From Actinomycetota bacterium (GTDB lineage Bacteria > Actinomycetota > Acidimicrobiia > Acidimicrobiales > WLNW01), in NCBI GenBank assembly GCA_009699605.1, contig WLNW01000003.1, positions 1 through 49,875 on the forward strand: a stretch of 49,875 bases of DNA. Direction: 5' to 3'. Both the position numbers and the translations under genes were made by a program. This document shows positions 1 to 49,875 of the stretch, piece after piece; the first letter of the stretch is position 1; the number at the start of each line of letters is the position of its first letter. The notes under the pieces were generated by a model. It was given only the letters and a program-made list of their open reading frames with translations. It was not told the DNA's origin and did not search any database.

Positions 1-199
1 CACCAACTTCGACGAAGCCGACGTGCTGGCCCGCAACGGCATCTACCCGAAGGTCTTCCACGAGTTGCTCACGCGAGGCGTGGCGCTCGCGCCCGGTGCC
101 TACGAGGTGCTCTTCCCGAGCCTTGCGCACTCGGCGGAAGATCTCGCGCAGACTTTCGACGCCTGCGCGGCCGCGGCCAAGGCGGTCATGGCCGGCTGA
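1..199 (+). CDS. hemL: Glutamate-1-semialdehyde 2,1-aminomutase, C-terminal end (partial)
   Basis: The 5' part lies outside the window; only the last 65 residues are visible, in the frame starting at base 2, ending in TGA at 197-199. The text TNFDEADVLARNGIYPKVFH followed by LLTRGVALAPGAYEVLFPSLAHSAEDL matches the C-terminal small domain of the PLP enzyme that turns glutamate-1-semialdehyde into 5-aminolevulinate, the precursor of heme. The PLP lysine is not in view, so the call rests on the tail alone; another class III aminotransferase is possible but less likely. It converges on the next gene with a 6-base gap. Heme supply fits the cytochrome genes downstream. Confidence 0.8.
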   Translation, partial: TNFDEADVLARNGIYPKVFHELLTRGVALAPGAYEVLFPSLAHSAEDLAQTFDACAAAAKAVMAG

Positions 200-205
200 T
201 CCTGC

Positions 206-1042
206 TCAGCGATCGAGCTTGGCGCGGATCGCGTCTCGTGCCTCGACGAACTCGAGTCGGTTCTCGAAGAACGCGAACCGGGCCCGCACCTGGGCGGAGG
301 GGGACGGGCGTGCCCCACGATTGAGCGTCCATGCCATGAACGACTCGGCCAGGTCCTCGTGCACGCTCGACGACGCGTATTCGCTCACGAACTTGCGGAT
401 GTCCGTCGGTGCAGGTTCGGCCGTTCCGGCCCAGAACTCGTCGTGCCATGCGACGAGCGCGGACCCGAACTTCGCGCAACCGATCTCGATACGCAACCCG
501 TCGCAGCGAGTGCGCGACGCTGCGTTCGACGTCAGGTCGTCGGTGCGCAGCGTCAGCATGTGTGCGTACTCGTGCACCATCGTGTCCTGGAGCACCTCGT
601 CGGTCTCGGCCGGGTCGATCGACAGCACCCAGCTGTCCGGGGCGACCGACGAACGATGCACCATGCCGAGCGTGGCGTTTCGACCGTCGCTGATCACGTT
701 CATCTGGCGGATCGACAGCACGGCGTCGTCGGGCAACGTGGACTCGACCAGATCCCACAGCCGCGAGTCGCGGGCGAGATCGGTGCTCGCCGCGGGAATC
801 GCCGGGCGGCCGTCGGCCACGGCGTAAGACGCGAGGAGCACGAGCGTTGCGTCTGCGTAGTGCACCGACTCGGTGGCCCGGGCGGCGCGGCCTGCAGAAC
901 GCTCGCTCGTCTGCGCGGTGGCGATGGCGGCGAGCGCACCCGATGCAGGGCCTGGGTGGGCCGCCACGTGGACCCAGCTGGTGGACAGAGTCGCGGACGC
1001 GATGACCGCTGCGAGGAACCCGAAGTGTCGGCGCGTGCCCAT
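206..1042 (-). CDS. Secreted putative zinc metallopeptidase (HExxH)
   Basis: 278 residues. The N-terminus (MGTRRHFGFLAAVIASATLS) has an Arg-rich start and a hydrophobic core typical of a signal peptide, so export is likely. HEYAH at residues 157-161 is a zinc-binding HExxH motif, and HEDLAESF near 228-235 provides a downstream acidic residue (E229 or E233) that could be the third ligand, as in gluzincin-type peptidases. Two cysteines around 180 and 189 could form a disulfide. I do not recognise a named family and the substrate is unknown. It is a single minus-strand gene between hemL and the flavoprotein gene, separated from the latter by about 114 bases that would carry its promoter. Confidence 0.55.
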   Translation of the reverse strand: MGTRRHFGFLAAVIASATLSTSWVHVAAHPGPASGALAAIATAQTSERSAGRAARATESVHYADATLVLLASYAVADGRPAIPAASTDLARDSRLWDLVESTLPDDAVLSIRQMNVISDGRNATLGMVHRSSVAPDSWVLSIDPAETDEVLQDTMVHEYAHMLTLRTDDLTSNAASRTRCDGLRIEIGCAKFGSALVAWHDEFWAGTAEPAPTDIRKFVSEYASSSVHEDLAESFMAWTLNRGARPSPSAQVRARFAFFENRLEFVEARDAIRAKLDR

Positions 1043-1156
1043 GAACGCCGAGTGTGGTCCACGTTCACCATCTCGGGCATGAGGCGAACGGACCTCTTGG
1101 CAGAACCTTCGGCACGGGGCAGGCCCGACTTGAGGGTTCCGGAGAAGAGTTCCCGA

Positions 1157-2413
1157 TCAGCCCTTGGTGGCGGCGACGGAATCGGGCACGAGGCGGACGA
1201 GCACCGCGATGGCCTTGTATGCCGCTTCGGCCGGACCGAGCTCGTCGGGGCGCAACAGGTTCGCCATGATGCGTAAGGCCCACTCCATCAGCGAGTGCGA
1301 CTGCATGCCGACCCGGGTGAGCTCACGCATGAGCCGCGGGTTGCCGATGATCTTGGCGAACAGCCGGGCGACCTTGAAGTACAGCCGGAACTCTTCGTCG
1401 AGCAGGCGCGGGTACTCCTGGATGGCGAGCCCGTTACCGGTGGCGAGTGCCTCGGCGACGAGCGTGGCCGCGAGCCGCCCGGTTTCGTAGGCGTAGTCGA
1501 TGCCCTCGCCGTTGAACGGGTTGATCGAGCCCGCGGCGTCACCGGCGATGAGCCAGTTCGGCCCCACCTTCGGCCCGACGGAACCGCCCATAGGCAGGCG
1601 CCCGCCGGTGGGCGGCGCGACCGGCGACTCAGGATCGATCTGCCAGTGCGCGGGCAGCGTGGCCGCGAACTCTCGCATCAGGTGCGTGGTGTTGATGCTC
1701 TTCCAGTCGCGGAACGTGGACAGCAGCCCGATGCCCACGTTGATGGTGCCGTTGCCGACCGGGAAGATCCAGCCGTAGCCGGGCAGCGAGTTCCCGGCGC
1801 GGTCGCGCACGTCAAGCGCGCTCTCGATCCATGGGTCGTCGTGCATCGGGCTCTCGAAGTACCCGCGGATGGCCATGCCTTGCGGGTAGGAGCGATCACG
1901 GGCCGTGCCGAGCGCGCGACCGAAGCGCGAGTTCGAGCCGTCGGCCACGATCACGTACCGGGCTGCGATGTCCTCGGTGCGGTCGTTGTCGTGGTCGCGG
2001 ACCGTGGCGCCAACCACCATGCCGTTGCGCAGCAGCGGGGCCAGGGCTTCGGTGTGGCTTCGCAGCACGGCGCCGCGCCGCACGGCGTTCTCCGCCACGA
2101 ACGTGTCGAGCTCGGCCCGCCGGATCACGTAGCCGAAGTTCGGATAGATGGGGTGGTCGGGCCACTTCATCTCGATCGTGCGGTTGTGGGCGATCGCCCG
2201 GAGCCCATCGACGCGGTGGTAGCGGGTGAGCACGTCCGTGAGGCCCATGTCGTGGAGCTGTTTGACCCCACGCGGCGTGATGCCGTCACCGCAGGTCTTC
2301 TCGCGCGGGAACGACTTGCGCTCGACGAACACCACATCGAGACCGTGCTCGGCCGCCCAGTACGCGGCACTCGAACCGGCCGGCCCCCCGCCGATGACGA
2401 GGAGATCGTGCAT
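1157..2413 (-). CDS. Geranylgeranyl reductase family FAD-dependent oxidoreductase (menaquinone reductase-like)
   Basis: 418 residues, the usual length for the family. The N-terminal MHDLLVIGGGPAGSSAAYWA is a dinucleotide-binding GxGxxG fold for FAD; GDAAGSINPFNGEGIDYA near residue 300 is the second FAD motif of the geranylgeranyl reductase/hydroxylase superfamily. Actinobacterial members (MenJ) saturate an isoprene unit of the menaquinone tail. This role is inferred from family and from the adjacent cytochrome genes; archaeal-type lipid saturation or another flavin hydroxylase is possible. The gene is coupled to the upstream cytochrome c gene by a TGATG overlap sharing base 2413, so the two are almost certainly co-transcribed. 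Confidence 0.75.
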   Translation of the reverse strand: MHDLLVIGGGPAGSSAAYWAAEHGLDVVFVERKSFPREKTCGDGITPRGVKQLHDMGLTDVLTRYHRVDGLRAIAHNRTIEMKWPDHPIYPNFGYVIRRAELDTFVAENAVRRGAVLRSHTEALAPLLRNGMVVGATVRDHDNDRTEDIAARYVIVADGSNSRFGRALGTARDRSYPQGMAIRGYFESPMHDDPWIESALDVRDRAGNSLPGYGWIFPVGNGTINVGIGLLSTFRDWKSINTTHLMREFAATLPAHWQIDPESPVAPPTGGRLPMGGSVGPKVGPNWLIAGDAAGSINPFNGEGIDYAYETGRLAATLVAEALATGNGLAIQEYPRLLDEEFRLYFKVARLFAKIIGNPRLMRELTRVGMQSHSLMEWALRIMANLLRPDELGPAEAAYKAIAVLVRLVPDSVAATKG

Positions 2414-3162
2414 CAGCCTGCAGCAGGTGCGAGGTTGGTGATGAGCTTCTCGACGTCCTCGAGCGTGAGCGTGAGGGGGAAGGACGCGGGCAGGGCCGGG
2501 TTTTCGGCGAGGGTCTTCAGCTGCTCGAGGTCGGCTTCGGTCTGGCCACCGAAATGGATCCGCTCGTAGTAGACGACGGCGAGCAGCTGCTTGGCCGTGA
2601 GTTGCGCAGCCCAGGCCGGCATGCCGCCTGCTACCGGTCGGTTGGTGGCACCGTAGCTACCGATGGCCTTGAAGCCTTCGGAACCACGTGCGAGCCACTC
2701 GACGTGATGGGCGAAGTCGGGGAACGTGGCGAGGAGCACGCCATTCGTGAAGCCCGGGATGGCGCCGGCGCCGCCGCCCGTGGCGCCATGGCACCCCGCG
2801 CACTTGGCGTAGATGGCCTCGCCTTCGGCGAGTACCCCCTCGGCGTGGACATGAGGTTTGGACAGCGTCTGGACATAGAGGAAGGACCAGAGCGGCAAAA
2901 AGAGCAGCACTGGGGCGGCCCACCACGGGATCTTCTTGCGTGCGTTGGCGGCCCGCACCTCGGGCGTGACGACGACTTCGGGCTTCTTCGCCGCGACCAC
3001 GGGCGCAGATGCTGCGGCCTTGGCGGGCGACGAGGCCGTGGTCGCTGGCGCGGTCGAACCACCGGTGGCCGAAGCTGTCGCCGGGCCGGCGTCGCCGCCG
3101 AGGCCGAGCGCGGCGCGTCGCGCCCGGGAGCGCTCGAGGAGGTGCTCTGGAATCTCGGTCAA
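2413..3162 (-). CDS. Membrane-anchored monoheme cytochrome c with Ala-rich N-terminal linker
   Basis: 249 residues from a TTG start. The start is chosen at 3162 because GGAGG lies five bases upstream and because the resulting N-terminus, MTEIPEHLLERSRARRAALG, matches the MTEVPEHL start of the cytochrome b subunit gene at 5267; an in-frame ATG at 3228 would add 22 residues with no such match. Layout: PEHL motif (4-20), Ala/Pro-rich linker (21-75), one membrane helix (about 79-100), then a class I cytochrome c domain with heme site CAGCH (121-125) and a candidate axial Met in GGMPAW. The heme domain should face outside. It is divergent from the bc operon and probably shuttles electrons from the bc complex or to an oxidase (inference). 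Confidence 0.8.
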   Translation of the reverse strand: MTEIPEHLLERSRARRAALGLGGDAGPATASATGGSTAPATTASSPAKAAASAPVVAAKKPEVVVTPEVRAANARKKIPWWAAPVLLFLPLWSFLYVQTLSKPHVHAEGVLAEGEAIYAKCAGCHGATGGGAGAIPGFTNGVLLATFPDFAHHVEWLARGSEGFKAIGSYGATNRPVAGGMPAWAAQLTAKQLLAVVYYERIHFGGQTEADLEQLKTLAENPALPASFPLTLTLEDVEKLITNLAPAAG

Positions 3163-3553
3163 CGAATCCTCCGCAGGACTTCTGGCGGCGTCTCGAACGT
3201 CCGAAGCGGGTGCTCTCGCAGCCGCCACCGGGCGCCCGGAACCGTCTCAGCCTATGCGGATCTTGTCATGATCGGCCAAGCCGGGGTGGCATTCCCCGAC
3301 CGGCGCAGAGGTCGGCTCCGAGGGCGCCGCCGCGGCACATGAACCGCAGCTTTCGATGTGCCACGCCCAGAAGGCCCGTGCTAAACAACGCCTCACATGC
3401 CGGTCCTGACCGGCGCGTCAAAGGTGTCGCTCCCGATCCTGCTCCTCGACCCCGCCCACGCAACCGGCGAGGCCTCGTAGAAGTCAGTATCCCCGGACGC
3501 CGCTTGCTTGCTCGTACAATTGTGATCGGATTCACGAGGGAGGTGCTCGCCAC
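3163..3553. promoter_or_regulatory. Divergent intergenic region between cytochrome c and bc operon
   Basis: 391 bases with no convincing gene. On the plus strand TACAAT at 3515-3520 is a good -10 hexamer without a clear -35; it would give a leader of about 27 bases with GGGAGG ahead of the GTG at 3554. On the minus strand a TAGGCT hexamer (bases 3254-3249) lies about 87 bases upstream of the TTG start, with TTGGCC 19 bases further up, a weak promoter. No terminator or operator palindrome stood out. Confidence 0.35.
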
Positions 3554-4033
3554 GTGCTCAACGTCGCTTTCTGGTCCTCGGTGATCGTGGCTGCTGCACT
3601 CGTCGGCGGCATCTACTGGTACATGGGCCGCCGTCCGGTTGGCACCCCGCTGACCTGGGGTGAAGCCATGGTCGCCGCGGTCTACGTGTTCTTCTTGCTG
3701 TTCTGGGTCTATGGCGTCGTGCCCCACCAGTGGCTGACCTGGGCCGACAACGAGCTGCGCTGGCGGCCCGACAAGATCTTCCTGCAGCCGCGCACCAAGC
3801 CTGCGGCGTGCTCGTGGGAATGGGGTACGGCCAAGGGCTGCATCAAGTGGCCCCTGCCCATCACCGTGTCCTGGCAGACCTTGCGCGACATCGTTGCCGT
3901 GGGCATCTACGGCATCGAGCTCGGGGGCATGGGCATGCTCTGGGTCAAGTGGCAGAAGCGGGGCCAGAAAGCCGCTGTCGCCGTCGAGAAGTCCGACTTC
4001 GGGCGGCCGCTCGTGCGCGAAGGAAGCAACTGA
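3554..4033 (+). CDS. Small membrane protein, first gene of bc complex operon (unknown function)
   Basis: 159 residues from a GTG start preceded by GGGAGG ten bases upstream. Three hydrophobic segments are visible: about 5-24, 37-55 and one near 110-130 (LRDIVAVGIYGIELGGMGML). Between them is a polar loop with two cysteines (ACSWEWGTAKGC). No heme-binding CxxCH, no Fe-S motif and no recognisable family. It is coupled to the ferredoxin gene by a TGATG overlap at 4033, and everything downstream belongs to a quinol:cytochrome c oxidoreductase, so an accessory or assembly subunit of that complex is the natural guess. Not a canonical bc subunit. Confidence 0.7.
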   Translation: MLNVAFWSSVIVAAALVGGIYWYMGRRPVGTPLTWGEAMVAAVYVFFLLFWVYGVVPHQWLTWADNELRWRPDKIFLQPRTKPAACSWEWGTAKGCIKWPLPITVSWQTLRDIVAVGIYGIELGGMGMLWVKWQKRGQKAAVAVEKSDFGRPLVREGSN

Positions 4034-4449
4034 TGGGGGCCGGTGACGCCAACCCACCGATGCCCGAGTGGAGCGACGGCTATGTCCTCCAAGAGGTCGA
4101 CGCGGAATGGCTCTCGAAGGCGGTCAAGCCCAAGCAATTCATCCACATTGACCAGTCCGAGTGCATCATGTGCGAGGGATGCGTCGACATCTGTCCGTGG
4201 AAGTGCATCCACATGGTCACGCCCGATGTCATTGCTGAGGCAATTGGCACTGAGCGCCCCGGGGCCGACCCCCAAGATCACGTCGTCTTCCTCATCGATG
4301 ACGACGTCTGCACCCGTTGTGCGCTCTGTGTCGACCGGTGCCCCACCGGCGTCATCATCCTCGGCAAGGTCGGCGCGCCGCCGGCCACCGGCGATCCACA
4401 CCAACGCACCAACACGTACGGCTACGGCTACGGCATGCGGCTCGGCTGA
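4033..4449 (+). CDS. Ferredoxin-like protein with two [4Fe-4S] motifs
   Basis: 138 residues. ATG at 4033 overlaps the stop of the previous gene by one base. Two bacterial ferredoxin motifs are present: CIMCEGCVDICP (around 48-59) and CTRCALCVDRCP (around 96-107), each C-x2-C-x2-C-x3-C-P, so two [4Fe-4S] clusters as in 8Fe ferredoxins and NuoI. There is no membrane helix and no Tat signal, so it is cytoplasmic. A tail of alternating Tyr/Gly ends the protein. A dicluster ferredoxin just before cytochrome b is not part of standard bc or b6f operons; it might dock on the cytoplasmic face of the bc complex or serve nuo2 (inference). Confidence 0.85.
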   Translation: MGAGDANPPMPEWSDGYVLQEVDAEWLSKAVKPKQFIHIDQSECIMCEGCVDICPWKCIHMVTPDVIAEAIGTERPGADPQDHVVFLIDDDVCTRCALCVDRCPTGVIILGKVGAPPATGDPHQRTNTYGYGYGMRLG

Positions 4450-4476
4450 GCGCAGAGGAACTAGGAGTACACGACA

Positions 4477-5247
4477 GTGGCGACGACCAAAGCGCCGATC
4501 GGCGAGAAGCTCGCCAAGATCACCCAGCAGGTGCAGGGTTCCCAAGCATGGAACTCGATCTTCCGGCCGGGCTCGATCTTTCGCAAGGGCTACTCGGACA
4601 GCCCACGTAACCGGTCCTACGTGATCATGAACAGCGTGCTGTACCACCTTCACCCCGTGAAGGTGAAGCGTCACGCGGTCAAGGTGAGCTACACGCTGTG
4701 CCTCGGCGGGCTCAGCTTCTTCCTCTTCATCCTGCTCACCGTCACGGGTATCTTCTTGATGTTCTTCTACCGGCCTACTGCGGCCCAGGCGTGGGACGAC
4801 ATCGCCACGCTGAAGTCGTCGGTGACCTTCGGCCTGCTCGTGCGCAACATGCATCGATGGGGGGCGCACCTCATGGTGCTCTCCGTGTTCTTGCACATGG
4901 CGCGCGTCTTCTATCACGGCGCCTACAAGGCGCCGCGCGAGTTCAACTGGATCATCGGCGTCATGTTGTTGCAGCTCACGCTGCTCCTGTCGTTCACCGG
5001 CTACCTGCTGCCCTGGGACCAGCTCGCGCTTTGGGCCGTGACCGTGGGTACCAACATGATGGGTTACACCCCGGTGTTCGGTTCTCAGGTGCGCTTCGTG
5101 CTGCTCGGCGGCAAGGAGATCGGTACCGACACCTTGTTGCGCTGGTATGTGTTGCACGTCTTGCTGCTGCCATTCGTGATCGTCATCTTCATGGCGATCC
5201 ACTTCTGGCGGGTCCGCAAAGACGGCGGCATCTCGGGTCCGCTGTAG
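4477..5247 (+). CDS. Cytochrome b, N-terminal (b6-type) subunit of bc complex
   Basis: 256 residues from GTG with AGGAG ten bases upstream. Four transmembrane helices carry the heme ligands: His in RNMHRW and FLHMAR with 13 residues between, and His in LHVLLLP and AIHFW with 14 between. The 13/14 spacing is the b6f/Bacillus pattern rather than the 13/13 of mitochondrial-type cytochrome b. An arrangement like this with subunit IV in a separate gene is a split cytochrome b, unlike the one-piece QcrB of most actinobacteria. It holds both b hemes and the quinone sites with the next gene's product. Family certain; naming as petB or qcrB would be arbitrary. Confidence 0.92.
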   Translation: MATTKAPIGEKLAKITQQVQGSQAWNSIFRPGSIFRKGYSDSPRNRSYVIMNSVLYHLHPVKVKRHAVKVSYTLCLGGLSFFLFILLTVTGIFLMFFYRPTAAQAWDDIATLKSSVTFGLLVRNMHRWGAHLMVLSVFLHMARVFYHGAYKAPREFNWIIGVMLLQLTLLLSFTGYLLPWDQLALWAVTVGTNMMGYTPVFGSQVRFVLLGGKEIGTDTLLRWYVLHVLLLPFVIVIFMAIHFWRVRKDGGISGPL

Positions 5248-5266
5248 ATCAGGAGACGAGGCAACC

Positions 5267-6067
5267 ATGACCGAAGTTCCTGAACACCTCCGCAAGCGGG
5301 CCGAAGAGGCCAAGGCGAAGGCCGCGGCCAAAGCCGCGGCGGCCGCCGGTGGCGACGCGACCGAGACCACCCCAGCTGCCGCCCCGGCCGCCAGCGGTGG
5401 CGACGCGGCCGGCGCGAGCAAGATCCCCGCGCACCTCCTCGAACGTTCGAAGTCGGCACGCGACAAGGCGGCCGGTGGTGGCGGTACGGCCACGGCGCTC
5501 GCCGAGAAGCCGTCGGGCGGCGTACCGGTGATCGCCGCAGGCGGCCCACCCCCGCTGGTCACCGGGCCGGGTGGTCACACCCAGCGCCTGCTCACCGTGG
5601 TCAAGTCCGGCTCCATCCAGGACGTCAAGGCCACCCCGCAGGACAAGGTGCACACCTGGCCGCACCTGCTCGTCGTCGAGTTCGGCGCCGCGCTGCTGTG
5701 CACGGCGTTCACGCTGCTCTTCTCGGTGTGGGTCAACGCACCGTTCCTCGAGCTGGCCAACTTCAACCAGACGCCGAACCCGTCCAAGGCGCCGTGGTAC
5801 TTCCTCGGCCTCCAGGAAATGCTCACGATGTTCCACCCCATGGTGGCCGGCGTGATGGTGCCCGGTATGGGCCTCTTCGTGCTGGGCGCGGCGCCCTTCA
5901 TTGACAAGAACCCGTCGAACAAGCCCGAGGATCGCAAGTTCGCCATTGCGATCATGACCGTCCACCTTATGTTCTGGGCCACGCTCGTGATGATCGGGTC
6001 GTTCTTCCGCGGCCCGGGCTTCAACTTCGTGTTCCCGTGGAACAAGGGCATCTTCTTCGACCTCTGA
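5267..6067 (+). CDS. Cytochrome b C-terminal (subunit IV-type) protein with N-terminal PEHL/Ala-rich extension
   Basis: 266 residues. The first ~100 are not part of the usual subunit: MTEVPEHLRKRAEEAKAKAA, an Ala/Lys-rich stretch that could form a helix, then SKIPAHLLERSKSARDKAAG, i.e. two copies of a motif also found at the start of the divergent cytochrome c. From about residue 125 come three membrane helices of cytochrome b C-terminal domain. The Qo-site motif reads KAPWYFLGLQE, so the Glu of the classical PEWY is replaced by Ala-Pro; a Glu remains in LQE. Its partner is the b6-type protein encoded 20 bases upstream. Confidence 0.9.
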   Translation: MTEVPEHLRKRAEEAKAKAAAKAAAAAGGDATETTPAAAPAASGGDAAGASKIPAHLLERSKSARDKAAGGGGTATALAEKPSGGVPVIAAGGPPPLVTGPGGHTQRLLTVVKSGSIQDVKATPQDKVHTWPHLLVVEFGAALLCTAFTLLFSVWVNAPFLELANFNQTPNPSKAPWYFLGLQEMLTMFHPMVAGVMVPGMGLFVLGAAPFIDKNPSNKPEDRKFAIAIMTVHLMFWATLVMIGSFFRGPGFNFVFPWNKGIFFDL

Positions 6068-6112
6068 TGACTACTTCGCTGTGTTCCCCCACCCCCTCTT
6101 GGAGCCGCTGAC

Positions 6113-6970
6113 ATGAACGGAACCATTGTCATCGTCGCCGTGGTCCTTCTCGTGCTGGCGCTCACCACACTTGTCGTGTCGGCCATGAAGCGGCGCGACC
6201 AGGGCATGGCCATCGGCGATCTGTCGCGCGAGACCGTCAAGCGCGACAAGGGTCTCGTCGTGCCCGCGGTCGCGGATGGGGCGCCGCTCACCGGCAAGGA
6301 CATCGAGCGCGCCGCCGCGGCCGACCGAAAGAAGGAACTCGAGCCGGTTGCGCCCAAGTCCCTTGCGCCATGGGTCGCGCCCGATGCCGACGCCATCGGG
6401 GTCAGCCGTCGCCAGTTCCTCAATCGCAGCATCGTCGGCGGCATGGTGCTCTCGCTGTCCACCTTCGGCGCCGCGTGCATCGGCTTCCTGTGGCCCAAGG
6501 TCGGCGGCGGCTTCGGTTCGAAGATCCGCGTCGGCCGCGTGAGCGACCTCCTCCAAGAGATCGAGAAGGCCAACGGCTTCCTCTACCGGGCCGACGGCCG
6601 CATGTGGCTCACCGAATACCCGGCCGGCTCGATCGAGAAGGCCAAGAACATCTATTCATCCGCCGAGCTCAAGGGTATGGAAGCGGGCGTCATCGCCCTC
6701 TACCAGAAGTGCCCACACCTCGGCTGTCGGGTGCCCAGCTGCGCCACCTCGCAGTGGTTCGAGTGCCCGTGCCACGGCTCGCAGTACAACCAGGTCGGCG
6801 AGAAGCGCGGCGGTCCGGCCCCTCGTGGCATGGATCGGTTCACGATGGAGGTCACCCCTGACGGCTTCCTCCTCGTCGACACCGGCTCGGTCATCCCCGG
6901 TCCGCCGATCGGCGTCAACACCACTGGCCAAGAGGCTGAGGGCCCGCACTGCCTGGCCGGCGGACACTGA
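6113..6970 (+). CDS. qcrA: Rieske [2Fe-2S] iron-sulfur protein of bc complex
   Basis: 285 residues. An N-terminal membrane helix (about 4-23), a polar stretch, then SRRQFLNRS near residue 98, a twin-arginine-like sequence ahead of a second hydrophobic segment ([20 protein letters not shown]), and the Rieske domain with CPHLGC (around 202-207) and CPCHGS (around 220-225), the Cys/His ligands of the [2Fe-2S] cluster plus the flanking disulfide cysteines. Multiple N-terminal helices before the Tat motif are also found in actinobacterial QcrA, supporting membrane anchoring and Tat export of the head domain. It passes electrons from quinol to the cytochrome c of the next gene. Confidence 0.92.
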
Positions 6971-6987
6971 GGGGATAGGGCACACAC

Positions 6988-8211
6988 ATGCTTGTCGCAG
7001 CATCCACACAATCCGCAGTCGGTTGGGTCATCGCCGTCCTCGTCGGCTTCGGTTTCGTCGCGTACATCTACGCGAACACCCGGGCCGCCAAACCCGAGGT
7101 CGGCTCCGAGATCGCGCTCGCGGCCAACCGCAAGCCGCTCGACGATGATCAGGTGCTCGAGACCACCCGTCTCGATCGCTCGCTCTTGTTCGCGCTCTCG
7201 ATGCTCGGCATCATCGCCGTGGCCCTCCCGCTCTACTGGCTCGCCGAACCGGCTCGCATCACCAACGCGGCCGAGGGCTTCACCATCCGCAGCGAGAAGC
7301 GCGGCACGGAGCTCTTCGCCGCCAACTGCGCGCGCTGCCATGGCCCAGGCGGCACGGGAGGCATCATCGCCACCTCGATCACCGATGATGCCGGAGCGTT
7401 CGTGGCCAACGTCAGCTGGAAGGCCCCGGCCCTCACCGCGGTGCTCTCGCGCTTCAGCGAGGAGGAGGTCACCGAGATCTTGAACTACGGGCGCAACGGC
7501 GTGATGCCCGCGTGGGGTGCGCCCGGCGGTGGCCCGCTCACGGTCAACAACCTACGCGACCTCATCATCTACTTGCGCACGGTGCAGCTGCCCGAAGCGA
7601 GCATGCGCGCCAGCGTCGACGGGGGCATCCGAGACGGGGCCAAGGGCGTGATGCTCAGCGAGCGCCCGACCTTGAAGGACGCGCTTGATGCCGCAAACCG
7701 GCTGTCCGATCCTGCAGCCAAGGCAGCGGCTGTCAAGGCGGCCAACGTCGACATCGAGACCTCCCTCGACGCGTTCGTCAAGCAGATCTCCGACCCCGCG
7801 TCGCCGTTCTTCGCCTCGATCTACGGCAAGCTCGTCTTCAGCAACACCGCCGCTCAAGGTGCGTACAGCTGCGCGCGGTGCCACACGACGGGCTGGTCGT
7901 ACAACGCGACCCAGGTCACCAATACGGCTGGCACGCCCCTAGCGGTGAAGTACTCCGACGGCAACGGCTGGTTCGGCCCGTCATTGCAGGGGGGCGCGAC
8001 CACGCGCAAGTTCAACACCTCGGCCACGCATGCCGCGTTCATCACGGGCGGCTCCGAGAAGGGCAAGAAGTACGGCAACGCCGGCATCGGTAGTGGTCAG
8101 ATGCCCGGGTTCGGACCCCGCATCGATGACACGGTGAAGGTGACCTACCCAGCCATCCTCACCGAGGCCGAGATCCAGGCCGTGGTTGCCTACGAAAGGA
8201 GCATGCAATGA
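6988..8211 (+). CDS. Membrane-bound diheme cytochrome c subunit of bc complex
   Basis: 407 residues. Two membrane helices (about 11-29 and 66-86) precede two cytochrome c domains with heme sites CARCH at 114-118 and 295-299. A Met in GVMPAW may be an axial ligand of the first heme and the Met in GQMPGFGP that of the second. It follows the Rieske gene and overlaps the next gene by ATGA, so it most likely replaces cytochrome c1 as electron acceptor. Actinobacterial QcrC is also diheme but its gene precedes qcrA and qcrB; here the gene order is different. A long insertion between the two heme domains has no recognised fold. Confidence 0.88.
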   Translation: MLVAASTQSAVGWVIAVLVGFGFVAYIYANTRAAKPEVGSEIALAANRKPLDDDQVLETTRLDRSLLFALSMLGIIAVALPLYWLAEPARITNAAEGFTIRSEKRGTELFAANCARCHGPGGTGGIIATSITDDAGAFVANVSWKAPALTAVLSRFSEEEVTEILNYGRNGVMPAWGAPGGGPLTVNNLRDLIIYLRTVQLPEASMRASVDGGIRDGAKGVMLSERPTLKDALDAANRLSDPAAKAAAVKAANVDIETSLDAFVKQISDPASPFFASIYGKLVFSNTAAQGAYSCARCHTTGWSYNATQVTNTAGTPLAVKYSDGNGWFGPSLQGGATTRKFNTSATHAAFITGGSEKGKKYGNAGIGSGQMPGFGPRIDDTVKVTYPAILTEAEIQAVVAYERSMQ

Positions 8212-9233
8212 GCGTTGCGCTCACGCTCGCCGGTATCTCGTGGGACCCCACCGTCCGCGGCATCATGGTCGTGCTCGTCGGCTCGTCCGTGTTGATGGGA
8301 TCGGTCTGGCTGCTCGTCTCCACCAACGTGGGTGTCCGGCTCGGCACGCTTATCGCCCTGTCCGGCTTCTTCGGCTGGATCTTCATCATGGCGGTCGTCT
8401 GGTGGATCTACGGCATCGGTTGGCAGGGCCTCCCCCCCTCGTGGCAGACCCTCGACATCAACGTGGGCTGCACCAGCCAAACGGTCCAGACCGCCGACTG
8501 CGGCACTGCGGTGTCGGCGGTCGATGAGGCTCGTCGGCTCACCGCGCCCGACAAGCTGCCCGCCGCGTACGATCTCGTTACGACGTCCGACGATGCGGTG
8601 GCCAAGAAGGAATACGCGTCGCCGATCGACCCGGCCAAGCTCGAAGGACTCGCGCCCGCGCAGGCCGCCGCGCTGACCGCCGACTGGAACTCCCGGAACA
8701 AGAACACCACGCTGTCCGAGCTCGCGGCGATCTCGCCGAGCCTGGCCCGCTCGCTCGACTACGGCAAGGGCTGGCGGTTGCTCAACACCGCCCAGAGCGG
8801 CGAAGCGGTGTCCACTGCCTCCGCGCACGTCGTCGAAGAGGGCTACTTCGCCGACGCCACCGGGTTCAAAGTGCTGAACTCGTTCGATCTCGGCGGCAAG
8901 GTCCGGCTGAACGCCAACCCAACCCGCGGCGATCGCATCGTCCGCGAGCTGCGCATCGCGACGCAGATCTTCAGCCCGCCGCACTACACCGTGGTGCAAG
9001 TCCGCGCTGTGGTGCCCCAGACGGCGGCCCCGGGCGAGGCCCCACCACGGCCGGTTCTCGACCAGAACTCACCGATCATCTCGGTCGTGATGGAACGCGA
9101 CCTGGGCAACAAGCGCCTCTATCCGTTCCTCACCGCCCTCGGGTCGCTCCTGTTGTTCATCGTTACGGCCACGATGCTGCACTACCGGGACAAAGAAGCC
9201 ATGGCGCGCCGCGCGGCGGCCGGGACAAGGTGA
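8208..9233 (+). CDS. Membrane protein of bc operon, unknown function
   Basis: 341 residues, start coupled to the previous stop by ATGA. Two N-terminal membrane helices (about 17-39 and 45-68), a large non-membrane domain (about 75-300) with two cysteines near 86 and 97, and one C-terminal helix (about 305-325) followed by a basic tail. No heme, Fe-S or known catalytic motif is seen. The position as last gene before nuoA and the coupling to the diheme cytochrome suggest an accessory subunit of the bc complex or of a bc/complex I or bc/oxidase assembly. No family recognised. Confidence 0.7.
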   Translation: MSVALTLAGISWDPTVRGIMVVLVGSSVLMGSVWLLVSTNVGVRLGTLIALSGFFGWIFIMAVVWWIYGIGWQGLPPSWQTLDINVGCTSQTVQTADCGTAVSAVDEARRLTAPDKLPAAYDLVTTSDDAVAKKEYASPIDPAKLEGLAPAQAAALTADWNSRNKNTTLSELAAISPSLARSLDYGKGWRLLNTAQSGEAVSTASAHVVEEGYFADATGFKVLNSFDLGGKVRLNANPTRGDRIVRELRIATQIFSPPHYTVVQVRAVVPQTAAPGEAPPRPVLDQNSPIISVVMERDLGNKRLYPFLTALGSLLLFIVTATMLHYRDKEAMARRAAAGTR

Positions 9234-9241
9234 TCTGAACC

Positions 9242-9742
9242 ATGGTCGTCGCGTCGAACCTCGGGCAATACCTGCCGATCGTCCTCATGATGGGACTGGC
9301 TGCGGCGTTCGCCGCGGGTTCGTTCGTGGCGTCCGGCCTACTGGCCCCACGCTCCCCGAATGATCGCAAGCGAGCCCCGTACGAGTGCGGCATCATCCCG
9401 GCCAAGGAGACTCCCGAGCGCTTCCCGGTGCGGTTCTTCCTGATCGCGATGATCTTCATCGTCTTCGACATCGAGATCATCTTCTTCTACCCCTGGGCGA
9501 TCGCCCACAAAGAGGTCGGATGGTTCGGCCTGGTCGCCGTGCTCATCTTCTCGTTCGCCGTGTTCGAGTCGTTCGTCTACCTGATCGCCAACGGTGCCCT
9601 CGAGTGGGGCCCAGTGAAGCGACTGCGTGACGTATCGGCCACCATGCGGTTGACCGACATGCGGTCGGCCGAGCGCACCAGCACGAGCACCATTCGTCGC
9701 GTGGGTCTCGAAGGCCGCGAAGAGGGCGGAGAGGCAGCCTGA
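9242..9742 (+). CDS. nuoA: NADH-quinone oxidoreductase subunit A (nuo1)
   Basis: 166 residues with three membrane helices. The conserved loop [24 protein letters not shown] and the acidic helix [15 protein letters not shown] are diagnostic for NuoA/ND3, which forms part of the quinone-site junction. Compared with typical ~120-residue NuoA it carries a charged C-terminal extension of about 35 residues (after [10 protein letters not shown]) rich in Arg, Thr and Glu. It begins 8 bases after the bc operon's last gene, so bc and nuo1 are likely read as one transcript. Confidence 0.95.
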
Positions 9743-9743
9743 C

Positions 9744-10325
9744 ATGGGACTCATCACTGACGTTCGCGATCACGGCTTCGAAGGACTCGAGCACAACTTC
9801 CTCACCGGCAAGCTCGAGGATTTCGTCAAATGGTCCCGGGCCCGCAGCTGCTGGCCGGCCACCTTCGGTCTGGCCTGTTGTGCCATCGAGATGATGGCCA
9901 CGGGTGCGGCGCACTACGACCTGTCGCGCTACGGCATGGAGGTCTTCCGCGCCTCGCCGCGCCAGGCCGATCTGATGATCGTCGCCGGTCGGTTGTCCCA
10001 GAAGATGGCTCCGGTCCTGCGCCAGATCTACGACCAGATGATGGAACCCAAGTGGGTCATCAGCATGGGCGTGTGCGCATCATCGGGTGGCATGTTCAAC
10101 AACTACGCAATCGTGCAGGGCGTCGATCAGATCGTTCCGGTCGACGTCTACGCCCCCGGGTGCCCGCCAGGCCCCGAGACCCTGATGCACGCCATCTTCA
10201 CCCTGCACGACCTCATCCAGTCGGGTGAGCTCACCCAACGCCGCGAGGCCACCGGCCGGGGCGCAGGAGTGCTCGTCGAGCAGCGCGACGGGCAAGCGGT
10301 ACCCGTCATCATCGGAAGCCGCTGA
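9744..10325 (+). CDS. nuoB: NADH-quinone oxidoreductase subunit B (nuo1)
   Basis: 193 residues. Cysteines for the terminal [4Fe-4S] cluster N2 are all present: the tandem pair in [11 protein letters not shown] (45-46), GVCASSGG and [10 protein letters not shown]2 hands electrons to quinone at the NuoB/NuoD interface. The gene starts two bases after the nuoA stop. An Arg-rich tail with no known role follows the core. Confidence 0.96.
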
Positions 10326-10327
10326 GC

Positions 10328-10855
10328 ATGGCCGACCAAGATCCGGGCGCTGCCGCGGGCGATGCCGCAACCGAACCGCCGCGCCGCCACGGAGCGCTCG
10401 TCGCGTCCTCGCGCGGCCAGACCGTCCTGCACGCCGAGCGGGCCCAGTTGCGGACCCTCGTGGCTGCGCTCACCGCTGAAGGATTCGATCAGCTCATCGA
10501 TGTCACCGCGGTCGACTACTCCGTGGCCGACCAGCCCCGCCCGCTTCCGGCGGAGGTCGTGCCCGAGCGATTCGAGGTCGTGGTTGGGCTGTTGTCGCAC
10601 GGTTCGCGCGAACGAGTCCGAATCCGAGTGCAGGTGCCCGAGTCCGAACCCACCGTGCCGTCACTGTTCGACGTGCACCCCGGGTGCGAGGCGCTCGAGC
10701 GCGAGGTCTTCGACATGTTCGGCATCGTGTTCGAAGACCATCCCGATCTGTCACGCATCCTGATGCCCGAGGACTGGATCGGCCATCCCCTGCGCAAGGA
10801 TTACGCCGTCGGGCGTATACCGGTGCAATTCAAGGGCGCACCGTCGTCGCGGTGA
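10328..10855 (+). CDS. nuoC: NADH-quinone oxidoreductase subunit C (nuo1)
   Basis: 175 residues of the 30-kDa subunit family. The C-terminal signature EREVFDMFGIVFEDHPDLSR followed by ILMPEDWIGHPLRKDYAVG identifies it. The first ~30 residues are Ala/Pro-rich and poorly conserved, so the ATG at 10328, two bases after nuoB, is supported mainly by spacing. The protein is a structural part of the peripheral arm beside NuoD. Confidence 0.94.
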   Translation: MADQDPGAAAGDAATEPPRRHGALVASSRGQTVLHAERAQLRTLVAALTAEGFDQLIDVTAVDYSVADQPRPLPAEVVPERFEVVVGLLSHGSRERVRIRVQVPESEPTVPSLFDVHPGCEALEREVFDMFGIVFEDHPDLSRILMPEDWIGHPLRKDYAVGRIPVQFKGAPSSR

Positions 10856-10865
10856 AGGGATCCAC

Positions 10866-12152
10866 ATGACCGCAACGAACCTGAACGAGACCGCAGACCG
10901 AGTACGCCGCCGCGACGCGAGCCCGGTGCTGCGCATGTCCGAGACCGCCGCTGCCAACCTCGATGGCAACCCGGCGGACCCCGCCGACGACGAGCGCATG
11001 ATCATGAACATGGGCCCGGCGCACCCGTCGACCCACGGCGTGCTCCGGCTCATCCTCGAACTCCAGGGCGAGACGGTGCTGCGGTGCAAGCCGGTCGTCG
11101 GCTACCTGCACACCGGCATGGAAAAGACCGGCGAGCAGCTCTCCTTCCTGCAGGGACCGACCAACGTCACCCGCATGGACTACAGCTCGCCGTTGTTCAA
11201 CGAGCTGGTGTTCTCGATGGCCGTCGAGACCCTCCTCGAGATCGAGGTGCCCGAGCGCGCCACGTGGATTCGCATGATGATGTGCGAGCTCAATCGCATG
11301 AGCTCGCATCTGCTGTTCATGGCCACCAACGGCATGGATCTCGGCGCGGTCGGCATGATGATCTACGGCTGGCGCGAACGCGAAGAGATCCTGCGCTTCT
11401 TCGAGAAGGTCACCGGCCTGCGCATGAACCACAACTACATCCGCCCCGGCGGGGTAGCTGCGGACCTCCCCGACAACTGGCAGGCCGACCTCACCGAGCT
11501 CCTCGACGTGCTTCCCGAACGCCTCGACGAGTACGACATCCTCATGAGCGGCCAGCCGATCTGGCGCGATCGCCTGCAAGGCGTCGGTGTCCTGAACACC
11601 GCCGAGGCATTGGCGCTCGGCGCGACCGGCCCCATCTTGCGCAGCACCGGCCATCAGTGGGACCTCCGCCGCGACGAGCCCTACCTGGCCTACGACCAGG
11701 TCGACTTCGACGTGATCGTCGGCACCTACGGCGATTCGTACGACCGCTACGCGATCCGCCTGAACGAGATTCGCGAGTCGTTGCGCATCGTGCGCCAGTG
11801 CATCGAGACGATGCCCAAAGGCGACTACCGCATCCAGGACAAGAAGGTCACGCCTCCGCCCCGGGCCCGCATCGATCAGTCGATGGAAGCGCTCATCCAT
11901 CACTTCAAGATCTTCACCGAGGGCTTCAAGGTGCCCGAGGGTGAGATCTACGTCGCGGTCGAATCGCCTCGCGGTGAGCTCGGCTGCTATCTCGTATCCG
12001 ACGGCGGGGCGCACCCGTACCGCATGCACATCCGAGGCCCGTCCTTCGTGAACCTCCAGACGGTTCCCTATCTCCTCCAGGGCGGCGTCATCGCCGACGG
12101 CGTCGCCGCCGTGTCCTCCGTCGACCCGATCATGGGCGAGGTCGATCGCTGA
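10866..12152 (+). CDS. nuoD: NADH-quinone oxidoreductase subunit D (nuo1)
   Basis: 428 residues of the 49-kDa family. MNMGPAHPSTHGVLRLILEL is the quinone-site His loop; GYLHTGMEKT follows at 80-88. The position that is Arg in mitochondrial NDUFS2 (HRG) is Thr83 here, as in other actinobacterial NuoD. The C-terminus ends in GEVDR as usual. The cysteine pairs that bind Ni in related hydrogenase large subunits are absent. The start follows nuoC by ten bases with GAAGGGA upstream. Confidence 0.96.
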   Translation: MTATNLNETADRVRRRDASPVLRMSETAAANLDGNPADPADDERMIMNMGPAHPSTHGVLRLILELQGETVLRCKPVVGYLHTGMEKTGEQLSFLQGPTNVTRMDYSSPLFNELVFSMAVETLLEIEVPERATWIRMMMCELNRMSSHLLFMATNGMDLGAVGMMIYGWREREEILRFFEKVTGLRMNHNYIRPGGVAADLPDNWQADLTELLDVLPERLDEYDILMSGQPIWRDRLQGVGVLNTAEALALGATGPILRSTGHQWDLRRDEPYLAYDQVDFDVIVGTYGDSYDRYAIRLNEIRESLRIVRQCIETMPKGDYRIQDKKVTPPPRARIDQSMEALIHHFKIFTEGFKVPEGEIYVAVESPRGELGCYLVSDGGAHPYRMHIRGPSFVNLQTVPYLLQGGVIADGVAAVSSVDPIMGEVDR

Positions 12153-12769
12153 TGGCGCGCCTGTCGTCGGAGAACCTCGAGACCGCGTACGAGATCATCG
12201 CGCGGTACCCCGTGAAGAAGTCAGCGCTCATCCCGTTGCTGCACCTCGCGCAGGAACAGGACGGCTGGGTCACCGACGTCGCGATGGCCCACATCGCCGA
12301 ACTCGTTGAGGTCACGCCAGCCGAGGTCATCGGCACCTGCACCTTCTACGAGATGTTCAAGCGCAAGCCGGTGGGGAAGTACGTGGTGAACATCTGCACG
12401 AACATCTCGTGCCAGCTCCTCGGCGGCGAGGAACTGCTCCACCACGCCGAGCAGAAGCTCGCCATCAAGGCCGGCGCGACTACCGCCGACGGGCTGTTCA
12501 CCATCGAGGACGTCGAGTGCATCGCGGCGTGCACCGAGGCGCCATGCCTGCAGGTGAACTACCGCTACTTCCACAAGATCACCCACGGCGAGTTCGACTC
12601 GCTGATCGATGACCTCAAGGCGGGCACCCGCGACGAGATCCCGGCCCACGGCACCCTTGCCAAGGTCCGCCAGCACATTCCCGCGGCCCGGCGGGCGGGT
12701 GCGGTCGCACCCACTGATCGCGCCGAGCCTGTATGGCTCATCCGCAACCGACAAGAGGGTGCGTCATGA
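12152..12769 (+). CDS. nuoE: NADH-quinone oxidoreductase subunit E (nuo1)
   Basis: 205 residues of the 24-kDa family. The four [2Fe-2S] (N1a) ligands appear as C in VNICTNISCQL (two) and in VECIAACTEAP (two). Part of the NADH dehydrogenase module with NuoF and NuoG. TGATG overlap with nuoD at 12152 and ATGA overlap with nuoF show tight translational coupling. A C-terminal tail of about 45 residues is Ala/Arg-rich. Confidence 0.95.
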   Translation: MARLSSENLETAYEIIARYPVKKSALIPLLHLAQEQDGWVTDVAMAHIAELVEVTPAEVIGTCTFYEMFKRKPVGKYVVNICTNISCQLLGGEELLHHAEQKLAIKAGATTADGLFTIEDVECIAACTEAPCLQVNYRYFHKITHGEFDSLIDDLKAGTRDEIPAHGTLAKVRQHIPAARRAGAVAPTDRAEPVWLIRNRQEGAS

Positions 12770-14133
12770 CCATGAACGACGTGCCCAAGATCATCACGAG
12801 CCGCTTCGACCAGGGCGACGCGCACACGCTCGACGGATATCGCCGCACCCACGGCTACGAAGGGCTCGCCGCCGCGCTCGAGAAGACGCCGCAGCAGGTG
12901 GCCGACGAGGTCAAGGCCGCATCGCTGCTCGGTCGCGGCGGCGCCGGCTTCCCGGCCGGGATCAAGTGGACTCTTGCGCCGGCCAACGTGTGGCCGCGGT
13001 ACCTCGTGGTCAACGGTGACGAGTCCGAGCCCGGCACCTACAAGGACCGGATGCTGCTCGAGCGCGATCCGCACCAACTCATCGAGGGCGTGCTGATCGC
13101 CTGCTACGCCGTCGGTTGCGGCCAGGCGTTCTTGTACATTCGCGGCGAGATGGCCCACGCCCAAGAGCGCATGGCCGCCGCACTCAACGAGGCGTACGCC
13201 GCGGGCTTCGTGGGCAAGAACATCCTCGGCACCGACTTCTCCGTCGACGTGGTGCTGCACTGGGGCGCCGGTGCGTACATCGTCGGCGAGGAGACAGCGC
13301 TCATCGAGTCTCTCGAAGGCAATCGAGGCATGCCCCGCTTGAAGCCACCGTTCTTCCCGGCGGCCAAGGGCCTGTACATGCAGCCCACCATCGTGAACAA
13401 CGTCGAGACGCTGTCGAACCTGCCGTGGATCATCCGCAACGGGGTCGACGAGTGGAACAAGCTGGGGGCCGAGACCTCGAAGGGCACCCGCGTGTTTGCG
13501 GTGTCGGGTCACGTGAACAACCCCGGCGTGTTCGAGGTCGAGTTCGGCGTGACCACCTTCCGCGACATCATCTTCGATCCGAAGTTCGCGGGGGGCATCC
13601 GGGGCGGCAAGGCGCTGAAGGCGTTCATCCCCGGTGGTGCGTCGGCACCGTGGTTCTACGAGGAACACCTCGACCTGCCGCTCGAGAAGGTGGCCATCGA
13701 CAGGGCCGGCTCGATGCTCGGCTCGGGCGCCATCGTCGTCATGGACGAGGACACCGACATGGTCAAGGCCGCGTTGCGGCTGGTGCGGTTCTTCGCCCGC
13801 GAGTCGTGCGGCAAGTGCACGCCGTGCCGTGAAGGCACCACGTGGATGGAGAAGATCATGCAGCGCATCCTCGATGGCCATGGCCGCCCCGAGGACGTCG
13901 CACTGCTCATGGACACCGCCGACAACATCTCGGTCGACTTCATGTGGCCGCCGCGCATGACCACGATCTGCCCGCTCGGCCAGTCGGCCACGACACCGAT
14001 CGCCAGCGCCGTCATGCGGTTCAAGGACGAGTTCGAACGCTACGTCGGCGGCCCCATCGAGCTCAACGTCACGGTGAAGGGCGCCGCGTTCATCGGTCCC
14101 CCCACCCGCAAGAAGGAGGGCTCCGGTGTCTGA
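12766..14133 (+). CDS. nuoF: NADH-quinone oxidoreductase subunit F (nuo1)
   Basis: 455 residues. The ATG at 12766 is chosen because it forms an ATGA overlap with the nuoE stop and has AGAGGG upstream; an earlier in-frame start would sit inside nuoE. LLGRGGAGFPAGIKW is the FMN/NADH-binding glycine-rich loop, VVNGDESEPGTYKDR continues the FMN site, and ESCGKCTPCREGT with a distant Cys in TTICPLGQS binds [4Fe-4S] N3. It is the NADH-oxidising subunit of complex I. Confidence 0.96.
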   Translation: MTMNDVPKIITSRFDQGDAHTLDGYRRTHGYEGLAAALEKTPQQVADEVKAASLLGRGGAGFPAGIKWTLAPANVWPRYLVVNGDESEPGTYKDRMLLERDPHQLIEGVLIACYAVGCGQAFLYIRGEMAHAQERMAAALNEAYAAGFVGKNILGTDFSVDVVLHWGAGAYIVGEETALIESLEGNRGMPRLKPPFFPAAKGLYMQPTIVNNVETLSNLPWIIRNGVDEWNKLGAETSKGTRVFAVSGHVNNPGVFEVEFGVTTFRDIIFDPKFAGGIRGGKALKAFIPGGASAPWFYEEHLDLPLEKVAIDRAGSMLGSGAIVVMDEDTDMVKAALRLVRFFARESCGKCTPCREGTTWMEKIMQRILDGHGRPEDVALLMDTADNISVDFMWPPRMTTICPLGQSATTPIASAVMRFKDEFERYVGGPIELNVTVKGAAFIGPPTRKKEGSGV

Positions 14134-16624
14134 CACCGCCGCTCCAACAACCGTCGCGATCACCGTCAACGGTGTCGCAGTCGAAGCCAAACCGGGCGAG
14201 CTCGTCATCGATGCGTGCGAACGCAACGGCGTCTACATCCCGCGCTTCTGCTATCACTCGCGCATGCGCGCCGTGGGCATGTGCCGCATGTGCCTCGTCG
14301 AGATCGACGGCGGTCGCGGCCCGGCGCTGCAGCCGAGCTGCATGGTGTCGGTCAGCCCCGACATGAAGGTCTTCACCGAGTCACCGGTGACCAAGAAGGC
14401 CCAGGACGGCATCCTCGAGTTCCTGCTGATCAACCACCCGCTCGATTGCCCGGTGTGCGACAAGGGCGGCGAGTGCCCGTTGCAGGATCAGACCATGGCC
14501 TACGGCCCGGGCGAGTCGCGCTTCGTCGAAGAGAAGCGCCACTTCGAAAAGCCCATCCCGATCAGCGATCTCGTCTACCTCGACCGCGAGCGTTGCATCC
14601 TGTGCGATCGCTGCACGCGCTTCGCGAAGGAGGTGGCCGGTGACCCGCTGATCCACTTCCAGGGCCGGGGCAACCTCACCGAGGTCAACACCTTCCCCGA
14701 CGATCCGTTCTCGTCGTACTTCAGTGGCAACACGGTGCAGATCTGCCCGGTGGGTGCGCTCACTGCGAAGCCGTACCGCTTCAAGGCCCGCCCGTGGGAT
14801 CTCGAAGAGGTCGAGTCCACCAGCGTCGTCGACTCCGTCGGCTCGCGCATCTCGGTCCAGTCGTCGCGCGACCGCGTGCTGCGCTTCGTGGGCGTCGACA
14901 GCGACCCGGTCAACTGGGGCTGGCTTACCGACAAGGAGCGCTTCAGCTTCGAGGCGCTCGACCACGAAGGCCGCCTCGGCGGGCCGCTCATGCGCGGCAA
15001 CGCGCTCGGCAAGCTCGACGCCAAGGGCGATCAGCTCGTGCGGGCCACGTGGGCGCAGGCCTTGGGGGCCGCGGCTAGTGCGCTCACCGAAGCCGGCCCG
15101 TCGCGCGTCGGGGTCCTCGGTGGCGCACGCCTCACCAATGAAGCGGCGTACGCGTGGGCCAAGCTGACCAAAGGCGTGCTCGGCACGGACAACGTCGACG
15201 CCCAACTCGCCGACGGGCTCCCGGCCGATGTCGTGCTCGGGTTGCCTCGCGCCACCATCGACGAGGCTTGCACCCCGGGCGGCGTCATCGTGCTGCTCGG
15301 CCCCGACCCCAAAGAAGAGCTCGGCGCGCTCTACCTGCGCCTGCGCCACGCGGTCATCGAGGACCGGGCCACGCTCATCGAGCTCACCCCGCGCTCCACG
15401 GGCTTGTCGAAGTTCGCCGCGCATCGCCTGCACCCGCGGCCCGGCGAAGTTGGGGAGTTGGCCACCGCACTGGTCGCCGACGTTGCGCCTACTCGGGCCA
15501 TCGCCGGGGTCGAGCCTGCGGCGATCGCAGCCGCCACCGCAGCGTTGCGGTCGGGCAAGCCCGTCACGGTCATCCTCGGCCGGACATCGCTGGCCGAGGG
15601 AACCGACGCCATCGTCGAGGCGGCCCTCACCCTGCGCGACGGCTTTCCCGGGGTCAAGTTCCTCAGCGCGCTGCGCCGCGGCAACGTGCACGGCGCGCTC
15701 GACATGGGGCTCTCTCCAGGGCTGCTGCCTGGGCGCACCACCCTTGCTGCCAGCCGCGCCGCCTTTGTCGACGCGTGGCCGAACGTGCCGACCGCGACCG
15801 GGCTCGACGCCACCGGAATCCTCGAAGCCGCGGCGTCCGGGCGCATCACCACGCTCGTGCTGCTCGGCGCCGATCCGCTGCGCGACTTTCCCGACGCCGC
15901 GCTCGCCAAGAAGGCGCTCGAGACCGTCGAGATGCTCATCGCCGTCGACCTGTTCGTCACTGATTCGGGACGCCTCGCCGATGTGGTGCTCGCCGCCGCG
16001 GCATCCTCCTCCGAGGTCGACGGCTCGTTCACCAACCTCGAGGGTCGGGTCACTGCGGTGCGCCAGAAGGTCACGCCGCCCGGCACCGCCCGCGCCGACT
16101 GGATGATTGCCGCCGAACTCGCGACCCGCCTCGGCGGCGACCTCGGACTCGAATCGGTCGAGCAGATCCGGGCCGAGCTGGCCGCCTTGTCGCGTATCCA
16201 TGAGCCGTTGGCCACCGGTGCGTTCGGTGATCGCGACGGCGTGCTCATCACCGGAGGATCGGTCACCGTTGCGCCTCGCGAGCGCGCGGTTGTCCCGAAG
16301 AGCGATGCGTATTCGTACCGCCTCATTGCGACCCGTTCGATGTACGACCTCGGCACCGTGCTGCAGCACAGCTCCTCGAGCGCGCACCTTGCGCCCGGCA
16401 CGGCCGTGCTCTTGCATCCGCTCGACTTCGACCAGCTCGGCGTCGAGGCCGGGGCCCGTGTCAAGGTGTCCGCCGCCAAGGCGTCGCTCCACACCATCGT
16501 GCACCCCGACGCCGGGGTGCCCCGAGGTAGCGCGGCCATGTTGTTCAACCAGCCTGACGCAGATGTCGGTGGCCTTCTCGATGCACGCGCCGCGGCGATC
16601 GACGTCCGGGTGGAGCGCGTATGA
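14126..16624 (+). CDS. nuoG: NADH-quinone oxidoreductase subunit G (nuo1), lacking cluster N7 ligands
   Basis: 832 residues from GTG at 14126, overlapping nuoF by 8 bases, with AAGGAGGG just upstream. The N-terminal [2Fe-2S] domain (CYHSRMRAVGMCRMC, then Cys in QPSCM), the HxxxC-type segment with CPVCDKGGEC, and two further clusters (CILCDRC and QICPVGAL) are present. In the molybdopterin-oxidoreductase-like part, the place where E. coli, Thermus and mycobacterial NuoG have the N7 Cys motif reads ESTSVVDSVGSRISV with no cysteine, so N7 should be missing. The rest is the degenerate molybdopterin-binding fold and a C-terminal dinucleotide-binding-like domain. Confidence 0.94.
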   Translation: MSDTAAPTTVAITVNGVAVEAKPGELVIDACERNGVYIPRFCYHSRMRAVGMCRMCLVEIDGGRGPALQPSCMVSVSPDMKVFTESPVTKKAQDGILEFLLINHPLDCPVCDKGGECPLQDQTMAYGPGESRFVEEKRHFEKPIPISDLVYLDRERCILCDRCTRFAKEVAGDPLIHFQGRGNLTEVNTFPDDPFSSYFSGNTVQICPVGALTAKPYRFKARPWDLEEVESTSVVDSVGSRISVQSSRDRVLRFVGVDSDPVNWGWLTDKERFSFEALDHEGRLGGPLMRGNALGKLDAKGDQLVRATWAQALGAAASALTEAGPSRVGVLGGARLTNEAAYAWAKLTKGVLGTDNVDAQLADGLPADVVLGLPRATIDEACTPGGVIVLLGPDPKEELGALYLRLRHAVIEDRATLIELTPRSTGLSKFAAHRLHPRPGEVGELATALVADVAPTRAIAGVEPAAIAAATAALRSGKPVTVILGRTSLAEGTDAIVEAALTLRDGFPGVKFLSALRRGNVHGALDMGLSPGLLPGRTTLAASRAAFVDAWPNVPTATGLDATGILEAAASGRITTLVLLGADPLRDFPDAALAKKALETVEMLIAVDLFVTDSGRLADVVLAAAASSSEVDGSFTNLEGRVTAVRQKVTPPGTARADWMIAAELATRLGGDLGLESVEQIRAELAALSRIHEPLATGAFGDRDGVLITGGSVTVAPRERAVVPKSDAYSYRLIATRSMYDLGTVLQHSSSSAHLAPGTAVLLHPLDFDQLGVEAGARVKVSAAKASLHTIVHPDAGVPRGSAAMLFNQPDADVGGLLDARAAAIDVRVERV

Positions 16625-17838
16625 TTTTCGGTCTCGATCCGCTGTACGACGACTTCTCGGCCTGGGGAACCACGCTCATCCTCGTCGTGGCCAAAGTGCT
16701 GATCGTCTTCGCGTTGCTCATGGTCGCGGTCATGTTCATGATCTGGTTCGAACGCAAGCAGATCGCCATGATGCAGAACCGCATGGGCCCCACCGTCGCA
16801 GGCCCGAAGGGGCTCCTGCAGACCCTCGCCGACGGGGTCAAGCTCTTCTTCAAGGAAGACCTCGTCCCCGAGAACGCCGATCGCAAGGTGTTCAAGCTCG
16901 CGCCTTACCTCGCCCTGGTCCCCGCCTTCTTGACGTTCACGATCATCCCCCTCGGTGGCAACTTCCGGGACAAGGCGGGCAACGTCAAGATCGCCGGCCA
17001 TTTCACGTCGCTGCAGGTGGCCGACCCGCCGATCGGGCTGCTGTTCTTCCTCGCCATGTCGGGCGTCGCGGTCTACGGCGTGATGCTCGCGGGCTGGGCG
17101 TCGGGCTCGAAGTACCCGCTGCTCGGCGCCGTGCGGGCCTCGGCCCAGATGGTGAGCTACGAAGCGGCGCTCGGGCTCGCAGTCGCCGCGGTGTTCCTCA
17201 AGTCGGGCTCCTTGTCCACCCACGACATCGTGGCCGGCCAGTGGGGCTCGGGCGGGTGGAGCATCCGCGACTGGAACGTGCTCGCCACGGGTTTCGTGCC
17301 CTTCGTGATCTTCCTCATCGCCGGGACCGCCGAGCTGAACCGACCGCCGTTCGATCTCGTCGAGGCCGAGCAGGAGCTCGTCGGTGGGTTCCACACCGAG
17401 TACAGCTCGATCCGCTTCGCCATGTTCTTCCTCGCCGAGTTCATGAACGTCATCACGATGTCGGCGATCATGGTCACGTTGTTCTTCGGTGGTCCGAGCG
17501 GGTTCTTGTTCGGTCCGTCGTGGCTCAAGGTGATCCTGCCCACGTTCTGGTTCATGGCCAAGCTCTTCTGCTTCCTGTTCGCCTTCGTCTGGTTCCGGGG
17601 CACGTTGCCCCGGCTGCGCTACGACCAGCTCATGGATCTTGGGTGGAAGGTGCTCATCCCGCTCGCGCTGTTCTGGTTCGTGATGCTCGGTGCCATGGAA
17701 GTGGCGGCCGACAACGGGTGGAATCGCGTTGCGATCGTGCCGATCGCCATCGGCGTGCTGCTGGCCGGCTCCGCCCTGCTGCTCGGCGCCAACCGAAGCG
17801 CGCGCACGGCGCGAGAACGTGACGAGGTGGCGGTCTGA
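16621..17838 (+). CDS. nuoH: NADH-quinone oxidoreductase subunit H (nuo1)
   Basis: 405 residues, eight or so membrane helices. Signature WFERKQIAMMQNRMGP near residue 41 and EYSSIRFAMFFLAEF later are typical of NuoH/ND1, which forms the quinone chamber and the first part of the proton path. Here the ERK glutamate is intact, in contrast to NuoH2. ATG at 16621 overlaps the nuoG stop as ATGA. A short basic C-terminal tail lies past the last helix. Confidence 0.96.
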   Translation: MIFGLDPLYDDFSAWGTTLILVVAKVLIVFALLMVAVMFMIWFERKQIAMMQNRMGPTVAGPKGLLQTLADGVKLFFKEDLVPENADRKVFKLAPYLALVPAFLTFTIIPLGGNFRDKAGNVKIAGHFTSLQVADPPIGLLFFLAMSGVAVYGVMLAGWASGSKYPLLGAVRASAQMVSYEAALGLAVAAVFLKSGSLSTHDIVAGQWGSGGWSIRDWNVLATGFVPFVIFLIAGTAELNRPPFDLVEAEQELVGGFHTEYSSIRFAMFFLAEFMNVITMSAIMVTLFFGGPSGFLFGPSWLKVILPTFWFMAKLFCFLFAFVWFRGTLPRLRYDQLMDLGWKVLIPLALFWFVMLGAMEVAADNGWNRVAIVPIAIGVLLAGSALLLGANRSARTARERDEVAV

Positions 17839-18560
17839 TGGGGTACCTCAACGGCTTCGCGGTCACGTTCCGCAAGCTCTTCCACAACACCCCCACGGGG
17901 GCGATCGTCACCACCGAGTACGGCGGAGGTCGCGGGCGCAAGCACGACGAAAAGCGGCCCAAGGCCGATCGGGTGCACGGCCGGCACGTCCTCAACCGCT
18001 ATGAGGACGGCATGGAGAAGTGCATCGGCTGTGAGCTCTGCGCCGGTGTGTGTCCCGCGAAGTGCATCTACGTGCGCGGTGCCGACAACGACCCCGAGAA
18101 CCCCACCTCGCCCGGTGAGCGGTTCGGGTTTATCTACGAGATCAACTACCTGCGGTGCATCCACTGCGACCTCTGCGTTGAGGCGTGCCCCACCGAAGCG
18201 ATCACCGAGTCGAAGCTGTTCGAGTTCAGCTTCACCAACCGGCAGGACGCGATCTACACCAAGGCCGAACTGCTGGTGGGCGACGACGGTATGCCGAAGC
18301 ACCTGCCCTGGGAAGACTGGCGCCCTGGCGAAGATCTCATGACCTCGGCCTGGATGCGGGCGACCTCGCCTTCGGGCGACGCCGACTACGTCGGCAAGGT
18401 CGCGTGGTCCGGCGAGCTCGGCTACGGCCTGCGGGCCCCCGAATCAGGGCAGACCACCGAGGGCGCATGGCCGCCGCCGGCGGGGGCTAGTCACGACGAT
18501 CACGGTCACGACGATCACGACGATCACGATCACGGTCACGCGCACGGGGGGAATCACTGA
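17838..18560 (+). CDS. nuoI: NADH-quinone oxidoreductase subunit I (nuo1) with His/Asp-rich C-terminal tail
   Basis: 240 residues. CIGCELCAGVCP (around 60-71) and CIHCDLCVEACP (around 105-116) bind clusters N6a and N6b, which connect NuoG to NuoB. Unlike ordinary NuoI of 160-200 residues, the last ~22 residues are almost only His, Asp, Gly and Ala, a likely metal-binding tail, encoded by short tandem repeats. The gene is coupled at both ends by TGATG overlaps. Confidence 0.95.
   Translation: MGYLNGFAVTFRKLFHNTPTGAIVTTEYGGGRGRKHDEKRPKADRVHGRHVLNRYEDGMEKCIGCELCAGVCPAKCIYVRGADNDPENPTSPGERFGFIYEINYLRCIHCDLCVEACPTEAITESKLFEFSFTNRQDAIYTKAELLVGDDGMPKHLPWEDWRPGEDLMTSAWMRATSPSGDADYVGKVAWSGELGYGLRAPESGQTTEGAWPPPAGASHDDHGHDDHDDHDHGHAHGGNH
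18493..18548 (+). repeat. Short tandem repeats encoding His/Asp-rich NuoI tail
   Basis: Units of CACGAT, GACGAT and CACGGT repeat about nine times in frame at the end of nuoI, giving D-H and H-D/G-H dipeptides. Copies are nearly exact, so the tract could vary in length by slippage. It is coding sequence, not a CRISPR array. Confidence 0.8.
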
Positions 18561-19162
18561 TGGCCGAAACCATCGTGTTCGCCGTGGCCGCGCTGCTCAT
18601 CCTGGGCGGAGCGCTCGGGGTGATTCTCTCGCGCAACCCGGTGCACTCAGCGCTTTTCCTCGTGCAGACGTTGTTCGGGGTGGCGATCACCTTCATCGAC
18701 CTCGACGCGCATTTCCTCGCGGCCGTGCAGGTCATCGTGTACGCCGGCGCAATCGTCATCCTCTTCCTGTTCGTGATTATGCTCCTCGGCGTCGACCAGG
18801 CCGAGAACCTCGACATCGAGCCCATAGCGGGTCAGCGACCCATCGCGCTGATCATCGCCGCGGCCACGCTCGCCGGGTTGATGTCGGTCGTGCTGTCGGT
18901 GGGCGACAAGCTCACCGGCGCCGACTCGGTCACCGGGCCGCTCGATGCGGTGATCCGCGTCGATGCACTCGGCGCATCACCCGAGTCTGCGACCGATGTC
19001 AGGGTTCTGGGCAGTCACCTGTTCACCGACTACGTGTTCGCGTTCGAGATCACCGCGGTGCTGCTGACTATCGCTGTGGTCGGCGCCGTGCTGCTCGCCC
19101 GCCGCCCCTCGGGCCCGATCGAGTCGTTCTCTGAAGACGATGCCGTGGAGGCTGTGCGATGA
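18560..19162 (+). CDS. nuoJ: NADH-quinone oxidoreductase subunit J (nuo1)
   Basis: 200 residues with five predicted membrane helices. SRNPVHSALFLVQTLFGVAI and VQVIVYAGAIVILFLFVIML are the conserved NuoJ/ND6 helices; the latter contains the pi-bulge helix linked to coupling in complex I. ATG shares one base with the nuoI stop and the end overlaps nuoK by ATGA. Confidence 0.95.
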   Translation: MAETIVFAVAALLILGGALGVILSRNPVHSALFLVQTLFGVAITFIDLDAHFLAAVQVIVYAGAIVILFLFVIMLLGVDQAENLDIEPIAGQRPIALIIAAATLAGLMSVVLSVGDKLTGADSVTGPLDAVIRVDALGASPESATDVRVLGSHLFTDYVFAFEITAVLLTIAVVGAVLLARRPSGPIESFSEDDAVEAVR

Positions 19163-19479
19163 CCTTTGCCGTCGACGCGCCCACCACCGACTGGTACCTG
19201 ATGCTGTCGGCCGTCCTCTTCTCCCTCGGCGCGCTCGGCCTGCTCGTGCGGCGCAACCCGCTCGTCATGTTCATGTGCGTCGAGCTCATGTTGAACGCGG
19301 TCAACATCACGTTCGTGGCGATCGGCCGTGAGCTCAAGGACGTCGGTGGTCAACTCGCGGTCTTCTTCGTGTTGGTGGTGGCTGCGGCCGAGGTCGTTGT
19401 GGGCCTGGCGATCATCGTCACCATCATCCGTCGCCGCCCCGGCGCCAACGCCGATGACATCTCGGTGCTGAAGGGGTAA
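19159..19479 (+). CDS. nuoK: NADH-quinone oxidoreductase subunit K (nuo1)
   Basis: 106 residues, three membrane helices. The two membrane-embedded glutamates of the proton path appear in FMCVELMLNAVNI and VAAAEVVVGLAI. Start overlaps nuoJ by ATGA. Only about 40% of positions look identical to NuoK2 by eye, so the two operons are not a recent duplication. Confidence 0.96.
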   Translation: MTFAVDAPTTDWYLMLSAVLFSLGALGLLVRRNPLVMFMCVELMLNAVNITFVAIGRELKDVGGQLAVFFVLVVAAAEVVVGLAIIVTIIRRRPGANADDISVLKG

Positions 19480-19484
19480 GGGCA

Positions 19485-21716
<2,232 letters not shown>

Positions 21717-21718
21717 TC

Positions 21719-23320
21719 GTGACCGTGCTCCTGCTTGCCAACGAAACTGCGTCGACATCGTTCCCGGTGCTCGCTGCGCTCGTGCTCGTTCCCTTGGCCG
21801 GTGCCATTGCCGTTTCCTTCACGTCGCCCCGCCGCAACACGGCCAAGACCATCGCCGTGCTCGCGAGCGGCATCACCGGCGCCATCTCGGTGTGGATGCT
21901 CTATGCGTTCCGCACCGGCACCGCGGAGTTCCAGTTCGTCACCCAGCAGAGTTGGATCGCCAGCTTCGGGATCTCGTGGTTCGGCGGGGTAGACGGCATC
22001 TCGCTGTTCATGATCGTGCTCACCGGCCTGCTTTTCCCGCTGGCTATCGTCGGCATCGAACCCGAGCACGAACCGAAGCCGTACTACGCGTGGTTGCTGG
22101 TGCTCGAAGCAGGGTGCATGGGCGTGTTCTTCGCGCTCGACCTGTTCATGTTCTTCATCTTCTTCGAGATCGTGCTCGTCCCGATGTACTTCCTCATCGC
22201 CGGGTGGGGTCACGCGAACCGCGCATACGCCGCAACCAAGTTCTTCCTGTACACGATGTTCGGTTCTGCATTCATGCTCGTGGGCATCGTCTCGCTGGTC
22301 ACGTTGCACGCGCGAGCCACCGGCGGCGACATCACGTTCAACCTCATCGAGATCGCCGAGAGCCAATCGATCGCGCTGATCACCTCGCGGTGGATCTTCC
22401 TGTCGTTCGCGATCGCGTTCGCGGTCAAGGTGCCGTTGTTCCCGTTGCACACCTGGCTCCCCGACGCGCACACCGAAGCGCCCACTGCGGGTTCGGTCAT
22501 CCTCGCCGGAGTCATGTTGAAGCTCGGCACCTACGGCTTCTTGCGGTTCGGGCTGTACCTCTTTCCTGAAGCATCGGTGTTCTTCGCGCCACTCCTCATC
22601 ACGCTCGGCACGATCGGCATCATCTACGGCGCCGTCGTGGCCACGATGCAGAAGGATCTCAAGCGACTCGTCGCGTACTCGTCGGTGGCGCACCTCGGGT
22701 TCATCATCCTCGGTACGTTCGCGCTGAACCGCGAGGGCATCGACGGTGCCGTACTGCAGATGGTCAACCACGGCTTGTCCACCGGCGCGCTGTTCCTCCT
22801 GGTCGGCATGATCTACGAGCGCCGCCACACCCGCGAGATCTCCCAGCTCAAGGGCTTGCAGAAGTCGGCGCCGATCCTGGCCGGGTTCTTCACGCTGGTG
22901 ATGCTGTCCTCGATTGGTCTGCCCGGCCTCAACGGCTTCGTGGGCGAATTCCTCATCCTCCTCGGGAGCTTCACTGCGCATCGTTGGTGGGCGGTGGTGG
23001 CGGCCTCCGGGGTCATCATCGCCGCGCTCTATCTGCTCTGGGCCTACCAGCGGGTCTTCCACGGCACGCCCGAAGGTGACAACGCCACGATGCGCGACCT
23101 CACCTTCCGTGAGGGTTGCGTGCTGGCTCCGCTGGTGGTCGGCATCGTCTTCCTCGGCATCTACCCCAAGCCGGTGCTGGATCGCATCGAGCCGTCGGTG
23201 GTCTCGCTCGTCGAACACATTGAACGACACGATCCTGACTTCCATGAACCGTCACCGGCGCTCGTCGTCGGTGACGCAGGCGAGGGTGCCGCACGAACTG
23301 AAAAAGAGGGTGGTCACTGA
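21719..23320 (+). CDS. nuoM: NADH-quinone oxidoreductase subunit M (nuo1)
   Basis: 533 residues from GTG two bases after nuoL. FFEIVLVPMYFLIAGWG carries the pump Glu in TM5, PLHTWLPDAHTEAPTAGSVI the TM7-8 loop signature and KRLVAYSSVAHLGF a conserved Lys-containing helix. One of three antiporter-like proton-pump subunits. Its first residues, TVLLLANETAS, are nearly repeated at the start of NuoL2. Confidence 0.95.
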   Translation: MTVLLLANETASTSFPVLAALVLVPLAGAIAVSFTSPRRNTAKTIAVLASGITGAISVWMLYAFRTGTAEFQFVTQQSWIASFGISWFGGVDGISLFMIVLTGLLFPLAIVGIEPEHEPKPYYAWLLVLEAGCMGVFFALDLFMFFIFFEIVLVPMYFLIAGWGHANRAYAATKFFLYTMFGSAFMLVGIVSLVTLHARATGGDITFNLIEIAESQSIALITSRWIFLSFAIAFAVKVPLFPLHTWLPDAHTEAPTAGSVILAGVMLKLGTYGFLRFGLYLFPEASVFFAPLLITLGTIGIIYGAVVATMQKDLKRLVAYSSVAHLGFIILGTFALNREGIDGAVLQMVNHGLSTGALFLLVGMIYERRHTREISQLKGLQKSAPILAGFFTLVMLSSIGLPGLNGFVGEFLILLGSFTAHRWWAVVAASGVIIAALYLLWAYQRVFHGTPEGDNATMRDLTFREGCVLAPLVVGIVFLGIYPKPVLDRIEPSVVSLVEHIERHDPDFHEPSPALVVGDAGEGAARTEKEGGH

Positions 23321-24858
23321 TGGGCGCGCTGTTGCTCGCCGAATCGAGCGTTCTCGCGCCCGCGCCGTCGGTCGCGTGGTGGGGGCTCGTACCGCTCATC
23401 GTGCTCGTCGCGGGCGCGGTCATCCTCCTCACGATCACCTCGCTCGCGAAGAACCTGCCGTCATGGTTCGCTGCGGCCTACACCGTGGGCATCGGCGTCG
23501 CGACCTTCTGCGCCGTGATCCCACCATGGACCCGCGTGCACCATCACGGCGCAATCTCCACGCTGTCGGGGATGTACGGCGTCGACGGGTTCTCGCTTTT
23601 CATCACCGCGGTGCTCGCCTGCTCGGTGGTACTGGCTGCGCTGTTGGGCGTGGGCTACCTCGAACGTGAGGGCATCCGAGGCATCGAGTTCTACGTTTTG
23701 CTCCTGCTGTCGGCGGCCGGTGGCGTGGTCATGGCCGGGGCCAACGACCTCATCATCTTGTTCCTCGGGCTCGAGGCGCTGTCGCTTGCGGTGTACGTGC
23801 TCGCGGCAATGAACCTGCGTCGTACGCAGTCCCAAGAAGCCGGCATCAAGTACTTCGTACTCGGCGCGTTCTCGTCGGCGTTCTTCCTGTATGGCATCGC
23901 CCTCGTCTACGGTGCCACGGGCTCCACCAACCTCGCGGTCATCAAGACCTTCCTCGCCACCCGCGTGGTCGCCGACGAGACGATGCTGTTCATCGGCTTT
24001 GCCCTACTGCTCGTGGGGTTGGCGTTCAAGGTCGCGGCGGCGCCGTTTCACTCGTGGACCCCCGACGTTTACCAGGGCTCACCCAGCCCGGTGGTCGCAT
24101 ACATGGCGTCGGGCGTCAAGGCCGCCGGGTTCGCGGGCATGATCCGCGTGTTCGTGGTGGGCTTCGGCCAGTACGCCGACACGTGGCAGCCTGCGATCTA
24201 CGCGCTCGCCGTGCTCACCCTGCTGGTGGGGTCGATCCTCGCCGTGCGTCAGACCGACGTGAAGCGCATGCTCGCGTACTCGTCGATCAGCCATGCCGGG
24301 TTCCTGCTCGTGGCCGTCGAGGCCGCCACCCCGAAGGGTGTGTCGGCCGCGGTCTTCTACCTTGCGGCCTACACGTTCATGGTGGCCGGTAGCTTCGGCG
24401 TGGTAACCGTGGTCGGGAACGGCCATCGGGGTCGCCACGACCTGTCGAGCTACAAGAGCCTGGCCAAGGAACGGCCGGCACTGGCGTTCGCGTTCACGAT
24501 CTTCTTGTTCGCGCAGGCCGGCGTTCCGTTCACCACGGGGTTCTTCGCCAAGTTCTCGGTGATCAGCGCGTCGGTCGATGCCAGCTCGTACTGGTTGGCC
24601 ATCGTGGCCATGGTCAGCTCAGTGATCGGTGCGTTCTTGTACCTGCGCATCGTGCTCACCATGTACCTCGACGATCACCACGACACCGGTTCTGTGGCCG
24701 TCGCCGCGAAGCGCCCGGTGCCCTTCGGCGCGATGGTCGTCATCGGCGTGTGCGTGCTGGTCACCCTCGGCTTTGGCATCGTGCCCGGCATCATCGAGAA
24801 CCTGGCCCGCGACGCCGTGCCGGTGCTCGTGTCTGCCGCAACGTCGGCAGTCGGCTGA
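23320..24858 (+). CDS. nuoN: NADH-quinone oxidoreductase subunit N (nuo1)
   Basis: 512 residues, about 14 membrane helices. GLEALSLAVYVLAAMN has the pump Glu; AAPFHSWTPDVYQGSPSPVV is the NuoN-type signature and KRMLAYSSISHAGF the conserved Lys helix. TGATG overlap with nuoM. It is the last gene of nuo1; nine bases separate its stop from the stop of the convergent CoA-transferase, and no hairpin terminator is visible there. Confidence 0.95.
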   Translation: MGALLLAESSVLAPAPSVAWWGLVPLIVLVAGAVILLTITSLAKNLPSWFAAAYTVGIGVATFCAVIPPWTRVHHHGAISTLSGMYGVDGFSLFITAVLACSVVLAALLGVGYLEREGIRGIEFYVLLLLSAAGGVVMAGANDLIILFLGLEALSLAVYVLAAMNLRRTQSQEAGIKYFVLGAFSSAFFLYGIALVYGATGSTNLAVIKTFLATRVVADETMLFIGFALLLVGLAFKVAAAPFHSWTPDVYQGSPSPVVAYMASGVKAAGFAGMIRVFVVGFGQYADTWQPAIYALAVLTLLVGSILAVRQTDVKRMLAYSSISHAGFLLVAVEAATPKGVSAAVFYLAAYTFMVAGSFGVVTVVGNGHRGRHDLSSYKSLAKERPALAFAFTIFLFAQAGVPFTTGFFAKFSVISASVDASSYWLAIVAMVSSVIGAFLYLRIVLTMYLDDHHDTGSVAVAAKRPVPFGAMVVIGVCVLVTLGFGIVPGIIENLARDAVPVLVSAATSAVG

Positions 24859-24867
24859 CCCGTCGGC

Positions 24868-27225
24868 TCAGATCCCCAAGGGGCGGGTGCCGATGAGACC
24901 CCGTTCGGTGAGTGCGTCGAGCTCGTCGGCGGTGAGGCCGAGCAGACCGCAGAGGACCTCGGTGTTGTGCTCGCCGAGCAGGGGAGCGGGGCGGGCGAAC
25001 CGCTTCGTCGGCTGGCGACCGAACAGCACCGGGAACGCAGGGATGGGGTGGGTGCCCACGACCGGGTGCGTTACATCTTCGAAGAAGCCGCGAGTGCGGA
25101 TCTGCGGGTTGCGATCCGAGGTGCGGCAGCTGGCCACCGCAGCGGCCGGAACGCCGTGTGCGGCGAGCAGTTCCACCGTGTCGTAGAGCTTGACGGTTGC
25201 GCACCATGGGGTGAGCACCGCGTCGAACTGGTCGGGGTCCTCGGTGAGCTCGGTGCCCACGAGTGCGCCGAGCGCGGCGCGCTGCGCGTCGGTCTCGACG
25301 GCGATCGCGATCGCGCCCATCGTCTCGTCGGGATGGTCGGCCGTGCGGAACGTACCCTGCAGCCCGTAGCCGGGTTCGTGGTTGCCGTCGCGGGTGAGCA
25401 GCACGCCGTTGCCCGTGAACTCGATGACCTGTTCGGCCGCGGCGTTCAACGCGGTTTCGACCATGGTGGCCTCGACGAGGCAACCAGTGCCGGTGCGTTC
25501 TCGCCGAGCCAGCGCGACGAGCGCCGCGTACGTGGCGTGTAGCCCGGCCAGTGGATCGCACGGCCCGCGGGCGTTCATGGGTTCCACGTCGGCGTAACCG
25601 GTGAGCCACGCCATGCCCGAGGTCTGCTCCATCGTCTGGGCGAACCCAACGCGATCGCGCCATGGTCCGTCGAGGCCGAACGCCGGCATGCGCACGACCA
25701 CGATGCGCGGGTTCCACGAGCGCAGCTCGTCCCACGTGAGGCCCCACTGGTCGAACACGCGGGGCGCGAAGTTCTCGACCACGACATCGCTCACCTCGAC
25801 GAGCCGGCGTAGCAGCGAGCGCCCATCGGTCGACGTGAGATCGAGGGTGATCGAGCGCTTGCCGGTGTTCGCCGAATGGAACGTGGGACCCCATTCCCAC
25901 CACTGTTCGGTGCCGGGGGCCCTGCTCGAGCCGAACCGCATGCCGTCGGGGCGTTGGATCGACTCGACGTGGATGACGTCGGCTCCGAGGCACGCCAGCG
26001 CGAAGGTCGCATACGGCCCGGCCCAGAACGCGGTGAGGTCGACGACCCGCACCCCGGCGAGTGGCCAGTCGTTCGGGGCGGGGGAGGATGGGGCAGCGTG
26101 GGCACGCGATACAGACCGCTCCCCGAGAGCGGCCCGAACCGCGTCGGTGTCGGCTCCGATCAGCGGTGCGGGGGTGAACGCGCGCGTCATCTCGCCGTGG
26201 ATTCGCCATGGCACACGAGGTTGGCGGAACCCGCCGCCCGGGTTGTCGACATAGACGCCGCGCTCGACGAAGTGGTCGAAGCCGGTGAGGTTTTCGCCGT
26301 TGCCGATGTGCGCCACGGGGATGCGCAGCAAAGAGGCCTCTTCGACGACCTCGGCTGTGGTGCGGGCGCTGGTATAGGCCCGGATGATCCGGGTGACCCG
26401 TTCGGCGTTGGCGATGCGGCCAGCCATCGACGCGAGGTCGGGGTCGAGCGCAAGGTCGGGCTCGCCGAGGAGCAGGCAGAAGTCCTGCCACTGCTGCCCG
26501 GTGAACACACAGAAGCCGACGAACCCGTCGAGGGTCGGTTCGATCGACGGGATCTCGAGCCGCGGTTCCGACGCGTAGATGCCACTCATCGAACCCCACA
26601 AGGTCTGCACGTTCGAACACGTCGGCGTGATGGCCTCGAGCAGCGAGAGATCGACGTGGTCGCCCCGGCCGGTCATGCGGGCGCGTCGCAGCGCGGCCAT
26701 CGCCGCAACTGCCGCGTTGACGCCACCGATCCATTCGCCGATGCGCCCGCCGCCATTGATGAACGGCCGCCCCGGCAGTCCCCGGGTGGATGTGCTGCCA
26801 CCTGCGGCGAGCAGCGTGAACTCGGTGGCCGGCCGCCCGGCCCACGGCCCGGTGTGCCCGAACGGCGTGATGGTGAGCAAGGTCGCCCTGGGGTTGGCCG
26901 CGGCGATCGTGTCGTATCCGAGGCCGCGCGCCTCGAGCTCGCCCGGTCCGCTGCTGTCGATCACGAGGTCGAACCCGATGACGAGGTCACGGATCTCGTC
27001 ATCGGTGAGCACGGCGGAGTACGTCGACGTGCGAAGGAATGCGTGCAGCAGGCCCTTGCGTTCGCCCACGCCGTGGCGGCGTAGCGGATCCCCGTCGGCC
27101 GCCTCGACCTTCACCACGTTGGCCCCGCCGTCGGCCAGCAACTTTGCGCAGTACGCACCGGCGATGCCCTTGCTGAGGTCGAGCACCGCGACATCGTCGA
27201 GCGGGTAGATCAACGGTTCGTTCAT
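24868..27225 (-). CDS. Double-domain family III (CaiB/BaiF-type) CoA-transferase
   Basis: 785 residues from ATG at 27225; an earlier start at 27297 would add an unlikely Arg-rich leader. Two family III CoA-transferase domains are fused: about 8-375 (VAVLDLSKGIAGAYCAKLLA) and 388-785 (VRVVDLTAFWAGPYATFALA). The catalytic Asp that forms the acyl-anhydride with substrate in formyl-CoA transferase aligns with D557 in the second domain (PCDPLAGLHA), but with E164 in the first (IGEWIGGVN), so perhaps only the second is active in the normal way. Substrate unknown: a carnitine, succinate or dicarboxylate-type exchange would fit the family. TACGCT eight bases before the ATG could be a -10 of a leaderless transcript. 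It has no evident link to complex I. Confidence 0.85.
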   Translation of the reverse strand: MNEPLIYPLDDVAVLDLSKGIAGAYCAKLLADGGANVVKVEAADGDPLRRHGVGERKGLLHAFLRTSTYSAVLTDDEIRDLVIGFDLVIDSSGPGELEARGLGYDTIAAANPRATLLTITPFGHTGPWAGRPATEFTLLAAGGSTSTRGLPGRPFINGGGRIGEWIGGVNAAVAAMAALRRARMTGRGDHVDLSLLEAITPTCSNVQTLWGSMSGIYASEPRLEIPSIEPTLDGFVGFCVFTGQQWQDFCLLLGEPDLALDPDLASMAGRIANAERVTRIIRAYTSARTTAEVVEEASLLRIPVAHIGNGENLTGFDHFVERGVYVDNPGGGFRQPRVPWRIHGEMTRAFTPAPLIGADTDAVRAALGERSVSRAHAAPSSPAPNDWPLAGVRVVDLTAFWAGPYATFALACLGADVIHVESIQRPDGMRFGSSRAPGTEQWWEWGPTFHSANTGKRSITLDLTSTDGRSLLRRLVEVSDVVVENFAPRVFDQWGLTWDELRSWNPRIVVVRMPAFGLDGPWRDRVGFAQTMEQTSGMAWLTGYADVEPMNARGPCDPLAGLHATYAALVALARRERTGTGCLVEATMVETALNAAAEQVIEFTGNGVLLTRDGNHEPGYGLQGTFRTADHPDETMGAIAIAVETDAQRAALGALVGTELTEDPDQFDAVLTPWCATVKLYDTVELLAAHGVPAAAVASCRTSDRNPQIRTRGFFEDVTHPVVGTHPIPAFPVLFGRQPTKRFARPAPLLGEHNTEVLCGLLGLTADELDALTERGLIGTRPLGI

Positions 27226-27489
27226 AGCGACCGAGCGTAAACGACCAACTTTTGGGTCGCGTCCCGCACGTCCTGGCGCCCGTTTCACGACCCGCAACCC
27301 AGACGGGTTCGCTCCCGCGCGATGACGATTCTGAGAGCCCGCGCCGCGTGTGCATGACCCTGGCGCTCATCGAGCCCTCGGCGTGACGGGCGCGTGGCAC
27401 ACGCCGGTCGAGTGCGCGGTGTCACCCTGGAATGGCTCGTCGGGCTAGTGTCGGCGCCGCAGCCACCAGGGATGCTGAACTCTGCCGCC

Positions 27490-27519
27490 TTGGCACGAAA
27501 AATGCCCGAAAGATAGGCT
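27490..27519 (+). promoter_or_regulatory. Probable promoter of nuo2 operon (leaderless)
   Basis: TTGGCA at 27490-27495 and TAGGCT at 27514-27519 are separated by 18 bases and fit -35 and actinobacterial TAnnnT -10 elements. The start point expected 7-9 bases after the -10 falls on the GTG at 27528, and there is no Shine-Dalgarno sequence before it, so nuoA2 is probably translated from a leaderless message. The rest of the 302-base gap (27226-27489) shows no gene or strong palindrome. Confidence 0.5.
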
Positions 27520-27527
27520 CTCTCGAC

Positions 27528-27893
27528 GTGTCGGACTTCCTCCGCAGCTACCTCACGGTCGCCATTTTCGGTGCGTTCGCCGCGACGCTCGTCGGCGGCA
27601 TGCTCGCGCTCGGCAGCCTCGTGCGGCCCTCGAACAGCACCGCCCAAAAGCTGCTCACCTACGAGAGCGGCGTCGACCCCACGGGCGACATGTGGACCCA
27701 GAGCAACGTCCGGTACTACGTGTTCGCGCTGCTCTTCGTCATGTTCGACGTCGAAGCGGTGTTCATCTTTCCCTGGGCCACCCGCCTCGAGGCCTACGGC
27801 ACATTCGGCCTCATCGAGATGGGCATCTTCATCGCGATCCTGGCCCTCGGCCTGGTGTACGCCTGGCGGAAGGGAATGCTCCGGTGGGTCTAG
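27528..27893 (+). CDS. nuoA: NADH-quinone oxidoreductase subunit A (nuo2)
   Basis: 121 residues from GTG at 27528. The upstream in-frame ATG at 27432 is rejected because the extra 32 residues are non-hydrophobic and unlike NuoA, and the promoter lies inside them. [16 protein letters not shown] is the conserved loop (Ser replaces the Cys of YECG found in NuoA1) and [15 protein letters not shown] the acidic helix. No C-terminal extension. First gene of the 11-gene operon, which has no nuoE, F or G. Confidence 0.94.
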
Positions 27894-28426
27894 TAGAGAG
27901 CGGCAAGTCACCAAAGCTGCTCACCACGTTGCTCAACGTGAGCCGGAAGTACTCCCTGTGGATGTACCAGTGGGGCCTCGCGTGCTGCGCCATCGAGATG
28001 GGCGCGGCCATGGGCTCGCCCCGCTACGACGTCATGCGACTCGGCGTCATTCCGCTGCCCGCTAGCCCACGCCAGGCCGACCTGCTGTGCGTCTCGGGCA
28101 CCGTCACCGACAAGATGGCGCCCGCCGTGCTGCGGCTGTACGAGCAGATGCCCGAACCGAAGTACGTGATCTCCATGGGCAGCTGCGCGAACTGTGGCGG
28201 CCCCTACTGGGACAGCTACTCGGTCACCAAGGGCGTCGATCAGATCATCCCGGTCGACGTGTACGTCCCGGGCTGCCCGCCCCGCCCGGAAGCGTTGCTC
28301 GAAGGCATCGTCCTGCTCCAGGAGCGCATTCGCAACGAGGACCCGGCCGAGCGCTGGCGCGGCGCCCCGATCATCGTGCAGGACAACGCGGCCCGGCCTG
28401 TGGCCCCAGCAGAGGTGCCGGCATGA
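27884..28426 (+). CDS. nuoB: NADH-quinone oxidoreductase subunit B (nuo2)
   Basis: 180 residues from GTG at 27884, overlapping the end of nuoA2 by 10 bases with AGGGA upstream. All N2 ligands are present: Cys34-Cys35 in [18 protein letters not shown] and VPGCPPRPE. The N-terminus is shorter than that of NuoB1 and starts almost at the amphipathic helix. Stop overlaps nuoC2 by ATGA. Confidence 0.95.
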
Positions 28427-29094
28427 GCAGCACCGAGGTCGAGGTCGGCCCAGCCGTCGACGAACAGCGCACCGCACTGGTCGCCACGCTGTCCACCAAG
28501 CTGGGTAGCGCGCTCGTGGGCAGCCACATCCGTCCCGGCGACGACCTGTGGATCCGCGTCACCGTCGACGCTTGGGCCGACACGTTCCGCATGTTGCGCG
28601 ATGCGCACGGCCTGAAGTTCTTCAACTGGCTGTCGGCCATCGACTGGATGCCGTCGCCCTTCGGTCGCGACATGGACGCCGAGGTCGACTCGATCCTGCA
28701 GGGCAAGGTCGCGAAGGCTCCCGAGCCCACGGTCACCGGCTACGCCGGTGGCGACACCCGGTTCCAGGTCCTCGGCCGCCTGCACAACCTGGCCGACCGG
28801 TGGGGTATCACCATCAAGGCCGACATCCCCGACGACACGCTCACGGTTCCCAGCATCATCAGCGTGTTCGTGGGCGCCAACTGGCACGAGCGCGAAGTGG
28901 CCGAGATGTACGGCATCGATTTCGCCGGCCACCCCGACCAGCGCAAGCTGTACCTTCCGACCGGGTTCGAGGGCTACCCGTTGCGCAAGGACTTCCCCTT
29001 GCTCGCCCGGCGCATCAAGCCGTGGCCGGGCATCGTCGACGTCGAGCAGATGCCAGGCGACGACGAACCTGAGGAAGCAGCGGCGGAGGACTGA
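28423..29094 (+). CDS. nuoC: NADH-quinone oxidoreductase subunit C (nuo2)
   Basis: 223 residues, longer than NuoC1. ATG at 28423 overlaps the nuoB2 stop. The signature [20 protein letters not shown] and [20 protein letters not shown] identify it. A segment around 85-105 ([20 protein letters not shown]) looks like an insertion between beta strands. The acidic tail ([11 protein letters not shown]) overlaps nuoD2 by one base. Confidence 0.93.
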
Positions 29095-30263
29095 TGACGA
29101 TCACCGACCGCCAACAGCTCGCGTACATCGCCGGCCAGGCTGCCGACGCGCGCCTCAACCTCGAGCTCGAGACCGAGGGCATGGTCCTCAACATCGGGCC
29201 TCAGCACCCGGCCACCCACGGCACGCTGCGCGTCATCGTGCGCCTCGACGGCGAACAGGTCGTCGCGGCCGAGCCTGTCATGGGCTACATGCACCGGGGC
29301 TACGAAAAGCTGACCGAGGTGCGCACCTACCCGCAGGTGACCACGCTCATCAACCGCATCGACTGGTTGGGCAGTTTCGCCAACGAGGTTCCGTTCATCC
29401 TCGCCGCCGAGAAGCTCATGGAGGTCGAGGCCCCGCCTCGCGCCCAGTGGATCCGCACCATCTTGTTCGAGCTGTCACGCATCGCGAACATCACCCTGTT
29501 CCTTGGCGACATGGCGGCGCAGCTCGGTGCCCTCACGCCGGTCTTCTATGCGTTCCGCGATCGTGAGTACATCCTCAACCAGATCGAGGCGGTCACCGGT
29601 GGTCGCTTCCACCCGAACTTCGACCGCATCGGTGGCCTGAAGGACGATCTGCCCAAAGGCTGGGGCGAAGAGACCAAGGGCGCCCTGCGCAAGCTCTCCG
29701 AGTTCTGCGACATCATGGAGAACCTGGTCCTCGGCAACGAGATCTTCGCCGCTCGAACCCGCGGCATCGGGGTCATCCCGGCTGACGTCGCCCAGGCCTA
29801 TGGGCTTTCGGGCGCGAACCTCCGGGCGTCCGGCGTCGACTTCGACCTGCGCCGCGACAACCCGGTGGGCCTCGTCTATGACAAGGTCGACTGGAAAGTC
29901 TGGACCCACCCCGACGGCGACTCGTTCGCGCGCTACTGGGTGCGGCTCCAGGAGACCCGCGAAGCGATCGCCATCGTCGAGAAGCTCCTCGATGGCATCC
30001 CGGCCGGTCCCGTCATGGCCAAGGTGCCGCGCATCATCAAGGTGCCGGCGGGCGAGGCCTGGGTCGAGACCGAGAACCCGCTCGGCGCCATGGGTTACTA
30101 CATCGTGTCGAAGGGTGATCTCACCCCGTTCCGGGTCAAGATCCGTTCGGCCAGCTTCAACAACGTGGCCGTTGCGCCGTGGGTGCTACGCGGCGTCTAC
30201 GTCCCAGACGTGATCACCATCCTCGCCAGCCTGTACTTCATTCTTGGGGATATCGACCGATGA
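29094..30263 (+). CDS. nuoD: NADH-quinone oxidoreductase subunit D (nuo2)
   Basis: 389 residues. NIGPQHPATHGTLRVIVRL is the quinone-site loop; GYMHRGYEKL gives His67-Arg68-Gly69. That Arg corresponds to NDUFS2 Arg85 (bovine mature numbering), the residue symmetrically dimethylated by NDUFAF7 in mitochondria; NuoD1 has Thr there. Only one cysteine is seen and no CxxC, so this is complex I and not a membrane [NiFe] hydrogenase. Ends in GDIDR. TGATG coupling to nuoC2 and ATGA to nuoH2. Confidence 0.96.
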   Translation: MTITDRQQLAYIAGQAADARLNLELETEGMVLNIGPQHPATHGTLRVIVRLDGEQVVAAEPVMGYMHRGYEKLTEVRTYPQVTTLINRIDWLGSFANEVPFILAAEKLMEVEAPPRAQWIRTILFELSRIANITLFLGDMAAQLGALTPVFYAFRDREYILNQIEAVTGGRFHPNFDRIGGLKDDLPKGWGEETKGALRKLSEFCDIMENLVLGNEIFAARTRGIGVIPADVAQAYGLSGANLRASGVDFDLRRDNPVGLVYDKVDWKVWTHPDGDSFARYWVRLQETREAIAIVEKLLDGIPAGPVMAKVPRIIKVPAGEAWVETENPLGAMGYYIVSKGDLTPFRVKIRSASFNNVAVAPWVLRGVYVPDVITILASLYFILGDIDR

Positions 30264-31291
30264 TTCTCGGGGTCGAACTCGCGTATTGGCAGGTCACGAT
30301 CTTGAAGATCGTGCTCGGGATGACGGCTGTGCTGCTGCCGGCCGGCACCTTGGTGTACGCCTATTTGTTCAAGGCCGTCAGCTTCATGCAGAGCCGTCTC
30401 GGCCCTATGGAAGCCGGGCCGTACGGCTCGATGCAGCTCCTCGCCGAAGTAGGCAAGTTCCTGCAGAAAGAAGACATCGTCCCCACCAAGGCCGATCGTC
30501 TGTTGTTCAAGCTCGCACCGTACGTGGTGCTGGTGAGCACCTTCCTGCTCGTGCTCGTGGTGCCGTTCTCGGTCGACGACACGTTCTTGAACCTCGACAC
30601 CGGCATCTATTTCGCGATGGCCGTGTCGTCGGTGTCGGTCATCGGCATCCTCATGGCCGGCTGGGCGTCGGCCAACAAGTACTCGCTCATGGGTGGCATC
30701 CGGGCCGCCGGTCAGCTCATCGCCTACGAGCTGCCGATGATCCTCGCCATCGTCGGCGTGGTCATCCAGGCCGGCACGCTCAACATGAACGGCATCGTCT
30801 CCGCCCAGTGGCACGGTGAGATCTTCGGCTGGGGCGGCATCGGCAACCCCTACATCCTCACGCAGTTCGTCGGCTTCTTCATCTTCCTCATCGCGGTGCA
30901 GGCCGAGCTCACGCAGACCCCGTTCGACATGCCCATCGCCGAGAGCGAGCTCGTCGCGGGCTACCTCACCGAGTACTCGGGGCTGCGGTTCCTGCTGTTC
31001 TTCATCGGCGAGTTCGCGACCATGGGCATCTTCTCGCTCATCGCATCGGTGCTCTTCCTCGGTGGTTGGACGATTCCGTGGTTCTTCGACTTCGACTCGA
31101 ACGCCTACAACGTCATCGGCCCCCTGGTGATGATGGGCAAGATGATGATCGTGGCGTTCCTCGTGGTTTGGGCGCGCTTCTCGTTTCCCCGGTTCCGTGA
31201 AGATCAGCTGCAGCGTCTGGCGTGGAAGTTCCTCATTCCGATCTCGCTGATCAACATCGCGGCCACCGCCGTCCTGAAGGTGGTGTTCTGA
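30260..31291 (+). CDS. nuoH: NADH-quinone oxidoreductase subunit H (nuo2), lacking the ERK motif
   Basis: 343 residues, eight membrane helices. ATG at 30260 overlaps the nuoD2 stop. [20 protein letters not shown] and [15 protein letters not shown] are NuoH signatures. The residues before QSRLGP are YLFKAVSFM, so the strongly conserved Glu-Arg-Lys/Arg of NuoH (WFERKQIAMM in NuoH1) is Leu-Phe-Lys. The downstream Asp of LADxxK is Glu. The proton/quinone chemistry at the junction may therefore differ from canonical complex I. Confidence 0.94.
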
Positions 31292-31830
31292 TGGCCAAGC
31301 CGAAGATCCCGGGTGTCCTGAAAGGTCTGGGCATCACCGCCAAGACCATGGTCGAGACGATGTTCCCGGACGGGCCCAAAGGGCCACCGTCGCCGTCCAA
31401 GGGCGCGGTCACGGTGCAGTACCCGCACGAGAAGGAAACGCCCGCGCCTCGCTCGCGTGGCGTCATCGCGCTCAAGGAGGAGAACTGCACTTCGTGCATG
31501 CTCTGCGCGCGCGAGTGTCCCGACTGGTGTATCTACATCGAGGCGCACAAGACGAAGGCGCCGCCCCGGCGGGCCGGCGGCAAGCCGCGCAAGGTCAATC
31601 AGCTCGACCGCTTCGACATCGATTTCTCGTTGTGCATGTACTGCGGCATCTGTGTCGAGGTGTGCCCGTTCGACGCGCTGTTCTGGAGCCCCGAGTACGA
31701 GTTCAGCGAGTTCCGTATCGCCGACCTTCTCCACGACAAGTCGCGCCTGGCCGAGTGGATGGAGACCGTGCCCGACTTCGAGCCTTATGAGGCCGGTAGC
31801 CAGGCCAAGGTCAAGAAGGTGCCACGCTGA
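31291..31830 (+). CDS. nuoI: NADH-quinone oxidoreductase subunit I (nuo2)
   Basis: 179 residues from ATG sharing one base with the nuoH2 stop. [12 protein letters not shown] (66-77) and [12 protein letters not shown] (around 112-123) bind N6a and N6b. In an 11-subunit complex this protein is the likely entry point for electrons from an external donor. There is no His-rich tail, unlike NuoI1. A Pro/Lys-rich stretch at 25-55 precedes the first cluster. Confidence 0.95.
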
Positions 31831-32369
31831 TGCTGGCCGCCCTCCTCGCGCAGGCGAACCCCACTGGTGACGGCCTCTTCGTCGCGCAAAACATCGCCTT
31901 CGGCGTTATCGCGGCGGTCATGTTGGTCTCGGCGTGGCGGGTCGTCACGACCAAGAACGTGGTGCACGCCGCGCTCTACCTCGTGATCGTGCTCGCCGGC
32001 GTGGCCGCCCAGTTCCTGTTGCTCGGCGCCGAGTTCATCGGCGTCACGCAGGTGCTCGTCTACATCGGTGCGGTCATCGTGCTGTTCCTGTTCGGCATCA
32101 TGCTCACCCGGGCGAAGCTCGGCGAGGATGACACCGTGGCTCGCGAGCACCGGCTCATGGCGGCGCTTGTCGGCGTGCTGCTCTTCGGCGTGATGGCGTG
32201 GGCCGTCGTCGACGACTACAGCGACACCCACGTCGACATCGTGTCGCCGAACACCACGGCCATGGTCAGCGATGCGATCTTCTCCCAGTACCTGATCCCC
32301 TTCGAGGTGGTGTCGATGTTGCTCCTCGCCGCACTCATCGGGGCCATCGTCGTGGCCAGGAAGGACTGA
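31830..32369 (+). CDS. nuoJ: NADH-quinone oxidoreductase subunit J (nuo2)
   Basis: 179 residues, five membrane helices. TKNVVHAALYLVIVLAGVAA and VTQVLVYIGAVIVLFLFGIM are NuoJ signatures including the pi-bulge helix. TGATG overlap with nuoI2; one base separates it from nuoK2. Confidence 0.94.
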   Translation: MLAALLAQANPTGDGLFVAQNIAFGVIAAVMLVSAWRVVTTKNVVHAALYLVIVLAGVAAQFLLLGAEFIGVTQVLVYIGAVIVLFLFGIMLTRAKLGEDDTVAREHRLMAALVGVLLFGVMAWAVVDDYSDTHVDIVSPNTTAMVSDAIFSQYLIPFEVVSMLLLAALIGAIVVARKD

Positions 32370-32370
32370 G

Positions 32371-32670
32371 ATGCTCCTCAACCAGTTCCTCCTCCTTGCC
32401 GCGGCATTGTTCTGCATCGGCGTTTACGGCGTGCTGGCCCGCCGAAATGCCGTGCTTGTGCTGATGTCGGTCGAGTTGATCCTCAACGCGGTCAACATCA
32501 ACTTCGTGGCGTTCGGAGCGTTCAACCGCACGGTGGCCGGCGAAGTCTTCGGTCTGTTCGTCATCGCCGTCGCCGCGGCCGAGGTGGGCGTCGGGCTCGC
32601 CATGGTTCTCCTCCTGTACCGCAACCGCAAGAGCATCGACCTCACTGAAGTCGATCTCATGAAGGGCTGA
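32371..32670 (+). CDS. nuoK: NADH-quinone oxidoreductase subunit K (nuo2)
   Basis: 99 residues, three membrane helices. The two proton-path glutamates are in VLMSVELILNAVNI and VAAAEVGVGLAM. Shorter at the N-terminus than NuoK1. Two bases separate it from nuoL2. Confidence 0.95.
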   Translation: MLLNQFLLLAAALFCIGVYGVLARRNAVLVLMSVELILNAVNINFVAFGAFNRTVAGEVFGLFVIAVAAAEVGVGLAMVLLLYRNRKSIDLTEVDLMKG

Positions 32671-32672
32671 GC

Positions 32673-34940
32673 GTGAACGCCCTCCTGTTAGCCAACGAGA
32701 CAGCCGCAAGCGCTGGATGGATGCTCCGCAACGCCTGGATCATCCCGTTCATCCCCGCGATGTCGTTCCTGCTCATCCTCCTCATCGGCAAGCGCACACC
32801 CGGTAAGGGTCACTGGATCGGCATCGCCGCGGTATCCGCCGCGTTCGTGCTGTCCGCCATCGCAGGCGTGCAGTGGATCCAGCACGTCAACGACGCGCAT
32901 CACGCGTCAGGCTCTGAAGAGCAGGCCTTGTCGGTGGGCGGCGGCACGCTCGCGGCAAAGACCGAAAGCCCCACCGCCGGCGCAGCACCAGCCGAAGGCG
33001 AGTCCGCAGCCGCCGAAGAGGAGCACGTCGCTGTGGCGCCGGTGCGCAACTCGGTCACCTGGTACGAGAACGAGGGCACGAACGTCAAGGTCGGCACGCT
33101 CGTCGACGGGCTCTCGGTCATGATGCTCGTGGTCGTCACGCTCATCTCCCTGCTGGTGCACATCTACTCCACCGATTACGTGCACGGCGACCGTCGCTAC
33201 ACCCATTACTTCGCGTTTCTCAGCTTGTTCACCGCGTCCATGCTCACCTTGGTCATCGCCGAGAACACATTGATGCTGCTCTGCGCCTGGGAGCTGGTGG
33301 GCGTCTGCTCGTTCGCCCTTATCGGTCACTGGTGGGAAGAGCAGCCGAACTCCGACGCAGCCCTCAAGGCGTTCCTCACCAACCGCGTCGGCGACATGGG
33401 CCTCATCATCGGCGTCACCATCCTCTACTTCGCCGCGGGCAAGAGCTTCGACATCGTGAAGATCAACGAGATGGCGAACTCGGGCGAGATCCGGCAGTTC
33501 TTGCTGCTGGTCGCGTCGTGCTGCCTCATCGCCGCAGTGGCGTCGAAGTCGGGTCAGTTCATCCTCCACACGTGGTTGCCCGACGCCATGGCCGGTCCCA
33601 CCCCGGTATCGGCGCTCATCCACGCAGCCACCATGGTCGTGGCGGGCGTCTTCATGGTGGCCCGCCTCTACTCGGTGTTCTTCCACGGTCTCACCATCCC
33701 CGGCTCGAGCATCAACCTCTTGGCGCTCGTCGGTGCGGTCACCCTCATCGGCGGCGCCCTGCTGGCGTTCGTCCAGAACGACATCAAGAAGGTGCTCGCG
33801 TACTCGACCATCAGCCAGCTCGGCTACATGGTCATGGCGCTCGGTGTCGGCGCATGGACCGCGGCCGTCTTCCACCTCTTCACGCACGCCTTCTTCAAGG
33901 CGTGCCTGTTCCTCGGCGCCGGCTCGGTGAGCCATGCGTGCCACCACAGCTTCGACATGAAGGCCGAGATGGGTGGGCTGCGCAAGATCATGCCCCGCAC
34001 CTTCTGGACCTTCGTCATTGCCACCGGGGCGCTCATCGGCATCTTCCCGCTCGCCGGCTTCTGGTCGAAGGACGAAATCCTCGCCGGCACCGGCGGCTGG
34101 CCCGACACCCACGGCACTGGCACGTACTACGCAATGCTCATCATGGGGATGCTTGGTGCCGCGCTCACTGCGGCGTACATGACCCGTGTGATCTACCTCA
34201 CGTTCTTCGGTCAGTACCGCGGGCACAGCCACCCGCACGAGAACGGGCCGCGCATCACCATCCCGCTCATCATCCTCGCGGTGTTCGCGGTCGGTGCTGG
34301 CTTCCTCAACCTGCCGCCGGGCGTGTTCGGTGCCGGCGACGCCCATCACCCCACGGGTTGGCAGGAACGGTTCGGGCACTACGTCGAACCCGTCGGCAAG
34401 TACTTCCCCGACGTCGTCCACGCGACACCGAGCTACCTCCTGGCCATTGTGTCGAGCGCGATCGGACTCGCCGGCGTTGCCGCGGCGTACGCCTATTACC
34501 GCAAGGTCGAGACCCGGTCCCGCGCCGAAGGGCGCAAGCTCACCGAGTTGCCCGACGGCATCACCACCCGGTCGAAACCGGCCAAGGCCTTCCATACGTT
34601 GCTCGTGAACAAGTACTACCTCGATCACTTGTACAACAACGTCATCGTCGCCGGCATCAAGGGCCCAATCGCCCGGGCCGCGTACTGGTTCAACCAGCAC
34701 GGCATCGACGCCTCGGTCAACGCAGTCGGCAAGGGTTCCGTCATCGGCGGCAAGTTCCTCTATACCTACTTCGACCAGAAGGTCGTTGACGGTGCAGTCA
34801 ACGCGTCGGGCACCCTCTCGAGCGGTGTCGGCGAAGAGCTGCGCCACATCCAGACCGGCAAGGTCCAGCAGTACGCGTTGCTCCTCTTCGGAGGCACAAC
34901 CGTGCTCGCCGGCATCTTCCTCATCCTCCTCACTACGTAG
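32673..34940 (+). CDS. nuoL: NADH-quinone oxidoreductase subunit L (nuo2)
   Basis: 755 residues from GTG at 32673. WELVGVCSFALIGHWWEE holds the pump Glu and LPDAMAGPTPVSALIHAATM the discontinuous-helix signature. Between the first two helices, about 50 extra residues (75-125) rich in Ala, Glu and Gly form a low-complexity loop, at a different place from the insertion in NuoL1. The C-terminus has the long connecting-helix region and a final membrane segment. The first residues NALLLANETAA resemble those of NuoM1. Confidence 0.94.
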   Translation: MNALLLANETAASAGWMLRNAWIIPFIPAMSFLLILLIGKRTPGKGHWIGIAAVSAAFVLSAIAGVQWIQHVNDAHHASGSEEQALSVGGGTLAAKTESPTAGAAPAEGESAAAEEEHVAVAPVRNSVTWYENEGTNVKVGTLVDGLSVMMLVVVTLISLLVHIYSTDYVHGDRRYTHYFAFLSLFTASMLTLVIAENTLMLLCAWELVGVCSFALIGHWWEEQPNSDAALKAFLTNRVGDMGLIIGVTILYFAAGKSFDIVKINEMANSGEIRQFLLLVASCCLIAAVASKSGQFILHTWLPDAMAGPTPVSALIHAATMVVAGVFMVARLYSVFFHGLTIPGSSINLLALVGAVTLIGGALLAFVQNDIKKVLAYSTISQLGYMVMALGVGAWTAAVFHLFTHAFFKACLFLGAGSVSHACHHSFDMKAEMGGLRKIMPRTFWTFVIATGALIGIFPLAGFWSKDEILAGTGGWPDTHGTGTYYAMLIMGMLGAALTAAYMTRVIYLTFFGQYRGHSHPHENGPRITIPLIILAVFAVGAGFLNLPPGVFGAGDAHHPTGWQERFGHYVEPVGKYFPDVVHATPSYLLAIVSSAIGLAGVAAAYAYYRKVETRSRAEGRKLTELPDGITTRSKPAKAFHTLLVNKYYLDHLYNNVIVAGIKGPIARAAYWFNQHGIDASVNAVGKGSVIGGKFLYTYFDQKVVDGAVNASGTLSSGVGEELRHIQTGKVQQYALLLFGGTTVLAGIFLILLTT

Positions 34941-34966
34941 CGCGAAGCCAAGGGAAAGAACAGAAC

Positions 34967-36553
34967 ATGGACTTCCTGGAAACCTGGGGAATCAGCATTG
35001 CGGTGTTCGTGCCGGTCATCGGCGCGCTTGTCGTCATGCTCATCCCGAAGTCGTGGGGCGAGGACCTGTACAAGCAGGTCGCCCTTGCGGTGTCGCTCGT
35101 GTCCGGCGGCTTCGGCATCGCGATGCTGGTCAACTTCAACTTCGATGACACCGGCCGGTTGCAGTACCTGGTCGACAAGAAGTGGATCGAAGCGATCAGC
35201 TCGCGCTACATCGTGGGCCTCGACGGCATCTCGCTGCCGTTGTTCCTCCTCACGCTGCTGATCGTGCCGCTGTGCATCATCTACAGCTGGAACCACTTCC
35301 CCGAGCCGCACAACCCGAAGGCGCTTCTCGCGCTGATCCTGCTGCTCGAGACCGGCATGCTCGGCTCGTTCGTGGCTCAAGACCTCATCTTGTTCTTCGT
35401 CTTCTTCGAAGTGGTCCTACTCCCGATGTTCTTCATGATCGCGGTGTGGGGCGGGGAAAAGCGCCAGTACGCGTCGTTGAAGTTCTTCCTCTTCACGCTG
35501 TTCGGATCGGCGCTGATGATCCTCAGCTTCCTTGCGATGTTCTTCCTTGCCGATCCGCACACCTTTGACATGCGTGCGCTGCCGACCGCCCTGCAAGGCG
35601 TCGCACTCAGCACCCAGGTGTTGATTTTCCTCGGCATGCTCATTGGCCTTGGCATCAAGGTCCCGATGTTCCCGTTCCATACGTGGTTGCCCGACGCCCA
35701 CACCCAGGCGCCCACGGTCGGTTCGGTGATCCTGGCTGCGGTGCTGCTGAAGCTCGGCACCTACGGCTTCGTGCGCATCGCGATCCCGATCCTGCCCGCC
35801 GCCGCCGTGAAGGTGGCACCCCTCATCGGCGTGCTGGCGGTGATCGGCATCATCTACGGCGCGCTCGGGTGTCTCGCCCAGACTGACATGAAGCGGCTCA
35901 TCGCGTTCTCGTCGGTGGCCCACATGGGCTTCGTGATGCTCGGCATCTCGACGCTCACCCAATTCGGCATCAACGCCGCGATATTTGGCATGGTCGCCCA
36001 CGGCCTCATCACCGGCATGTTGTTCTTCATCGCCGGTTCGGTGAAAGAGCGCTATCACACCCTCGAGATCTCCAAGCTCGGCGGACTGCTACTCGACGCC
36101 CCCAAGATGGGTTGGCTTCTCGGGCTCTGCGTGATGGCGTCGCTCGGTCTGCCTGGTCTCGCCGGGTTCTGGGGCGAGTTCCCGGCGATCTTGTCGTCGT
36201 ACAGCCCGGCCCATGGGCTCAACGTCGAGCTTTATCGCATCTTCATGGTCATCTCGGCGCTCGGTACCGTGCTCGCCGCTGGCTACCTGCTGTGGTTGCT
36301 TCAGCGCGTCGCATTCGGGCCGAGCAAGAGCCACGGCGACGGTCACGAGCAGATCCACGACATGCACGTCAGCGAGGGTCTGGCGTGGGCCCCGCTGATC
36401 GCGCTCATCGTCGCCCTCGGCGTCTACCCGGGGATCATGTTCAAGTCCACCGACGCCGCCGTGGCCAAGAGCTTGGCCGCCTGTCTCGTCGACGACAAGG
36501 GCCCGACCTGTCCGGAGCTCGCCGACATGCTCCACGCCGAACGAGGGAAGTAA
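34967..36553 (+). CDS. nuoM: NADH-quinone oxidoreductase subunit M (nuo2)
   Basis: 528 residues. FFEVVLLPMFFMIAVWGGEK carries the pump Glu, PFHTWLPDAHTQAPTVGSVI the loop signature and KRLIAFSSVAHMGF the Lys helix. AAGGGAAAG lies about ten bases before the ATG, in a 26-base gap after nuoL2, the widest gap in the operon. A His-rich loop (around residues 455-465) lies between the last helices. Confidence 0.95.
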   Translation: MDFLETWGISIAVFVPVIGALVVMLIPKSWGEDLYKQVALAVSLVSGGFGIAMLVNFNFDDTGRLQYLVDKKWIEAISSRYIVGLDGISLPLFLLTLLIVPLCIIYSWNHFPEPHNPKALLALILLLETGMLGSFVAQDLILFFVFFEVVLLPMFFMIAVWGGEKRQYASLKFFLFTLFGSALMILSFLAMFFLADPHTFDMRALPTALQGVALSTQVLIFLGMLIGLGIKVPMFPFHTWLPDAHTQAPTVGSVILAAVLLKLGTYGFVRIAIPILPAAAVKVAPLIGVLAVIGIIYGALGCLAQTDMKRLIAFSSVAHMGFVMLGISTLTQFGINAAIFGMVAHGLITGMLFFIAGSVKERYHTLEISKLGGLLLDAPKMGWLLGLCVMASLGLPGLAGFWGEFPAILSSYSPAHGLNVELYRIFMVISALGTVLAAGYLLWLLQRVAFGPSKSHGDGHEQIHDMHVSEGLAWAPLIALIVALGVYPGIMFKSTDAAVAKSLAACLVDDKGPTCPELADMLHAERGK

Positions 36554-36556
36554 CCC

Positions 36557-38050
36557 GTGCTGGCCGAGGTCGCATTCACCGCACCACACGTCGATTTCGC
36601 GGCGCTGGCACCCGAGATCGTCCTCACCGCGGGCGCCGTGCTCGTGATCCTCCTCGACGCGCTCGCGCTCGACAAGATCAAGCCGTTCATCTCGATCATC
36701 ACCGGGGCCACCCTGCTCGGCGCCATGATCCCGATCCTGTGGCTCGCGAACAACGGCGTCGACCGGTCGCTGTTCGGCGGAGCGTTTGTGGTCGACAACT
36801 TCGCCCTCCTGTTGAAGGCGATGTTCTTGCTGTCGGGTTACGTCGTGGTGCTGCTCGCCATGAACTACATCGCCGAAGGCGACTACTGGGAGAGCGAGTT
36901 CTACGCGATGATGCTGTCATCGCTGCTCGGCATGGTGGTCATGTGCTCGGCGCGCGACCTCCTCACGATCTTCGTTGCGCTCGAGCTGCTGTCGATCCCG
37001 GCGTACATGCTCGCCACGTGGCGCAAGCGCGACCTCAAGAGCAACGAAGCCGGCATCAAGTACTACCTGATGGGCGTGTTCGCCTCGGCCATCATGTTGT
37101 ACGGCATGTCGCTCGTTTTCGGCGCGTCGGGCAGCACGCTGCTGACCGACGTCGCGAAGGGGCTCTCTGGCGACAATGTCCGCCCCACCGCGGTAGTCGG
37201 CATCTTGTTCGTGGTCATCGGCTTCGCCTTCAAGGTCTCGGCGTTCCCCTTCCACGCGTGGGCCCCCGACACCTACGAAGGCGCGCCCACCCCGGTCACC
37301 GCGTTCTTGGCAGTTGCCTCGAAGGCCGCCGGTTTCGTGGCCATCGTGCAGCTGATCTACGTCGGCTTCGGCACACGCGAAGATGTGTACCAGCCACTGC
37401 TCTGGGTCTTGGCTGCTGGTTCCATGACCGCCGGCAACCTCATGGCACTGCGGCAGAAGAACATCGTGCGCCTTATGGCGTACTCCGGCATCGCCCAGGC
37501 TGGCTACATGCTCGCCCCCCTCGTGGTGGCGGGCAATGACAAGGTCGGCGATAAGCCCCTGCAGGCCATCGTCGGGTATCTCGTCATCTACGCGGCCATG
37601 AACCTCGGCGCCTTCGGCGTGATCATGGCGGTGGCTCGCAAGACCCGCTCGGCCGAGATCTCCTCGTTCCGTGGGTTGTTCCACTACGCGCCGGCGCTCA
37701 CCGTGGCCATGACCGTCTTCTTGATGTCGCTCGCGGGAATCCCGCCGCTCGCCGGTTGGTATGCCAAGTTCCAGGTGCTCAGCGCGTTGATCTCGGCCGA
37801 GAACGCGTCGGGCGTGGCCATGGGCATCCTCGTGGGCGTCAACTCGGTGATCGCGCTCTACTACTACGGCACGATCGCCCGTTCGATGTGGGCCGACGAC
37901 GCGCCCGATGGCGACCTCACCCCGGTGCGCGTGCCGCCGGCGCTCGTGTCGGCCATTGTGATCACTGCCGCAGTCACCGTGGTGTTCGGTGTCCTGCCGC
38001 AGGCCATCGGCCACTTCACCAACGGCGGTCTCCTGGCCATCGGTGGGTGA
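36557..38050 (+). CDS. nuoN: NADH-quinone oxidoreductase subunit N (nuo2)
   Basis: 497 residues from GTG at 36557, three bases after the nuoM2 stop, with GAGGGAAG upstream. ALELLSIPAYMLATWRKRD has the pump Glu, AFPFHAWAPDTYEGAPTPVT the NuoN signature and VRLMAYSGIAQAGY the conserved helix. All three antiporter-like subunits of nuo2 thus keep their key acidic residues, so the complex should pump protons. Confidence 0.95.
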   Translation: MLAEVAFTAPHVDFAALAPEIVLTAGAVLVILLDALALDKIKPFISIITGATLLGAMIPILWLANNGVDRSLFGGAFVVDNFALLLKAMFLLSGYVVVLLAMNYIAEGDYWESEFYAMMLSSLLGMVVMCSARDLLTIFVALELLSIPAYMLATWRKRDLKSNEAGIKYYLMGVFASAIMLYGMSLVFGASGSTLLTDVAKGLSGDNVRPTAVVGILFVVIGFAFKVSAFPFHAWAPDTYEGAPTPVTAFLAVASKAAGFVAIVQLIYVGFGTREDVYQPLLWVLAAGSMTAGNLMALRQKNIVRLMAYSGIAQAGYMLAPLVVAGNDKVGDKPLQAIVGYLVIYAAMNLGAFGVIMAVARKTRSAEISSFRGLFHYAPALTVAMTVFLMSLAGIPPLAGWYAKFQVLSALISAENASGVAMGILVGVNSVIALYYYGTIARSMWADDAPDGDLTPVRVPPALVSAIVITAAVTVVFGVLPQAIGHFTNGGLLAIGG

Positions 38051-38098
38051 GCGCCCGCCCCGAGATGACCGAGCCCGCGGTGTGAACGTGTCCCAGAA

Positions 38099-39133
38099 GT
38101 GAACGCCCTCGCCGCGTCGCTCGCCGCAGTCATCCGACGCGATGGCCCGATCACCTATTCCGCGTTCATCGAGGCGGCGCTGTACGACGCCGATCATGGC
38201 TTCTACGAAACGGGTGGCGCGGCCGGGCGCCGTGGTGACTTCCTGACGAGCCCGGAGGTCGGTCCGCTATACGGTGCCGTGGTCGCTCGCGCCCTCGATT
38301 CGTGGTGGTTCGATCTCGGCTGCCCGGAGGAGTACCCGGTCGTCGAGTGCGGCGCCGGACCCGGGACCTTGGCCCGTTCGGTGCTGGCCGCGCGCCGCGA
38401 GCTGGCGTGTGGCGACGCGCTGCGCTACATCACTGTCGAGCGGTGCGCGACCCAGCGCCTGCGCCACCCGGATGGCGTGGAAGCCCGCGAATCGTTCGAC
38501 CTCGGGCCGTTCACCGGAGTGGTTTTCGCCAACGAACTGCTCGACAACCTGCCCTTCGATCTTCTCGAGTGGCGCGGCGGTGGTTGGCACGACGTACTAA
38601 TCGACGCAGCCGCCGACGACACGTTCACCGAGGTCCTCGGCGACCTGGTCGACAACCCGTCGCGCCCGCCTACAGGAACGGAAGGGGCGCGGTTGCCGCT
38701 TCAACCCGCGGTCACCGCCTTCCTCGCCGACGCGCTGGCCCGCCTCGAACACGGCCACGTCGTGCTCGTCGACTACATGTCCGCCAACACCGGTTTCCTC
38801 GACCGCTCGTGGCCCACGTGGGTGCGCACGTACCGCGGTCACGAACGTGGCGGGCATCCCCTCGACGAACCGGGCACCCAGGACATCACGTGCGAGGTCG
38901 CGCTCGACGCGCTGCTTGGGGTTGCGGCGCCGCGCGAGGTCAGCACGCAGGCCGAGTTTCTCGCCGCGTACGGCATCGACGAACTGGTCGAAGAAGGCCG
39001 GGCCTCGTGGCAGGCCGGTGCGGGCATCGGCGACCTCGCCGCGCTCCGCGGCCGAAGCCGCATCCGCGAGGCAGAAGCGCTGTGCGCCGCCGACGGTCTC
39101 GGCGGGTTCACCGTGATGCACTGGGTACGCTGA
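38099..39133 (+). CDS. MidA/NDUFAF7-type SAM-dependent methyltransferase
   Basis: 344 residues from GTG at 38099, 48 bases after nuoN2 on the same strand. YDADHGFYETGG followed by GRRGDFLTSPEVGPLYG is the hallmark of the COG1565/DUF185 family, and VVECGAGPGTLARSVLAA is the SAM-binding glycine loop; FANELLDNLPFDLLEW continues the fold. The mitochondrial homologue NDUFAF7 dimethylates an Arg of complex I subunit NDUFS2, and Dictyostelium MidA is needed for complex I. Its place right after nuo2 suggests that it modifies NuoD2. The Shine-Dalgarno is weak, so the exact start is uncertain by a few codons. Confidence 0.85.
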   Translation: MNALAASLAAVIRRDGPITYSAFIEAALYDADHGFYETGGAAGRRGDFLTSPEVGPLYGAVVARALDSWWFDLGCPEEYPVVECGAGPGTLARSVLAARRELACGDALRYITVERCATQRLRHPDGVEARESFDLGPFTGVVFANELLDNLPFDLLEWRGGGWHDVLIDAAADDTFTEVLGDLVDNPSRPPTGTEGARLPLQPAVTAFLADALARLEHGHVVLVDYMSANTGFLDRSWPTWVRTYRGHERGGHPLDEPGTQDITCEVALDALLGVAAPREVSTQAEFLAAYGIDELVEEGRASWQAGAGIGDLAALRGRSRIREAEALCAADGLGGFTVMHWVR

Positions 39134-39137
39134 GCCC

Positions 39138-39815
39138 GTGGAAACCGCCGCGGTTCGTACACCGCTCAGCCGTGAGCGCGTCACGACGGCGGCGCTGCTC
39201 CTGATCGACGCCGACGGGCTCGATGCGCTCAGCATGCGCAAGCTCGGCGCCGCGCTCGGCGTCGAAGCGATGTCGCTGTACAACCACGTGCGCAACAAGG
39301 ACGACCTCCTCGGTGCGGTCACCGACAACATCTGCGCCGAGATTCTCCTGCGCTTCGACGCGACCAGCGCGACGCCGCGTACCAGCGACCCCGTGACCTG
39401 GCAGTCGCGCGCCACCGCCATGGCCTACGCGTACTGGACCGTCTCGCGCGAGCACCCCCGTGCGTTTCCACTCGTGAGCTACAAGCCCATCGATTCGATG
39501 AACGGCATGATGATGCTCGCGCGGTGCCTCGAGATCTTCACCGATGCCGGCTTGGCGCTCGACGATGCGGCTGCCGCGTTCAATGCGGCGGCTGGCTGGC
39601 TGCTCGGCACGATCGAGCAGGAGCACCGTCTCATGGGCAAGCTCGTCGAAGGCGGCGGGGTCACCAAGGCCGATGTGCCGGACGCCCTCGGGTCCATCGT
39701 CGACTTCCGCGACGCGTGTTTGGCCACGTCGCCCGAGGAGCGGTTCTCCCTGGGCCTCGAGATCTTGCTGGCCGGCATCGAGGCACGCTTGGCCACCGCC
39801 AGAATCCGGCCCTAG
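39138..39815 (+). CDS. TetR family transcriptional regulator
   Basis: 225 residues from GTG at 39138. The N-terminal helix-turn-helix reads LSMRKLGAALGVEAMSLYNH with VRNKDDLLGAV after it, the standard TetR/AcrR DNA-binding domain (about 10-60). The C-terminal domain resembles the TetR_C class that includes the tetracycline repressor. It lies 44 bases before the amidohydrolase gene and may control it. Ligand unknown. Confidence 0.9.
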   Translation: METAAVRTPLSRERVTTAALLLIDADGLDALSMRKLGAALGVEAMSLYNHVRNKDDLLGAVTDNICAEILLRFDATSATPRTSDPVTWQSRATAMAYAYWTVSREHPRAFPLVSYKPIDSMNGMMMLARCLEIFTDAGLALDDAAAAFNAAAGWLLGTIEQEHRLMGKLVEGGGVTKADVPDALGSIVDFRDACLATSPEERFSLGLEILLAGIEARLATARIRP

Positions 39816-39859
39816 CATCGAATTGAACGCGCAAGATCAACAGCACTGGGGGATGCAGC

Positions 39860-41029
39860 ATGGCTCGGTACTACCAGGTCATTTCCGCTGACGGTCACGT
39901 CGAGACGCCACCGGACCCATGGGTCAAGTACGTCCCGGAGAAGTGGAAGGACCGCGCGCCGCGGCTCATCAACCTCCCCGACGGCGGCGAGGGTTGGATC
40001 ATCGAAGGGCAGCCGCTGCTCAAGAACGGCCAGAACATCACCGGGCGTGGTCCCATCCGCTTCGATTTCGGGTCGTATTACAAGCCCGACGGAAGCTTCA
40101 ACGATGGCGCGGGCGGCCCGGTGCAACGCCTACGAGAGCAGGACGAGGACGGTGTCGATGCCGAGGTGCTCTTCCCGCCAGTGTTCGCGTCGCGGTTCCT
40201 CGAAGGCATCAAGGACCCCGACATCTACCGGTCGATGATCCGGGCCTACAACAGCTGGTTGGCCTACGACTACTGTTCCGTCGCCCCCGACCGCCTCATC
40301 GGCAACTCGGTCACGCCGATCAGCGACATCGACCACGCGGTGGCCGAGGTCGAGTTCGCCAAGAGCGCCGGGCTCAAGAGCGTCGCCTTCTACATGTTTC
40401 CCAACGGCACCGGCTTCGCCCAGCCCGAGGACGACCGGTTCTGGGCCAAATGCCTCGAGCTCGACATGGCCATTTCGCCGCACTTCGGCTTCGGCGAGGT
40501 GCGCGCCCCGGTCGGCCAGCCCGGTGCCGGCACCGCAGGTCAGCCGTACGCGTCGGCACTCGTGCAACGCGCCGGATCGCACGCACCCGTCTATTGCATG
40601 GCTCAGCTCATGGCGGCCGGCGTGTTCGATCGCTTCCCCGAGATCAAGTTCTACTTCGCGGAGAGCAACGCCAGCTGGCTGCCGTCCACCATGTTCTTCA
40701 TGGACGATAACCACGAGATCTTCTCGAACGCCTTCGGGGGACGGCGCATGGAGCTGACGCCGAGCGAGTACATCGCGAAGCACTGCTTCTTCTCGATCAT
40801 CCGTGACCCAGTGGCCGTCGAGCTGGCCGACCACCTACCGATCGACAACATCATGTGGGGCACCGACTTCCCGCACTCGGTGGGTTCGTTCCCGAACTCC
40901 CAAGACTTCCTCGGCTCCGCATTCGCGGGCAAGGACGAGCTCAAGCGCAAGCTCACGCTCGAGAATCCCGCGGCCTACTTCAAGCTCGACCTCACCAAGC
41001 CGATCACGGAAACCCCCGTCTCGGTCTGA
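39860..41029 (+). CDS. Amidohydrolase family 2 metal-dependent hydrolase
   Basis: 389 residues, ATG at 39860 with GGGGGA upstream. ISADGHVETPPDPWVKYVP at the start and NIMWGTDFPHSVGSFP near the end are typical of the amidohydrolase_2 (ACMSD-like) TIM-barrel family common in actinobacteria; the Asp of GTDFPH is the usual catalytic/metal residue. The first motif has D-G-H rather than H-x-H. Such enzymes decarboxylate or hydrolyse small aromatic or cyclic compounds; the substrate cannot be named from sequence. Confidence 0.85.
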   Translation: MARYYQVISADGHVETPPDPWVKYVPEKWKDRAPRLINLPDGGEGWIIEGQPLLKNGQNITGRGPIRFDFGSYYKPDGSFNDGAGGPVQRLREQDEDGVDAEVLFPPVFASRFLEGIKDPDIYRSMIRAYNSWLAYDYCSVAPDRLIGNSVTPISDIDHAVAEVEFAKSAGLKSVAFYMFPNGTGFAQPEDDRFWAKCLELDMAISPHFGFGEVRAPVGQPGAGTAGQPYASALVQRAGSHAPVYCMAQLMAAGVFDRFPEIKFYFAESNASWLPSTMFFMDDNHEIFSNAFGGRRMELTPSEYIAKHCFFSIIRDPVAVELADHLPIDNIMWGTDFPHSVGSFPNSQDFLGSAFAGKDELKRKLTLENPAAYFKLDLTKPITETPVSV

Positions 41030-41035
41030 TCCCGA

Positions 41036-41073
41036 ACGCGCTTCTGCCGAGCGCGCGCTCGGCAGAAGCGCGT
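41036..41073. terminator. Bidirectional hairpin terminator between amidohydrolase and mscL
   Basis: A perfect 38-base palindrome: 18-base arms ACGCGCTTCTGCCGAGCG at 41036-41053 and its complement at 41056-41073, with CG between. It lies between two convergent genes; TTTT occurs at 41083-41086 on the plus side. A strong stem with little U-tract is common in high-GC genomes. Confidence 0.8.
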
Positions 41074-41085
41074 CTGGCAGCGTTT

Positions 41086-41508
41086 TCAGCGCGTGGCCAG
41101 CGCGTCGCGGATCTGGATCAGGAGCTCGACCTCGCTCGGGCCGGCGGGCTCGACCACGACGACCTCTCGCGGCTTGCGCAACCGGTTCACGGCCTTGACC
41201 ACCATGAAGATCACCAAGGCAATGATCAAGAAGTTGATGATCGTGGTGATGAACGAGCCGAGGAAGATCTGGTTCTCGTAGAACGCGGTGACTCCCGCGC
41301 GCCCTGCAGCCGGACCGGCGATCTCGTTCCCCCAGTGGATGGAGATGTCGTTGAAGCTCGGCTGACCGAAGACGATGCCGACGATCTGCATGAGCACGTC
41401 ATTGACGAGCGAGGTGACCACGGTGGCGAACGCCGCGCCGAGGATGACGCCGATGGCGAGGTCCAGCGCGCTGCCCTGGGAGATGAACTCCTTGAATTCC
41501 TTGATCAT
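41086..41508 (-). CDS. mscL: Large-conductance mechanosensitive channel
   Basis: 140 residues. MIKEFKEFISQGSALDLAIG with GVILGAAFATVVTSLVNDVL is the first helix of MscL and FITTIINFLIIALVIFMVVK the second; the charged C-terminal helix VELLIQIRDALATR ends it. It opens as a pentamer on membrane stretch and releases solutes during osmotic downshift. AGGAG lies five bases before the ATG. It is divergent from acs. Confidence 0.96.
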   Translation of the reverse strand: MIKEFKEFISQGSALDLAIGVILGAAFATVVTSLVNDVLMQIVGIVFGQPSFNDISIHWGNEIAGPAAGRAGVTAFYENQIFLGSFITTIINFLIIALVIFMVVKAVNRLRKPREVVVVEPAGPSEVELLIQIRDALATR

Positions 41509-41634
41509 GATGCTCCTGTTTATTGTCCCCCCTCACGGGTGGTGTCGAGCGTAGATCGGTGTTGACTTCGCGTGCCGCCGCGAAGGTTTCCTCATCCCGG
41601 TAATCTCCCCCCGTTCCAGTACACGGGAGGGCGC

Positions 41635-43626
<1,992 letters not shown>

Positions 43627-43627
43627 C

Positions 43628-44116
43628 CTGAGCGCCATCCCCTCGCACTGGTTGTGGCGCGACGGTCCGGTCGGGTCCGGGCCAGCGGTCATCTTCGACA
43701 TGGACGGTGTGCTGTCCGACGCGTCGCAGCGCCAGCACTTCCTCGACGGCCCACTCCAGTACTGGGAGAAGTTCTTCGCCGCGTGCGGCGAAGACGCGCC
43801 CATCGTCGAGGCTCTCGAGATGGCCCGGTTGCTCGACCCGTCCGTCGTGGTGATCCTGCTCACCGCGCGGCCAATCCGCGTGCGGCGCCAGACGATGGAC
43901 TGGCTCGGCCGCCACCCGGTGCGGTGGGACCTCCTCGTGATGCGCGACGAGGACGATTGGACCAGCTCCCACACGTTCAAGCGCGCCGAGCTTCGTGACC
44001 TGCAGGGTCGGGGCTACGAGATCCAACTCGCCGTCGACGACGACCCGCGCAACGTCGAGATGTACCGCCGGGCCGACGTACCGGCCCTGTACTTCCACAG
44101 CGGCTACTACGATTGA
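43628..44116 (+). CDS. HAD-like phosphatase, CTG start proposed
   Basis: 162 residues. VIFDMDGVLSDASQR holds the DxD nucleophile motif of HAD phosphatases, LLTARPIRVRR the second motif and LAVDDDPRNVEMY the acidic third motif; the arrangement resembles polynucleotide-kinase-type phosphatases. No ATG, GTG or well-placed TTG precedes the DxD motif: ATG at 43700 is inside it, TTG at 43652 has no Shine-Dalgarno, TTG at 43604 lies within acs. CTG at 43628 has GGAGG six bases upstream, so I take it as start. It begins two bases after the acs stop. Substrate unknown. Confidence 0.75.
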   Translation: MSAIPSHWLWRDGPVGSGPAVIFDMDGVLSDASQRQHFLDGPLQYWEKFFAACGEDAPIVEALEMARLLDPSVVVILLTARPIRVRRQTMDWLGRHPVRWDLLVMRDEDDWTSSHTFKRAELRDLQGRGYEIQLAVDDDPRNVEMYRRADVPALYFHSGYYD

Positions 44117-44131
44117 TTGCCCGTTACGTGC

Positions 44132-44149
44132 GCGGCCGACGTCGGCCGC
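44132..44149 (+). terminator. Hairpin terminator after acs/HAD genes
   Basis: Perfect 18-base palindrome GCGGCCGACGTCGGCCGC followed by TTTC, 15 bases after the stop of the HAD gene. Short U-tract, so termination is likely but not certain. Confidence 0.5.
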
Positions 44150-44194
44150 TTTCGCGTGGCTTTCGTCGGGCCGTCGCACGATACAACTCAGCGT

Positions 44195-44229
44195 TCACCC
44201 TTCCCGAGCCATCGTGGAGCAAAGGGTGA
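44195..44229 (+). promoter_or_regulatory. Inverted repeat in htpX leader
   Basis: TCACCCTT at 44195-44202 pairs with AAGGGTGA at 44222-44229, leaving a 19-base loop, just upstream of the htpX Shine-Dalgarno (GAAGGAAG). It could be an operator or an mRNA stem regulating this stress protease; no known motif matched. Confidence 0.3.
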
Positions 44230-44242
44230 CGAAGGAAGACTC

Positions 44243-45094
44243 ATGAAGAACTACGGAAAGACTGCAGTCCTGTTGGCCGCCCTTGGTGGGCTGTTCGTCG
44301 TTCTCGGAGGGGCCTTCCTCGGGCAGGGCGGTCTCTACATCGGCCTGGCACTCGGCCTGGTCATGGTCGGTGGTTCGTACTGGTTCAGCGACAAGCTCGC
44401 CATCAAGTCGGCCCACGGCGTCCAGGTCGACCGCACCCAGGCCCCCGATTACTACCGAATCGTCGACGAGCTCGCCCAACGAGCGGGCATGCCCATGCCG
44501 CGCCTGTTCATCGCCCCGTCCGATCAGCCGAACGCGTTCGCCACGGGCCGCAACCCGAAGCACGCCGCGATCTGTGTGAACCAGGGTCTGTTGCAACTCA
44601 TGTCGTGGGACGAAGTGCGCGGTGTGCTCGCCCACGAGCTCACCCACATCCGCAACCGCGACATCCTCACGGGGTCCATCGCCGCTGCGGTGGGCATGGC
44701 CATCACCTTCGGGGCTCGCATGGCCATGTGGGGGGCCATGTTCAGCGGTGGCCGTGATCGCGATCGTGACGACAACCCCTTGGTGTTGTTGGCCACTGCG
44801 CTCCTTGCGCCCATCGCCGCGATGATCATCCAGATGGCCATCAGCCGCAGCCGCGAGTTCCAGGCCGATGCCGGCGCGGCCCGCCTCATCGGTGACGGCG
44901 AGCCGCTCGCCCGGGCGTTGCTGCGCCTCGAGGCATACGCAGGCCGCATCCCGTCCGACGTGAACCCCAGCCAGGCATCCAACTACATCGTCAACCCCCT
45001 CAGCGGGCGCAAGGTGACGTTCGGGAACCTATTCTCGACCCACCCGCCCGTCGAGGCCCGTGTCGCCCGTCTCCGTCAGGGCAACTGGGCCTAG
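44243..45094 (+). CDS. htpX: Zinc metalloprotease HtpX-like
   Basis: 283 residues from ATG at 44243 with GAAGGAAG upstream. Two N-terminal membrane helices (about 8-24 and 27-45), then HELTHIRNRD, the HExxH zinc site, and two more hydrophobic segments, with SREFQADAGAARL giving the third ligand Glu. HtpX is a membrane-embedded protease that degrades misfolded membrane proteins. Its stop overlaps that of convergent yajQ by the shared palindrome CTAG. Confidence 0.95.
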   Translation: MKNYGKTAVLLAALGGLFVVLGGAFLGQGGLYIGLALGLVMVGGSYWFSDKLAIKSAHGVQVDRTQAPDYYRIVDELAQRAGMPMPRLFIAPSDQPNAFATGRNPKHAAICVNQGLLQLMSWDEVRGVLAHELTHIRNRDILTGSIAAAVGMAITFGARMAMWGAMFSGGRDRDRDDNPLVLLATALLAPIAAMIIQMAISRSREFQADAGAARLIGDGEPLARALLRLEAYAGRIPSDVNPSQASNYIVNPLSGRKVTFGNLFSTHPPVEARVARLRQGNWA

Positions 45095-45579
45095 TCGCGG
45101 AAGTTCTCGAACTGGAGCGGGATGCCGAAGTCATGCTCGCGGAGTGCGGCGATCACCTCTTGGAGGTCGTCTCGCTTCTTGCCGGTGACCCGCAGCTGAT
45201 CACCCTGGGTCTGTGACTGGACACCTTTGAGCCCGAGGCCCTTGATGTGGGTGTTGATGGCCTTGGCCTTGTCAGACGAGACGCCGGCCTGCAACTTGAC
45301 CACCTGGCGCGCGGTGCCCTTCGACGCTTCCTCGATCTTGCCGTAGTCGAGGACCTTCAACGACACCTTGCGCTTGACCATCTTCTCCTCGAGCAGCTGG
45401 CGTGTCGCGGCGAGGCGGTCCTCGGTGATCGACGCGAGCGTGATTGCATCGGTTCCGAGCTCGATCGAGGTGTTGGTGTCCTTGAAGTCGAAGCGGGTCG
45501 TGATCTCGCGCGACGCCTGGTCGACGGCGTTGCGGAGCTCCTGCATGTCGATCTCGGAAACCACATCGAAGGTAGGCAT
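45091..45579 (-). CDS. yajQ: YajQ family nucleotide-binding protein
   Basis: 162 residues, the normal length. MPTFDVVSEIDMQELRNAVD and TTRFDFKDTNTSIE at the start and FGIPLQFENFRD at the end are characteristic. Members bind nucleotides, and a Xanthomonas homologue is a cyclic di-GMP effector; the role here is unknown. It lies 18 bases downstream of the murD-like gene on the same strand. Confidence 0.95.
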   Translation of the reverse strand: MPTFDVVSEIDMQELRNAVDQASREITTRFDFKDTNTSIELGTDAITLASITEDRLAATRQLLEEKMVKRKVSLKVLDYGKIEEASKGTARQVVKLQAGVSSDKAKAINTHIKGLGLKGVQSQTQGDQLRVTGKKRDDLQEVIAALREHDFGIPLQFENFRD

Positions 45580-45597
45580 GGCGCGAAACGTAGCGCG

Positions 45598-46929
45598 TCA
45601 GCCGGGGGCTGCCACGCAGTAGCGGTCGATGGCCGCGACGAATGCCGCGGCCCGCTGTCGATAGTCGAGGTACGTACCGAAGCTGGGTGCGGCAGGGGAG
45701 AGCAGCACCACACCGCGAGGAGCGGCCCATGCGTAAGCGGCCCGCACCGCGGCGTCGAGATCGTCGGCCGCGCGCACCTCGACCGCGGACGGCAGCACCG
45801 CGTCCGCGAGCTCGCGGCGGATGCGATCCCCCGATGCCGGGATGGTGAGCACCAGCAGGGGTGCTTCGCGCGTGGCCAACGCTTCACCGAGCGAGTGATA
45901 GTCGATGCCTCGATCGAAGCCGCCCAAGATCACCGCCGTTCGCTGCGCGGCGAACGCGTCGATAGCTCGCACGGTCGGGAGCACGTTGGTTGACAACGAG
46001 TCATCGACGAACTCGACCTCGCCGATAGTGCGTACGGTCTGGAGCCGGTGCTCGAGCCCCGGAAAGCCGCGGGCGGCTTCGGCGAGCGAATCAGGATCCG
46101 GGTCGAGGCCGAGGGCCCGAAGGCACCGGTATGCGATCTCGGCGTTGTCGAGGTTGTGGTCGCCGCGGACGCCAAGGGTGCGATGCCAGTCGGTGCGTCG
46201 GGTCGGGTCGGGGCTGACCCATTCGACCTGCGGTCCGAGCAGTGACGCCCGTTCGACGAGAGCCGGGCTCGTGCTCGACGCGATGGTGAGCCGGGCCCCG
46301 GGTTGTGTGCACAGCGAGAGCTTGTCCCGGTAGTAGCCCTCGACCGAGCGGTGCCAGTCGAGGTGATCTGGGTGCAGCGAGGTCACGGCCACGATGGGCG
46401 GCGACACCGCAACGTCGGTGGCTTGGTAGCTCGACGTCTCGATCACCCAGTACCGGGGCTCCGGGGCTCCGGCTGTTCGTGCAGGGTCATATGGGGGCCG
46501 GCCGATGTTGCCGCCGACGAACGTGGGGAAGCCGAGCCCATCGAGCAAATGGCCGAGCATCGCCGAGGTGGTGCTCTTGCCCTTGGTGCCCGTGACCGCG
46601 ACCACCCGCTCGATCGGCGCGCCCTGCAGCCACAGCCCGAGCCCGCCGAGCACCGGCACGCCCGCGGCGTCGAGCGCCGCCGCCGCCGGGAGGTAACGGC
46701 TGATGCCGGGCGACTTCACAACCGCGTGGCAGCGCAGCAGCGCTTCGAGCCCGCCGTGATCGATGGCGAGCACCTCGGCGTCTTCGTAGGTCGGCTTCGC
46801 GTCGTCGACCAGCACCACGCGGGCGCCGAGCGTGCGCAACATGCGGATCGAGGCCTCGCCCTCGACGCCGAGGCCCCACACACCGACCTCCGCGTTGCGG
46901 AGGTCAGCCCACGAGATGGCGGGGCGCAT
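45598..46929 (-). CDS. murD: MurD-family UDP-MurNAc-L-Ala ligase, probable L-glutamate-adding MurD2
   Basis: 443 residues from ATG at 46929, overlapping the murL-like gene by 26 bases. VTGTKGKSTTSAML is the Mur ligase ATP loop, GDHNLDNAEIA the Asn motif and HRLQTV the His region. In D-Glu-adding MurD the substrate-binding motif is DSKATN with a key Lys; here it is DSLSTN with Leu312. The downstream SPACASFDQF region reads SPAAPSFGTY. Together with its MurL-like neighbour this suggests MurD2, the Xanthomonas-type enzyme that adds L-Glu to UDP-MurNAc-L-Ala in peptidoglycan synthesis. Canonical MurD activity cannot be excluded. Confidence 0.85.
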   Translation of the reverse strand: MRPAISWADLRNAEVGVWGLGVEGEASIRMLRTLGARVVLVDDAKPTYEDAEVLAIDHGGLEALLRCHAVVKSPGISRYLPAAAALDAAGVPVLGGLGLWLQGAPIERVVAVTGTKGKSTTSAMLGHLLDGLGFPTFVGGNIGRPPYDPARTAGAPEPRYWVIETSSYQATDVAVSPPIVAVTSLHPDHLDWHRSVEGYYRDKLSLCTQPGARLTIASSTSPALVERASLLGPQVEWVSPDPTRRTDWHRTLGVRGDHNLDNAEIAYRCLRALGLDPDPDSLAEAARGFPGLEHRLQTVRTIGEVEFVDDSLSTNVLPTVRAIDAFAAQRTAVILGGFDRGIDYHSLGEALATREAPLLVLTIPASGDRIRRELADAVLPSAVEVRAADDLDAAVRAAYAWAAPRGVVLLSPAAPSFGTYLDYRQRAAAFVAAIDRYCVAAPG

Positions 46930-48358
46930 ACGAGTCGGGGATGTGATCGGCGCCGATCGGTACGAGCAATGCGTTGATCGCTTCGTCGTCGAGCTCGCGG
47001 TCATCGAGTTCGCGAAGGAGCGCCTCGAGCATTGGCGAGCCGGTGCGGTCGGGCCGTGCGGCGGCGCGCTGCAACGCGGCTCGGCATTCGGACACCTCAC
47101 CCACGCACTCGAACGGCTTCGGCTCGTGGCCGATGTCGAGAAGCGTGCGGAACGACCTGATCGTGTCGGGGTTCTCGAGTGGCTCGCGCCCACCGAACAC
47201 CGCGCGAAGGTCGGCTGCCGCGACGAACGGCGCGAGGATCAGGTCGATGAAGCAGCACTTGTCGCACACGCCGCACCATGTGGCGTGACGCTTCGCCGGG
47301 TCGAGCTGGAAGGCTCGGTTGCAGCTCCGAAAGACCCGGTGATAGTTGGTGAGCTTGGCGAACCGACGAGCGATCGCGAGCTCCGAATAGGGCCGAAGCA
47401 GCGAGAAGTATTCGGGGCCGTCGGTGAACTGATCGGCGAGCGCGGCACGCAACAGCGTTTCGAACTCGGCGCTCTTCGAGTACTGGTGGTTGATCGTGCG
47501 GCCATCGACTTCGAGGTTGCCGGACGACGCCGACCATTCGTTCGACATCACCACCGCCCCGCGCCCGTGCAGCACCGCGATCAGCGTTGCGATGGCCGAG
47601 AGGATGCCGGTGACCGGGACATGGCCGTTGCGAAAACCCAGTTCGCGCGACCGCAGCACTTTTGCATCGAGCTCGCGCTCGGCCCGCAATACCGGAAGGC
47701 CGGTCTCGCGCGCGGCGGCCTCGATGGCCGCGAAACGATCACCCATGCGGCTCAGGATGAACAATGCGGTGTCGGCGTGGATTTGGCGCACCTCGTCGAC
47801 GGTGACGATGGAATCGATGCCGCCACCGAAGGGCACCAGGGGACGATCGAGGTGGACGCCCGTCGCCACCGGTTCCGGTGCGGTCGACGTGTAGTGGAAC
47901 ATGAGGTCACGCAGATCGAGGCCGTTGCTGTACGCGAACTCGCCGAGTCCGTCGAGATAGAACGCCCGCAACATGGTTGCTTCAGCCGGGGTGAGCGGAT
48001 GGTCGCCGAAGTCGATCAGTGGGGGAGCGGCCGCCTTGTAGTACGAGACGCCGGCCACCAGGAACACCAACCGCGCCGCTCGATCGGCGGCGGAGGCGAC
48101 GGAGGCCGGTGCGTCGGGGAGCGGGGCGAATCGGATGTGCTCGACGAACTCGAGCCCATCGAGGCGGTAGTGACACCGCAGCTGCCCGTCCGCGAGGTCG
48201 AGTGCGAACCCGACGTAGTGGAACGCCTTGACCGCGGCCGGGTCGAACCCTTGTGCCGAGAAGGCCGGTGCTGCACGGTCCGGGTCTGCACGGTCCGGGT
48301 CTGCACGGTCCGGGTCTGCACGGTCCGGGTCTGCACGGTCCGGGTCTGCGGTGGTCAC
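46904..48358 (-). CDS. murL: MurL-like UDP-MurNAc-L-Ala-L-Glu epimerase
   Basis: 484 residues. GTG at 48358 with GGAGG five bases upstream is chosen; the longer open frame runs through tRNA-Tyr and cannot be real. LVPFGGGIDS near 174-183 is a PP-loop-type ATP site, and WCGVCDKCCF near 425-434 a Cys cluster; both match MurL, which with ATP epimerises the terminal L-Glu of UDP-MurNAc-L-Ala-L-Glu to D-Glu in Xanthomonas. The adjacent MurD2-like gene supports this strongly. The N-terminus has five ADPDR repeats (about 4-28) not expected in the family. The symbol is by similarity and context. Confidence 0.85.
   Translation of the reverse strand: MTTADPDRADPDRADPDRADPDRADPDRAAPAFSAQGFDPAAVKAFHYVGFALDLADGQLRCHYRLDGLEFVEHIRFAPLPDAPASVASAADRAARLVFLVAGVSYYKAAAPPLIDFGDHPLTPAEATMLRAFYLDGLGEFAYSNGLDLRDLMFHYTSTAPEPVATGVHLDRPLVPFGGGIDSIVTVDEVRQIHADTALFILSRMGDRFAAIEAAARETGLPVLRAERELDAKVLRSRELGFRNGHVPVTGILSAIATLIAVLHGRGAVVMSNEWSASSGNLEVDGRTINHQYSKSAEFETLLRAALADQFTDGPEYFSLLRPYSELAIARRFAKLTNYHRVFRSCNRAFQLDPAKRHATWCGVCDKCCFIDLILAPFVAAADLRAVFGGREPLENPDTIRSFRTLLDIGHEPKPFECVGEVSECRAALQRAAARPDRTGSPMLEALLRELDDRELDDEAINALLVPIGADHIPDSYAPRHLVG
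48272..48346. repeat. 15-base tandem repeat, five copies, in murL 5' end
   Basis: Five exact copies of TGCACGGTCCGGGTC (plus-strand reading) encode (ADPDR)5 near the N-terminus of the MurL-like protein. The unit is a multiple of three, so copy changes keep the frame. Exact identity suggests recent expansion. Confidence 0.9.
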
Positions 48359-48371
48359 CGTGGCCTCCGGT

Positions 48372-48409
48372 GTGAGCGGCAGCGTGCGTGCAATCGTGAG
48401 CGGCAGCGT
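48372..48409. repeat. 14-base direct repeat between tRNA-Tyr and murL
   Basis: GTGAGCGGCAGCGT occurs at 48372-48385 and 48396-48409, a 24-base period, in the 59-base gap between the tRNA 3' end and the murL start. It could be a regulatory site or leftover duplication. Confidence 0.7.
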
Positions 48410-48417
48410 TTGTGTAG

Positions 48418-48499
48418 TGGGCCGGGGAGGATTCGAACCTCCGTAGGCGATGCCGACGGGTTTACAGCCCGCTCCCTTTGGCCACTCGGGCACCGACCC
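48418..48499 (-). tRNA. tRNA-Tyr (GTA)
   Basis: 82 bases. Acceptor arms GGGTCGG and CCGGCCC pair (one G-U), anticodon loop CTGTAAA gives GTA, a long variable arm as expected for bacterial tRNA-Tyr, and T-arm GGAGG-TTCGAAT-CCTCC. The 3' CCA is not encoded (ACTA follows). Confidence 0.95.
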
Positions 48500-48511
48500 A
48501 GAACGTGGACG

Positions 48512-48517
48512 AGGATA
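48512..48517 (-). promoter_or_regulatory. Likely -10 element of tRNA-Tyr
   Basis: TATCCT on the minus strand, 12 bases upstream of the tRNA 5' end, fits a TAnnnT -10. The -35 about 17 bases further up is poor (GGGTCA). Confidence 0.45.
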
Positions 48518-48591
48518 GCAAGCGAGCATCGAGTTGACCCACCTGGATCGGGCACGCCCGTCATCGGGCCCGAGAAGCAACCTCGGCGAGG

Positions 48592-49083
48592 TCAGGAGCG
48601 AAGCATGCGCTGCATGAGCGCGACGTCGAGCCACCGGTGAAACTTGCGGCCGACTTCGCGCTCGATGCCCACGAGCTCGAACCCCACCGACCGGTGCAGC
48701 TGGATCGATGCCTCGTGCCCATCGACGATGCGGGCCATCATCGTGTGGAACCCGCGGCTACGTGCGGCCTCGACGGTCGCGGTGAGCAGGAGCTTGCCCA
48801 CGCCTTTGCCCTGATGGCTTCGGGCCACGTACACCGAGTCTTCGACCGTGGTGCGATATGCCGGTCGATCCCGGTACGACGACAGCGACGCGAACCCGAC
48901 CACCTCGCCCGCATGCTCAGCCGTCAGCACCGTGAGTGCCCCAAGTCTCGACGTGAGCCACTGCTGTTGGTCGACGAGGCTGCGAGGAACCATGTCGAAC
49001 GTGTGGGTGGTCTCGGTGACCTCGAGGTTGTAGATGGTGCGGATCGCCTCTGCGTCGGCGATGGTGGCCAGCCGGATGTGCAC
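48592..49083 (-). CDS. GNAT family N-acetyltransferase (phosphinothricin acetyltransferase-like)
   Basis: 163 residues. HQGKGVGKLLL (around 103-113) is the acetyl-CoA pyrophosphate-binding loop; IRLATIADAEAIRTIYN at the start and SIQLHRSVGFELVGIEREVG with KFHRWLDVALMQR at the end match the Pat/YncA-type subgroup that acetylates phosphinothricin, methionine sulfone and similar amines. The actual substrate is unknown. It lies 92 bases upstream of tRNA-Tyr on the same strand. Confidence 0.88.
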   Translation of the reverse strand: MHIRLATIADAEAIRTIYNLEVTETTHTFDMVPRSLVDQQQWLTSRLGALTVLTAEHAGEVVGFASLSSYRDRPAYRTTVEDSVYVARSHQGKGVGKLLLTATVEAARSRGFHTMMARIVDGHEASIQLHRSVGFELVGIEREVGRKFHRWLDVALMQRMLRS

Positions 49084-49118
49084 GGCCGAACATTACCGGC
49101 CCGGATCTCGGACAGGGG

Positions 49119-49481
49119 TCAGGACGCGATTCCGGCCTTGCGGTTCGAGTTCGTGGCCACCGGCTCGACGATGGCCATGTCTCCGGCCAGTGACTCGAGC
49201 CTCGCCCAGGTGGCGATGTCCTCGTCGTCGGTGAGGAAGATGATCTGCTGCTCGCGGGATCGTTCGACGAGCAGTTCCAGAAGGGCCGGACGATCCTCGC
49301 GTGCGATCTCGCGGAACGAGTCGTCGAGCACCATCGGCAGGCTCTCACCGCCTGCGGCACTGCTGCGCAGGCCTTCGAGCGCGGCCGTCTCGGCGGCCTC
49401 TGCGCCCTCGAGCCGGCCGTTGTGGCGCATAGCCATCGCGAGCCCGAACAGCGCGAGGAACGCCGCCGCGCCGAAGGTTAT
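49119..49481 (-). CDS. ATPase-like C-terminal fragment, possibly ATA-started
   Basis: LPMVLDDSFREI followed by DRPALLELLVERS and IIFLTDDEDIATWARLESL looks like the Walker B/D-loop half of an SMC/RecN-type ATPase; no Walker A is present. The first canonical start is ATG at 49436, but coding potential (ITFGAAAFLALFGLAMAM, a membrane helix) extends further. Read from ATA at 49481 it has 120 residues and forms an ATAA overlap with the stop of the small upstream frame, like an ATGA junction with G changed to A. Either a rare start or a decayed gene. Confidence 0.5.
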   Translation of the reverse strand: MTFGAAAFLALFGLAMAMRHNGRLEGAEAAETAALEGLRSSAAGGESLPMVLDDSFREIAREDRPALLELLVERSREQQIIFLTDDEDIATWARLESLAGDMAIVEPVATNSNRKAGIAS

Positions 49482-49621
49482 CCGGCGGGTGCGCTCCGCT
49501 CGTCGTTGTCGGCGTCGATCGCCCGCAGTTCGGCGGCGCCGAGCGCACCGACGAGCTCATTCACGATGCCGTCGCGTTCGATCTGGCCGACGCCGCTGAT
49601 GACCAATCGTTCGTATCGCAC
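49478..49621 (-). CDS. Small ORF upstream of ATPase-like fragment
   Basis: 47 residues from GTG at 49621: RYERLVISGVGQIERDGIVN then a run ending NDERSAPAG. The amino acid use looks coding and the open frame continues upstream to a TAG with plausible residues (FRLKVPGRRADVCLV) but no standard start. No family recognised. It may be the first half of a split or frameshifted gene with the fragment downstream. Confidence 0.35.
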   Translation of the reverse strand: MRYERLVISGVGQIERDGIVNELVGALGAAELRAIDADNDERSAPAG

Positions 49622-49731
49622 GAGGCAGACGTCGGCGCGCCGGCCCGGGACCTTGAGTCGAAATACCTATGCAGCGCGAACTGCGTCCCTATGCCCGAAG
49701 GGTCATGCCGTTCGGCCTGGGGGCGAACGGG

Positions 49732-49761
49732 TTGGGGAACGCGGGGATCGCGTGGCATCAT
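49732..49761 (+). promoter_or_regulatory. Possible promoter of tRNA-Thr
   Basis: TTGGGG at 49732-49737 and CATCAT at 49756-49761 with an 18-base spacer, about 34 bases before the tRNA. Weak match to consensus. Confidence 0.3.
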
Positions 49762-49795
49762 TGACGCCCGTGTCCTGGCGCAAGCCTTGGCGCAT

Positions 49796-49868
49796 GCTCC
49801 CTTAGCTCAGACGGCAGAGCGCTTCCATGGTAAGGAAGAGGTCGACAGTTCGATTCTGTCAGGGAGCT
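49796..49868 (+). tRNA. tRNA-Thr (GGT)
   Basis: 73 bases. Acceptor arms GCTCCCT and AGGGAGC pair fully, D-arm GCTC/GAGC, anticodon stem CTTCC/GGAAG with loop ATGGTAA giving GGT, T-arm GACAG-TTCGATT-CTGTC. CCA not encoded. Complete, just inside the window end. Confidence 0.95.
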
Positions 49869-49875
49869 CGTTACC

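Follow-up and report, generated by a model that had tools for sequence, protein, structure and literature searches.

The DNA stretch of 49,875 bp analysed here (the window; contig C201 of an Acidimicrobiales draft genome) carries two overlapping genes, homologues of murL and murD2, that very probably form the organism's only route of D-glutamate into peptidoglycan, replacing murI and the murD of the dcw cluster. MurD2 would add L-glutamate to the peptidoglycan precursor and MurL would then epimerise the added L-Glu to D-Glu, by way of an adenylation according to the hypothesis of the original authors. Genome content and evolution support this route, which had been put forward from the DNA letters alone in the original prediction, and we infer its two reactions, L-Glu ligation and epimerisation, from the characterised enzymes of Xanthomonas oryzae, Micromonospora and Salinispora. 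Gene content, co-occurrence, residue pattern and fold are observations of the present analysis. The MurD2/MurL pathway was already published by 2017–2021, actinobacteria included, so that the window pair adds a branch to a pathway already known; the Micromonospora and Salinispora enzymes were confirmed in vitro (PMC8788868). Earlier accounts confined the pathway to a fairly small number of genera. The route known from Xanthomonas and Micromonospora is extended here to another bacterial class, the Acidimicrobiia, where this substitute for a cell-wall step that is both essential and a drug target is common and appears to have been swapped in several times.

Both ORFs were located where the original prediction placed them. 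The genes and the sequence elements adjoining or within them are the following:

46904..48358, minus strand: murL homologue, 484 aa, GTG start at 48358, TGA end at 46904
45598..46929, minus strand: murD2 homologue, 443 aa, ATG start at 46929, stop at 45598
46904..46929, minus strand: 26-bp overlap of the murL 3′ end and the murD2 5′ start (from the sequence)
48417..48499, minus strand: tRNA-Tyr, directly upstream of murL (ARAGORN)
48271..48349, minus strand: 15-bp tandem repeat, 5.3 perfect copies, coding for (ADPDR)n at the MurL N terminus (TRF)

In profile searches MurL matches NF041275 (E 4.2e-112, 374.9 bits, profile positions 3–439 of 447), and the best family of the MurD-like protein is TIGR01087 (MurD; E 4e-78), other Mur ligase profiles being weaker; both matches are far beyond chance. 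The window MurD2 has the MurD fold and the ATP-binding motifs. The window MurL falls short of the NF041275 cut-off of 700 bits, which was set for the Xanthomonadales equivalog and is reached by none of the full-length Acidimicrobiales MurL matches, and no Pfam domain was found in it. Standard annotation therefore misses MurLs of this type, and genomes carrying them seem to lack D-glutamate synthesis. The protein is 50–56% identical to same-clade MurLs of other actinobacteria. Its (ADPDR)n N terminus, which has no counterpart in aligned relatives, lies in a segment predicted to be disordered (residues 1–32, pLDDT <50). Three neighbours read by eye have no obvious link to the wall pathway: an HtpX-like membrane protease (44117–45094, plus strand), a YajQ-like protein (45091–45579, minus strand) and a GNAT acetyltransferase (48592–49083, minus strand).

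The host genome (3.45 Mb, a 277-contig draft, 96% complete) was searched for murI and for a second murD, the two checks proposed with the original prediction; a normal murI/murD pair, which would have counted against it, was not found. The murI profile TIGR00067 gives no match in this genome while it does respond in control genomes, and the window gene is the only MurD above the TIGR01087 cut-off. A single weak PF01177 match, considered as a hidden murI, lies in panB and was rejected. Six Mur ligase fragments were assigned by sequence and context to murE, murF, murC, FolC, a MurT-like protein and the window gene. The dcw cluster spans three contigs (mraZ-rsmH-ftsL-ftsI-murE; murE-mraY-ftsW-murG-murC; murC-murB-ftsQ-ftsZ) and murD is absent from the intact mraY-ftsW junction, its site in E. 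coli. Loss of murD in an assembly gap was rejected because mraY, ftsW and murG lie on one contig without it. Among class-IV aminotransferases no D-amino-acid transaminase was found above cut-off; the two candidates were discarded, one being IlvE and the other a PabC/IlvE-like protein adjoining pabB. A broad-specificity alanine racemase might conceivably supply D-Glu to the host, which weighs against the L-Glu route, as do the draft state of the genome and the MurL score below cut-off.

MurL and murI over cut-off exclude each other in the Acidimicrobiia genomes sampled. Full-length MurL was identified in six of 59 genomes of the order, none of them with murI, which exceeds its cut-off in 43. 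A class-wide sample of 296 genomes, each at least 90% complete, contains 50 genomes with MurL, 176 with murI over cut-off and none with both (0/50 MurL genomes against 176/246 others; Fisher p 1e-23, kinship ignored). Among the MurL genomes, G158 alone gives a weak murI match, below threshold. The two genes alternate inside families f7, f15, f17, f19, f23 and f31, and even within genus g69 (MurL in G251 and G280; murI in G128, G163 and G313), which suggests several replacements rather than one. The dcw murD between mraY and ftsW is missing in all six MurL genomes read (the host and five others) and present in two murI control genomes (G044 and G050). Internal TGA stops that appeared in the MurL of some relatives were dismissed as alignment overrun, since the ORFs read run to a natural C-terminal end. 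Eight genomes, each at least 94% complete (G034, G043, G053, G055, G056, G160, G177 and G190), showed neither murI nor MurL; G053, G177 and G190 have stronger, sub-cut-off matches to D-amino-acid transaminases, which the other five lack.

Phylogenetic trees place MurL-linked and canonical MurDs on separate sides of one branch (support 96), the window MurD2 being among the MurL-linked proteins. The window MurL belongs to a 27-row actinobacterial clade (support 100) apart from the Xanthomonas and Micromonospora MurLs; its named members are Acidimicrobiia MAGs, Kineosporia, a Modestobacter MAG and a Frankiaceae MAG. X. oryzae MurD2/MurL (XOO_1320/XOO_1319) and relatives share with the window the adjacency of the genes, the protein families and the lack of murI, but their MurLs are only 39–45% identical to that of the window. 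Micromonospora and Salinispora share its phylum and pathway; the Micromonospora genes, however, are divergent while those of the window overlap in tandem, and the Micromonospora MurL lies on the Xanthomonas side of the tree. In two genomes of one family of the same class MurL and MurD2 are fused in one reading frame (G143, L171:1879-4509, 877 aa; G066, L176:954-3536, 861 aa). The two genes of genome G040 are unlinked and come from different clades: its MurL (L056 on contig C16) belongs to the characterised side and has Asp in place of the second cluster Cys, while its MurD2 (L057 on contig C15) belongs to the window clade. Such partner mixing and the fusions suggest, from sequence comparison, that the window clade and the characterised MurL side use the same intermediate.

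The DSLSTN motif of the overlapping MurD-like ligase, with Leu as residue 312, agrees in full with the original description. Three of its positions correspond to residues studied in other MurDs (alignment to E. coli MurD):

45985..46002, minus strand: DSLSTN, with L312 at the E. coli K319 position
45910..45912, minus strand: R340 at the E. coli K348 position (R358 of X. oryzae MurD2)
46366..46368, minus strand: D188 at the E. coli D182 position (E197 in X. oryzae MurD2)

The canonical set (E. coli MurD and 27 from the order, chiefly from murI genomes) has Lys at both 319 and 348 (E. coli numbering) in 28/28 sequences, with Asp or Asn at 182. In the readable MurL-linked MurDs, position 319 is always Leu, Ile or Phe, and position 348 is Arg in all but L103 (Val). 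Hydrophobic 319 and Arg 348 are likewise found in the Xanthomonadaceae MurD2s read and, as Leu and Arg, in Micromonospora MurD2. Both X. oryzae and Micromonospora MurD2 have Glu at 182; the window MurD2 retains the canonical Asp, as do all 47 window-clade members with a readable MurD2 and 11 other DLR MurL-linked MurDs. Asp182Glu was consequently rejected as a general MurD2 marker, the 182 change not being required for linkage to MurL, and judged from these sequences hydrophobic 319 with Arg 348 is the decisive pattern of MurL-linked MurDs. The comparison over many natural sequences sharpens which MurD residues accompany L- versus D-Glu use. Position 319 had been labelled the D-Glu-binding Lys in the original prediction, which is doubtful because E. 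coli K319 lies near ADP, D182 and K348 being the determinants of the D-Glu site (PMC8788868); on that account L312 is a good marker of the sequence type but no D-Glu-binding position. E. coli MurD K319T accepts L-Glu, and E197 and R358 act as specificity switches in X. oryzae MurD2 (PMC8788868). The window MurD2 has the MurD fold in common with the canonical MurI plus MurD system, from which the organism differs by the lack of murI, the replacement of Lys319 and Lys348 and the location of the gene outside the dcw cluster. The residue pattern at 319/348 and the exclusivity of MurL and murI together support the L-Glu route.

Strict use of L-Glu by the window ligase is not assured, given its Asp at 182 and the altered stereospecificity of the X. 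oryzae MurD2 E197D single mutant (PMC8788868). With Asp 182, Arg 348 and Leu 319 the enzyme might be relaxed and take both L- and D-Glu, MurL still correcting the L-Glu products, so that the route would work without being strict. We regard this as rather unlikely, though worth serious consideration: S. mutans MurD, with Arg at the 348 position, uses L-Glu slightly and is improved by K330T (PMC8788868), and Asp 182 is kept throughout the window clade, whereas L-Glu is the abundant isomer and the genome searches revealed no source of D-Glu, hence no selection for D-Glu use.

Two further readings were weighed. The ligase could be an ordinary D-Glu MurD moved beside an unrelated PP-loop gene, with D-Glu scavenged, provided by a broad racemase or made by an unassembled murI. 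TIGR01087 as best family and the 277-contig state of the draft would agree with this, but it is made very improbable by the replacement of both lysines only where MurL is present, by the 50 MurL genomes without murI over cut-off, by the natural MurL-MurD fusions and by the absence of the dcw murD in the six MurL genomes examined. The two genes might instead serve to make a secondary product or to modify some other glycopeptide, wall D-Glu being made otherwise, and PP-loop/QueC-like scaffolds have indeed often been repurposed (PMC13329287); we consider this extremely improbable, as the genome has no other MurD and the window ligase must therefore perform the MurD step. The L-Glu route through MurD2 and MurL is retained as the preferred reading.

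The MurL motifs of the original prediction, FGGGIDS and CGVCDKC, are present exactly as given and form part of two conserved sites:

47810..47830, minus strand: PP-loop FGGGIDS, residues 177–183 (homologue alignment)
47321..47323, minus strand: C346, first Cys of the putative metal site (homologue alignment)
47255..47275, minus strand: CGVCDKC, residues 362–368, part of C346-x15-C362-x2-C365-x2-C368

PP-loop residues G178, G180, D182 and S183 are invariant in 124 homologues; C346, C365 and C368 are found in 124/124 and C362 in 123/124. Xanthomonadaceae MurLs have the same Cys and PP-loop residues, apart from a K to I change in the window at position 181, which is Lys in most homologues and Ile, Leu, Val or Met in most of the window clade. 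This position varies among PP-loop enzymes generally. The structure of the window MurL was predicted with confidence (pLDDT 92.9, pTM 0.91, 81 sequences). QueC 2pg3 is the only PDB match of the model below E 0.001 (E 1.2e-4, prob 1.00); QueC 3bl5 and Cap9 9nto also have prob 1.0 with weaker E-values. The match to QueC is partial, covering the PP-loop core only (TM-score ~0.64 by target, ~0.3 by query), and the Pfam QueC profile has no significant match to MurL. Aligned by hhalign, E. coli QueC T-C-Y-N-G-F...C-G-H-C-A-A-C pairs with MurL S-C346-N-R-A-F...C362-G-V-C365-D-K-C368, a statistically weak alignment with a single sequence on one side. MurL resembles QueC in its GGxDS-type PP-loop (GGGIDS versus SGGxDS) and in a putative variant of the four-Cys motif, whose first spacing is 15 instead of 8 residues; it also has additional sequence at both ends. 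In QueC the C-x8-CxxCxxC motif is a zinc site, and the enzyme acts on a carboxylate with the help of ATP (PMC13329287); we predict a QueC-like metal site for the MurL cysteines. MurL was described as having no known domains, its authors hypothesising an alpha-carboxyl adenylate (PMC8788868), a mechanism that the QueC-like PP-loop and Cys site would fit. The text of PMC13329287 has no word beginning with "mur", a sequence search found no solved MurL structure, and an incomplete literature search, on which we base no claim of priority, found no publication naming MurL and QueC together. Within this analysis, the QueC-like fold offers a first concrete structural clue to the ATP-driven epimerisation by MurL.

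We lean slightly towards a broader proposal, namely a second, actinobacterial, MurD2/MurL branch in which hydrophobic 319 and Arg 348 would select L-Glu without Asp182Glu, which would several times have taken the place of murI and murD in Acidimicrobiia, and whose MurL would be a QueC-derived, metal-site PP-loop enzyme activating the peptide alpha-carboxylate. If true, this activation would explain the one-way, ATP-driven character of the epimerisation.

Short MurL-like paralogues of ~300 aa, whose match to the profile is confined to its C-terminal half, were observed in G050 (L062:7883-8848), which also has murI and canonical murD, and in G040 (L061:6636-7529). A pair in reversed order, murD2 followed by murL (L097), is present in a MAG labelled Candidatus Saccharibacteria and could reflect misbinning or transfer.
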